A stretch of DNA of 47,643 nt from Hymenobacteraceae bacterium (lineage in GTDB: Bacteria > Bacteroidota > Bacteroidia > Cytophagales > Flexibacteraceae), in the NCBI GenBank assembly GCA_947459175.1, contig CANHCT010000006.1, forward strand, positions 1 through 47,643, given 5' to 3'. The number at the start of each line of letters is the position of its first letter. Within the stretch, counting starts at the first letter, position 1. The notes below the pieces were generated by a model, which had not been told where the DNA came from, searched no databases, and worked only from the letters and a program-made list of their open reading frames with translations. This document shows positions 1-47,643 of this stretch, piece after piece. A program made the translations under genes and the position numbers.

Positions 1-93
1 GGAAATCACCCTATGCCTAAAGGAGGACCAAAATTGGAGGATGCGGATATCTGCAAGATTCTTTCCTGGATAAACAAAGGAGTAAAACCTTAA
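1..93 (+). CDS. C-terminal fragment of a probable c-type cytochrome domain protein
   Basis: The window opens inside a gene. Frame 1 is open for 30 codons and stops at TAA 91-93. The fragment has a Met-Pro-x-Gly-Gly segment (MPKGGPKL), then an acidic stretch and a helix with ILSWINKGVK. This order, a methionine loop followed by a C-terminal helix ending in 'WI..G', is how many class I cytochrome c domains of Bacteroidota end, where the methionine would be the sixth haem ligand. The CXXCH haem site would lie before the window and is not seen. The stop is 13 nt before the DUF5777 gene, so the two are probably co-transcribed. The identification rests on about 30 residues and is tentative. Confidence 0.5.
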   Translation, partial: GNHPMPKGGPKLEDADICKILSWINKGVKP

Positions 94-106
94 TTTTCAA
101 GATTTT

Positions 107-979
107 ATGAGAAAAAAATTTTCTGCATTCCTCGCTTTGTTTCTGTTTTCATTCTTGCCGCTTTTGGCTCAGGACGACCTTTTGGGCATGCTCGATGGCG
201 GTCCGAAAAAGCCGGAACCGGTGAAGGCTACCTTTAAGACCACCCGACTGCTGAACGGCCACAGTGTGGAACAAGTGGCCTCCCGCCACCTTGACTTTCG
301 GATCAACCACCGCTTTGGCCTCCTCAATTCCGGTGCAGCTCAATTCTGGGGACTGGATTTTGCCCGTATTCGGCTGGGTTTGGAATATGGAATTACAGAC
401 CGCCTCATGGTGGGTATCGGCCGTAACAACTTCGGCGCCAAGGCTTTCGACGGATTTCTCAAATATAAACTCCTGCAGCAAACCAATACAGGTTCTGTTC
501 CTGTTTCGGTTTCCCTTCTGGGCACTATGGCCACCGATGTCAACAAGGCGCAAAACAGGACATCCCTGACCGACCGGACTACTTATGTAAGCCAGATTCT
601 GATTGCCAGAAAATTTTCCGAATCCTTTTCACTTCAGCTCAGCCCGACCTTCATTCACCGCAATCAGGTTTTGGATAAATCCCTGCGGCATGACCTTTTC
701 GCTCTCGGTATCGGAGGGAGAATAAAAATTACCAAAAGGACCAGTTTCAATGTGGAGTATTTTTACCTCTTCGATCCGAAGAAGGCTTCCGATCAGCCCA
801 TTGTGAACAACCTGAGCCTTGGATTTGATATTGAAACAGGGGGCCATGTTTTTCAACTCCATTTTACCAACAGCATTGGCCTGATAGAAAAAGATTTTAT
901 AGCAGGCACCACCCAAAAGTGGGACAAAGGTCAAATCAGCTACGGATTCAATGTGTCCAGAACTTTCAGTTTCCGCTGA
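107..979 (+). CDS. DUF5777-type outer-membrane beta-barrel protein
   Basis: A 290-residue protein with a signal peptide (residues 1-21, charged MRKK start, Phe/Leu-rich core, cleavage about A21/Q22). A short acidic linker with DDLLGMLDGG precedes a body of alternating hydrophobic and polar strands. The segment with VEQVASRHLDFRINHRFG, the LGLEYGITDRLMVGIG turn and a final aromatic strand ending in Phe-Arg fit the DUF5777 barrel family of Bacteroidota. The function of the family is not established. It is often found beside cytochrome c and YceI-type genes, and here a cytochrome-like tail lies just upstream, so a role with an envelope redox protein is possible. That last point is inference. Confidence 0.75.
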   Translation: MRKKFSAFLALFLFSFLPLLAQDDLLGMLDGGPKKPEPVKATFKTTRLLNGHSVEQVASRHLDFRINHRFGLLNSGAAQFWGLDFARIRLGLEYGITDRLMVGIGRNNFGAKAFDGFLKYKLLQQTNTGSVPVSVSLLGTMATDVNKAQNRTSLTDRTTYVSQILIARKFSESFSLQLSPTFIHRNQVLDKSLRHDLFALGIGGRIKITKRTSFNVEYFYLFDPKKASDQPIVNNLSLGFDIETGGHVFQLHFTNSIGLIEKDFIAGTTQKWDKGQISYGFNVSRTFSFR

Positions 980-995
980 TATCCTGTCAGTTAAT

Positions 996-2804
996 TCAGG
1001 CTTGCTCTGAAGGTCGGATGTCTTTTACCGACAATTGAAGGGTTTTGCGGTCCCTGAAATGGTTTTCTTCCAGATGAAAAACTATATCAAAAGGGTGGCC
1101 GCTGCATACCAGGTCCCAGTGCTGTCCGAGTCCGAAGCCTATTCCATCGAGTGCATAAGGTTTGCCTTCGTACACCAATTGGGGATGTACCAGATTGAAT
1201 TTGATGTGCGCAGACCCTCCGCTTTTGTTTTCCAGCAGACGGCTGAATCCTGAGTCTCTCACGCCAATTGCCGCAAACATGGGGTTCATATTTCCGGGAC
1301 CGAAGGGCTCCATCCGCTGAATCTGGCGAAACAAGGGATTCGAAATATCTGCAAGTGGCAAAATGGCATCTATCTGAATTACAGGCTGTAAATCCTCCTG
1401 AGAAAGCTGCTTTCTGGCTTCTTCCTCAAACGATTTTTGAAATGCTTCCAGATTTTCCCGGTGCAGGGTGAGCCCTGCGGCATGAAAATGTCCCCCGAAC
1501 TGAATCAGATGTTCGCTGCAGGATTCCAGGGCTTTGTACAGGTCAAAACCGGCCACAGACCTGCCGGAACCGGTCAGTTTTCCGTTGGATTCTGTAAGGA
1601 TAATGGTGGGCCTGTAAAATTGCTCAATGCAGCGGGAGGCCACAATTCCGATTACGCCTTTGTGCCAGTGGGGCTGAAAAAGAACGGTAGAAAATGCATC
1701 GAGGCTTTCCTGTGTGGCACAAATGAGCCCGATGGCTTCCCGGGTTATGCTTTTATCCAGTTCCTTTCTTTCCACATTCTGGTCGTCCACCTTGCCGGCA
1801 AATTGCAGGGCATCCTCTACCGTTTCAGAAATCAAAAGTTGAACAGCACCAAGTCCGTGGCCTATCCGGCCCGCCGCGTTGATTCGGGGTCCGAGTCCAA
1901 AAACCAGCCTGTCTACTTTCAGATTGAATTTTTCGCCTTCTGCCGGCTTAAATCCGGCTACACGGATGAGCGCTTCCACACCCGGTGAGGGCTGGTTGTT
2001 GATTTGCTCCAGTCCGAGGTGCATAAACATCCGGTTTTCGCCTGTAATGGGCACAATATCAGACCCGATGCTGATGGCCAGCAGCTCCAGTTGCCGAAAA
2101 AGGTGATCGGTATCCAGGTTTCCGGAAATACAGAGGGCATGCATCAGCTTAAAGCCCACACCGCAACCCGAAAGTTCTTTGAAGGGATACGGGCAATCGG
2201 CTCTTTTGGGGTCGAGCACGGCTGCCGCAGCCGGCAGTTCATTGCCCGGCAAATGGTGGTCGCAGATGATGAAGTCAATTCCCTTTTCAGCAGCATACCG
2301 CACTTTGTCTGTGGCTTTTATCCCGCAGTCAAGCGCAATGATGAGGCTGATTCCGTTTTCTTCAGCCTTGTCTATTCCGGCAAAAGAAATGCCGTACCCT
2401 TCCTGATACCGGTCGGGGATGTAGCACATCAAATTTGGATAAATAGGATATAAAAATCTGTATACCAGCGCAGTAGCCGTAGTTCCGTCAACATCATAGT
2501 CGCCGAAAATCATGATTTTTTCTCCGCTTGCTATGGCTTTCTCCAGGCGTTCCACGGCTTTGTCCATATCCTTCATCAGGAAGGGGTCGTGGGTTTGGGC
2601 AATACCGGGATTGAAAAAACTTCGGAGTTCGTCTTCTTTTCTGATGCCCCTTTGCCAGAGCAATTGGGCTACCAATGGATTCAGTCCTTTGATATTCAGG
2701 AGTTTATCAAATTCATCTTCCTCAATTTCCGAAGGGAAAAGCCATTTTTTGGCGGGGCGTGTTTTCAGAATTTCGTTCAGTTCAGCAGGGATGTTTTCTG
2801 TCAT
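996..2804 (-). CDS. recJ: Single-stranded-DNA-specific 5'-3' exonuclease RecJ
   Basis: A 602-residue protein of normal RecJ length. It degrades single-stranded DNA 5' to 3' in recombination and mismatch or base-excision repair. The DHH phosphoesterase motifs are intact: DYDVDG (102-107), LDCG (158-161) and DHH (182-184). A GRIGHG segment follows the core, and the DHHA1 nucleic-acid-binding motif (QFGGHFHAAG) lies further on, followed by a C-terminal OB-like part. The ATG (2804-2802) overlaps the TGA of the upstream gene as ATGA, so translation is probably coupled. The 3' end converges on the DUF5777 gene with 16 bp between them and no clear hairpin terminator. Confidence 0.95.
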   Translation of the reverse strand: MTENIPAELNEILKTRPAKKWLFPSEIEEDEFDKLLNIKGLNPLVAQLLWQRGIRKEDELRSFFNPGIAQTHDPFLMKDMDKAVERLEKAIASGEKIMIFGDYDVDGTTATALVYRFLYPIYPNLMCYIPDRYQEGYGISFAGIDKAEENGISLIIALDCGIKATDKVRYAAEKGIDFIICDHHLPGNELPAAAAVLDPKRADCPYPFKELSGCGVGFKLMHALCISGNLDTDHLFRQLELLAISIGSDIVPITGENRMFMHLGLEQINNQPSPGVEALIRVAGFKPAEGEKFNLKVDRLVFGLGPRINAAGRIGHGLGAVQLLISETVEDALQFAGKVDDQNVERKELDKSITREAIGLICATQESLDAFSTVLFQPHWHKGVIGIVASRCIEQFYRPTIILTESNGKLTGSGRSVAGFDLYKALESCSEHLIQFGGHFHAAGLTLHRENLEAFQKSFEEEARKQLSQEDLQPVIQIDAILPLADISNPLFRQIQRMEPFGPGNMNPMFAAIGVRDSGFSRLLENKSGGSAHIKFNLVHPQLVYEGKPYALDGIGFGLGQHWDLVCSGHPFDIVFHLEENHFRDRKTLQLSVKDIRPSEQA

Positions 2805-4012
2805 TTTATTGCTTTTTCGGGTTCAAAGTAGGCGGTACTGCCTCCAACCCAGGTTTTATTTTTATTGAATTTCACACCCATCATCACCCCTTTGCTCAGG
2901 CGAATCAGGTTGGTACAGGCAATGGGTAACGGCTCGCCCTGCGGCCAGAGGTACAGCATCCGGATTTCAGTTTTAACACTGTCGCCATCCGCTGTTTTCA
3001 GGGCAGGTGCATAGTAGATTTTCTTTTGAAGAATGTAGTTCTCCGGATCTTTTATGGGCAGGATATCCTCCGGTTTTACATCGTAAATCACACCGGTTCC
3101 GGCAAAAGAAAAGAGGGGTTTCAGAACATAGTTTTCTAAATCCTTCGGATAATTGCCTTGATAATCAGACAAGTATTTGGTTTCCGGAAAAAACTCTCCC
3201 GACAAAAGCGGCATGGAAAACTTGGAAATCCTGAAAAACCAATTCGGATGTCCGGCCCATTCCACCTCCACATCATCGGTCATGGAAAAATTGGTTTTCA
3301 GATCCGGACGGCTCTCCAGTTCATCAAAGATTACCCGGTTGTAAATTCTTTTGATTTCAATTTCCCTTCCTTCAGCTTCGTAATATAATTTTCTTCCCTT
3401 CTTTTTGATCTCTGATATGCAAACAAAGGGTACTCCGAAATTTTCCTTCACGCAGTAAAAATCAATCCGGGTTTTCTGCAAATCGGGTTCTATATCCATG
3501 AGGACCACATTTTCCGGTGGGTGTCCGTTGGTGATGACTTTTCCCAGCAACTCAAGGTACGATTTGGAACTGAGCCCGCTGAACAGGTATTCCAGATGCG
3601 GGGGAATATCAAAAAACGTGGGAAAAGCTTTGGACACCATATCCTGAAAGGCGAATAAGGAAGGAAATCCTTGCATTTCAATGAGTTGCGGAACTAGCTC
3701 CCCTCGTTCATCCTCACAGATTGCAAAATCTATGGCCAGAAATTCGGTATGAGGAGTTTCGCCCGGAACATATTTTCCTTCCGGAATGGCCCGGTCTGTT
3801 TTGGCTTTGAATCCGGGTTCTGAAATGACCCTGATGATGTCGTCGCATGCACTAAAAATTTTCTTTCTCAATGCCAGCGGAATAAATACCGGGGTTTCAG
3901 CGATTCTGAATTCTATTTCAAACCCGAAGCGGCTGTTCAGAAATTCTTTAAACGCCCCGTACTTTTCGGGAGTAAATGCCTGATTGTAAGCCTCTCTGAT
4001 TTCCTTAATCAC
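2801..4012 (-). CDS. Uncharacterised ATP-grasp-like protein, upstream partner of recJ
   Basis: A 403-residue soluble protein. I do not recognise a named family with certainty. The C-terminal half has features of an ATP-grasp fold: a VLKP strand (296-299) with a nucleotide-type lysine, a glycine loop FAGTG (303-307), a hinge-like YILQKK (326-331), TEIRMLYLW (348-356) with an acidic metal-ligand candidate E349, and a terminal NLIRLSKG (368-375). The N-terminal half has acidic and aromatic motifs such as IEMQGFPSL (111-119). The order resembles the glutathionylspermidine-synthase-like or circularly permuted ATP-grasp groups, so it may ligate a carboxylate to an amine; the substrate is unknown. 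The start is GTG (4012), because an in-frame TAA lies 24 nt upstream and no ATG is near. The 4-bp overlap with recJ suggests coupling. Confidence 0.65.
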   Translation of the reverse strand: MIKEIREAYNQAFTPEKYGAFKEFLNSRFGFEIEFRIAETPVFIPLALRKKIFSACDDIIRVISEPGFKAKTDRAIPEGKYVPGETPHTEFLAIDFAICEDERGELVPQLIEMQGFPSLFAFQDMVSKAFPTFFDIPPHLEYLFSGLSSKSYLELLGKVITNGHPPENVVLMDIEPDLQKTRIDFYCVKENFGVPFVCISEIKKKGRKLYYEAEGREIEIKRIYNRVIFDELESRPDLKTNFSMTDDVEVEWAGHPNWFFRISKFSMPLLSGEFFPETKYLSDYQGNYPKDLENYVLKPLFSFAGTGVIYDVKPEDILPIKDPENYILQKKIYYAPALKTADGDSVKTEIRMLYLWPQGEPLPIACTNLIRLSKGVMMGVKFNKNKTWVGGSTAYFEPEKAIK

Positions 4013-4145
4013 GGTGGTATTTGCTTTTTTCCTTTACAGTCCTAAAAAAATTTTGAGTTCTTATCCGGAATGTCAGTCAAAAATTTGCTTTGGCAAACCA
4101 TCGGAAAATATTGGGCCAAACTTTCTGTTTTGGGTTCAGGTGCTT

Positions 4146-4958
4146 TCATTTCTGTATTTTTTTTAGGAGGTTTTCGTTCTCTTTTTCAAGGGTTTGGGCG
4201 ATAACGGAGAAGACTTTCTCTTTCAGATCATCCAGATTTTTTTCATCATCCTTGTCCTCAGTATCGGCGGGAAATACCGGCGGATGGATGATGGATTTGC
4301 AATAATAAAAATTTGGCAGCCATTTGCCATCATCGGGCAAAATATACCAATTGTAGCAAATGGTGACCGGCACGATGGGAACCTTCTCCTGCATGGCCAG
4401 GCGGAAAGCCCCGTCTTTGAACTCGTTCAGGCCAGGCTGAATTTCGGTATGAATACTGCCTTCCGGAAATATCACCAGACTTCGCCCTGCCGACAATTTT
4501 TTTCTGCTGGCTTTTAACGCCTTGATTCTTCCCTCCTTTGAGCCCCTTTCCACAATTACATGGAGATTGCGGAACATAAATCCGAAAACAGGGATACGAC
4601 CCAAAGAGGCCTTCCCCATAAATGCCGGAAAGCCCGGCAAAATGTAGGTCAGCAGGGGGATATCGAGAAAGGAACCATGGTTGCTGACATAGATTATGGG
4701 CACTCCTTTGGGGATGTGATGTTTCCCTATGGTTTTTACCCGCAGAAATGCCATAGGAAAAAAAATGTAGCACCAGATTTGATTGAAAAAGGCCATCCAG
4801 TTTTCCATCCTTTTAATCCGTATGCACAGATAGAAAAAAGGAAACAGCACAACAAAGCCCGCAAGCCACCAGCTTCCGGACCAGATGATATAGAGTCGCC
4901 TGACAAAGGCCCGGATTCTGTTTTCCTTTTTTGATTGAAGTACGCTTGGATTTGCCAA
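4146..4958 (-). CDS. plsC: 1-acyl-sn-glycerol-3-phosphate acyltransferase (PlsC family)
   Basis: A 270-residue membrane-associated acyltransferase that would add the second acyl chain to lysophosphatidic acid, or act on a related lysolipid. Motif I is NHGSFLD (HX4D, H94-D99) and motif III is FPEGS (164-168). N-terminal hydrophobic segments at about 24-47 and 60-72 anchor it in the inner membrane. The C-terminus is charged and probably coiled (repeated EKENENLLKK). The reading frame allows only a TTG start (4958); the next methionine (M51) would remove the first membrane segment, and an in-frame stop lies 18 nt upstream of the TTG. It lies 133 nt before the ATP-grasp gene. Lipid A or ornithine-lipid acyltransferases share these motifs, so the exact substrate is open. 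Confidence 0.85.
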   Translation of the reverse strand: MANPSVLQSKKENRIRAFVRRLYIIWSGSWWLAGFVVLFPFFYLCIRIKRMENWMAFFNQIWCYIFFPMAFLRVKTIGKHHIPKGVPIIYVSNHGSFLDIPLLTYILPGFPAFMGKASLGRIPVFGFMFRNLHVIVERGSKEGRIKALKASRKKLSAGRSLVIFPEGSIHTEIQPGLNEFKDGAFRLAMQEKVPIVPVTICYNWYILPDDGKWLPNFYYCKSIIHPPVFPADTEDKDDEKNLDDLKEKVFSVIAQTLEKENENLLKKIQK

Positions 4959-5008
4959 AGAATTAAATTGTATTATTCAAATAAAAACACAAAATGCACG
5001 TAACTTTT

Positions 5009-5039
5009 TTTGTACTATTCAAACTTTTGCTTACTATTG
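5009..5039 (+). promoter_or_regulatory. Bacteroidota-type promoter of the 5080 gene
   Basis: TTTG (5009-5012), 19 nt, then TACTATTG (5032-5039), a 7 of 8 match to the TAnnTTTG -7 box. It lies 40 nt before the ATG at 5080. The spacing equals that of the other promoters in the window. Confidence 0.6.
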
Positions 5040-5079
5040 CCTTATCAATCGCCCCAAAAGGCAAACAAAGGAATTCTTT

Positions 5080-5640
5080 ATGAAAAAGTTATTACTCGCT
5101 TTTGTTTTTACATTGCCTATGATTTTCGGGATTTCTGCTTTCGGTCAGAGTTCAGAGACCATCAAGACCATTTTATCTAATTCCTGGGTAAAGAAATATA
5201 AAAAACTCAAAAACGATTTAGAGGACAAGGCCACTTATGCCAAAGGACTGAAGAATGTAAAAGAATCTGACCTAAAAGAACTGGAAAGGGCCTACAACAA
5301 GACTTCTCAGAAGTTGGAAAAATGGCTGGATGATGTGGTGTATACGATTGGAAACAATCCTAAAGAATCCATCGAACTGATGTCTAAGGGAAAAATCAAC
5401 CAGCAACTGAAGGAGGAACTGCTTGCGGTGTTTACTTATTATTCAAGTGAATTCCTTACCTGCTACGAAGAAATTACAGGCGATCAGGGCCGGAATTTAT
5501 TCACCCATTCCCGTCTGATGGAAGATGGTCAGCCTTCCGGTACTGTTACCGAAGCCGACAAACAAAAAATTGAAAAGGATGAATTGCAATCCTCATTCAA
5601 AAAGCCTTTGGTTCCCAGCGATTGGAATACACTCAATTAA
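5080..5640 (+). CDS. Small exported helical protein of unknown function
   Basis: A 186-residue protein not recognised from sequence. It has a clear signal peptide (MKKLLLAF start, hydrophobic core to about residue 22, cleavage near AFGQ). The mature part is lysine- and glutamate-rich and probably helical, with runs such as KKYKKLKNDLEDKA, and it contains no cysteine pair or catalytic motif I can name. It is monocistronic, with its own promoter (5009-5039) and a strong terminator (5662-5689). It is probably periplasmic. Confidence 0.75.
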   Translation: MKKLLLAFVFTLPMIFGISAFGQSSETIKTILSNSWVKKYKKLKNDLEDKATYAKGLKNVKESDLKELERAYNKTSQKLEKWLDDVVYTIGNNPKESIELMSKGKINQQLKEELLAVFTYYSSEFLTCYEEITGDQGRNLFTHSRLMEDGQPSGTVTEADKQKIEKDELQSSFKKPLVPSDWNTLN

Positions 5641-5661
5641 CAAATTGAAAATTTTTAACAG

Positions 5662-5689
5662 GACCATCCGGCCGGGTGGTCTTTTTTTT
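5662..5689 (+). terminator. Rho-independent terminator after the 5080 gene
   Basis: The 8-bp stem GACCATCC / GGGTGGTC (5662-5681, one G-T pair, loop GGCC) is followed directly by eight T (5682-5689). It starts 22 nt after the stop codon. Confidence 0.9.
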
Positions 5690-5907
5690 GCCCGTAAAAA
5701 GGGTGGCAGTAATTTCCGCCATTCCCCGAAAAAGAGTTTTGTGGGCTGATAATTCCGATATTTCAGTTTATTCTGCTGCCCGTGTTTTGAAATAATTTTA
5801 AATTTAATGGTAGCCATTTCGCTCCTTTCAGCCTTTGGAATCCGATTTTGGGCTATTTGCCTCAAAAAACCCGATGTTTATTCCTTTCTTTGAGCCGTAT
5901 TTTTTTC

Positions 5908-6630
5908 ATGGATCCCATCAAAAGACTTTCCATCGTCATTCCCGCCTACAACGAAGGCCCGACCATTCATCACATTCTGAACCGGGTAAAAGCCGTAACG
6001 CTTATTCAGGGAATTGAAAAAGAAATCATCATCGTAAATGACTGTTCCCGGGACAATACCGAGGAAGCCATTCTGAAATACCGGGATGAAAATCCGGACC
6101 TCAATATTCAGTATTTCAGGCACGAAGTAAACCAGGGAAAGGGAGCTGCTCTCCATACCGGCATATCCAAAGCTACAGGCGAATACCTGATTATTCAGGA
6201 TGCTGATCTGGAATACGATCCGGAAGAATACAACATTTTGCTGGGCCCGGTTGTAAGGGGAGATGCCGATGTGGTGTATGGTTCGAGGTTTATGGGCGGC
6301 AACCCGCACCGAATGCTTTTTTTCTGGCATACCATTGGAAATAATTTTCTGACTTTCCTTTCTAATATGTTTTCCAATCTGAATATGACAGACATGGAAA
6401 CCTGCTATAAATTGTTCAGAACCCAAATCATTCAGGGCATCAGACTGGAAGAAAAAAGGTTTGGGTTCGAACCGGAAGTTACGGCCAAAATTGCCAGGGT
6501 CCCTAAAATCCGGATATATGAGGTGGGCATATCGTATTATGGCAGAACCTACGAAGAAGGGAAAAAAATTGGTTGGAGGGATGGTTTTCGGGCCATTTAC
6601 TGTATTCTGAAATACAACCTGTTCCGGTGA
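5908..6630 (+). CDS. Family 2 glycosyltransferase (dolichyl-phosphate mannose synthase-like)
   Basis: A 240-residue GT-A glycosyltransferase. The nucleotide-sugar site is visible: IPAYNE (11-16), VNDCSRDNT (43-51), NQGKGAAL (75-82) and the metal-binding DADLEYD (98-104). YGSRFMGG and a C-terminal KIGWRDG segment match DPM1-type enzymes that transfer sugar to a polyprenyl phosphate. No membrane helix follows the catalytic domain. The frame is open to 5848, but the ATG at 5908 places the start directly before the first beta strand and is preferred. The next gene begins 16 nt after the stop and encodes a membrane protein, so the pair may act together in envelope glycan assembly. That pairing is inference. 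Confidence 0.88.
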
Positions 6631-6646
6631 TTCCGGATCCCTGAAA

Positions 6647-8347
6647 ATGCTCCTTATTGCTCTTTACGGCATCCTTTTGTCGGTCTCTTTTTGGGGATGG
6701 GGCAATTTGTTTTCAAGGTTTCCGGGGAAGAGTGATCTATCGGATCATGTTTCTGCGGCAGCTTATTTTTTCACCGGTCTTTCTTTTGTCGGGGTTATCT
6801 GCTCTCTGCTATGGTGTTTCATTCCCGTAAATATTTCAACAGGAATTTTTCTGATCTTCTTCGGAACCGGATACTTTTTTCTAAATTCTACGAAAAGTCC
6901 GGGATGGGTTATTCTCAATCCATGGTTTTTGGTCTTCCTGATCAGCTTTTCGATTTCACTTTTGGTAAAAGCCGCTGCAAGTTCCTCTTATTACGACAGC
7001 GGTCTTTATTACATTCAAACCATCAAATGGATTGGTGAATATGCTCCGGTTCCCGGACTGGCCAATTTGCACATCCGTTTTGGAAATGCCTCTGCCTGGC
7101 ACATTTTAATTGCAGCATTTGATCCTCATTCTCAAACCGGATTCCATTTCGATGATTTGGGGGAATTGATGTTTCTGTGGTTTGTGGCTTTCCATGGCTG
7201 GAATGCCATTCATATCAAAGGCTTTGAGCGGTATTTCAGTCTTGGTTTGCTGATAATTTCCGCATTTTTTTCCTTGCCAATGCTTTCTTCGCCGAGCCCG
7301 GATTTGGCCTGTGGCATACTGGGAATGCAAACGCTTTGGCAGTTCCGGCAATTTCTTTTGGTATGGGATTCTAAGCAAGCCAATCAATTGAATCGCAAGG
7401 GTTTGGCAATATTTATTCAAAGCATTTTTCTTGTCCAGATTAAGCTTTCTTCCTTTCCGTTCGTCCTTGTTGCAATTCTGCTGTTTTTCCTTGCTCTCAG
7501 AGAAAGAAGGATGAAAATTTCCCTGCTCTTCGCTTTTTTCGGGTTGATGTCGGGTTTGGCTTTGTTTTACCGAAGCTACATTCTGACAGGCTATCTGTTT
7601 TTTCCGGCAATAAAAGGTCCTTTTCAGCCCGATTGGAGGGTTTCGGATGCTTCGGTTTCCGATTACATGAATGGTGTGCGTGGCTTTGCCCGACACATCC
7701 TGAGTCAGGCTGAACTTTCCGGGGGATTGAACTATAATCAAATCGGGCAGTGGACTTTTTTTGATTGGTTTCCCGTTTGGGCCGCCGAAAGGCCGGCTTT
7801 GGAATGGGCAATCCTTATCCCTGCAGTATTGGGCTGGATTTTATTGGTCCGGTTTTCAGCCTCTTTTGTAAGGGTTTCATTTAAAGACCATTGGCAACTT
7901 GCTTTTTTTACCTGGCTTTCGGGTATGATGCTGCTCTTTTGGTTTTCCAATGCGCCGGACATCCGCTTCGGGATGGCCGTATTGGGTATTGGTTTTTCTT
8001 TTTGCTTTGCATCTGCTTCAAAACTGATAAGGGCGTATTTTATCAACTGGGATTCAAAGCTTTATATTGAATTTGCTTTGACTCTGATTTCTTTTTTTAT
8101 TTTGGTTTTTTATCGTGATCTCAGGCCCTGGAAGCACAATCTGATTTCGCCCCCTCCATTCCCCGAATGTGCCGTTTCAAAAGTTCAATCCGGTGCCGGA
8201 TTTGTATATTATTTTCCGGTTCCAAAACCGGAAAACCCACATACAGACCAATGCTGGGATGCACCGCTGCCTTGTGCTCCCAAATTGACGGAAGGTCTTC
8301 GCTTTCGGGGACCCCGCTTGCAGGACGGATTCCGAATTGAAAAATAA
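6647..8347 (+). CDS. Polytopic membrane protein, possibly LIC_10190-like
   Basis: A 566-residue protein with about ten to twelve hydrophobic segments spread over residues 1-480 and a short soluble tail. The first helix contains a WGWG motif, and an extracytoplasmic-looking segment near 108-130 has SSSYYDSGLYYIQTIKW, a pattern found in GT-C-like membrane proteins. It resembles the LIC_10190 membrane protein family of Bacteroidota and spirochaetes, though that assignment is from memory of the pattern. It is probably co-transcribed with the DPM1-like transferase upstream (16-nt gap), which would supply a lipid-linked sugar donor. No catalytic residue can be named. Confidence 0.7.
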   Translation: MLLIALYGILLSVSFWGWGNLFSRFPGKSDLSDHVSAAAYFFTGLSFVGVICSLLWCFIPVNISTGIFLIFFGTGYFFLNSTKSPGWVILNPWFLVFLISFSISLLVKAAASSSYYDSGLYYIQTIKWIGEYAPVPGLANLHIRFGNASAWHILIAAFDPHSQTGFHFDDLGELMFLWFVAFHGWNAIHIKGFERYFSLGLLIISAFFSLPMLSSPSPDLACGILGMQTLWQFRQFLLVWDSKQANQLNRKGLAIFIQSIFLVQIKLSSFPFVLVAILLFFLALRERRMKISLLFAFFGLMSGLALFYRSYILTGYLFFPAIKGPFQPDWRVSDASVSDYMNGVRGFARHILSQAELSGGLNYNQIGQWTFFDWFPVWAAERPALEWAILIPAVLGWILLVRFSASFVRVSFKDHWQLAFFTWLSGMMLLFWFSNAPDIRFGMAVLGIGFSFCFASASKLIRAYFINWDSKLYIEFALTLISFFILVFYRDLRPWKHNLISPPPFPECAVSKVQSGAGFVYYFPVPKPENPHTDQCWDAPLPCAPKLTEGLRFRGPRLQDGFRIEK

Positions 8348-8364
8348 TGTAAATTACCTTTAAT

Positions 8365-8604
8365 ATGCGAGTAGTCAAGGAGTTTGCCCTCAGTGCCCAA
8401 GTGAAGTGCACCATCTTTTCATGGAACGGCAAGTATCTGGTGAAACTGGAAAATGGCCCGCTGGAACAGACCTATAAAATATCCGAATTGGATATTGCCT
8501 CGCCCGACGAATTGGAAACATGGATTCAGAGTTCTGCTTTTCAGCAAAGCGCTGCTGCGGTTTTCCAAGAAATGGACTCATCTCTGGATGCCCTATTCTC
8601 CTGA
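8365..8604 (+). CDS. Small hypothetical protein, 79 residues
   Basis: A compact acidic protein that starts at ATG 8365, 17 nt after the membrane-protein stop. The sequence looks like a real small domain: three short strands (VKCTIFSWNGKYLVKLE), then an acidic helix and the ending DSSLDALFS. There is no signal peptide, cysteine or known motif. Product unknown. Its 3' end lies before the TTG start of the peptidase gene, so it should not be read as part of the longer 8520 frame. Confidence 0.6.
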   Translation: MRVVKEFALSAQVKCTIFSWNGKYLVKLENGPLEQTYKISELDIASPDELETWIQSSAFQQSAAAVFQEMDSSLDALFS

Positions 8605-8681
8605 TTTTGAAAATAAATGAAAAAAGGCGGAAGCAGAAGAAAGGCTTTTGCATTTTTGCCTCTTCAACAACCGGATTAACC

Positions 8682-10796
8682 TTGAAAAAATACATTCTGC
8701 TCCTGCTTGCGGGAGCTACCCTGCCTGCTTTCACAGCCTTTTCTCAGAAAAAGAAACTCAGTTTGGAAGAGTCGCTCACCAACCCGGCTTTTTCCATGCC
8801 CATAAGACAGCCGCATGGTTTTGCTGACCGGTCTTACGGCGAGGTGGTTTCAACTCCCCGCGGCGATGCTTTTCTGAAAATTTCTAAAATCAAAACGGAT
8901 ACCCTTTTCTATGCTTCGGACTGGATGCCGGGAAAAAGGAATTTTCCTCTTCTGAACTGGCGTGAAACCGGAAATGTATATGCCCTTTGGGCCGATGAAC
9001 TTTCGGTTTGGGATTGGGTGGCACGCAGGAAAGAAACCATTTGTACTTTACCCAAAGATGCAAAAAATCAGGATGTTCAAACCAAAACCCTTTCGGTTGC
9101 CTATACCATCGGGCACAACCTGTATGTGAATGTCCGGCAATCGGTGCTTACAGTTACGAACGAAAAAGATTCCAATGTGGTTTGCGGGCAATCGGTTCAC
9201 CGCAATGAATATGGGATTACCAAGGGAACTTTCTGGTCGCCTGAAGGAAACCGCCTCGCTTTTTACCGAATGGACCAGCGAATGGTGAGCGATTACCCGA
9301 TTGTGGACATCAGCTCCAAGCCGGCTGCGGTAAAAAACATCAAATACCCCATGGCCGGGCAGGTTAGCCATGAGGTAAAGGTGGGTATTTTTGATGTCTC
9401 CTCACGGACATCCCGCTACCTTGCAATCGACGGGCCTGCCGACCAGTACCTCTGCGGCATCACTTGGACGCCGGATGAAAAATTTGTCACGGTAACCGTT
9501 CTCAACAGGGCCACCAACCACCTGAAGCTCAATGTGTACGATGCTGCTTCCGGAAGTTTTGTCAAAACACTGCTCGAAGAAAAGGCAGAAAAATATCTGG
9601 ACCCTCAGGAAGGTCCCCTTTTTGTGAATGCCGCCCTGGACTTTGTCTGGCAATCGGAGCGGAATGGTTTCAACCACTTGTATCTCTATGATTTTTCGGG
9701 GAAGCTGAAAAAGCAACTCAGTCAGGGAGACGACGAGGTTTCACGCGTTCTTGGGACGGATGCCCGAGGTGAAAGGATTGTTTATGTTCAAACCGGTGCC
9801 CTCGGTCTGGACAGAATCGTCAAATCGGTACCCCTGGGTTCCGGAAAAGTAAAAATTCTGTCTGCTGTACGCGGAACCCACAACCCCATTTGGTGTGACG
9901 GAAAAAATCAAATTTTGGATGTTTGGACCAATCTTTCCACACCCAAAACCCTTGATCTGATTGATCTGGCCGATGCAAAAGTTACCAACCTCAAATCATG
10001 GGCAGGAAAGAGCCCGCTGAATGACTATCAGGCGGGAACCATTGATACCCTTTCCATCAAAGGACCGGGAGGCGAAATGCTGCATTCCCGCCTGATAAAA
10101 CCCTCAAATTTCGACCCGAAGAAAAAATATCCGGTAATCGTTTACCTGTATGGCGGACCTCATGCACAGATGGTGACCAACTCTTGGCTGGCTGGTGCCA
10201 ATATGTATATGCTGGCCTGGGCAGAGGAAGGTTTTCTCGTGTTTACCCTGGACAACCGCGGCAGCGACGGCAGGGGCCGCGGTTTCGAGCATGCCCACCA
10301 CCGTCGGCTGGGTACCCCCGAAATGGAAGACCAGCTCGCTGGTGTCGCTTACCTGAAAACACTGCCTTTTGCAGATACCGACCGCATGGGTATTCATGGT
10401 TGGAGTTACGGTGGATTTATGACTTCCACCCTCATGTGCCGTGCCCCGGGAACATTCAAAGCAGGCATTGCCGGAGCGCCGGTAATCGATTGGGGTTTGT
10501 ATGAAATCATGTACGGCGAACGCTACATGGATACACCCAAAGAAAATCCCGATGGCTATGAAACTTCGAATGTGGCCAACCATGCCGCCAACCTGAAGGG
10601 AAAATTTATGCTCATCCATGGCACATCCGACGATGTGGTGGTTTGGCAGCATACCCAAAGTTTTTTGAAAAAAGCCATTGAGGCAGGTGTGGAGGTAGAT
10701 TATTTTATTTACCCCGGACACGGACATGGCATTGGCGGAAGAGACCGGCTTCATCTGATGAAGAAAATGACAGCTTACTTCAAGAACAATCTGTAG
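8682..10796 (+). CDS. Exported S9 family prolyl oligopeptidase (dipeptidyl peptidase IV-like)
   Basis: A 704-residue serine peptidase that would remove dipeptides or cleave after proline in the periplasm. A signal peptide (residues 1-20, ending AFS/Q) opens the protein. Residues of about 30-450 form the DPP-IV N-terminal propeller and the rest the alpha/beta hydrolase domain. The catalytic triad is visible: S575 in GWSYGG, D650 in GTSDD and H682 in GHGHGIGG. The start is inferred as TTG (8682), the only start codon that places a signal peptide at the N-terminus. The frame extends to 8520, but that stretch overlaps the preceding gene and has no export signal. Confidence 0.9.
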   Translation: MKKYILLLLAGATLPAFTAFSQKKKLSLEESLTNPAFSMPIRQPHGFADRSYGEVVSTPRGDAFLKISKIKTDTLFYASDWMPGKRNFPLLNWRETGNVYALWADELSVWDWVARRKETICTLPKDAKNQDVQTKTLSVAYTIGHNLYVNVRQSVLTVTNEKDSNVVCGQSVHRNEYGITKGTFWSPEGNRLAFYRMDQRMVSDYPIVDISSKPAAVKNIKYPMAGQVSHEVKVGIFDVSSRTSRYLAIDGPADQYLCGITWTPDEKFVTVTVLNRATNHLKLNVYDAASGSFVKTLLEEKAEKYLDPQEGPLFVNAALDFVWQSERNGFNHLYLYDFSGKLKKQLSQGDDEVSRVLGTDARGERIVYVQTGALGLDRIVKSVPLGSGKVKILSAVRGTHNPIWCDGKNQILDVWTNLSTPKTLDLIDLADAKVTNLKSWAGKSPLNDYQAGTIDTLSIKGPGGEMLHSRLIKPSNFDPKKKYPVIVYLYGGPHAQMVTNSWLAGANMYMLAWAEEGFLVFTLDNRGSDGRGRGFEHAHHRRLGTPEMEDQLAGVAYLKTLPFADTDRMGIHGWSYGGFMTSTLMCRAPGTFKAGIAGAPVIDWGLYEIMYGERYMDTPKENPDGYETSNVANHAANLKGKFMLIHGTSDDVVVWQHTQSFLKKAIEAGVEVDYFIYPGHGHGIGGRDRLHLMKKMTAYFKNNL

Positions 10797-10912
10797 GGGG
10801 GGCAAGCCGCTTCTTTTTTGATATTGAATACAATCTGAAGATGCCGAGGCTTGAAAATCAGGCCCATAGTTTACATGAAATGGTTTTTATGCCAAAAAAT
10901 AAAAATAGTGGC

Positions 10913-10942
10913 TTGTAAAATACCCGGCACCCCTTACATTTG
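10913..10942 (+). promoter_or_regulatory. Promoter of tRNA-Ala
   Basis: TTG (10913-10915), 19 nt, then TACATTTG (10935-10942), an exact TAnnTTTG box. Transcription would start about 6 nt before the mature tRNA 5' end. Confidence 0.75.
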
Positions 10943-10953
10943 CAGTCCTTTTC

Positions 10954-11027
10954 GGGGAATTAGCTCAGCTGGCTAGAGCGCTACAATGGCATTGTAGAGG
11001 TCATCGGTTCGACTCCGTTATTCTCCA
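10954..11027 (+). tRNA. tRNA-Ala (anticodon GGC)
   Basis: A full cloverleaf can be folded. The acceptor stem GGGGAAT / ATTCTCC contains the G3:U70 pair that marks alanine tRNAs. The D stem is GCTC/GAGC. The anticodon stem CTACA/TGTAG encloses the loop ATGGCAT with anticodon GGC, which reads GCC and GCU. The T arm is ATCGG-TTCGACT-CCGTT with one U50-U64 mismatch. The discriminator base is A. The 3' CCA is not encoded, so it must be added after transcription. Confidence 0.95.
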
Positions 11028-11033
11028 CTTCTG

Positions 11034-11065
11034 AACCATCATGTTTATAGCATGATGGTTTTTTT
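11034..11065 (+). terminator. Terminator between tRNA-Ala and tyrS
   Basis: A perfect 10-bp stem AACCATCATG / CATGATGGTT (11034-11043 and 11051-11060, loop TTTATAG), with a T run 11059-11065. It lies 7 nt after the tRNA and 12 nt before the tyrS ATG. It should end the tRNA transcript; readthrough could supply tyrS, for which no separate consensus promoter is seen. Confidence 0.88.
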
Positions 11066-11077
11066 ATTTCTGCTGTC

Positions 11078-12355
11078 ATGCCAAAAAACTTTATAGAAGA
11101 ATTCAGATGGAGGGGAATGCTTCAGGAAATTACCCCCGGGTTGGAAGAGTGGATTTCTGAAAAACCCATCACCGGTTACATCGGATTCGACCCTACTGCC
11201 GACTCCCTGCATATCGGCAGTTTGGCCACTGTGCTTCTGTTGGTTCACCTGCAGCGGGCTGGCCACAAGCCCATTGCCCTGGTGGGAGGTGCAACCGGCA
11301 TGATCGGAGACCCTAGCGGAAAATCGGCCGAAAGGAACCTGCTGGATGCCGAAACCATTTCCCGGAACACAGCCGCCATCCGCAAGCAACTGGAAAAATT
11401 TCTGGACTTTTCACCCGGACCCCTGCAGGCAGAGGTGGTCAACAACCTCGATTGGTTTGGTTCCATGACGGCCATAGATTTTCTTCGGAATATTGGTAAG
11501 CATCTGACGGTCAATTATATGCTCTCCAAGGAATCCGTGCAGAAAAGAATGGAATCCGGAATTTCCTTTACCGAGTTCAGCTATCAGCTCATTCAGGGCT
11601 ATGATTTTCGCTGGTTGTACGAAAACCGCGGCGTTCGTCTGCAAATGGGCGGATCAGACCAATGGGGAAATATGACTGCCGGTACGGAATTGATCCGGCG
11701 GATGTCGGGCGGTGAGGTTTTTGCCGCTACTACGCCGCTGGTCACCAAATCCGACGGTTCCAAATTTGGAAAATCAGAAGGCGGAAATATCTGGCTCGAT
11801 ACCAAACTGACCTCACCTTATCAGTTTTATCAGTTTCTGCTGAATCAGACGGATGAAGACGCACCGGGACTCATCCGCCGTTTTACTTTTCTGGAAAAGC
11901 AGGAAATCGAGTCTCTTGAAAAAGAACATGCCCCTCAGCCGGAACTTCGTATTTTACAAAAGAAACTTGCTGAGGAAGTTACGCGGTTCGTCCACGGCCA
12001 ATCCGGTTTGGAAACGGCCCTTCTCACCACAGGTGTTTTGTTCGGAAAAGGGGAGCTTGCTGCCCTGGAGCAAATACCGGAAGAACAATTTCAAATGGTG
12101 GTGTCCGGTGTTCCGCATTCGGTAATGGCCAAATCCGAACTGGCCTCCGACTGGACCCATGTGTTAAGCGGAGCTACCGGAAACCAGATTTTTCCCTCCA
12201 AATCGGAGGCCAGAAAAATGATAGCCGCCGGAGCTGTTCAGATAAACAAGCAAAAACTTTCCGGCACAGAAATTTCTGATATTCCACTGCTCAGGGGAAA
12301 ATACCTGCTGGTTCAGAAGGGAAAGAAGCACTACTTCCTCATCGAAACGGTCTGA
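11078..12355 (+). CDS. tyrS: Tyrosyl-tRNA synthetase
   Basis: A 425-residue class I aminoacyl-tRNA synthetase that charges tRNA-Tyr. The HIGH-type motif is HIGS (45-48), the KMSKS-type loop is KFGKS (229-233), and the tyrosine pocket includes the GSDQWGNMTAG segment. The C-terminal 80 or so residues (SKSEARKMIAAGAVQINKQKL) form an S4 RNA-binding domain. Length and motif order fit the usual bacterial TyrS. The ATG lies just after the tRNA-Ala terminator hairpin. Confidence 0.97.
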   Translation: MPKNFIEEFRWRGMLQEITPGLEEWISEKPITGYIGFDPTADSLHIGSLATVLLLVHLQRAGHKPIALVGGATGMIGDPSGKSAERNLLDAETISRNTAAIRKQLEKFLDFSPGPLQAEVVNNLDWFGSMTAIDFLRNIGKHLTVNYMLSKESVQKRMESGISFTEFSYQLIQGYDFRWLYENRGVRLQMGGSDQWGNMTAGTELIRRMSGGEVFAATTPLVTKSDGSKFGKSEGGNIWLDTKLTSPYQFYQFLLNQTDEDAPGLIRRFTFLEKQEIESLEKEHAPQPELRILQKKLAEEVTRFVHGQSGLETALLTTGVLFGKGELAALEQIPEEQFQMVVSGVPHSVMAKSELASDWTHVLSGATGNQIFPSKSEARKMIAAGAVQINKQKLSGTEISDIPLLRGKYLLVQKGKKHYFLIETV

Positions 12356-12486
12356 GATTCCGGCCCTGTAACCGGTGCGCCCGCATTCCCGATTGCATGC
12401 CCGCCGAAATGGTCCTAAATTTACCCGTGAAAAAAGGCCTTTTCTGAATCATATGTTCATTTCCAAAAGGGAAAAAGCCGGGAATT

Positions 12487-13839
12487 ATGAGGATGAAAAT
12501 TAAAGTCCTGTTTGCATTTTTTTGTTTGCTCTTTCAGAATTTTATCTCTGAAGCCCAGGATTTTACGCGATTTTATGCCGATTCTGCCGAATTGCAGTCT
12601 GCCACCCGATTCCTGCCTTTGGCAAACGGAAAATTTTGGATTGGCGGTAATCGGTTGCCCTCCTCCGGCGATGAGTTGAAAGCCTGGGTTTGCCTTCTGG
12701 ACAATTCGGGCTTCATCCAAAAAAGATTTCGCTTTAATTTATCTGGCTATCAGACCCTCGCCGGCATGGGCTTGCTGCCCGATGGTCGCCTGACTTGTGT
12801 GTTCAGCAGAAAGGCCATTTCCGGAATCACCGAAAACTATGTAGCCATACTGGACTCACAGCAGATTTTTTCGGTTCAGAGAATTGCCGATGCCGACAAC
12901 GCTGTTTTGGACGATGCCTTTGTGGACTACGGGGGCAAAGTATTGGTCTGCGGCTTCAAAGGTTTTCCGGATCCTGAGGGAAATAATTTTTTTGTGACCC
13001 GCATTCAGCCGCTCACCGGGGCGTCCGACTGGATTTTTGATAATGGGGTTTCGCAAAACGACCACATCAAAAATGTAATACAAACCGCCGACGGCCGTTA
13101 CGCTGTTTGCGGTGATGTTCAGCAGGATACTTACAATCCCTATGTAGCCAAACTGGATACCAACGGACAGCTTATTTGGGACATTGTGCTGACTTCGCCC
13201 TGGAACGACGGATCTCAGAAACTCGCAGAGGACAGTCTTGGCAGAATTTGGCTGGTAGGGGAGACCTCCACTTCGGCCGGACCCCTTTTCGACAATGCCC
13301 TTTCTCTCATTTCTCCCGGCGGGCAACTGCTATGGCAGCAGGTTTTGGGTTCAGAAGGGCAGGATGCCGCTTTTCTGATTCGAAAAGCCGGCACAAACGG
13401 ATTTTGGGTCGGGGGCTATTCCAATGCCTCTACTTCGGGTCAGGGTCCCATTTCGCCTTATCTGATGCGGCTGAATTCGTTGGGACAAAGCCTGGGAGAA
13501 GCATTTTGGCCCTTTACCAGTCCAAGCCCGGTCTATGATTTTGCCGTTCAGGGCGATACGGTATTTTATTTTTGCGGAATATCGGGTACTCAGGCGTATT
13601 TTATGAAGCGGACGCAGCCAGCTCTGAATCAGGTATTTGTGACCGGAACCGATTTCCGGGTTTCTGAGAGGGAAATCGAAACGGACTTTTATTCACACCA
13701 ACCGATTCGTCTTTTTGATGTTTGGGGGCGGGGACAGGGCCTTTGGCAACCCGGCTGTAAACTTCAGCGCCCGGGCGAAATTTTCATCCTCAGAAATGCA
13801 AAGGGTCAGGCCAGGAAAATTTTACCGGCTCTGTTCTGA
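12487..13839 (+). CDS. Exported propeller-like protein with possible type IX secretion C-terminus
   Basis: A 450-residue protein with a signal peptide (residues 1-23, ending SEAQ). The body repeats a pattern of 'x-V-x-x-L-D-x-x-G-x-x-x-W' in segments such as YVAKLDTNGQLIWD, LSLISPGGQLLWQQ and YLMRLNSLGQSLGE, which suggests a beta-propeller of the PQQ or kelch kind. The last 45 residues (IRLFDVWGRGQGLW, then PGEIFILRNAKGQ and a basic end) look like a divergent type A sorting domain of the Bacteroidota type IX system; the usual lysine-rich last residues are only partly kept. The protein is likely surface-exposed or secreted. Its ligand is unknown. A second in-frame ATG at 12493 is an alternative start. 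Confidence 0.72.
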   Translation: MRMKIKVLFAFFCLLFQNFISEAQDFTRFYADSAELQSATRFLPLANGKFWIGGNRLPSSGDELKAWVCLLDNSGFIQKRFRFNLSGYQTLAGMGLLPDGRLTCVFSRKAISGITENYVAILDSQQIFSVQRIADADNAVLDDAFVDYGGKVLVCGFKGFPDPEGNNFFVTRIQPLTGASDWIFDNGVSQNDHIKNVIQTADGRYAVCGDVQQDTYNPYVAKLDTNGQLIWDIVLTSPWNDGSQKLAEDSLGRIWLVGETSTSAGPLFDNALSLISPGGQLLWQQVLGSEGQDAAFLIRKAGTNGFWVGGYSNASTSGQGPISPYLMRLNSLGQSLGEAFWPFTSPSPVYDFAVQGDTVFYFCGISGTQAYFMKRTQPALNQVFVTGTDFRVSEREIETDFYSHQPIRLFDVWGRGQGLWQPGCKLQRPGEIFILRNAKGQARKILPALF

Positions 13840-14024
13840 TCCGGGAAATTTCAATTCAATGGAAAATTACCCAATCGGCAGTACATTACATTTTTTCATT
13901 GTCCGTAAAAAGCAAGCCCCTCATTTTCCGTATTAAAAGTCCTTTTTTCTATGGGCATTTTGAAAAATCCGAATAATCTTTGCCCGATTTTTTTAACAAC
14001 CAATCATCCAAAAATTTACCAAAC

Positions 14025-15464
14025 ATGACACAAGCCAAGTCGTCCACCAATTGGGGTGCCTTTTCGGTCCTTATTTCGGTCTTCTTTTTTTGGGGTTTTG
14101 TAGCCGCAAGCAACGACATTTTGATTCCCGTTTTTAAAAAGGCATTTAACCTGAGTCAGGGCGAAAGCCAGCTGGTATCGGTGGCTTTTTATGTGGCTTA
14201 TACCGTGGGTTCGTTGCTTTATCTGGCCGTATCCCGCATTATAAATGAGGACATTACCAATAAAATCGGGTATAAAAATGCCTTATCGGTAGGCCTGGCC
14301 ATTTCTGCATTGGGAACCCTTTTGTTTTACCCTGCTGCCAATACCGGTTCTTTTCCGCTTATGCTTTCCGGTCTCTTTATCGTGGGTCTTGGCTTTTCGC
14401 TCCAGCAAACGGTGGCCAATCCGCTTGCCATTGCTTTAGGCTCTGTCCATACGGGTTCTCAGCGCCTTACCCTGGCGGGAGGCATCAACAACCTGGGCAC
14501 CACCATCGGGCCATTGATAGTCAGTTTTGCCATCTTTGGTTCCGCTGCCTCCCACGATGCCAATATAGATGTGGAGAGCATCAAGACACCCTATCTGGTT
14601 CTTGGCCTGGCATTTCTGATTGTTGCGGCCATCCTGAAAATGTCTTCCATTCCGGACCGGCCGGCTTTGGAGGAAAGTTCTGAACAAACCCAAGCCGAAG
14701 GTCAACGCAGTTCTGTCCTTCAGTTTCCTCAACTTTGGATGGGTATGCTGGGTATTTTTGTATATGTAGGGGTGGAAGTTTCAACAGCCAGCAATCTGCC
14801 TGCCTACATGGAGAAGGATCTTGGATTTCCCATCAGCAGCATTGCCCCCTATATTTCCCTGTATTGGGCCAGTCTGATGATTGGCCGTTGGACTGGTGCC
14901 GTAGAGGCTTTCGGATTTCCCGCTGTTACTGAAAAGATTGTGAAGTTGATTGCTCCTTATCTGGCCTTCGCTGTCTTCCTGATGGTAAACGCCATAGCCG
15001 GCCATGATTTGAGCCCCTTCTATGTGTATGGTTTCATTATTTTGATTCTGGTGGGCGCCGACCTCGCCAGCAAAGGCAATCCTGCCCGTATGCTGCTGAT
15101 ATTTTCACTTCTGGGTGTGGCGGCACTGTTTACAGGTATGGCCACAACGGGCATGACCAGCGTGTATGCCTTTACCAGTGTAGGTCTTTTCTGTTCCACA
15201 CTTTGGCCCTGTATTTTCACACTGGCCGTGAGCGGACTTGGCAATAAAACCAGTCAGGGCAGCAATTTTCTGATTATGATGATCATGGGAGGCGGAATTG
15301 TGAGCTGGCTTCAGGGAATGGTGGCCGATAAAACCAATATCCATCAAAGCTATATCGTCGGGGTGCTCTGTTTTTCCTACCTCGCTTTTTATGCCTGGAA
15401 GGTTAGCGGCATCCTCAAAAGTCAGGGCATTGATTTTGACAAGAAAATTGCCGGTGGCCATTAA
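14025..15464 (+). CDS. Sugar MFS transporter (FucP / glucose-galactose porter type)
   Basis: A 479-residue inner-membrane protein with about twelve hydrophobic helices. The FucP-family signature is clear: FFFWGFVAASNDILIPVFK in helix 1, then GESQLVSVAFYVAYTVGS, GLGFSLQQTVANPLA and LAGGINNLGTTIGP. It should import a hexose or fucose by proton or sodium symport. The ATG at 14025 is chosen over the upstream TTG at 13980. The -7-like sequence AATCTTTG (13975-13982) lies about 40 nt upstream of the ATG; no -33 box at the right distance was found. The gene stands alone, so the exact sugar cannot be inferred. Confidence 0.9.
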   Translation: MTQAKSSTNWGAFSVLISVFFFWGFVAASNDILIPVFKKAFNLSQGESQLVSVAFYVAYTVGSLLYLAVSRIINEDITNKIGYKNALSVGLAISALGTLLFYPAANTGSFPLMLSGLFIVGLGFSLQQTVANPLAIALGSVHTGSQRLTLAGGINNLGTTIGPLIVSFAIFGSAASHDANIDVESIKTPYLVLGLAFLIVAAILKMSSIPDRPALEESSEQTQAEGQRSSVLQFPQLWMGMLGIFVYVGVEVSTASNLPAYMEKDLGFPISSIAPYISLYWASLMIGRWTGAVEAFGFPAVTEKIVKLIAPYLAFAVFLMVNAIAGHDLSPFYVYGFIILILVGADLASKGNPARMLLIFSLLGVAALFTGMATTGMTSVYAFTSVGLFCSTLWPCIFTLAVSGLGNKTSQGSNFLIMMIMGGGIVSWLQGMVADKTNIHQSYIVGVLCFSYLAFYAWKVSGILKSQGIDFDKKIAGGH

Positions 15465-15666
15465 GCATTTCTGACAGGCATTTGCCTGGGATGCAAAGGG
15501 CATAAAATTAAGGTTTTCTGCCGGGTCAATCGCAGGTGAAATATCGTAATCTGCCGGTTTTTTTGTATTGCTTTTATGATTCGTAAGTCAAACTTGTTTC
15601 ATTCCGGAGCAGAAATCAATCTGCAATCCAAATGCCTGTTTAGAAAATTATAAAGATTCCATCCTG

Positions 15667-15674
15667 TAATTTTG
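15667..15674 (+). promoter_or_regulatory. -7 box of the FAD/Fe-S oxidoreductase gene, probably leaderless
   Basis: TAATTTTG is an exact TAnnTTTG match and ends only 6 nt before the ATG at 15681, so the transcript would begin at or next to the start codon. No TTTG is found at the -33 distance. Confidence 0.4.
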
Positions 15675-15680
15675 TCGCCC

Positions 15681-18635
15681 ATGTCTGCAATTTCTGCCCG
15701 GGCCAGGTCCTCGCTTATTTCCCTTTTTCAGGATCGCTTTCTGGATGATGAAACATCAAAGATTCTGTATGCCACCGATGCCTCGGCCTATCGGGAAATT
15801 CCCCTTGGAATTGTTTTTCCGAAGGACAGTTCTGAGGTTCAGAAATTGGTACAAGTGGCTGATGAACATGGATTTGCCATAATCCCCCGTGCAGCCGGAA
15901 CCTCCCTGGCCGGACAAGTGGTGGGCAATGGTCTTGTTGCCGATATTTCGCGGTACATGACCCGTATTCTGGAACTGAATAAAGAGGAAAAATGGGTACG
16001 GGTGCAGCCCGGTGTTATCCGCGATGACTTAAACCGCTTTCTCCGGCCGCATGGTTTGTTTTTTGGTCCGGAGACATCTACAGCCAACAGGGCTATGATC
16101 GGAGGGATGGTGGGCAACAACTCCTGCGGGTCCAATTCGGTGGTATATGGGTCTGTGAGAGAGCATTTGCTTGAAGCAGGCATGGTTCTGGCTGATGGTA
16201 GCCTTGAATTTTTTTCTACCGAAAATGCAAGCAGCGATTTTTCGCAGAATACAGGATACCGACGGCAAGGAAACTTCAGATGGGAACTGAGGAGAAAAAT
16301 GGTATCCATGCTGTCGGAGGCCGGAGTAGCAGAGGAAATCGAAAAGCATTTTCCCAAATCCTCCGTTACCCGGCGCAACACCGGCTATGCAGTGGATATG
16401 CTGCTGAGGCAGAAGCCTTTCCGGGCCGATGGTCCCGACTTTAATTTGTGCGCCTTGCTTGCCGGATCCGAAGGCACGCTGGGCATGTTCACCGAATTCA
16501 AACTCAGCCTATCCGACTTGCCGCCGCCCCATGCGGGCCTTTTGTGCATCCATTGCCATTCGGTAGATGAAGCCCTGCGGGCCAATCTGGTGGCTCTGGA
16601 GTTTCAGATTTCGGCATCCGAACTCATGGACCATTATGTACTGGAGTGTACCCGCAACAATCCCGAACAGCGTCAAAACCGATTTTTTGTACAGGGCGAC
16701 CCCGCTGCCATTTTGGTAGTAGAATTGTCGGCAGAGTCTCCGGAACGGGTGGAGTCGGAGGCCGCCCGAATGCAATCCAGGCTGAAAGAGGAGAATCTGG
16801 GGTATCATTATCCTTTGATTACGGGTGCCGATGTGTCCAGAATCTGGGCTTTGCGGAAGGCAGGACTGGGACTTCTTTCCAATATGCCGGGCGATGCCAA
16901 ACCCGTTGCGGTAATTGAGGATACAGCGGTAGATGTCCGGGACTTGCCTGCATACATCCGCGAATTCAATGAAATTTTGGGAAACCGGGGGCTTTACTCT
17001 GTTCACTATGCCCATGCCGGCTCGGGCGAACTTCACCTTCGGCCCATCATCAATCTGAAAACCAAAGAGGGCCATGAACTTTTCCGGCAGATTGCCACAG
17101 ACATTGCCCGTCTGGTAAAAAAATACCACGGCTCGCTGAGCGGTGAGCACGGCGACGGCAGGCTCAGGGGCGAATTTATTCCTCTCATGGTAGGCGAATC
17201 GAACTACCGGCTTTTCCGAAAAATCAAGGCCCTGTGGGATCCAAAGGGCATTTTTAATCCCGGAAAAATCGTGGATACACCGCCGATGGATTCCTTTCTG
17301 CGGTATTCGGCCGAAAAAGAGGATGCCCCTTTTCAAACCTATTTCGATTTCGGGCCGATGAGCATGCAGCAGCATGCCGAACAATGCAATGGTTCAGGCG
17401 ATTGCCGCAAGCCTGCACAGGCGGGAGGTACGATGTGTCCGAGTTACATGGCCACCCGAAATGAGAAAGATACCACCCGTGCCCGTGCCAACATCCTGCG
17501 GGAACTGATGAGCAGCGCCCCTGAGGATGCGCTATCAAGGCCTGAAATAAAGGAAGTGATGGAACTCTGCCTGAGTTGCAAAGGCTGTAAGTCAGAATGT
17601 CCGAGCAATGTGGATGTCGCCAAACTGAAAGCGGAATTTCTGCAGCACTACCACAGCCGGCATGGTCTACCCCTGCGAAGCCGCCTCATTGGAAACTTCT
17701 CCCGTCTTTCGGCGGCTGGATCCCTGTTTCCCGGTGCTTTCAATCTGGTAGCCGGCCAAAACTTTTTCTCCCGGATTTTCAAAAGAATCATGGGCTTTGC
17801 ACCTGAGCGAAGCTTGCCAACACTTGCTCCTCAATCCTTAAGAAAATGGTTTGCCGCAGAGGGCAAAAAAAACAACCCGCAGAATCCCGTGTCTGAACTG
17901 TGGTTTTTTGTGGATGAATTTACCAATTACAACGATACCGAAATCGGGAAAACTGCCGTTTCGCTTTTGCAAAGACTTGGCTATCATGTAGATATTGTAA
18001 GTCATCCGGAATCCGGCAGGGCTTTTCTTTCCAAAGGAATGCTGAAAGAAGCCCGGGATCTGGCCCGGCGTAATGTCGAAATTTTTCACCCTCTGGTTTC
18101 TGAGCGCAAACCCCTGATTGGTCTGGAGCCATCTGCCATTTTGGGATTTGTGGATGAATATCCCGATTTGCTCAGGGCTGAAATGAAAGAAAAGGCGCAA
18201 AACCTTGCCCCTCATTGTTGGCTGATTGATGAATTTATAAGCCGGGAGTTTGAGTCGGGCCGAATCTCCGCTGCCTTGTTTTCTGCCGAAAAAAGACGAA
18301 TTCGGCTTCATGGGCATTGCCATCAGAAAGCCATGGGCAGGCTGGTTGCCACCAAAAAAATATTATCCATACCCCGGAATTATGAGGTATTGCTGATACC
18401 CTCGGGCTGCTGCGGAATGGCCGGTTCATTTGGCTATGAGGCCGAGCATTTCCAAATTTCAATGGAAGTGGGTGAATTGGTGCTGTTTCCCGCCATCCGA
18501 AAGATGGATGCAGAAACCCTCATAGCCGCCCCGGGAACAAGTTGCCGCCATCAAATAGCGGACGGTACAGGGAGAAGGGCGCTCCATCCGGTCGAAATAT
18601 TGTGGGATGCCTTGCAGAATCAACCTTCGGAATAG
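15681..18635 (+). CDS. FAD-linked oxidoreductase fused to an Fe-S/CCG domain (GlcD-GlpC type, YdiJ-like)
   Basis: A 984-residue fusion. Residues of about 30-540 are a PCMH-type FAD domain and an FAD-oxidase C-terminal domain, with IPRAAGTSLAGQ and GGMVGNNSCGSNS for FAD binding and LSGEHGDGRLRGEF near the end. Next come two 4Fe-4S sites: a C-x5-C ... MCPS set, then CLSCKGCKSECP (C630, C633, C636, C640). The last third is a GlpC/HdrD-like CCG domain with HGHCHQK and GCCGMAG (C910, C911). Proteins with this arrangement oxidise 2-hydroxy acids such as D-2-hydroxyglutarate or D-lactate and pass electrons to the quinone pool. The substrate cannot be fixed from sequence. ATG 15681 is preferred to TTG 15672. 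Confidence 0.9.
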   Translation: MSAISARARSSLISLFQDRFLDDETSKILYATDASAYREIPLGIVFPKDSSEVQKLVQVADEHGFAIIPRAAGTSLAGQVVGNGLVADISRYMTRILELNKEEKWVRVQPGVIRDDLNRFLRPHGLFFGPETSTANRAMIGGMVGNNSCGSNSVVYGSVREHLLEAGMVLADGSLEFFSTENASSDFSQNTGYRRQGNFRWELRRKMVSMLSEAGVAEEIEKHFPKSSVTRRNTGYAVDMLLRQKPFRADGPDFNLCALLAGSEGTLGMFTEFKLSLSDLPPPHAGLLCIHCHSVDEALRANLVALEFQISASELMDHYVLECTRNNPEQRQNRFFVQGDPAAILVVELSAESPERVESEAARMQSRLKEENLGYHYPLITGADVSRIWALRKAGLGLLSNMPGDAKPVAVIEDTAVDVRDLPAYIREFNEILGNRGLYSVHYAHAGSGELHLRPIINLKTKEGHELFRQIATDIARLVKKYHGSLSGEHGDGRLRGEFIPLMVGESNYRLFRKIKALWDPKGIFNPGKIVDTPPMDSFLRYSAEKEDAPFQTYFDFGPMSMQQHAEQCNGSGDCRKPAQAGGTMCPSYMATRNEKDTTRARANILRELMSSAPEDALSRPEIKEVMELCLSCKGCKSECPSNVDVAKLKAEFLQHYHSRHGLPLRSRLIGNFSRLSAAGSLFPGAFNLVAGQNFFSRIFKRIMGFAPERSLPTLAPQSLRKWFAAEGKKNNPQNPVSELWFFVDEFTNYNDTEIGKTAVSLLQRLGYHVDIVSHPESGRAFLSKGMLKEARDLARRNVEIFHPLVSERKPLIGLEPSAILGFVDEYPDLLRAEMKEKAQNLAPHCWLIDEFISREFESGRISAALFSAEKRRIRLHGHCHQKAMGRLVATKKILSIPRNYEVLLIPSGCCGMAGSFGYEAEHFQISMEVGELVLFPAIRKMDAETLIAAPGTSCRHQIADGTGRRALHPVEILWDALQNQPSE

Positions 18636-18725
18636 CGCAGCCGAAAGTCGGATTTTGTTTCAATTTCTGCTTTTTCGGATGTTAAAATCGGCTTTATTTG
18701 CGCCACTATTATTCACACCTTACAA

Positions 18726-19694
18726 ATGAATTCAGGAAAAGAGGCCATCCTGGTCACGGGTGCCTGCGGGCAACTGGGAACCGAATTGGTGGGCGAACTG
18801 CGGAAAATATACGGCGAGGGGCAAGTCTTGGCCACAGACATGAAACCCTCTGAAAATCAGGTTTTTGATTCGGGTCCTTTTCAGACGCTGAATGTATTGG
18901 ATAAAAAAGGGCTTCAGGAAATAGTGGAGCGTTTTCGTCCCACACAGATATACCATCTGGCGGCCATCCTTTCGGCTGCTGCCGAGCGAAATCCTACCCT
19001 TGCATGGGATGTGAATATCGCCGGTTTTATGAATGTGCTGGATGTGGCCAAATCGGCTCCCTCCAAAGTTTACAAGGTGTATGCACCCAGCAGCATAGCA
19101 GTTTTCGGGCCTCATACTCCAAGGAGAGATACCCCTCAGCATACCATTACCGATCCCACGACAGTGTATGGCATTACCAAGCTGGTGGGAGAGCGGCTTT
19201 CTGACTATTATTTTGCTCAGTATCAGCTCGATGTACGGAGTATTCGGTATCCCGGGCTCATCAGCTATAAAACCCCGCCGGGTGGCGGAACCACCGATTA
19301 TGCGGTAGAAATCTTTCATAAGGTTTTGACCGATAGGAAATATGTTTCTTTTCTTGGCCCGGATACACCGCTGCCCATGATGTACATGCCCGATGCCCTG
19401 CGCGGAACACTGGAACTGATGGAGGCCCCTGCCGAAAAACTGACGATTCGGTCTTCTTACAACATGGCGGCCATGTGCTTTACTCCCCATGAGCTGGCCG
19501 AAGAAATCAAAAGGCAGTTTGGGGAGTTTGAAATGGGATATTCGCCGGATTTCCGGCAGCACATTGCCGATTCATGGCCAGCCTCACTTGACGATACACA
19601 GGCCCGCCTGGATTGGGGCTGGCTACCCCGATTCGGCTTGAAGGAAATGGTAGCAGATATGCTCAAGAATATCAGACTTCCTGCCAGAGTCTGA
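18726..19694 (+). CDS. L-threonine 3-dehydrogenase, NAD-dependent epimerase (SDR) type
   Basis: A 322-residue extended short-chain dehydrogenase. The NAD site is TGACGQLG (11-18) and the catalytic pair is Y148-x3-K152 in YGITK. The segment with IRYPGLISYKTPPGGGTTDYA is characteristic of the epimerase-like threonine dehydrogenases first studied in cold-adapted Flavobacterium, which oxidise L-threonine to 2-amino-3-ketobutyrate. It lies 90 nt after the FAD/Fe-S gene with a -7-like TTTATTTG in between, so it may have its own promoter. A sugar-nucleotide epimerase is the alternative but fits less well. Confidence 0.87.
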   Translation: MNSGKEAILVTGACGQLGTELVGELRKIYGEGQVLATDMKPSENQVFDSGPFQTLNVLDKKGLQEIVERFRPTQIYHLAAILSAAAERNPTLAWDVNIAGFMNVLDVAKSAPSKVYKVYAPSSIAVFGPHTPRRDTPQHTITDPTTVYGITKLVGERLSDYYFAQYQLDVRSIRYPGLISYKTPPGGGTTDYAVEIFHKVLTDRKYVSFLGPDTPLPMMYMPDALRGTLELMEAPAEKLTIRSSYNMAAMCFTPHELAEEIKRQFGEFEMGYSPDFRQHIADSWPASLDDTQARLDWGWLPRFGLKEMVADMLKNIRLPARV

Positions 19695-19782
19695 AAGTTG
19701 ACCAAGTACATCCATTTATTACACGGTACTTGTAATTCCGGGTTGAATTCTTTTGCTTTGCGGTTCTCTTTTCAAAGTCCGC

Positions 19783-20703
19783 ATGCAAATTAAAATTTTT
19801 ACTCTGGTAATTGCAGCATTTTTCCTATCGGCAGGCAAGTTGTTTGCACAGCCAAGATATCAAATTCTGGACTTTAGGGACCCTAAACTCAGAACATTTT
19901 CAGTGCTGGCCCAATTTGGTACTGCCAACTACTTCGGAGATCTTTGTCCCACAGGTGATTGCTATGGCAATTCCAAATTCAACGCGGGCCTTGGAGTATC
20001 CTACAGGATGAATGACTACCTGTTTTTTTCTTTTAATCTGCAATATTATCGCATGGGCGGATCTGATAAAGAGACAGGAAATCCTGGTTTGGTAAAAAGA
20101 AATCTTTCTTTCAGGGCTGATAATTTCGAGGCCTCTTTTTTGGCTCATTTCGAATTTCTGAATTACAATACCTTCAGGTATCTCAGCAGAAAAGAATTTC
20201 CGGTGAGTATGTTTATGTTCACAGGATTCGGCATTACCACCAACAGTCCAATGGCTCAACCGGCCGGCGGAACAGATTTCGTCGCCTTGCGGCCTCTTCA
20301 AACAGAAGGTGTAGCATATTCCCCCGTAGCCGCCATCCTTCCCATAGGCCTGGGAATCAGTTACAAAGTGTTGAAAAATTTAGAGGTTACCCTAAAGGCC
20401 GGATATCGTTTCACTTCTTCTGATTATCTTGATGATGTGAGCGGTAAATATGCCGACCCGGCAACTCTAAAAAGTAATCAGGCAAGAGATTTTGCTTATC
20501 GGGGAGATGAGGTTGGTTTTGAAGGCTATGGTATTGGTTCGAAAAGGGGCAATCCGGATTCAAACGATGGCTATCTGCTTTTCAATCTCGAAGTTCAATA
20601 CAATTTGCCCCATGTTCCGTTCGTAAACTTTTTGGCAGGAAAGAAAACCGAAGCCAAGAAGAGCAGACTATCTCAGCCAACCAACCGCTTGAAGCTGAGA
20701 TAA
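19783..20703 (+). CDS. Outer-membrane beta-barrel protein (DUF6089-like)
   Basis: A 306-residue exported protein. The signal peptide covers residues 1-22 and ends LFAQ. The mature part starts with a strand containing FGTANYFGDL, then GLGVSYRMNDYLFFSFNLQYYRM, and continues with barrel-like strands spaced by polar turns, ending in a basic tail. The 'YFGDL' entry and the layout are typical of DUF6089 outer-membrane proteins of Bacteroidota. Function unknown. ATG 19783 is chosen because it begins a standard signal peptide; the frame extends 10 codons upstream without one. The stop lies 5 bp from the convergent dnaX stop. Confidence 0.75.
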   Translation: MQIKIFTLVIAAFFLSAGKLFAQPRYQILDFRDPKLRTFSVLAQFGTANYFGDLCPTGDCYGNSKFNAGLGVSYRMNDYLFFSFNLQYYRMGGSDKETGNPGLVKRNLSFRADNFEASFLAHFEFLNYNTFRYLSRKEFPVSMFMFTGFGITTNSPMAQPAGGTDFVALRPLQTEGVAYSPVAAILPIGLGISYKVLKNLEVTLKAGYRFTSSDYLDDVSGKYADPATLKSNQARDFAYRGDEVGFEGYGIGSKRGNPDSNDGYLLFNLEVQYNLPHVPFVNFLAGKKTEAKKSRLSQPTNRLKLR

Positions 20704-20708
20704 TTCTA

Positions 20709-22394
20709 TCAGTTGATTTCGAGTCCCAATCGTGCCCTGAGCTCTGAAAGCCCGGGGTATTTTTTTGTCAGGTAGTTAAATTTTTCGGAATTGGTATAGG
20801 GTTTTAACTCACCGGCTGCTTTTTCTGAAACCATGGCCTCAAATTCAGGTTGGTTTTCGTAGTGCATGTAGAAAAAAGATTTGATGTGAACCAACTCCTT
20901 TTCAAAATTGCTCAGAGCAATTTCGTTGGCAAAGGCCAGATATATGGTGAGTCCATCTACATCCTCTTTTAAAGCCAGCTTCCATGCAGAGATATTTTGA
21001 ATACCCTTGTTTTTCATCCAAATAAAGTATTCTTCCTTTGCAGCGGATAAAAGTTCAGGGCTCAGTAGTTTTTTTGTGACAGTAGGAGAAGATGTTTCAG
21101 GTTTTTTCTCATCCGGGATGGCCTGAAGCAGGACTTGCTCAACAGGTTTTTTTATACTGGGCGTTTCACGAAAGCTGGCCCTGTCCAACCGGTTTTTGTC
21201 TTTTGCCACCAAAACCACAGGTTCTGGTGTTTTAAATGACAATACTTCAGATTTAGCGGTTAGCTCAGACTTTTTTTTTTCAGCCTCTGCCTCAAGAGCA
21301 TGGCGTAGATTGGCCATTTTCAGCAGGGAAAGCTCTACCAAAAGCCGGGCATTCTTACTGTTTTTGTACTGAAGGTCTGTTTGCGAGGCAAGATTCAAAA
21401 GATTGAGGAAAAATCCGGCACTGGCATGCCCTGATTGTTCCATATATTGTTTAGCAAGACCTTCGCTTAACTCCATCAGGTTGTGGGTGGCAGGGTCTGA
21501 GGCCAGCAGCAGGTCTCTGAAATGCTCTGCAAGACCAAGAATAAACAAGTGTCCGTCAAAACCCTTCTGCAGAATTTCATCGAAAGTAAGCAGTAGGCCT
21601 GAGCTGTTCCCTTCCAGAATAAACCGGGTAATTTTGAAATAATAGTCACTGTCGAGGATATGCAGATTGGTGATAACCTGCTGATAGGTAACGGCTCTGT
21701 CGGGCGAGAAGGTGCTCACCATGTCGAACATCGACAGGGCATCCCGCATCCCGCCGTCTGCCTTGGTGGCAATTACCCGCAGGCCTTCTTCCTCGAAGGG
21801 AATATTCTCCGATTTTGCCACATTCGCCAGCTGACCGGTGATATCGGAAATTTTAATTCGGTTGAAATCAAAAATCTGACAACGCGAAAGGATGGTTGGA
21901 AGAATTTTGTGCTTTTCGGTGGTTGCCAATATGAAAATCGCATAGTGAGGAGGCTCTTCCAGCGTTTTCAAAAAAGCATTGAATGCAGCCGTACTCAGCA
22001 TATGCACCTCATCGATGATGTACACCTTGTACTCTCCGAATGGTGGCGGAATTCTCACCTGCTCATTCAGGTTGCGAATATCATCCACCGAATTGTTGCT
22101 TGCCGCATCAAGTTCATGGATTATGAATGAATTGTTGCTCTGGTAACTGGTGCAGCATTTGCAGGTTCCGCAGGCCTCTCCCTCTGCGGTAAGGCTTTCA
22201 CAATTTATGGTTTTGGCAAGAATCCGGGCACAGGTAGTCTTACCTACGCCTCTGGGACCGCAAAACAAAAATGCCTGTGCAAGATGGCGGGTCAGAATGG
22301 CATTCTTCAGGGTTTGGGTAATGTGACTTTGACCGACAACCGTATCAAAGGTTGCAGGTCTGTATTTTCGGGCTGAAACAACAAAATTTTCCAT
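20709..22394 (-). CDS. dnaX: DNA polymerase III subunit tau (and probably gamma)
   Basis: A 561-residue clamp-loader ATPase. Walker A is GPRGVGKTT (46-54), zinc-binding cysteines lie at 65-81, Walker B is YIIDEV (125-130), sensor 1 is ATTE (157-160) and the arginine-finger SRC motif is at 170-172. Domain III ends near residue 370. Residues of about 372-470 form a charged linker and the rest a tau-specific C-terminal domain that would bind the polymerase. Codons 372-375 (GAA AAA AAA AAG) hold a run of ten A with stops in both other frames directly after it, so a truncated gamma form of 376-377 residues is likely (see the slippery-site entry). It is the last gene of the FKBP - Wzz-like - lipoprotein - dnaX cluster. 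Confidence 0.96.
   Translation of the reverse strand: MENFVVSARKYRPATFDTVVGQSHITQTLKNAILTRHLAQAFLFCGPRGVGKTTCARILAKTINCESLTAEGEACGTCKCCTSYQSNNSFIIHELDAASNNSVDDIRNLNEQVRIPPPFGEYKVYIIDEVHMLSTAAFNAFLKTLEEPPHYAIFILATTEKHKILPTILSRCQIFDFNRIKISDITGQLANVAKSENIPFEEEGLRVIATKADGGMRDALSMFDMVSTFSPDRAVTYQQVITNLHILDSDYYFKITRFILEGNSSGLLLTFDEILQKGFDGHLFILGLAEHFRDLLLASDPATHNLMELSEGLAKQYMEQSGHASAGFFLNLLNLASQTDLQYKNSKNARLLVELSLLKMANLRHALEAEAEKKKSELTAKSEVLSFKTPEPVVLVAKDKNRLDRASFRETPSIKKPVEQVLLQAIPDEKKPETSSPTVTKKLLSPELLSAAKEEYFIWMKNKGIQNISAWKLALKEDVDGLTIYLAFANEIALSNFEKELVHIKSFFYMHYENQPEFEAMVSEKAAGELKPYTNSEKFNYLTKKYPGLSELRARLGLEIN
21207..21229 (-). other. Hairpin downstream of the dnaX slippery run
   Basis: On the coding strand CACCAGAACC / GGTTTTGGTG forms a 10-bp stem with one G-T pair and a 3-nt loop. 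It begins 40 nt after the slippery codons, farther than the 5-8 nt usual for frameshift stimulators, so its role is uncertain. Confidence 0.4.
21271..21280 (-). other. A10 slippery run in dnaX (candidate gamma/tau switch)
   Basis: On the coding strand the sequence reads GCT GAA AAA AAA AAG TCT GAG CTA, with ten A in a row containing the heptamer A AAA AAG in the right phase. One extra A, or a -1 ribosomal slip, gives GTC TGA and ends after one new codon. One missing A gives AGT CTG AGC TAA. Both outcomes stop at residues 376-377, just past the expected end of domain III. GAGG sequences lie just upstream (GAGGCAGAGGCTG). Confidence 0.7.
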
Positions 22395-22416
22395 TCCGGA
22401 TTTTCTGTGCGGCGTT

Positions 22417-23001
22417 TTAGGGGATTAGCCTGAAGTAGTTCAAATTTTTTAAGCTGTCAGGATTGGGAATAAATTTCCGGATTTTTTTTCTGTATTCCTG
22501 AACAAAGTTTTTGCATACATCGATTTTGCGGTCGTAGGCTTTTCTCAGAAAAAGGACACTGTCGTCGGCAGCTTGTATTTCCTGCATCAATTGATTGATA
22601 ACCTGATATTTGACTGCTTCTTTGTTGGTGTTGATTTCACTTCGGAGTTCGCCGATCAGCGCATTGGTCAATGAATCGTAGCGGTCTATCAGGTTTGATT
22701 TTGCCATTGATAAACGGTCATAGCGGCTTTTTTTCAAATCCTCCAGATGGCCCTTGATTTCCTCCAGATGTTTTGCCGAACTGCCTTCAATCAGACCAAG
22801 TTCTTTCACCATCAAACGGATATTTTCTATTTTCCTGTCCTCAGAAGCCATCATTTCATTCCAGGCGGTGTCGGTACCGGACAATATTCGGTTGTATTGC
22901 TCAGAAATCACATTCCCGGATGTGGCAGATTTGTTCTGTTTTTCTGATGAACAGGCAATTAAGACGCTGAAAATCAAAAAAATGTAAACCCGGGTTTTCA
23001 T
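22417..23001 (-). CDS. Lipoprotein with coiled-coil-like body
   Basis: A 194-residue protein of unknown function. The N-terminus is a lipoprotein signal (MKTRVYIFLIFSVLIAC, lipid-modified C17 followed by SSEKQ). The rest is rich in Glu, Lys, Asp and Ser with heptad-like hydrophobic spacing, suggesting a long coiled coil. No known domain is seen. The start overlaps the end of the Wzz-like gene (ATGA, 22998-23001), so the two are probably made together. The 22-nt gap to dnaX suggests co-transcription. Confidence 0.75.
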   Translation of the reverse strand: MKTRVYIFLIFSVLIACSSEKQNKSATSGNVISEQYNRILSGTDTAWNEMMASEDRKIENIRLMVKELGLIEGSSAKHLEEIKGHLEDLKKSRYDRLSMAKSNLIDRYDSLTNALIGELRSEINTNKEAVKYQVINQLMQEIQAADDSVLFLRKAYDRKIDVCKNFVQEYRKKIRKFIPNPDSLKNLNYFRLIP

Positions 23002-23885
23002 ATTTGGGATTTCTTTTTTCGGTACGTTTTACCAAGGCTGAGGATGATAACGGCAACCAAAGCTAAAAAATTGGAAACACCAAGCGCAATCAATCCAACA
23101 AAAACCATATTGGGTGCAACCGGATTTTTAAAGGGCATAAACGGTTGAATGATGGTGACCGGTTTTGAGAATTTCAACTGGTCTTCAATATCTATAATTC
23201 TGCCCATCAGGTCAATCACTATGGTCTTGTAATCACCCGGACTGGTCATTGAGGTTACATTATTTTTACCGCTTACCACTTTGTCGGCAAATGCGGTATT
23301 GACTGAATCCAACTTCTTTATTTCCTTGTGAATAAAGTCTTTAAGTGTATTGCCATTGTTGTAAAAACGGGAATATCGCAACTGAGAAAATTCATTTGAG
23401 CTTAGGTAGTGCACGATGCCGTTTTGCAGTTTTGGCAAAACAGCATTGTCCTTTACTCGGGCAATCACTCCGAAGGTATAAGAAATCTGAAGGGTCGGCA
23501 GCAGATAATCATCCAAACCTTTGGTCTGTTTTTCAATGGCAATATTGGAAAGGGGCTCAATCCGTGTTATCTGTTTTGCCTCTTGTTCGCTGATTTTCAG
23601 ATGCTTTGATAATAATTTCCAATCTTCATTTACACGCAGATTGTCAAGGTCGGTAAGCAAATCTACGCTCCGGCTGTCCGGAATGGAGTGGCACTCACCA
23701 ATCAATTTTGATTCATAAACCGGAGGCTTCAACTTTAAATAGATGAGACCCAATGCTATTCCAACCAAATTAAAAGCAAGGAAAACCTTTAGATTATTCC
23801 TGAAAAAATCAACAACCTTCACAAAAACCTGCACCAGATCTATTTCATCCGGAGCGGTTTGATGGTCATGAAACTCTTTTACCAT
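22998..23885 (-). CDS. Wzz-like membrane protein (chain-length determinant topology)
   Basis: A 295-residue protein with one membrane helix near residues 33-50 and a second near 260-283, with a large soluble, partly helical periplasmic part between them. A proline-containing segment (PFMPFKNPVAPN) precedes the second helix, as in Wzz proteins that control O-antigen or capsule length. The cytoplasmic end is short and basic (TYRKKKSQI), with no tyrosine-kinase domain. Sequence identity to true Wzz is not obvious, so the assignment rests on topology and the proline-rich motif. It starts 6 nt after the FKBP gene and overlaps the lipoprotein gene by 4 bp. Confidence 0.7.
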   Translation of the reverse strand: MVKEFHDHQTAPDEIDLVQVFVKVVDFFRNNLKVFLAFNLVGIALGLIYLKLKPPVYESKLIGECHSIPDSRSVDLLTDLDNLRVNEDWKLLSKHLKISEQEAKQITRIEPLSNIAIEKQTKGLDDYLLPTLQISYTFGVIARVKDNAVLPKLQNGIVHYLSSNEFSQLRYSRFYNNGNTLKDFIHKEIKKLDSVNTAFADKVVSGKNNVTSMTSPGDYKTIVIDLMGRIIDIEDQLKFSKPVTIIQPFMPFKNPVAPNMVFVGLIALGVSNFLALVAVIILSLGKTYRKKKSQI

Positions 23886-23891
23886 TATGAA

Positions 23892-24689
23892 TTATTTGTC
23901 TACCGAAATCAGTTCTACTTCAAAAATCAAAGTAGCGCCCGGCTGAATTTTGGGTGGTGAACCTCCGTCGCCATAGGCCAGATCAGATGGAATATACAAC
24001 CTCCACTTCGAGCCGGGTTTCATCAGTTGAAGGGCTTCAGTCCAACCTTTTATGACCCCATTTACAGGAAATTGGGCGGGTTGTCCCCTTTCTACAGAGC
24101 TGTCGAACACGGTGCCGTCTATCAAAGTTCCGGTGTAGTGAGTGGTTACTGTGCTGGTTGCTTTCGGGCTTTCACCGGTTCCGTCTTTGATGATTTCGTA
24201 CTGCAGGCGGCTGGGCAACTCCACTACGCCGGGTTTCTTTTTGTTTTCTTCTAAAAATTTTCTTCCGGCCATTTTGTTGGGTTCAGCTGAGCTTTTTGCA
24301 TCGCTTTGCATTTTATTCCTCATTTCCTCTTCAAATTTTTGAAGGGTTGTCATTATTTCTTCGTCCGACATCAAGGGCTTGCCCCCATTGTAGATATCTG
24401 CAAATGATTTTACAAACAGGTCCGGATTGATTTCAATTTTCTGATTGGTAAACTGCCTGGCAATGTTGCTGGCTATGGCATAGGTAAGCCGGTCTTTTTT
24501 AGTCGTGGGTTTGGGTATTTCGGAAGTTGGTTTTTCCCCGGCATTGACTTTTGATTTTTGGCTTTCCGGATAAAGTTTTTGTAATTCTGCATCCTTTTTC
24601 CCGGTGCTTTTTTTGGTTTTCTGTGCCCAAAGATTTCCTGAACTTATGCACAACAAAAGGCCGGAAAGTAAAAAGAGGGTATTTTTCAT
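23892..24689 (-). CDS. Exported FKBP-type peptidyl-prolyl isomerase
   Basis: A 265-residue foldase. Signal peptide 1-22 ends in LWAQ. The middle (about 60-150) is a helical FKBP N-terminal dimerisation-type region, and the last 110 residues are the FKBP domain, with VTTHYTGTLIDGTVFDSS, VIKGWTEALQLMKPGSKW and IPSDLAYGDGG. It resembles FkpA/Mip and should assist folding of periplasmic or outer-membrane proteins. The start is ATG 24689; the frame runs on to 24827 but the extension has no export signal and covers the promoter. It is the first gene of the cluster ending in dnaX. Confidence 0.92.
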   Translation of the reverse strand: MKNTLFLLSGLLLCISSGNLWAQKTKKSTGKKDAELQKLYPESQKSKVNAGEKPTSEIPKPTTKKDRLTYAIASNIARQFTNQKIEINPDLFVKSFADIYNGGKPLMSDEEIMTTLQKFEEEMRNKMQSDAKSSAEPNKMAGRKFLEENKKKPGVVELPSRLQYEIIKDGTGESPKATSTVTTHYTGTLIDGTVFDSSVERGQPAQFPVNGVIKGWTEALQLMKPGSKWRLYIPSDLAYGDGGSPPKIQPGATLIFEVELISVDK

Positions 24690-24706
24690 TAAATGTAAAT
24701 TTGCTG

Positions 24707-24737
24707 CAAAAGTAGAAGGTTTCGACCCTATGCCAAA
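24707..24737 (-). promoter_or_regulatory. Promoter of the FKBP-dnaX cluster
   Basis: On the minus strand TTTG (24737-24734), 19 nt, then TACTTTTG (24714-24707), an exact TAnnTTTG box followed by CAGC. The ATG is 17 nt downstream. Confidence 0.85.
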
Positions 24738-24839
24738 TAATAAATTCAAACGGCACGATTTTCGCTTTACAGATTTAGTAGCGTATTTGCTACCCCTTTG
24801 TCCGAGAGCCTGATCACTGCTGTCCAAAGCCCCTGAAAA

Positions 24840-27800
24840 ATGAAAATTCTGATTTTTTTCCTTCCGCTTTGTTTACCTCTGATTTCCCCTGCACAGAAAC
24901 TGGATAAATATTACAAAAAGCTTGACATTGCTTTTATTCAAGGAAATGTAAATGAGGCAACCGATGTTTACAATGCCCTGATCGGCAAAATTTCAGACCG
25001 AAGCATCACCTTTCAGGATTCCATCCGCCGGCAGTTTTATGAAGCCAAACTCTACAGATTGAGAGGCGATTACAACTACAGCGAAGAACTTGGAAAGCGT
25101 TTTGTAGAAAGGATTAAAAATAAATTCGGAACCCAATCTGCAGATTATTATCAGGTACTGATTGACAAAAGTGAAATTTCACTTCAGGCTGCCGATTATC
25201 ATACTACCCGCGATTGCCTTAAAGAATTCTTTGAAAAAGCCAGAAAATCCGAATTTGCCGATTCGGGAATGGTATACAGGGCAAAATTCCTCAATACGCA
25301 GAACGAACTGGAAAGCGGAAATCTGTCATTGGCATCGACTATGGTGGAAAACCTAATTTTCAAATCAGAAAATCGCCTGTTGGAGAAGATTGAGGTTGCC
25401 GATAAAAAGGGACGAAAGCGATATATCAACCTTAAAACGGATGAATTATTAGACAGAAGGCGTGATTTGGTGAGGGCCCGGCTTTATAAAGCCAGATTAT
25501 TCATTCTCAAGGGTGATTATAAAACTGCCGGAAATGTTTTTGCTGAGGTGCAAACCACCCTCAAAAAAGCCAAAATAAAAACCCAGGATCAGGCCTATGT
25601 GGATTTTCTGCGCTATCAGGCCCATTACTACCTGGCTTTGGATGAACCCAAAAAAGCAATCCAGTTTATGAAGCGGGCCCTGAATGCCTGCGGTAAAACA
25701 AAGGTACCGGTAATGTACGCCAAAACCCATCCAGTGTTTTTGTCCATGTGTGAAGAAATTCAGCGTATGTATGTGCAGGTTAATGATTTTGAAAGGGCTC
25801 AGGATTGGGGAAAAATATACCGGGAAGTCATCATTGACCATTATGGTGAAATGGAGGCGTTTAAAGTCAGACTCAGAATCCCCTTTGCTGCCTCTTGGGA
25901 AAAAAAGGAGACCTCCTTTATTTTCCTTCTGGAAAAGGCAGTAAAGGATATTGAAGCCAACCATTTGCCCAATCAGTATGCTTATGAAATTCTGAAGCAT
26001 TTGTACCAATCATGCATGTACGGCGACAGCGTAAAAAAAGCCGAGGGCTACATCCTGAAGTACCTGGAATTGATCGAATATCAGTGTGGAAAAGAATCGG
26101 TTTTTTATATGCAACAGCAGTGCGAACTGGCGAATTTCTACGCCCAGTTCAGCGACCGGGTGTATCTGGCAGAGCCCTTGTTTCTCAATTACCTCCATCA
26201 GGGCCTTGAAAAACAACTTTCTCAGGAGTCGCTCATGTTTTTGGACGTCCTGAACAAAGAAGGCGATTTTTTTGAAATCAAAGACCAGTTTCAAAAGGCC
26301 ATCAACAACTACATTAAGGTCCAGCAGATTCAGGAAAGAAAATTCGGAAAGGATGATTGGAGGGTGGCATACCAGAGTCTGAAGGTCGGAACCGCAGAAA
26401 TGATGATGGGGGAATACCCCAATGCGGAATCAAAATATCTGGCAGCCCTGCCCCGGATAGAAAAGGAGAGAGGCAAGGATTCCAGAGAGTACATAGAGAA
26501 CCTCCAGAAAATCACCCGATTATACATCATTACCGGCCGGTATGAGGAAGCAGGGAAATATCTCTCCCGCTCACTGAGGGTGGTGAAAACTGCCTCAAAG
26601 GCATCTCTGCTTACCTTCAACGGGCTTGATGAAGAGCTCATGCTCTTGCTGAACAAAGGCCTTTATACCGAAGCACAGGAAAAAACACTTTCTCTCATCG
26701 ATTACCGTCTTAAAAGATATGCCCTGCCCAACCACAGGTCTTACATTATTCCATATCAGATTGGGGCTGAGGTTTTTTTGGTTTCCGGCAATTATACCAC
26801 TGCAGAGGCCATGGCATCCAGGGCATGCCAGGTAAGCAAAGCCATTTTTGGCGATACCAGTCTCCAATACCTCAGAAGCCTCTCCATTTTTTGCAGGGTT
26901 TATGCTGCATTTGGTGATTACGAAAGGGCCAGAGAAAAAGGTCAACAAGCTTTGGAGGGCATTGAAAAGCACTTTGGTGGAGAGCATGTGGAGATATCCA
27001 AACCCCTGACCGACTTGGCAATGATACTTTTTTATCAGGGAGGAGATTCGAAAAGAGTATTCGATATGCTGAACAAAGCACTGGAAATCAACAAAATAAA
27101 GTATGGTTCCGACCATCCCCGGTATGCTGAATCCATGCAGTTTATAGCCTCCTTCTATGTTGCCAGCAGGCAATATCAACAGGCAGCACCCCTGCTCAAC
27201 GATGCAGATAAAATCTGGACAGAAAAACTGGGAACCACCAACACCCATTCTGCCGAAATTCTGACGCTGCGGGGTGAAATTGAGCTGGGACTATTAAACC
27301 ATGAGGCAGCCAGAAAGAATTTTCAAAAGGGAGCAGATATGTACAAAGAGGTTTTCAATGAAGACCATCCCCGTTATGTGGCCATCATGTCGAGAATGGG
27401 TCAGGTTTATTATCTCATGGGTAAGTTGGATAAATCACTGGAAATTTGTGAACTGACTACTGAAAAAAACCTCAACTATGTAAAGAAATTTTTCCCCTCT
27501 ATGTCTGACAGGGAAAAGACAAAGAGCTGGGCTATGATTCGGCCTGATTTCGAATTTTTCTATACCCTGGCTCTGAAATACAAAGAAAAAAAGCCGTCGG
27601 TGCTGGGCAAAATGTTTGATATAGTTTTGAATACCAAAGCCATATTGCTCAATGCCAGTATCAAGGTTAGAGAAAGAATTATTAACAGCGGCGATCAAAA
27701 CCTGAAAAATAAATTCCGTGATTGGACCCGCAAAAAAGAGGAAATCACGGCTGCCATAGAGCTCGGGCCCGAGGAGCGGAAACTTGCCGGTATTGACATC

Positions 27801-29069
27801 AGAAAACTGGAAGTTGAAGCAGAAGAACTGGAGGTGGAGCTAAGTAAAAACTCAGAAGAATTTAAACTTGCCAATGAAGAAAAGAAGATTTCCTGGAAAT
27901 CCATCCGCGATATGCTCGAAGAGGGAGAGTATGCCACAGAAATGGTCAGGTTCAGATATTTCGATAAGGCATTCACAGATTCCGTTATCTATGCGGCACT
28001 GATTGTGAACCACAAAACCAAAAGCCATCCCTCAATTCAACTCCTCGTTCATGGTAACAGCATGGAGAAGAAATACATCAATTATTACCGCAATTGTGTG
28101 AAATTCATGATCGAGGATACTATTTCATACAAAGTCTTTTGGCAACCACTGAAATCTCATTTTCCTCCAAGATCTAAAATATTTTTTGCTCCCGACGGGG
28201 TGTACAATGAGCTGAATCTGGAGTCACTTAAGGGGCCCAACAACAAGTATGTAATTGAAGAAGAAGACCTTGCCCTCATTTCCAATTGCAAGGACATCTA
28301 CAGTGCAAAAAATTTGGTGCCTAAATCTTCAGAGCTGAGAAATACCGCATATCTGCTCGGGGACCCGAGATTTTACAATCAGCCACCCCGTGACGAATCC
28401 GAGTCCATTGCGAATTTGCCAGGAACCCTTCAGGAAGTGCTGGAAATCAATAAAATACTGAAAAGCAGCCGGTGGGAAGCACAAAGTTTTACCGGGGCGG
28501 ATGCAAGAGAAGAAATCATTAAAAACATAAAAAATCCACGCATTCTGCACGTAGCCACCCATGGGTTTTTTCTGGAAGATTTGAAAAATGAAGAGGAAAG
28601 CACCGGTTACAGCCTACTCAATCAAAACAAGGCGGTTGAAAACCCCTTACTTCGTTCGGGTTTATACTTAAATAATGCGGGGGATATCCTTGAGCAGGCG
28701 GGCACCACCTCTGGCTCTCAGGTAGGTGACGGGGTACTCACCGCCTATGAGGCCATGAACCTGAATCTGGCTTCCACAGACCTGGTAGTCCTCTCTGCCT
28801 GCGAAACCGGTCGCGGCGAGGTTCAGGTAGGGGAGGGCGTTTACGGACTCCAGCGTGCCTTCCAGATTGCCGGTGCCAAGTCTGTGATTATGAGCTTGTT
28901 TAAGGTTTCCGATCAGGCTACTCAGGAGCTCATGAATATATTTTACCGGAATTGGATTGGCCGGGGAATGGACAAGCGGAAGGCATTTATTGAAGCCAAA
29001 AAGGAAATGTTAAAAAGGAAACCACAACCCATTTACTGGGGCAGTTTTGTCATGGTCGGAGTGGGCTGA
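24840..29069 (+). CDS. Exported TPR-CHAT protein (caspase-like peptidase domain)
   Basis: A 1409-residue protein. Signal peptide 1-18 (hydrophobic, ending SPAQ). Residues of about 20-900 are helical tetratricopeptide-type repeats with recurring A-x-x-x-Y/F-x-x-A units. A charged coiled coil (about 970-1020) follows, with EVEAEELEVELSKN. The C-terminal third is a CHAT domain: HVATHGFF carries the catalytic H1241, LVVLSACETGRGE carries the catalytic C1321, and the end has GLQRAFQIAGAKSVIMSLF. Both catalytic residues are intact. CHAT domains are caspase/separase-like cysteine peptidases, here probably periplasmic. The substrate is unknown. The gene is divergent from the FKBP operon, with 150 nt between the two starts. 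Confidence 0.93.
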   Translation: MKILIFFLPLCLPLISPAQKLDKYYKKLDIAFIQGNVNEATDVYNALIGKISDRSITFQDSIRRQFYEAKLYRLRGDYNYSEELGKRFVERIKNKFGTQSADYYQVLIDKSEISLQAADYHTTRDCLKEFFEKARKSEFADSGMVYRAKFLNTQNELESGNLSLASTMVENLIFKSENRLLEKIEVADKKGRKRYINLKTDELLDRRRDLVRARLYKARLFILKGDYKTAGNVFAEVQTTLKKAKIKTQDQAYVDFLRYQAHYYLALDEPKKAIQFMKRALNACGKTKVPVMYAKTHPVFLSMCEEIQRMYVQVNDFERAQDWGKIYREVIIDHYGEMEAFKVRLRIPFAASWEKKETSFIFLLEKAVKDIEANHLPNQYAYEILKHLYQSCMYGDSVKKAEGYILKYLELIEYQCGKESVFYMQQQCELANFYAQFSDRVYLAEPLFLNYLHQGLEKQLSQESLMFLDVLNKEGDFFEIKDQFQKAINNYIKVQQIQERKFGKDDWRVAYQSLKVGTAEMMMGEYPNAESKYLAALPRIEKERGKDSREYIENLQKITRLYIITGRYEEAGKYLSRSLRVVKTASKASLLTFNGLDEELMLLLNKGLYTEAQEKTLSLIDYRLKRYALPNHRSYIIPYQIGAEVFLVSGNYTTAEAMASRACQVSKAIFGDTSLQYLRSLSIFCRVYAAFGDYERAREKGQQALEGIEKHFGGEHVEISKPLTDLAMILFYQGGDSKRVFDMLNKALEINKIKYGSDHPRYAESMQFIASFYVASRQYQQAAPLLNDADKIWTEKLGTTNTHSAEILTLRGEIELGLLNHEAARKNFQKGADMYKEVFNEDHPRYVAIMSRMGQVYYLMGKLDKSLEICELTTEKNLNYVKKFFPSMSDREKTKSWAMIRPDFEFFYTLALKYKEKKPSVLGKMFDIVLNTKAILLNASIKVRERIINSGDQNLKNKFRDWTRKKEEITAAIELGPEERKLAGIDIRKLEVEAEELEVELSKNSEEFKLANEEKKISWKSIRDMLEEGEYATEMVRFRYFDKAFTDSVIYAALIVNHKTKSHPSIQLLVHGNSMEKKYINYYRNCVKFMIEDTISYKVFWQPLKSHFPPRSKIFFAPDGVYNELNLESLKGPNNKYVIEEEDLALISNCKDIYSAKNLVPKSSELRNTAYLLGDPRFYNQPPRDESESIANLPGTLQEVLEINKILKSSRWEAQSFTGADAREEIIKNIKNPRILHVATHGFFLEDLKNEEESTGYSLLNQNKAVENPLLRSGLYLNNAGDILEQAGTTSGSQVGDGVLTAYEAMNLNLASTDLVVLSACETGRGEVQVGEGVYGLQRAFQIAGAKSVIMSLFKVSDQATQELMNIFYRNWIGRGMDKRKAFIEAKKEMLKRKPQPIYWGSFVMVGVG

Positions 29070-29110
29070 TTCTGTGGTTTATATCGGTGGTGCGGAAAAC
29101 GCCAGCTGAA

Positions 29111-30259
29111 TCAAAATTCAAATGAATCAAACACTTTACAAGCCTTTTTTACATGATTTTCCCATGACGCATAAGCCAGGTATTCATCCCAATGGTGCTG
29201 TAATTCGGCTGTTTCGGTTTGAAGCTTTTTCAATGCAAGAACCAAAGAATCCATTGAGCCCGGCTCCACCAACTCCCCGATTCCAAACTTGCGGATAATG
29301 CTTGCCAAACTGCTGGGGCCGTCAGAAACGATGAGTTCTTTTCTGAATGGTGCCACTATGTTGAGGATGCCGCTTTGCGAAGTAAATGAAACAGCATAAT
29401 TCAGCAAAATCACATCAGCAGCTTCAATTACGGCAGTCAATTCTCCTTCTTTCAGAAATCTCTCTATCCAGATTACCCTATCGGCTACCTTTAGTTTTGA
29501 AGCAAGTTGTTTATAGGCATTTACATCTACTCTTGCATTGGAGGTGCTGCCGGCAACAATCAGGATGTGCTCCGGCAGATGAACAAGGGCTTCAATGGCC
29601 ATATGGTAGTTTTTTTCTTTTCTGATGTTTCCGGGAATGGCCATCAGGCTTTTGCCTGTGGTTTTGTGGTATAAAAGACTTTTTTTCAGGTCTTTATCTG
29701 CTTCCGGTAAGGTATAAAAACCATGCGGTAAATCGAGATACAGGCATTTGCCCGTTTTCTGATAGTAAGGTTTGTCGGGTAAAAAGTCGTGATAAATTGC
29801 CACCTGCATCAGCCCCATAATTTTTTTCATAGACCAAACCGTTAAGGCAAGCCCCGGGGGGTAGGCATCCCGGTCGGGGTCGTGCAGGATGATGGCAAAC
29901 CTGTGTTTTTTTCCGAACAAAAAGGAAAACAAGGGTACCCATAGAAAGGCAGAAATTTGCTCGAAATCGTTGAAAATCAACCAGGAAGATTTTTCGCGGC
30001 TCAGGTGTCGGGCCAGGATAAGGGGATTGACAAAAACCCGGTATAAAAAGTGCATCTGCTTTTTCCAGCGGGTAGAGAAACCGGGTTTATCGGAAATGAA
30101 GCGTTTTTTGAAAGGAAGATCCGGTTCGGGCCGGCTGTTTACCGGTACCCACCATTCCACCGATTCCACTTCCGGTCGGGCGGCATAGCTTCGGGCAAGG
30201 GCCTTTCCGTAGTCGAAGCAGCCACCGAATGAACTGGAATTGTAGATAATTATACGCAT
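29111..30259 (-). CDS. GT4-type glycosyltransferase
   Basis: A 382-residue protein with the GT-B layout: an N-terminal Rossmann half starting MRIIIYNSSSFGGCFDYGKAL and a C-terminal half with AIPGNIRKEKNYHMAIEAL and ILIVAGS. Near 280-320, the segment with DVILLNYAVSFTSQSGILN holds the nucleotide-sugar site pattern, and SDGPSSLASIIRKFGIGELVE matches the end of family 4 transferases. The usual E-x7-E is degenerate. It should transfer a sugar onto an envelope glycan or small acceptor. Its ATG directly abuts the stop of the GT2 gene upstream, so the two probably act in one pathway. Confidence 0.8.
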   Translation of the reverse strand: MRIIIYNSSSFGGCFDYGKALARSYAARPEVESVEWWVPVNSRPEPDLPFKKRFISDKPGFSTRWKKQMHFLYRVFVNPLILARHLSREKSSWLIFNDFEQISAFLWVPLFSFLFGKKHRFAIILHDPDRDAYPPGLALTVWSMKKIMGLMQVAIYHDFLPDKPYYQKTGKCLYLDLPHGFYTLPEADKDLKKSLLYHKTTGKSLMAIPGNIRKEKNYHMAIEALVHLPEHILIVAGSTSNARVDVNAYKQLASKLKVADRVIWIERFLKEGELTAVIEAADVILLNYAVSFTSQSGILNIVAPFRKELIVSDGPSSLASIIRKFGIGELVEPGSMDSLVLALKKLQTETAELQHHWDEYLAYASWENHVKKACKVFDSFEF

Positions 30260-31276
30260 TTACAGTTGGGCCTGAAGTTTTCGGCGAGCCGCTGCTTGTC
30301 CGGGCTTGGGAAAGAGCCAGCCTTTCCAATAGCCTTTTAAATATTGCCATCTCGACATTTCAATCAGCCAAAATGCCCCCGGCAATGAACCTAATCCAAA
30401 GGCAATGGCAGGATTTCTCCAGTTTCTCCAGGCATTTTTATAAGAGCGCAGGCCAAAGGAAAGCGGTATCAGCAAAAACACTGCAGGCCAAATGCCTGAA
30501 ACCAATATCAGGGGTGAAAAAAATACCCCCGCAAAAAATGCATACCGGAGGCCGGTCTCCATAATATGAGAGAGCATATTTCTGAAATTGATGAGGCTTT
30601 CGCCATCTCCCAGTCCGTATCGGTATGCTTCTTTGGCAAATGCCCTGAAGGTTTTGTGCCTCAGCCAGTAAACATTCGGTTCCTGCACCAGATGGTACTT
30701 TATTTTTTTTGCTTTTATCAGACGCCAGAAAATGGTGTCATCGGCCGCAAGGGTAAGCCACTCCGGATATCCGCCTACTTCTTCCCATACGCTGCGGTAG
30801 TAAGCAATCGATCTGCTGGATGCCGAAAAATACTGATCCATTACAACCGGGTAACCATTCTGAAGGATGTAATCGGCCTTGGCAGCCGGGGTTTTTACCT
30901 CATTATGCAAAATTTCAAATGCTCCGGCTACCACTTTAATCTCTTCATTTTCAAATGGAAGAATCAAACTTTTCAGCCATTCGGGCTTGTAGCGGCATCC
31001 GAAATCCGTAGAAACAATCAGTTCGTTGGAAGACCTTCGGATCGCTTCGTTGCGGCCCTCGGCAATGTTGCAGCCGGGCATCACAAAAACTACGATGCGA
31101 ATGCTGCTGCTGTTTTTCCATTCTTCCAGTTTTTGCAGGGTTCCGTCGGTGGACCCGGCATCGGCGATGATGATTTCCTGAGGCTTAATACTTTGATTTT
31201 CAATGTCGGCAATGGTTTGGCCCAGCCGTTTGAATTCATTGAAAACCGTGGTGACCAATGTAAATGGTTTGCTCAT
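30260..31276 (-). CDS. Family 2 glycosyltransferase with C-terminal membrane segments
   Basis: A 338-residue protein. The GT-A motifs are TVFNEFKRL near the N-terminus, then IIADAGSTDG, EGRNEAI and VSTDFGCRY (the DxG/DxD metal site). The C-terminal third has two or three hydrophobic helices (ETGLRYAFFAGVFFSPLILV, then a second pair) and a basic tail, so the enzyme is held at the inner membrane. The ATG at 31276 is chosen over the TTG at 31291. A -7 box TATTTTTG lies 19 nt upstream. Acceptor unknown; an exopolysaccharide or glycolipid is likely. Confidence 0.87.
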   Translation of the reverse strand: MSKPFTLVTTVFNEFKRLGQTIADIENQSIKPQEIIIADAGSTDGTLQKLEEWKNSSSIRIVVFVMPGCNIAEGRNEAIRRSSNELIVSTDFGCRYKPEWLKSLILPFENEEIKVVAGAFEILHNEVKTPAAKADYILQNGYPVVMDQYFSASSRSIAYYRSVWEEVGGYPEWLTLAADDTIFWRLIKAKKIKYHLVQEPNVYWLRHKTFRAFAKEAYRYGLGDGESLINFRNMLSHIMETGLRYAFFAGVFFSPLILVSGIWPAVFLLIPLSFGLRSYKNAWRNWRNPAIAFGLGSLPGAFWLIEMSRWQYLKGYWKGWLFPKPGQAAARRKLQAQL

Positions 31277-31295
31277 CAAGGGGACTGACAAGCCG

Positions 31296-31303
31296 CAAAA
31301 ATA
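31296..31303 (-). promoter_or_regulatory. -7 box upstream of the GT2-GT4 pair
   Basis: TATTTTTG on the minus strand matches TAnnTTTG exactly and lies 19 nt before the ATG. The nearest upstream TTG is 23 nt away, longer than in the other promoters. Confidence 0.4.
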
Positions 31304-31452
31304 GGATTAAAGGCGGAAGGGAAAGGCAAGATGCAGAAGTTTCTGCTCAAAGGGATTTTCTGGAAAGCCCTTTTTTCTGCTTTGAAATCCCGGGGGTTTG
31401 GGGTTCTCAGCCTTTGATTAGCCTATCTTCCGGCTGAAAAGGCATAAATGCA

Positions 31453-31478
31453 GAAAACCAGATTTTCATCTGGTTTTC
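31453..31478 (-). terminator. Terminator-like hairpin after the 31504 gene
   Basis: A perfect 11-bp inverted repeat GAAAACCAGAT / ATCTGGTTTTC with a 4-nt loop, 25 nt after the minus-strand stop. The stem ends in TTTT. It could work in both directions. Confidence 0.55.
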
Positions 31479-31503
31479 CGATTGTTGAATTAAAAATCCG
31501 GAA

Positions 31504-31875
31504 TTACTTTTTCCTGCGAAAAAGGTAGCGGGTGATGAAAATGCCAGTGCTTTTGTCAGCGGCATACACTCCGGGCGTGATGGAAACCAGTTCCCATCCT
31601 GCGTTTACTTTTTCTTCAATTTTTCCGGCCAGCACCTTATCGTTTTCTTTAATGTTGCCGAAGTTGATACCCACAAAACTGAAAAAGTTTTCCAGTTTAA
31701 TTTCTTCCATTGAACCGTCTTTGGCGGAGGTTATCAGCCTCGAACGGCCAAGTCCTCCCGGAACTACAGATTCGACGGCGGTCATTTGCTGGTATTCATA
31801 TTGCACAGCGGACTGTGATTTGGCATTGAACCAGAGACCTAAAGTGGCCAAAATGATGAAGATTGGTTTTTTCAT
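31504..31875 (-). CDS. Small exported protein, DUF4177-like shape
   Basis: A 123-residue protein with signal peptide 1-20 (MKKPIFIILATLGLW...NAKSQ). The mature part is about 100 residues, with YEYQQMTAVES, a KLENF segment, a helical EKVNAGWELVSITPG and a final strand ITRYLFRRKK. The 'leaf-like' order (strand, helix with GWELV, strand) resembles small DUF4177-type domains, but this is a weak match. Function unknown. The ATG at 31875 replaces the TTG at 31899, giving a clean signal peptide. It is transcribed away from rpoC and has a promoter-like pair upstream (31897-31928). Confidence 0.65.
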   Translation of the reverse strand: MKKPIFIILATLGLWFNAKSQSAVQYEYQQMTAVESVVPGGLGRSRLITSAKDGSMEEIKLENFFSFVGINFGNIKENDKVLAGKIEEKVNAGWELVSITPGVYAADKSTGIFITRYLFRRKK

Positions 31876-31896
31876 TTTTTTATTTGAATTAGGTTT

Positions 31897-31928
31897 CAAG
31901 TTTAAGGCCGGCGGCCCGAACTTTCAAA
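31897..31928 (-). promoter_or_regulatory. Probable promoter of the 31504 gene
   Basis: On the minus strand TTTG (31928-31925), 20 nt, then TAAACTTG (31904-31897), a 7 of 8 match. It lies 21 nt before the ATG. Confidence 0.5.
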
Positions 31929-32049
31929 GATTTTTTTCCTTAAATTTTTTTTATCAGCTGATATTCGGATTGCATTTGAATCCAATCGAAATGACTTGAA
32001 CAGGGTATTTATCTGCCCCAAAAAAATATAATTATTTTTTGGCCTAAAT

Positions 32050-32081
32050 TTTGCGATAGTCGTTTCAAAACTCTACTTTTG
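32050..32081 (+). promoter_or_regulatory. Promoter of the rpoC operon
   Basis: TTTG (32050-32053), 20 nt, then TACTTTTG (32074-32081), an exact TAnnTTTG box followed by CAGG. It predicts a leader of about 125 nt before the rpoC ATG. Confidence 0.85.
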
Positions 32082-32210
32082 CAGGCTATTTTTGGGTACC
32101 CTTGGAATTTGGCTATACATTCTCGACACGCAAAGACCTTTCCCGGGCGTTTTCCATTTCATTTCCAGAAAATTAATTTTCAAAGATAATCGTCTCTGAA
32201 CGAGGGCATT

Positions 32211-35200
32211 ATGGCTTTTAGAAAGTACAAAAAAATAAACCAGGACTTTACCAAAGTCACCATCAGTTTGGCTTCTCCGGAATCCATTCTTGAGGAATCA
32301 TACGGGCAGGTTACACAGCCCGAAACCATCAACTACCGGACCTACAAGCCGGAAATGGATGGCTTGTTCTGTGAAAGAATTTTTGGTCCGGTCAAGGATT
32401 GGGAGTGCCACTGCGGTAAATACAAGAGAATCCGCTACAAGGGCATCATCTGCGACCGCTGCGGCGTGGAAGTCACCGAGAAAAAAGTGAGAAGAGAGCG
32501 CATGGGCCACATTGAGCTTGTTGTGCCTGTTGCCCATATCTGGTATTTCCGGTCTCTGCCGAACAAAATCGGTTACCTGCTGGGTCTGCCCACTAAAAAA
32601 TTGGACCAAATCATTTATTATGAGCGTTTTGTTGTCATTCAGCCCGGCATCAAGGAAGAAGACAATATCGAATATCTTCAGTTTCTGACAGAAGATGAAT
32701 ATCTGGATATTCTGGAAAAACTTCCCAGAGAAAACCAGATGCTCGAAGATTCTGACCCTAATAAGTTTATTGCTAAAATGGGTGCTGAGGCGCTTGAAAT
32801 GTTACTTTCCAGACTCAATCTGGACGAACTTTCCTACAGCCTCCGGCATTCCGCAGCAAACGATACTTCTCAGCAAAGAAAGGCTGAGGCACTCAAGCGG
32901 CTCAAGGTGGTGGAAGCCTTCCGCGATGCCCGCACACGGATTGCCAACAATCCTGAATGGATGATTATTAAAATGGTTCCTGTTATTCCGCCGGAACTTC
33001 GCCCGCTTGTTCCTTTGGATGGCGGTCGTTTCGCCACCTCCGATTTGAACGACCTCTACAGAAGGGTAATTATTCGGAATAACCGTTTGAAAAGACTTAT
33101 TGAAATAAAAGCACCGGAAGTTATTCTTCGCAATGAAAAAAGGATGCTTCAGGAGGCCGTTGATTCGCTCTTCGACAATTCGAGAAAAGTAAATGCCGTA
33201 AGGGCAGAAGGCAACCGTGCCCTCAAATCCCTTTCCGATATGCTGAAAGGAAAGCAGGGTCGTTTCCGTCAAAACCTGCTCGGAAAGAGGGTTGATTATT
33301 CAGGCCGTTCAGTTATCGTTGTAGGTCCCGAATTGAAATTGCACGAATGCGGTCTTCCGAAAGAAATGGCTGCAGAGCTGTTTAAGCCATTCATTATCAG
33401 GAAACTGATTGAAAGGGGAATTGTAAAGACAGTAAAGTCTGCCAAAAAAATTGTAGATCGGAAAGATCCTGTGGTTTGGGATATTCTGGAAAATGTTTTG
33501 AAAGGCCATCCTGTCCTTCTCAACCGTGCACCGACACTCCACCGTTTGGGTATTCAGGCCTTCCAGCCAAAACTTATTGAAGGAAAAGCCATTCAGCTTC
33601 ATCCTCTTGTATGTACGGCCTTCAACGCCGACTTCGACGGTGACCAGATGGCGGTCCATGTGCCGCTGGGTCATGAGGCCATTTTGGAGGCATCCGTTTT
33701 GATGCTTGCTTCGCACAATATCCTCAACCCTGCCAATGGTGCTCCCATAACCGTACCTTCTCAGGACATGGTTTTGGGCCTCTATTACATTACCAAGGGA
33801 AGAAGAAGCACACCCAAAGAAATCGTAACGGGAGAAGGAAAAACCTTCTACTCGATGGATGAAGTTGTGATTGCCCTTAACGAAAAGCGCCTTGACCAGC
33901 ATGCCTATATTAAGGTAAAGGTAAAAGTGAGAGATGCGCAAGGGCAGTTGGTTGAAAAAATCATCGAAACTGTATCCGGTTGCGTGCTTTTCAATTTGTG
34001 TGTTCCCGAAGAAGTGGGCTACATCAATGAGTTGCTCACCAAAAAGAAACTACAGAAAATTATTGCAGATGTGTACCGCCAGTGCGGAACCAAGCGTACT
34101 GCGAAATTTTTGGATGATATCAAAGAACTCGGATTCCGGATGGCCTTCCGCGGAGGACTCTCAATTGGATTGGACGACATCAAGATTCCGGCCGAAAAAG
34201 ACAAGCTCGTTGCTTCAGCCAAAGAGGAGGTAGAAAGTGTTTGGCAAAACTACCTGATGGGTCTTATTACCGATAACGAAAGGTACAATCAGGTAATCGA
34301 CATTTGGACCAGGGTAAATTCTCAAATCACAGAAACCCTGATGCGCCAATTGGAAAATGACAACCAGGGCTTCAACTCCATCTATATGATGATGCACTCC
34401 GGAGCCCGGGGTTCCCGTGAGCAAATCCGCCAGTTGGGTGGTATGCGGGGTCTGATGGCCAAGCCCCAGAAGAATCTTCAGGGCTCAGTTGGCGAAATCA
34501 TCGAAAACCCCATTCTCTCCAATTTTAAGGAAGGTCTCGATGTACTGGAATACTTTATCTCCACCCACGGTGCCCGTAAAGGTCTGGCAGATACGGCATT
34601 GAAAACTGCCGATGCGGGTTACCTCACCCGTCGTTTGCACGATGTTGCCCAGGATCTGGTCATCAACGAAGTAGACTGCGGTACCCTGAGGGGAATTACC
34701 GTATCGGCCCTGAAGGAAAATGAAGAGGTGGTAGAACCCCTTGCCGAAAGAATTTTGGGCCGGGTTTCTGTTCACGATGTTTTCAGTCCGCTAACAGGAG
34801 AATTGCTGGTTTCCAACAACCAGGCCATTTCTGAAGAAACAGCCAAGGCCATCGATGATGCCGGAGTGGAAGAAATCGAAATTCGTTCTGTGCTAACCTG
34901 CGAAACCAAGCGGGGAGTTTGTTCTATGTGTTATGGACGCAATCTGGCTTCCGGAAAAGCGGTGCAAAAAGGTGAGTCAGTGGGAGTTATTGCGGCCCAG
35001 TCGATTGGTGAGCCCGGTACTCAGCTGACACTTAGAACGTTCCACGTGGGTGGTACTGCATCTAACATTGCCGTTGAATCCACCATCAAAGCTAAGCAGG
35101 ACGGTGTGGTTATTTTTGACGAAGTCAGGACACTTCAAACCACCAGCAACGAGGGCGAAACCATTGATGTGGTAATCGGCCGTACCGGTGAAATGCGTTT

Positions 35201-36557
35201 GGTTCCTGAAGGCAAAGAAAATTCAGACAAAACCCTCATGACCGCCAATATACCTTATGGTTCTTTCCTGAAGGTAAAATCGGGTCAGAAGGTCAGCAAG
35301 GGCCAGGAAATTTGTTTCTGGGATCCTTATAATGCGGTTATCCTCACAGATATTGATGGTAAAGTTGAATTTGATTCCATCGAAGAAGGTATCACCTTCC
35401 GCGAGGAATACGATGAGCAAACCGGTCACCGCGAAAAAGTAATCATCGAAACCAAGGATAAGGCCAAAAACCCTTCCATTGTGGTACAGGGAAAATCGGA
35501 TTCCAAATCCTTCAACCTTCCGGTTGGCGCCCACCTGGTGGTGGAAAATGGCCAGAAAATCAAGGCCGGTCAGGTTATGGCCAAAATCCCGAGGTCTGCA
35601 GGTAAGACCCGCGACATTACCGGTGGTTTGCCCAGGGTTACCGAGCTTTTCGAAGCCAGGAATCCATCCAACCCGGCTGTTGTTTCTGAGATTGACGGTA
35701 TCGTATCGTATGGCGGTATCAAGCGTGGTAACAGGGAAATCTTCATTGAGTCCAGAGACGGGGTGAAGAAAAAATACATGGTGCCTCTTTCCAAGCACAT
35801 CCTGGTTCAGGACAGCGATTATGTAAAAGCGGGAATGGCCCTTTCAGACGGAGCTATTACGCCATCCGACATTCTTGCCATCAAAGGACCCACCGCGGTT
35901 CAGGAGTACCTGGTGAATGAAATCCAGGAGGTTTACCGTTTGCAAGGTGTGAAAATCAATGACAAACACATTGAAATCATTGTCCGCCAGATGATGCAGA
36001 AGGTGGAGATCACTGAGCCCGGCGATACCAACTTCCTTCCCGGTCAGACGGTGGATAAGTTTACCTTCAGAAGGGAAAACGATGAAATTATGGGAGCCAA
36101 GGTGGTAACCGATGCCGGAGATTCAGAAAATCTGAAGCCCGGACAAATCGTATCATCCAAGCGCCTCCGGGACGAAAACTCCAGTCTTAAGAGAAGGGAT
36201 GCCCGTTTGGTAGAAGTCAGAGATGCCGAAGCCGCTACATCAAGACCCATTCTGATGGGTATTACACAGGCTTCTCTCGGAACAGAAAGCTTTATTTCAG
36301 CTGCCTCTTTCCAGGAAACCACCAAGGTGCTGAGCGAAGCCTCCATCAGAGGTAAAGCAGATTACCTTCTTGGTTTGAAAGAGAATGTGATTGTAGGTCA
36401 CCTGATTCCTGCCGGAACCGGCATGCGGGATTACGACGACCTGGTAGTCGGTTCCAAGGCTGAACTGGAAACCCTGACTCAACTGGCAGAGCAAAATGCC
36501 GCCACTACAGGGCAAACAGGATACAGGAAATCAAAAAGAGAAACCTCAATCGCCTGA
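32211..36557 (+). CDS. rpoC: DNA-directed RNA polymerase subunit beta'
   Basis: A 1448-residue catalytic subunit of RNA polymerase, full length for Bacteroidota. The N-terminal zinc ribbon has C66, C68, C81 and C84. The active-site loop NADFDGDQM starts at N472 and supplies the three aspartates that hold magnesium (D474, D476, D478). Further on are a second cysteine cluster ([17 protein letters not shown]), the trigger-loop region ([16 protein letters not shown]) and the C-terminal LIPAGTGM. It is normally encoded just after rpoB. Here the gene before it is a divergent small protein and rpoC has its own promoter. DUF3467 follows after 5 nt. Confidence 0.99.
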
Positions 36558-36562
36558 TAATC

Positions 36563-36877
36563 ATGGAAAATCAGAATGAGGCAAATCAAATCAACATAGA
36601 ACTTTCGGAAGAAATGGCTGAAGGCACTTACGCCAATTTGGCAATGATTGCCCACTCCAATTCGGAATTTGTAATCGATTTTATCCGATTGATGCCCGGG
36701 GTTCCCAAAGCGAAAGTAAAGTCCCGCATTGTGATGACGCCGGAACATACGGTTCGTTTTCTTCAGGCTCTGAAGGAAAATGTGGAGCGCTATCAGGATG
36801 CCTTTGGTGACATTCGCGACATGAGTGATATGCCTAAGGTACCTTTTAATTTCGGTGGAACTATGGGTCAGGCGTAA
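36563..36877 (+). CDS. DUF3467 family protein
   Basis: A 104-residue protein. The sequence with EGTYANLAMIAHSNSEFVIDFIRLMPGVPKAKVKSRIVMTPEH is the DUF3467 signature. The ending (FNFGGTMGQA) is variable. The family is widespread in Bacteroidota and often follows rpoC; its function is not known, though a small nucleic-acid- or transcription-related role is often guessed. It starts 5 nt after rpoC and ends 15 nt before pdhA, within one probable operon. Confidence 0.93.
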   Translation: MENQNEANQINIELSEEMAEGTYANLAMIAHSNSEFVIDFIRLMPGVPKAKVKSRIVMTPEHTVRFLQALKENVERYQDAFGDIRDMSDMPKVPFNFGGTMGQA

Positions 36878-36892
36878 ACTTGCGTGGGAGTA

Positions 36893-37927
36893 ATGGAAAA
36901 AGAGAAAACCAAAACTTCAAAAAACGGAAGCACTGCAAAAACCAAACATCCGAAGGAAAGATACCTTTTTTGGTTTGAGAATATGTTGCTCATGCGGCGC
37001 TTCGAAGAAAAGGCCGGTCAGCTTTACGGGATGCAGAAAATCAAAGGTTTTTGCCATCTGTACATAGGCCAGGAGGCTTGCGCTTCTGGCGCAAAGACTG
37101 CTACCCGCGAAGGTGACAAATGGATGACTGCCTACCGGGATCACGGCATTCCGCTTGCCTTGGGTTCGGACCCGAAAGCCCTTATGGCTGAGTTGTTTGC
37201 CAAAGCCACAGGCTGCTCGAAGGGCAAGGGTGGATCTATGCACTTTTTCGATAAATCTGTAAATTTTGTCGGAGGTCATGGTATTGTGGGTGCACAGGTA
37301 CCCATGGGTGCAGGTTTGGCATTTGCAGAAAAATACAACAAAACCGGAAACATAGCCCTGTGCTACATGGGCGACGGAGCAGTGCGTCAGGGCGCATTTC
37401 ACGAAGCACTGAACATGGCCATGACATGGAAACTTCCCGTTATTTTTATCATTGAAAACAACGGATATGCCATGGGGACCTCGGTTGAAAGGACATCCAA
37501 TGTTACTGAATTGTACAAACTGGGTTCTGCATTCGATATGCCTTCCGAGCCTGTCAATGCCATGCGTCCTGAGGATGTTCATGAGGCTGTTGCTATGGCG
37601 GCCGACCGTGCCAGAAGGGGTGATGGACCAACCCTGCTCGAGTTCAGAACTTATCGCTATAAAGGTCATTCTATGTCAGACCCTGCCAAGTACAGAACCA
37701 AAGAAGAACTGGAAGAGTACAAAGAGCAGGATCCCATTGAGCATGTGAGGGATGTAATCCTGAGCAATGGCTGGGCAGAGGAATCTGACCTCGAAGCAAT
37801 CGAAGAAAAAATCAAAGCCATTGTAAATGAAAGCGTAACCTTCGCAGAAGAGTCGCCTTATCCCACACCGGATGAGGTGTACAAAGATGTTTATGTGGAC
37901 CAAAATTATCCCTACATTGTTGATTAA
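36893..37927 (+). CDS. pdhA: Pyruvate dehydrogenase E1 component, alpha subunit
   Basis: A 344-residue thiamine-diphosphate enzyme subunit that decarboxylates pyruvate for acetyl-CoA synthesis, working with an E1 beta partner that is not in the window. The ThDP motif runs from G160-D-G162 (GDGAVRQGAF) to IIENN about 30 residues on. GHGIVGAQVPMGAGLAFA and the phosphorylation-loop region (YRYKGHSMSDP) are also present. ATG 36893 is used; the frame extends to a GTG at 36884. It is in an operon with rpoC, not with pdhB/pdhC. A branched-chain 2-oxo acid E1 is possible but the pattern fits pyruvate better. Confidence 0.93.
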   Translation: MEKEKTKTSKNGSTAKTKHPKERYLFWFENMLLMRRFEEKAGQLYGMQKIKGFCHLYIGQEACASGAKTATREGDKWMTAYRDHGIPLALGSDPKALMAELFAKATGCSKGKGGSMHFFDKSVNFVGGHGIVGAQVPMGAGLAFAEKYNKTGNIALCYMGDGAVRQGAFHEALNMAMTWKLPVIFIIENNGYAMGTSVERTSNVTELYKLGSAFDMPSEPVNAMRPEDVHEAVAMAADRARRGDGPTLLEFRTYRYKGHSMSDPAKYRTKEELEEYKEQDPIEHVRDVILSNGWAEESDLEAIEEKIKAIVNESVTFAEESPYPTPDEVYKDVYVDQNYPYIVD

Positions 37928-37933
37928 GATTTT

Positions 37934-38647
37934 ATGAGTCAAGAAGTTAATAACAAAGTTGAAAACCGGGAGTCGGCACTCGAGAACCCGGAGGTAATGG
38001 TAGAAAAGCTCAGTAACTTCGAGCATTACATTGAAAAGAATTCCAAGAAACTGGCCATGCTCGTGGGAGCCATTGTGCTGGCGGTGGCCGGATATTTCGG
38101 CTATCAGTGGTGGAGCGGTACCCAAAACGATGAAGCCCAGGAACAAATGTTTTCTGCCATCTATTATTTTGAATCCGATTCGCTGAAAAAGGCATTGAAC
38201 GGAGACGGAAACCATCCCGGTTTTTTGTCTATTGCCGAGGATTATCCTTTTACCAAAGCCGGAAATTTGGCCCATTTCTACATTGGTGCCATCTACCTCA
38301 AGCAGGGGAAATATCAGGATGCCGTGGATAATCTGGGTAAATTCAGTTCAGGCGATATCCTTATTCAACCAAGGGCGCACTGCCTGATGGGCGACGCATA
38401 TCTGGAAATGAACGATTTGGATAAGGCCCTTGAGCATTACAAAAAAGCGGCTTTGCATGCTCCAAACAAGTATTTTTCTCCCCGCTATCTGCTGAAAGCC
38501 GGTCTGGTACAGGAGTTGCAGAAAAACTACAACGATGCCATCAATACCTATGGCACCATTATAGAGAAATACTATGACAGTCAGGAAGTTTCGGAAGCCA
38601 AAAAACTGAAAGCCCGTCTAGAGCAGATGACGGAAGGCTCGAACTAG
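37934..38647 (+). CDS. Membrane-anchored TPR protein (YfgM-like)
   Basis: A 237-residue protein with a 40-residue cytoplasmic N-terminus, one membrane helix (about 41-59) and three or more tetratricopeptide repeats outside (AGNLAHFYIGAIYLKQGKYQDA, ALEHYKKAALHAP, DAINTYGTIIEKYY). Topology and size match YfgM-type proteins that work with periplasmic chaperones and the Sec translocon. That role is carried over from the family. It starts 6 nt after pdhA and is the last gene before the terminator at 38666. Confidence 0.82.
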   Translation: MSQEVNNKVENRESALENPEVMVEKLSNFEHYIEKNSKKLAMLVGAIVLAVAGYFGYQWWSGTQNDEAQEQMFSAIYYFESDSLKKALNGDGNHPGFLSIAEDYPFTKAGNLAHFYIGAIYLKQGKYQDAVDNLGKFSSGDILIQPRAHCLMGDAYLEMNDLDKALEHYKKAALHAPNKYFSPRYLLKAGLVQELQKNYNDAINTYGTIIEKYYDSQEVSEAKKLKARLEQMTEGSN

Positions 38648-38665
38648 ACCTGTATAAAACAATGG

Positions 38666-38696
38666 AAAAGGTAGTCGTTCGGCTGCCTTTTTTTTT
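38666..38696 (+). terminator. Terminator of the rpoC-pdhA operon
   Basis: The stem AAAAGGTAGTC / GGCTGCCTTTT with a GTTC loop (11 bp including two G-T pairs) runs into a tract of T up to 38696. It lies 19 nt after the stop and separates this operon from the convergent peptidase gene. Confidence 0.88.
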
Positions 38697-38717
38697 GTGT
38701 CGTTTGGATTTTGGCAA

Positions 38718-39671
38718 TCAGGCCGGCAGGAGGGCTTCCAGCATTTGCATGAATCCCTCCAAATCCCGTTTATGTACCGACTCCTGGCTGGAGTGCGGGT
38801 TTTCGGAAGGTGGTCCGATAAAACACCAATCGATGGGGTAGGGAAGGTGCTGGATTTCCCGGCCATCGCTCCCGCCGTGCCGCTCCACCTCCTGTTGAAA
38901 CGATATTTGCTGCTTTTCCAGGATGTCCATAATCTCCCGGACAAATCTTCGCCTCGGAATCCGGCTGTCTCTCAGCGATACCACGGGTCCGTTTCCTGCA
39001 AATACACCTTCCGAGGTCCAGGTAACATCCACAATCAGGCTTTGGTCGGTGCCGAATTTTTCATAAAGGCTTTTTGCCATAATGCCGGCACCCCCGCCTC
39101 CGTGTTCTTCGTATGTGGTAAAGATCAAAGCCGTATTCTCCGCCCTATCGGCCATCATCAGCAAGGCCCAGACCCCCAACCGGTCGTCGAGATAGGGACT
39201 TTTAATCCAATCGTCCTCCACAAGGAAGCCCGGGAAATAGGTCAGGGTAGTGCCGGGCTTGATATTTTTTGTGTAATCTACCAGAGAAAGGTCGTTTTCC
39301 TCTTCCATGATGAGACGGGTATGTAATATGGAGCCATCCTGCTCAAATACCATCAAATCACCGGTTTTTCCGTCCGGGCCTCCTATTGGAATCACATTGT
39401 TGTCGTAGCGAATGGTGTAGCCAACGGTGTCCATGTGGGCATAAAATGCCCGTTTTGGTTTGCCGAAAATGAGCGCGATGTTATCCTGAAAGCCATTTCC
39501 TGTCCAGATTCGGGGTGTGCTTTTCCAGGTATATTGATGGTTTTGTGCATAGGCCAGCACAAAGTCGGCCACAGCACCCTCATCGCCGCTGGTTCCGGGA
39601 ATGCTGCAAATTGCTTTTAACAGATCCAGGTTTTCTTTGCTGAGGTAATTCGGGTTACCGGATGATTTCAT
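38718..39671 (-). CDS. M42/M20-type zinc aminopeptidase-like protein
   Basis: A 317-residue cytosolic metallopeptidase. The two-metal site can be followed: H79 and D81 in HMDTVG, D162/D163 in YLDDRLG, catalytic and metal-bridging E188/E189 in YEEHGGGG, D215, and H300 near the end. The order matches the M28/M42/M20 clan MH; M42 (glutamyl aminopeptidase/FrvX-like) fits best. The start ATG 39671 overlaps the DUF1684 stop as ATGA; the upstream frame to 39767 overlaps that gene and is not used. Substrate unknown. Confidence 0.85.
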   Translation of the reverse strand: MKSSGNPNYLSKENLDLLKAICSIPGTSGDEGAVADFVLAYAQNHQYTWKSTPRIWTGNGFQDNIALIFGKPKRAFYAHMDTVGYTIRYDNNVIPIGGPDGKTGDLMVFEQDGSILHTRLIMEEENDLSLVDYTKNIKPGTTLTYFPGFLVEDDWIKSPYLDDRLGVWALLMMADRAENTALIFTTYEEHGGGGAGIMAKSLYEKFGTDQSLIVDVTWTSEGVFAGNGPVVSLRDSRIPRRRFVREIMDILEKQQISFQQEVERHGGSDGREIQHLPYPIDWCFIGPPSENPHSSQESVHKRDLEGFMQMLEALLPA

Positions 39672-40291
39672 TTGGAAGGATAGGTTTTTTCTCCTGCTTC
39701 CACCGCCTTGCTCAGGTGATTTTCGGCCGGAATTTTTGCGCAAATAAAGTGCTCTTTGTAGGCGCACCAGGGATTGTAGGCAAAATTAAAGTCCAGAATG
39801 GCTGTTTTTCCTTTTTTCAAAACCACATCCAGATACCGGCCGCCTCCATAGGTTTCACGGCCGTTGCTAAGATCAGCAAATGGGATAAAGTACAGGCTGT
39901 CAGAATTTTCATCTGAATTTTTGTAGAAATACAGACTGTCGCGCCAGGTTTCTTTCTCCAAAACCACAAATCCCGACTTCAGGTGCGAAGTATAGCCCGG
40001 TCTGTCCGGCATCAGGTCCGCTTCTTCGGGTGAAGGAAGCCAGAATACCTCGGCTCTGTACCGCTCTTTTTCGGTGGGCGGATAGTAATGCAGTGAATCA
40101 AATGCGGAATCTAAATAAAATGGTGCTCCCACCCTTTGGGAAAGGGATTGATTTTTTAATTCTCTGAATTTCAAAATGTTTCGAGGGTCGAAAGGCTCTG
40201 TCTCGGGTGTAAGCATCATGATGGAAAAGAAAATGCCCACCACAATGGCCACGCCTGCAAAAAGGAAAACAAGGGAAGTTTTTATGTTCAC
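39668..40291 (-). CDS. DUF1684 family protein, membrane-anchored
   Basis: A 207-residue protein with an N-terminal membrane helix (residues 7-27), probably an uncleaved anchor. The DUF1684 hallmarks are at the C-terminal half: FADLSNGRETYGGGRYLDV, then DFNFAYNPWCAY and AKIPAENHLSKAVEAGEK. The domain is of unknown function and common in Bacteroidota and Actinobacteria. The start codon is GTG (40291-40289), overlapping the radC stop as GTGA. It lies between radC and the M42-type peptidase in a coupled set of three genes. Confidence 0.92.
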   Translation of the reverse strand: MNIKTSLVFLFAGVAIVVGIFFSIMMLTPETEPFDPRNILKFRELKNQSLSQRVGAPFYLDSAFDSLHYYPPTEKERYRAEVFWLPSPEEADLMPDRPGYTSHLKSGFVVLEKETWRDSLYFYKNSDENSDSLYFIPFADLSNGRETYGGGRYLDVVLKKGKTAILDFNFAYNPWCAYKEHFICAKIPAENHLSKAVEAGEKTYPSK

Positions 40292-40980
40292 AATTTACCT
40301 TCGTCCTGAAAACTGAAATATCCCGAATTGGTGAATATGATGTGGTCCAAAAGCCGGATGTTTAAAATTTGTCCGGCATCAAATACCCTTCTGGTCAGGT
40401 TGATGTCTTCGGTGCTGGGTTCCTTCTTTTCGCTCGGATGGTTGTGAACCAGCACAATGGAGGTGGCATAATTTTCCAGTGCCTCCTTAAAAATGATGCG
40501 GATATCTACCGAAACCTGTGTGATGCCACCTTCTCCGATTTTCACCTTTTTTATGGGTCTCAGGGCATTGTTCATCAAGATTACCCAAAACTGCTCGTGT
40601 GGCAAATCCAGGAGATCCGGTCTCATGAACTCGAATATCTTCTGAGAACTCCGAAGTTGCTCAAGTGATTCGGATTCAGTATCTTTTCTTCTGCGGCCAA
40701 GTTCTATGGCTGCCATAATGCCGATGGCCCTGGCCTCACCGATTCCTTTTATTTTGGTGAGCTCTTTGATGCCCATTTTGGCCAGCCGGTTCAGGTCGTG
40801 CTGGCATGCTGCCAATATCCGCTTGGCCAAATCTACCGCCGATTCTTTGGGTGTGCCGGAACCAATGATGATTCCGAGCAATTCCGCATCGGAGAGGGAA
40901 TTTTTTCCTTTAGCTATCAGTTTTTCTCTGGGCCGGTCATCCTCTGCCCATTCGGTGATGCTGAGCCTTTTTTCTGACAT
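40288..40980 (-). CDS. radC: RadC-family JAB/JAMM protein (UPF0758)
   Basis: A 230-residue protein. The N-terminus has a helix-hairpin-helix (LTKIKGIGEARA, about 75-86) and the C-terminal half a JAMM-like metal site: H179 and H181 in HNHPS and D192 in STED. The start, WAEDDRPREKLIAKG, is typical of the family. Despite the name, a direct role in DNA repair has been questioned, and its biochemical activity is not settled. It starts 27 nt after the His-rich membrane protein and overlaps DUF1684 by 4 bp. Confidence 0.95.
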   Translation of the reverse strand: MSEKRLSITEWAEDDRPREKLIAKGKNSLSDAELLGIIIGSGTPKESAVDLAKRILAACQHDLNRLAKMGIKELTKIKGIGEARAIGIMAAIELGRRRKDTESESLEQLRSSQKIFEFMRPDLLDLPHEQFWVILMNNALRPIKKVKIGEGGITQVSVDIRIIFKEALENYATSIVLVHNHPSEKKEPSTEDINLTRRVFDAGQILNIRLLDHIIFTNSGYFSFQDEGKL

Positions 40981-41007
40981 ACTTCGAATGAGAAATCAGG
41001 GCAAAAA

Positions 41008-41247
41008 TCAGTGGTGGTCGTGGTGGTGGTGATCGGGCTTAATGCCGTTTTTGAAGTAATAGTATTTCAGCAATGTGCCCCCTGCAAAAACCAAAAGCCA
41101 AATCCAGTATACCCGGTTAAAATTGGTTATCTCCCTTTCGGTAAGGTAAAGCCCGAGTTGCGCCAGTGCGGAAACAATAATGCCGGTTGCAGCCAGATTC
41201 TGCCAGATGTTGAATTGCCAGAATTTAAATTCGGATTGGGTTGTCAT
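41008..41247 (-). CDS. Small two-helix membrane protein with His-rich C-terminus
   Basis: A 79-residue protein with two hydrophobic segments (about 17-36 and 46-64) and the C-terminal tail KPDHHHHDHH. The tail, with seven histidines and two aspartates among its last nine residues, could bind Zn, Ni or Cu. No family is recognised. It starts at ATG 41247, with a -7 box (41286-41293) 38 nt upstream, and is the first gene before radC. The whole length is in one frame with no sign of truncation. Confidence 0.65.
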   Translation of the reverse strand: MTTQSEFKFWQFNIWQNLAATGIIVSALAQLGLYLTEREITNFNRVYWIWLLVFAGGTLLKYYYFKNGIKPDHHHHDHH

Positions 41248-41285
41248 ATTTTCAATGGAAAGCTTTAGTAAATCCTTCTCTTTGG

Positions 41286-41293
41286 CAAAGTTA
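41286..41293 (-). promoter_or_regulatory. -7 box upstream of the His-rich protein and radC
   Basis: TAACTTTG on the minus strand is an exact TAnnTTTG match. No TTTG is seen at the -33 distance. Confidence 0.4.
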
Positions 41294-41444
41294 GGGAAAT
41301 TTGTGCCGCCGTTTTTCCCTTAAGATAAAAATTTTCGGTCGGGAGAATAATTCCGCTTTTTATCCTGACGGCCAATCGGGAGCCGCGTTTTCTGAGCCGA
41401 TTCCCGGCAATGCCTTAATTATTGAATACAATGCAGCCCAACCT

Positions 41445-41870
41445 TCAGACGATACTGAAGATTTCGCTGATTCCGTTTTCACGACAGAGCAGGGGATTGA
41501 GGATTTCATCAAAGGGAATGCTCTGATTTTCAGGGTGAGACAATACATCTACTGCTGCTTCCAGGTGTTGAGATTTTACATCCAGCACCACCAGATTGGA
41601 GAGCCAGTGCGAAATCTCTTCCCGGATCAATGCCCCCGGAACTTTCCATTCGCTCAGCAGGGAAGCCACCCGCGACAATGCCGGCACAGAAGTGTAGACC
41701 GCAACATCCGGTTCGAGGCTCATTTTCAGAAGGTTTTCATGAATTTTTTCCCTCAGGGCAATCAGTCTTTCCCTGTCTTCCGGACCGGGATTCCTCATAA
41801 AACCATAATCCGGGTAACGGTGAAAAAAATCACTCAGCAAGATGTGGGTTTCCAGAAACACCTTCCTCAT
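41445..41870 (-). CDS. PIN-like domain protein, divergent active site
   Basis: A 141-residue protein. The start, KVFLETHILLSDFF, has the shape of the PIN-domain first strand (usually VFLDTNILLD), but the first acidic residue is E7 and the following Asn is His. A later stretch (QSIPFDEILNPLLCRENGISEIFSIV) resembles the PIN end (DFEDALIAALA ... I.T). Most PIN proteins are RNases and many are VapC-like toxins; no antitoxin gene is adjacent, so a toxin pair is not supported. It overlaps the DUF1573 gene by ATGA and is the last gene of the pyrG cluster. Confidence 0.5.
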   Translation of the reverse strand: MRKVFLETHILLSDFFHRYPDYGFMRNPGPEDRERLIALREKIHENLLKMSLEPDVAVYTSVPALSRVASLLSEWKVPGALIREEISHWLSNLVVLDVKSQHLEAAVDVLSHPENQSIPFDEILNPLLCRENGISEIFSIV

Positions 41871-42313
41871 TTTACTTCCACATTGGCCGGTGGGGTCGTG
41901 CCGGCTCCGGGATTTTCCGGCAAAATATTGGCCACGATTTTCAATTTTTCCTCAGGTTTGCGGCCATTGGTGTATACAGTGATGATTTTGTTTTGCCGGC
42001 CGGTCTTTTTTGCTGTATTGAAACGAACCGAAACAGCAGCCGAATCACCCGGGGGAATCGGCGTTTTCGGCCATTCGCTGGCTGTACAGCCACAAGTGGT
42101 CTGCACATTGAGCAACATGAGCGGCTCGGTTCCCGAATTGCTGAATTTGAATTTCCAACTTACCGTTTCACCCTGTTTAATGTCGCCAAAATCATGTTGC
42201 TTTTCTGTAAACTGAATATTTGCATCTGATAAAGGCTTCTGAATCTGTTCTTTCTGTCCCTTTGCGGTAAGGGACAAGGCAATAAAAATAAACAAGAAAA
42301 TCAGGGGTTTCAT
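41867..42313 (-). CDS. DUF1573 family exported protein
   Basis: A 148-residue protein with signal peptide 1-19 (ending TAKGQ). The DUF1573 pattern is clear: the [22 protein letters not shown] segment, [12 protein letters not shown] with the conserved Cys pair, and [13 protein letters not shown]. The domain is an Ig-like fold, frequent in Bacteroidota periplasmic proteins; the function is unknown. It overlaps the pyrG stop (ATGA, 42310-42313) and the PIN-like gene. Confidence 0.92.
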
Positions 42314-43947
42314 ACGGCAGCAGCAGGGCTTAGTTTTTTATTGTTTTCCAGTACCGCTCTGATGAAGCGCACAAAAAGGGGATGCGGATTCAGGACGGTG
42401 CTTTTCAATTCGGGGTGAAATTGTACCCCCACAAAATAAGGGTGGTTTTTCAATTCCATAATCTCCACCAGTTTCGATTCGGGATTGATGCCGGATGCTT
42501 GCATGCCGGCGGCCTCGAAGGCGATAAGATATTCATTGTTAAACTCATAGCGGTGGCGGTGGCGTTCCTGAATGAGCGTTTTTCCGTAGGCTGAAAAGGC
42601 CTTTGTGCCCTTTCTGATTTCGCAGTCATAGGCTCCGAGCCGCATGGTTCCGCCTTTCTGGGTCACTTCTTTCTGGCTTTGCATCAGGTGGATAACGGGG
42701 TGCATGGTCTGGGGATTCATTTCTTCTGAGGCTGCATCCCGAAGACCCAGCACATGTCGGGCAAACTCTACCACTGCACACTGCATGCCCAGGCAAATTC
42801 CGAAAAAAGGAATATTGTTTTCTCTGGCATACCGGACGGCATTAATTTTTCCCTCTATACCCCGCTCACCAAAACCCGGCGCCACCAAGATACCCTGCAC
42901 GCCGGATAGATATTGTTCTAATCCGGAATCGGTAAGCAGGTCTTCCGCTTTTACCCAGACCAGATTGACCCGAGTCTCGGTGGCGGAGCCGGCGTGTATA
43001 AAAGCCTCAGCTATAGACTTATAGCTGTCTTTTAATTCCACATATTTTCCCACAAGGGCAATGCTGACTTTTTCGGTGGGATTTTTCAGTTTTCCCAAAA
43101 AGGCCTTCCATAGGTTCAGGTCCGGTTCCTGGCGGCTGCTCAGTTTCAGTTTCGAAAGGACCCGCTCATCCAATTTTTCTCTGCGCATGAGAATGGGTAC
43201 ATCGTAAATGGTTTCAGCATCTATGGCCTCAATCACGGAATTGATGTGCACATTGCAAAACAGGGCTACCTTCTTTCTGATTTCCGCAGGAAGGGGTTTT
43301 TCGGTGCGGCAAACAAGAATGTCGGGCTGAATGCCGGATTCCAACAGCATTTTTACCGAATGCTGAGTCGGCTTGGTTTTCAATTCTCCGGCTGACTTCA
43401 AATAGGGAACCAATGTGAGGTGGATGACCAGAGCATTGTGGGGGCCCAGTTCCCATTTGGCCTGCCGGACTGCTTCGATAAACGGAAGGGATTCGATATC
43501 GCCCACGCAACCACCGATTTCGGTAATGATGATGTCGTATTTTCCGCTTTCTCCCAACAGGTAGATATTTCGTTTGATCTCGTCGGTAATGTGCGGAATT
43601 ACCTGAACGGTTTTGCCCAGGTATTCACCTTTGCGCTCCCTGCTGATTACATTGTTGTAAATCCTGCCGGTGGTGATGTTGTTGGCCTGAGTGGTAGGGG
43701 CATTCAGAAATCGCTCATAATGACCCAAATCCAGATCGGTTTCTGCCCCGTCGTCGGTCACATAGCATTCGCCGTGCTCATAGGGATTCAGCGTTCCCGG
43801 GTCGATGTTCAGGTACGGATCGAATTTCTGGATGGTAACCGAGAAACCGCGGGACTGAAGCAGGCGGCCAAGCGAAGCGGCCACAATGCCTTTGCCAAGA
43901 GAGGATGTAACCCCACCCGTAACAAAGATGTATTTTGGACTGGTCAT
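42310..43947 (-). CDS. pyrG: CTP synthase
   Basis: A 545-residue enzyme that makes CTP from UTP, ATP and glutamine. The N-terminal amidoligase opens with [16 protein letters not shown]. The C-terminal class I glutaminase has the nucleophile C385 in GICLGMQ and a FHPE motif near the end. Length and motifs are normal. It has its own promoter (43970-44001) and is the first gene of a coupled set with DUF1573 and the PIN-like protein. Confidence 0.98.
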
Positions 43948-43969
43948 AAAAATCTTTGAATACGGGTTA

Positions 43970-44001
43970 CAAAACTATACCAGAGAAGGGCAGGGGCCAA
44001 A
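43970..44001 (-). promoter_or_regulatory. Promoter of pyrG
   Basis: On the minus strand TTTG (44001-43998), 20 nt, then TAGTTTTG (43977-43970), an exact TAnnTTTG box. It is 22 nt before the ATG. Confidence 0.82.
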
Positions 44002-44103
44002 AAAAATTGAGAAAAGGGAAAAGCCCCTTCCGGCACTACTGCAGATTGATTTGTTTTTTCTCCATCATCCCGCTTCATTCCTTTTATTTGCACATCTGAA
44101 CCG

Positions 44104-45330
44104 ATGAATCGTTTTATTGGATTTTGTTTTTTGGCTTTGCTGGCTTTTTCGTGCCAGTCGGTAAAGCCCCTGTCGAGGCAAAATCTGGCCCATCAGTACA
44201 GCACTGTTTTCCCCTTGTCGGTACAGCACCGCATTTTTGATACCGGCAGCGATTACAGCGTTTTCATCGAAATCAACCTGAAGAAACTTTCCGGCATCGG
44301 CGATTATAAAATTATCTGGGATAAATATCAGTTCGGGTACATGGTTTTCAAAGATTATGAAAGCCGCAAAATTCTCAGTTCTGATTCTCTCGGGCCTGAT
44401 TACAGGCTTTCGTCGTCTGTCAATCCGCTGGTGTTGTTTGTAAAAGTTCCTAAATCGGGAAAAAACAGGCTCATCAGCTTTTGGGTGAAAGAAAAGCCAG
44501 GCAATGAAACTTATCATTTCGATATACCTGTGCGGGAGGAGGAGCCGGGCCTGTACCAACATTGTTTGTTTCAAAAAAACGGCCGTATCCCCGTTTTCCA
44601 ATCCTGGATTTCTGCCGGCGACACAGTGGTTCTCCGGCAAAGCGCCTCGCAGGAGCAAATGTATTCGCTTGAATTTCAACCTTTCAACAGTTCTATAGCA
44701 TTGCCTCCCATGGCTGCCATTCCCACCTCGGCTCAGGATTTTGGGCAGAGTTACGAAGTCAAATATGAGCCCGGTACTCCCATGGTTTTCAGGGAAGAAG
44801 GCTATTATTATCTGAAATCCGAAAAACAGGAATCCGGTTTTGGCTTTATGGTCACCCGTCCGTTTTTTCCTTCTGTCACCACGCCCGCCGAACTGGCCGA
44901 CCCCATGGTGTACATCAGCACAAGGGAGGAGCGCCGCAATGTGCTGGAAGCCTCGAACCAAAAGAAAGCCCTCGATCAGTTTTGGCTCAATGTAAATCCC
45001 CAGAAAGAGGTGGCACGAAAACTTATCCGCATGTACTTTGAAAATATTGAAGGTGCCAATACCTTTTTTTCAAGCCATAAGGCCGGCTGGAAAACCGACA
45101 TGGGTATGGTATATACCATTTACGGCCCGCCACCCTTGGTGAACCGCGATTTTGATACTGAAATCTGGCAGTACGAACGGTCAGGAGGAGAAGAGGGGGC
45201 TCTGTTTTTCTTCAACCGGAAGAATTATCAAAAAAATCCCAATGTCTGGGAATTAAAAAGAAGTGAAGCGTACGACCGGGTATGGTACGGCGTGGTAGAA
45301 TTATGGAGAAAAGGCGTTATAAACCGCTGA
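44104..45330 (+). CDS. GWxTD domain lipoprotein
   Basis: A 408-residue protein. The N-terminal signal ends LLAFSC, so it is probably a lipoprotein with C17. The C-terminal third carries the GWxTD domain, seen as KAGWKTDMG (G328, W329, T331, D332) followed by VYTIYGPPP and EIWQYE. The part before it is beta-rich and lies outside the membrane. The domain occurs in Bacteroidota and Acidobacteriota proteins of unknown function. It overlaps the next gene by 28 bp, so the two are probably co-translated. Confidence 0.88.
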   Translation: MNRFIGFCFLALLAFSCQSVKPLSRQNLAHQYSTVFPLSVQHRIFDTGSDYSVFIEINLKKLSGIGDYKIIWDKYQFGYMVFKDYESRKILSSDSLGPDYRLSSSVNPLVLFVKVPKSGKNRLISFWVKEKPGNETYHFDIPVREEEPGLYQHCLFQKNGRIPVFQSWISAGDTVVLRQSASQEQMYSLEFQPFNSSIALPPMAAIPTSAQDFGQSYEVKYEPGTPMVFREEGYYYLKSEKQESGFGFMVTRPFFPSVTTPAELADPMVYISTREERRNVLEASNQKKALDQFWLNVNPQKEVARKLIRMYFENIEGANTFFSSHKAGWKTDMGMVYTIYGPPPLVNRDFDTEIWQYERSGGEEGALFFFNRKNYQKNPNVWELKRSEAYDRVWYGVVELWRKGVINR

Positions 45331-46094
45331 GGCCTAAGCCTTTCAGCCAGGGAACAAAAGGAAATCATGTGGTAGGAATTCATCCTGTAAACGAATTGCT
45401 GAAAAGCGATAAAGAAGTGGAACGGGTTCTGATTACCAAAGAATTGCTCAGCAGGCAGGAGGGCATCAACATTTTGTATCAATGTCGTCAGCGCCGCATT
45501 CCCTGTCAGACGGTCCCGGCAGAAAAACTCAACCGGGTGAGCCAAAAGGTGCATCAGGGGGTGATTGCCTTTATCGGCCTGATTCAATATCAGGAAATCG
45601 GGCATCTGCTCCCTTTCATTTTTGAGGAAGGTAAAATTCCCTTTTTTCTGGTGCTGGACCGCATAACAGATGTTCGCAATTTTGGTGCCATTGCCCGTTC
45701 GGCAGAATGTGCGGGGGTTCAGGCCATCATAGTGCCGGATAAAGGTGCTGCCCAAATCAACGAAGATGCCATCAAAACTTCTGCCGGTGCACTGCACCAC
45801 ATACCGGTTTGCAGGGAAAAAGATTTGATCAAAGCCCTGGATTTTCTGAGCCAAAGCGGCCTTACCCTGGTGGCCTGTACCGAAAAGGGGGATGAGTCTT
45901 TATTCAAAACCGATTTTTCAGGACCTGTCGCCATCATCATGGGCTCTGAAGAAGATGGCATTTCGGATGCCATTCTCCGGAAGGCCGACCACCTGGCTTT
46001 TATTCCCCAGGCAGGAAAAATCGGGAGTTTGAATGTAAGTGTGGCCACGGGGATTGCCCTTTTCGAGGCCATGAAACAAAGAACCAATCCATAA
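45303..46094 (+). CDS. rlmB: SpoU/TrmH-family 23S rRNA 2'-O-methyltransferase (RlmB-like)
   Basis: A 263-residue enzyme that would methylate the 2'-OH of a guanosine in 23S rRNA, using S-adenosylmethionine. The SPOUT motifs are RNFGAIARSAECAG (motif 1), IIMGSEEDGIS (motif 2) and SLNVSVATGIALFE (motif 3), and an N-terminal substrate-binding domain opens with VVGIHPVNELL. ATG 45303 is preferred; an in-frame ATG at 45282 is possible. It overlaps the GWxTD gene and lies 8 nt before the MBL gene. TrmH-type tRNA methylation is the alternative. Confidence 0.88.
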   Translation: MEKRRYKPLRPKPFSQGTKGNHVVGIHPVNELLKSDKEVERVLITKELLSRQEGINILYQCRQRRIPCQTVPAEKLNRVSQKVHQGVIAFIGLIQYQEIGHLLPFIFEEGKIPFFLVLDRITDVRNFGAIARSAECAGVQAIIVPDKGAAQINEDAIKTSAGALHHIPVCREKDLIKALDFLSQSGLTLVACTEKGDESLFKTDFSGPVAIIMGSEEDGISDAILRKADHLAFIPQAGKIGSLNVSVATGIALFEAMKQRTNP

Positions 46095-46102
46095 AATTTG
46101 AT

Positions 46103-46969
46103 ATGAAGATTTCCGTAATCCATACCGGATTTTTTAAACTGGATGGCGGTGCCATGTTTGGAGTGGTGCCAAAAAAAATGTGGAACAAACTCCAGCCGGC
46201 AGACGAAGATAACCTTTGTACCTGGGCCATGCGCTGCCTTTTGGTAGACGACGGACAAAACCGGGTGCTCATTGATACCGGAATCGGGGACAAGCAGGAT
46301 GCCCGCTTTTTTTCGCATTACCACCTGCACGGCGAGCAAACTTTGCTGGGCTCACTTGCCGCCGCCGGTTACCGGCCGGAGGATATTACCGATGTGTTTC
46401 ACACCCATTTTCATTTTGACCATTGCGGAGGTGGCATCAGGCGAAAAGGGGATGGATTTGAAGTTGTATTTCCCCATGCCCGCTACTGGGCCGACCAAAA
46501 ACAATGGGCCTGGGCCACAGAGCCCAATGAAAGGGAGAAGGCCAGTTTTCTGAAAGAGAATTTGCAGCCCATCGCTGACCTTGGCTTGCTTCATTTTCTG
46601 CCCGATGGGCCTGAAAGTCCCTGGCCCTGGATGGAATTGTTCCGAACCTTCGGACATACAGAATCCATGGTTTTGCCTGTTATCCAAACAGGAAATGGAA
46701 AACTGGTTTTTTGCGCCGATTTATTTCCCTCGGTTCATCATATCCCCATGCCCTGGATTATGGGCTACGATATGCGGCCTTTGGAAACCCTGCAGGACAA
46801 GAAGCGCTTCTTTTACAGGGGCTTGGCCGAAGACTGGACGCTGTTTTTTGAGCATGATGCGGCAAACGAATGCTGCAAACTGGCTGAAACCGAAAAAGGC
46901 GTTCGGGGCGGTGAGGGATTTATGCTTCGTGATTTTCTGAATCAGGGGTTCACCCACAAGGCATCGTAA
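46103..46969 (+). CDS. Metallo-beta-lactamase-fold hydrolase
   Basis: A 288-residue protein of the MBL superfamily. The zinc motif is HTHFHFDH (H100, H102, H104, D106, H107), and further ligands are likely the His in TFGHTES and the Asp in VFCADLFPS. The fold matches quorum-quenching lactonase-like and related hydrolases; the substrate is unknown. There is no signal peptide. Its last 28 bp overlap the convergent PNPOx-like gene. Confidence 0.9.
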   Translation: MKISVIHTGFFKLDGGAMFGVVPKKMWNKLQPADEDNLCTWAMRCLLVDDGQNRVLIDTGIGDKQDARFFSHYHLHGEQTLLGSLAAAGYRPEDITDVFHTHFHFDHCGGGIRRKGDGFEVVFPHARYWADQKQWAWATEPNEREKASFLKENLQPIADLGLLHFLPDGPESPWPWMELFRTFGHTESMVLPVIQTGNGKLVFCADLFPSVHHIPMPWIMGYDMRPLETLQDKKRFFYRGLAEDWTLFFEHDAANECCKLAETEKGVRGGEGFMLRDFLNQGFTHKAS

Positions 46970-47589
46970 CCGGCCTCATTGTACTGAAATACAGCCCTTC
47001 TGTGGCCCTGACTGTGCAGGTACAACCAATCCATCTGCAATACTTCAAAGCCAAGGACTAAAAAATTCTGAAGGCCGGCCTGGCTTTCTTCCAAATCCGG
47101 GTCCCGGCCTCTCAGGTGTTCGGGTAATCCATCTTCCCCTTGCCCCAGAATATGTCCGGGCGATTTGATGCTCAGGTAAGATTTGCGGGCCGACAAGCGG
47201 GTTTCACTCCAAAGCATACCGGCAATGAAATCATCTTTATGGATGGAGGGTCTTGCCTTGATTCGAATCTGAATTTTTCGGTTCGGATCGTAAAAGAGCA
47301 GGCCCGCCGTATGGCCTGATTCCAGTTGATAAACCTTCGGAGATCGGGCATCGGTGTGGGTAAAAATCAGCCGTTCTGATTTTTCAACCTTCCTTAAAAC
47401 CAGGGTGCGCATCTCTACCTCTTGTCCGGAATAAGTGCCCAGTGCAAATGTGTGAAAACCATCCTTGCCTTTCAGACTTCCCTGGAGGAGGTATTCCCAG
47501 CAATCTCTTTCAATGTTTTCCAAGGTCAGTTGCTGAGGGGCCGGCAATTTTTCCGGTCTGTCCTTCACAAATGTGGGTTGAAAAGCCAT
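46942..47589 (-). CDS. Pyridoxamine 5'-phosphate oxidase-family protein
   Basis: A 215-residue split-barrel flavoprotein. The pattern of GKDGFHTFALGTYSG, VEMRTLVLRKVE and ERLIFTHTDARSPKVYQLE matches the FMN-binding fold of this family in Bacteroidota. The end (VLQMDWLYLHSQGHRRAVFQY) corresponds to the C-terminal PNPOx region. It may be a true PdxH for vitamin B6 synthesis or a related flavoprotein; the sequence is more divergent than PdxH usually is. It starts at ATG 47589, 54 nt before the window end; no clear promoter is visible in that stretch. Confidence 0.82.
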   Translation of the reverse strand: MAFQPTFVKDRPEKLPAPQQLTLENIERDCWEYLLQGSLKGKDGFHTFALGTYSGQEVEMRTLVLRKVEKSERLIFTHTDARSPKVYQLESGHTAGLLFYDPNRKIQIRIKARPSIHKDDFIAGMLWSETRLSARKSYLSIKSPGHILGQGEDGLPEHLRGRDPDLEESQAGLQNFLVLGFEVLQMDWLYLHSQGHRRAVFQYNEAGYDALWVNP

Positions 47590-47643
47590 ATTTTTTTCAA
47601 TATTTCAAAGCAAAACCCATTGTATTCCTGTTTGTTTTTGAAA

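Follow-up and report, generated by a model that had tools for sequence, protein, structure and literature searches.

The sequence of a very long bacterial protein, encoded in a 47,643-nucleotide stretch of DNA from a Hymenobacteraceae bacterium (the window), suggests an uncharacterised protein-cutting enzyme active outside the cytoplasm, because a predicted export signal and a helical-repeat arm are combined with a caspase/separase-like cutting domain, whose catalytic residues hardly vary among the relatives studied. We lean, at somewhat better than even chances, towards a predicted exported, probably soluble periplasmic protein that would act as a separase-like cysteine endopeptidase. The first-pass annotation had likewise seen an exported TPR-CHAT protein with a periplasmic or surface target; the signal peptide, the dyad and the absence of a defence partner among the neighbours scanned bear this out in part, and the features of the chain favour the periplasm over the surface. 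What is new is the predicted export together with the conservation of the residues; the fold and architecture are of known kinds. HetF and the CRISPR-linked proteolysis that takes place inside cells are the best-known settings of CHAT proteases. If a separase-like form is indeed exported and conserved, the envelope of free-living bacteria would become a further site of regulated proteolysis by caspase-like enzymes. No description of an exported TPR-CHAT family was recognised in CC-licensed PMC papers, which is weak evidence of absence.

Gene layout, predicted fold and family

The gene is an uninterrupted ORF of 1409 residues at 24840-29069 on the forward strand, as are all features below. It is confirmed as real and well above chance, since full-length open homologues occur in the genus and the order. 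The chain is predicted to open with a Sec signal peptide (residues 1-18, 24840-24893), followed by a TPR/alpha-solenoid arm (residues 19-888, 24894-27503). Pfam TPR_12 (E=2.2e-40) and related profiles match, with kinesin-light-chain-like TPRs inside residues 678-870, and AF2 gives helical hairpins over the modelled part of the arm (from residue 210), in agreement with the approximately 900 residues of TPR-like helices first described. This arm of about 870 residues may pick a protein partner or substrate. A conserved helical linker follows (residues 890-1025, 27507-27914; DSSP on the models and conserved alignment columns), and then an alpha/beta unit (residues 1029-1164, 27924-28331) with strands at positions 151-162, 166-178 and 186-190 of a model of the C-terminal 530 residues. 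The coiled coil of the first-pass annotation stands as a helical region, but in the models it consists of long linker helices (approximately 920-1025) running into the alpha/beta unit. That unit lies inside the range aligned with Csx29 and separase, and is positioned like what we take to be called the pseudo-protease unit of separase. In the predicted fold, linker and alpha/beta unit would hold the CHAT core as in these two proteins.

The CHAT catalytic core occupies residues 1165-1409 (28332-29066), with caspase-fold (MALT1) matches to positions 286-530 of the same model. The Pfam CHAT match (PF12770) spans residues 1097-1407 (E=4.6e-58), and its profile score of 197.4 bits against a curated cut-off of 24 places the protein in the CHAT family. 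An AF2 model of residues 210-1409 (1200 residues, mean pLDDT 83.8) has human separase as its top Foldseek match (E=1.7e-14); Craspase TPR-CHAT (Foldseek E=3.1e-12), SAVED-CHAT and MALT1 are among the structural matches of the 530-residue model. Together with the match to Csx29, the predicted structure is consistent with the caspase/separase-like fold originally proposed. When solved structures were searched by sequence, neither the CHAT region nor a profile of it gave a meaningful match, and the whole protein found TPR proteins only.

The long members of approximately 1400 residues split from the genus's shorter TPR-CHAT paralogues with 100/99 support. A profile of the N-terminal half, with three candidates scored per genome, found full-length matches in 4 of 345 phylum-sample genomes, which include the window's own and do not leave its order, plus seven partial matches. 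Restriction to the order is contradicted by matches to a C-terminal-half profile in 45 of 295 class genomes and by frames of approximately 1400-1500 residues outside the order (e.g. G584, G685, G707, G513 and G577). Cultivable relatives such as Marivirga, Fulvivirga and Ohtaekwangia are among the carriers of the family.

Catalytic residues

H1241 (28560-28562) and C1321 (28800-28802), the presumed catalytic histidine and cysteine, make up the His-Cys dyad of the CHAT family. Residues were counted in 81 sequences, comprising 80 named loci (best 80 of 248) and the window, of which 79 were readable; the loci include many near relatives, and the counts are not independent events. C1321 and the acid D1358 (28911-28913) are kept in 79/79 readable sequences and H1241 in 78/79, with Asn in its place in L078. 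A further 50 rows, in which one gene is repeated a few times, keep H in 48/48, C in 44/44 and D in 43/43 where readable. The description of a CHAT domain with an intact pair at H1241 and C1321 therefore holds, numbering included, and neither of the outcomes named in advance as contrary to it, a cytoplasmic location or loss of the catalytic residues in all close homologues, was found. The protein is probably a cysteine endopeptidase, in which H1241 and C1321 would cleave the substrate at a specific site. Csx29 is switched allosterically, and by analogy the core may become active when a partner binds; this fits the poor order of the model (pLDDT <50) in the loops that follow H1241 and C1321. The invariant D1358 matches the acidic S1 residue of separase (P1 Arg) by motif only, and may be its equivalent; perhaps cleavage occurs after Arg or Lys, with D1358 filling the S1 position. 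At the position compared in an excerpt of PMC9729208, separase has D2151 and TPR-CHAT K670.

An unlikely alternative is that the CHAT core is idle, a structural or peptide-binding module in an envelope TPR adaptor. Activity is predicted from sequence and model, and both the low-confidence loops about the active site and the Asn of L078 fit such a scaffold; however, the conservation in both sets argues against it, as does the fact that C1321 is often the last remaining cysteine, being the sole mature Cys in 31 of the 69 long members among the best 80 of 248 loci. Relatives whose catalytic cysteine is the lone one in approximately 1400 residues would be handy for active-site labelling of the putative endopeptidase.

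Export and genomic surroundings

The N-terminus, MKILIFFLPLCLPLISPAQK, has a Kyte-Doolittle maximum of 2.74 (12-residue window), and a site scan gave a candidate cleavage SPA|QK after residue 18, the AQK site being common to three same-genus orthologues. A hydrophobic N-terminus is present in 69 of the 71 long members among the best 80 of 248 loci, many of them with an AxA-like or AQ site. The exported status first proposed is thus upheld, and the Sec signal peptide is predicted to take the protein out of the cytoplasm. Within the 1409 residues no lipobox was found by site scan, no internal TM-like segment by hydropathy and no T9SS C-terminal sorting domain (Por_Secre_tail) by Pfam, so that the protein looks like neither a lipoprotein nor a T9SS cargo and its predicted location is probably the soluble periplasm and not the surface. 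Against this, a TM-like segment is seen close to residue 247 in two of the long members, L013 and L014.

It is improbable that the protein is a surface or secreted protease delivered via the T9SS or another route: its genome abounds in sorting tails of the T9SS, with 93 matches at E<=0.001 (some of them below the cut-off), and has two C25 peptidases, but the protein itself carries neither sorting domain nor lipobox, and its CHAT match reaches residue 1407, two residues short of the C-terminus. T9SS co-occurrence was uninformative as a clue. C25 peptidases are found in 139 of the 148 genomes of the order and TPR-CHAT matches in 89 of 148, and the nine C25-negative genomes, with TPR-CHAT matches in 0/9, are confined to one small-genome family.

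Predicted export would also separate the protein from intracellular triggers, which speaks against a role in defence or cell suicide in which a signal of infection switches it on, as in Craspase. This role is quite improbable, although the fold is that of Csx29 and CHAT proteases appear in defence roles, some of them proposed, in excerpts of PMC9729208, PMC10028731 and PMC10907252. PADLOC gave no match for the TPR-CHAT protein and the five neighbours tested, the neighbours that were identified have housekeeping or envelope roles, with no defence gene among them, and the surroundings are stable within the genus. No Cas7-11/gRAMP was found among the neighbours scanned (part of the window ORFs), as expected from the earlier remark that no CRISPR- or gasdermin-type partner is adjacent; only the TPR-CHAT gene and rpoC exceed 1000 residues among the window ORFs. 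A viral-contig scan, insensitive as its patterns came from one sequence, gave 31 pattern matches and 0 confirmed relatives. The putative periplasmic endopeptidase is the product of a stand-alone chromosomal gene.

A conserved-neighbour search grouped into clusters the ORFs on either side of the 81 loci, some of which lie on short contigs, and Pfam identified one member of each of five named clusters. Within eight genes, methylmalonyl-CoA mutase recurs at 37 of the 81 loci, dnaA at 29, an HtrA-like protease at 14, an ion-channel cluster at 9 and recA at 7. The search suggested at the outset thus yielded recurring clusters, but none is claimed as a partner, because they look like lineage-specific surroundings. 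Sigma factor frames from eight of ten places in the own genome were also compared with the flanking ORFs, a check that divergent ECF genes may escape; ECF-type matches lie at four loci (L079, L080, L086 and L095) in differing positions, and an ECF sigma link was rejected. The promoter motif TANNTTTG has 30 matches in the window versus 33.8 expected.

Cysteines are few across the family (0.193 per 100 residues, versus 0.385 in 64 signal-like neighbours and 0.706 in 48 neighbours with neither a signal-like nor a TM-like segment), with two or fewer mature Cys in 49 of the 69 long members among the best 80 of 248 loci. As low content (<=1 Cys per 1390 residues) is frequent among the signal-like neighbours too (35.9%, versus 2.1% of the 48 others), it supports export and not catalysis. 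If the hydrophobic N-terminus did not serve export and the protein stayed in the cytoplasm, the 12 mature Cys of the window protein would fit (9.8 expected per 1390 residues at a cytoplasmic-like rate), but this is very improbable given the low rate across the family and the recurrent N-termini with their cleavage sites.

Comparison with known systems

By analogy, an extracytoplasmic "separase" might serve as a site-1 protease of the envelope: the TPR arm would capture a specific envelope regulator (e.g. an anti-sigma factor) and the CHAT core would cut it after a basic residue, so that an envelope signal would be passed inside. We consider this a long shot, raised because Csx29 and Csx30, the ECF54 context and the DdvA fold point that way. 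In the excerpts at hand, Csx29 cleaves Csx30, a sigma-factor inhibitor (PMC10028731), CHAT proteins occur in the genomic context of ECF54 sigma factors (PMC8999054), and DdvA is a transmembrane anti-sigma factor (entry title; PMC4374960). As a separate observation, which runs counter to the idea, an ECF gene is not recurrent beside the family (4/81 loci).

Csx29, the TPR-CHAT protein of type III-E Craspase, is likewise a single chain that runs from a TPR arm through a linker to a CHAT core with a His-Cys dyad, and its structure (VIA) matches the predicted C-terminal 530 residues with Z 25.3 (352 residues, rmsd 3.2). However, the arm of the exported protein is longer, no Cas7-11 was found among its scanned neighbours, and its family keeps D1358, while Craspase TPR-CHAT has K670 at the position of D2151 in separase (PMC9729208, in excerpt). 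Eukaryotic separase shares the helical-repeat arm and two-part protease (Z 20.7, 389 residues, rmsd 3.9 on the same 530 residues), whereas the protein described here is bacterial, predicted to be exported and only approximately 10% identical. DdvA (8rot, 8rw5) also matches these residues in fold (Z 19.7, 331 residues, rmsd 3.5), but the exported protein has no TM-like segment and its family no recurrent ECF gene. Gingipain RgpB and other C25 peptidases are exported Bacteroidota cysteine proteases with a caspase-like fold (Z 16.5-16.9); they form a separate family, are T9SS-sorted and lack a TPR arm. HetF of Anabaena combines CHAT and TPR as well, but a TM segment is predicted in it and the CHAT domain lies within residues 1-555 (PMC8406250, in excerpt). 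CHAT proteins are also described in another member of the Bacteroidota, Bacteroides fragilis, one of them as apparently transmembrane; unlike the exported protein, they are described in the same excerpt as lying in a T6SS variable region and as proposed immunity proteins (PMC11854122).

Gene, predicted export and cysteine content

The open reading frame at 24840-29069 (+) proposed in the first-pass annotation is real, encoding 1409 residues with no internal stops, and its numbering of H1241 and C1321 was correct. The signal peptide claimed there is also supported as a prediction, with residues 1-18 signal-like and a candidate cleavage site between SPA and QK. Pfam matches cover the central part of the protein with TPR repeats and assign a CHAT domain to 1097-1407. 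A sequence scan found neither a lipobox nor an internal TM-like segment, and a T9SS sorting domain is absent because CHAT is the last domain of the protein. The soluble periplasm is the simplest predicted location. The genome comprises 3.01 Mb in 243 contigs, of which the window is one.

A hydrophobic N-terminus is found in 69 of 71 long members of the family (roughly 1400 residues); the frames of the two exceptions, L083 and L101, start inside or past the expected signal peptide. The frames of loci L038 and L083 start within it (FFISQHALAAEK...), which points to a break in the frame or an error in the sequence immediately before the start.

Cysteine averages 0.193 per 100 residues in the family, compared with 0.385 in 64 signal-like neighbours and 0.706 in 48 neighbours that lack both signal-like and TM-like segments. 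A content of no more than one Cys per 1390 residues is seen in 35.9% of signal-like neighbours but only 2.1% of other neighbours, and low cysteine therefore speaks for export in general. What is particular to the long members is that the single cysteine retained is the catalytic one: C1321 is the sole cysteine past residue 20 in 31 of 69, and 49 of 69 have at most two past that point. The window protein itself is not cysteine-depleted (12 mature, 13 total).

Catalytic residues and predicted fold

Conservation was assessed in the best 80 of 248 relatives from named genomes plus the window protein (81 sequences, 79 reaching the active site). C1321, R1339 and D1358 are conserved in 79/79 readable sequences, H1241 and E1322 in 78/79, and H1237 in 81/81. 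A second set comprises 50 rows (31 long members and 19 others, a few rows repeating one gene). H1241 is found there in 48/48 readable rows, C1321 in 44/44 and D1358 in 43/43, and H1237 is Leu in seven rows; loci L074-L076 of the first set match contigs of the second. Both sets include close relatives and do not represent independent events. The long member L078, a 1408-residue frame from a MAG, has Asn at the H1241 position and retains the Cys; this is either a natural pseudo-protease or a sequence error.

The invariant D1358 sits 37 residues past the catalytic Cys, within an LFKVSD-type motif. By comparison with the separase motif, D1358 may be equivalent to separase D2151, which makes Arg/Lys specificity a prediction. 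According to PMC9729208, separase D2151 recognises P1 arginine, and the Craspase TPR-CHAT has K670 in its place.

An AlphaFold2 model of residues 880-1409, built from 51 sequences, has mean pLDDT 83.1 and pTM 0.82. Three stretches have pLDDT below 50, namely 369-386, 411-414 and 449-452 in model numbering (1248-1265, 1290-1293 and 1328-1331 of the protein), partly directly after H1241 and C1321. A 1200-residue model (210-1409; mean pLDDT 83.8, pTM 0.72) predicts an unbroken helical-repeat arm.

Relatives and gene neighbourhoods

Three same-genus orthologues align along almost their whole length at 67%, 49% and 49% identity; another, truncated by a contig end, shares 75% over 281 residues. The closest relatives among the best 80 of 248 are from Cytophagaceae/Cytophagales MAGs. 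A TPR-CHAT match is present in 89/148 genomes of an order sample (E<=1e-60), and the best of these matches fall in open frames about 1400 residues long. In a tree of the linker-CHAT region (48 rows, 45 different), 31 long rows and one contig-edge frame are split with 100/99 support from 16 rows (13 different) of the genus's shorter TPR-CHAT paralogues. Thus, the window gene belongs to the long group and not among the short paralogues. Inside the long group, the four sequences from the genus cluster together in a clade with support. However, same-family members L012 and L013 + L014 branch away from this clade, and some genomes (e.g. G119) have more than one long copy, so strict vertical descent is not established. 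Three genomes of the same class but another order (G584, G685 and G707) have frames of 1512, 1450 and 1423 residues that match the linker-CHAT profile (E about 1e-210 to 1e-215); the long form is therefore not order-specific.

Short paralogues occur in clusters with interspersed T9SS-sorted proteins at L070 (own genome, contig C98, 3-10453) and L072 (genome G001, contig C129, 2-11081). The interspersed sorted proteins are a LamG/N-glycanase_C protein (L070:6456-9836) and a matrixin with PKD_6 domains (L072:987-4211). A 91-residue CHAT remnant is also present (L070:6167-6442).

The window gene is divergent from a block of FKBP, Wzz-like, 194-residue protein and dnaX genes, followed by an outer-membrane-protein-like gene. 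This arrangement, with the outer-membrane-protein-like gene, is common to the window, G001, G003 and G004, as far as contigs extend. The FKBP-type isomerase (23892-24827 (-)) also scores 116.7 bits against the NCBIfam model of a BamJ-family beta-barrel-assembly protein, above its cut-off of 100. Outside the genus neighbours vary, with a methylmalonyl-CoA mutase cluster at 37/81 loci, dnaA at 29 and recA at 7; these clusters were identified from one member each. PADLOC gave no match in the TPR-CHAT protein or the five neighbours tested, which, with the varied neighbours and on the minority of recurring clusters that were identified, fits a stand-alone gene rather than a member of a known defence island. 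An HtrA-like cluster gene lies within eight genes at 14/81 loci (e.g. L091:5216-6655 (-), on scanning a trypsin-PDZ protein), which is probably lineage linkage. The convergent neighbour of the long gene encodes a glycosyltransferase in the window, but a PKD_6/T9SS-sorted protein in two genomes of the same genus: a complete reprolysin-like metalloprotease in one (L065:5935-9738), and a protein truncated at the end of the contig in the other (L064:2-1480).

Comparison with known proteins

For the 880-1409 model, Foldseek ranks Craspase TPR-CHAT chains first (E=3.1e-12), ahead of human separase (2.9e-7) and the transmembrane anti-sigma factor DdvA (5.0e-7), with SAVED-CHAT (1.5e-4) and the gingipain RgpB (4.6e-4) lower. 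VIA alignments gave Csx29, the Craspase protease (Z 25.3, 352 residues, rmsd 3.2), separase (Z 20.7, 389, 3.9), DdvA (Z 19.7, 331, 3.5) and SAVED-CHAT (Z 17.9, 179, 2.7). The 1200-residue model has human separase as top Foldseek match (E=1.7e-14); TPR proteins head its VIA ranking (Rap, Z 28.3), as expected from the long repeat.

On balance, the favoured reading, with moderate confidence, is that the window protein is a separase-like endopeptidase that is exported and uses its TPR arm for substrate. Sequence, conservation, cysteine pattern and tree grouping are observed, and export and fold are predicted; by inference the protein would be active, cleave after a basic P1 residue and be activated by binding. 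The boldest reading, a site-1 envelope protease that would cut a regulator, for example an anti-sigma factor, is improbable. It draws on analogy with DdvA, with Csx29-Csx30 as described in PMC10028731 and with the ECF54 contexts of PMC8999054. An ECF gene does not recur beside the TPR-CHAT loci (4/81), which counts against this reading.
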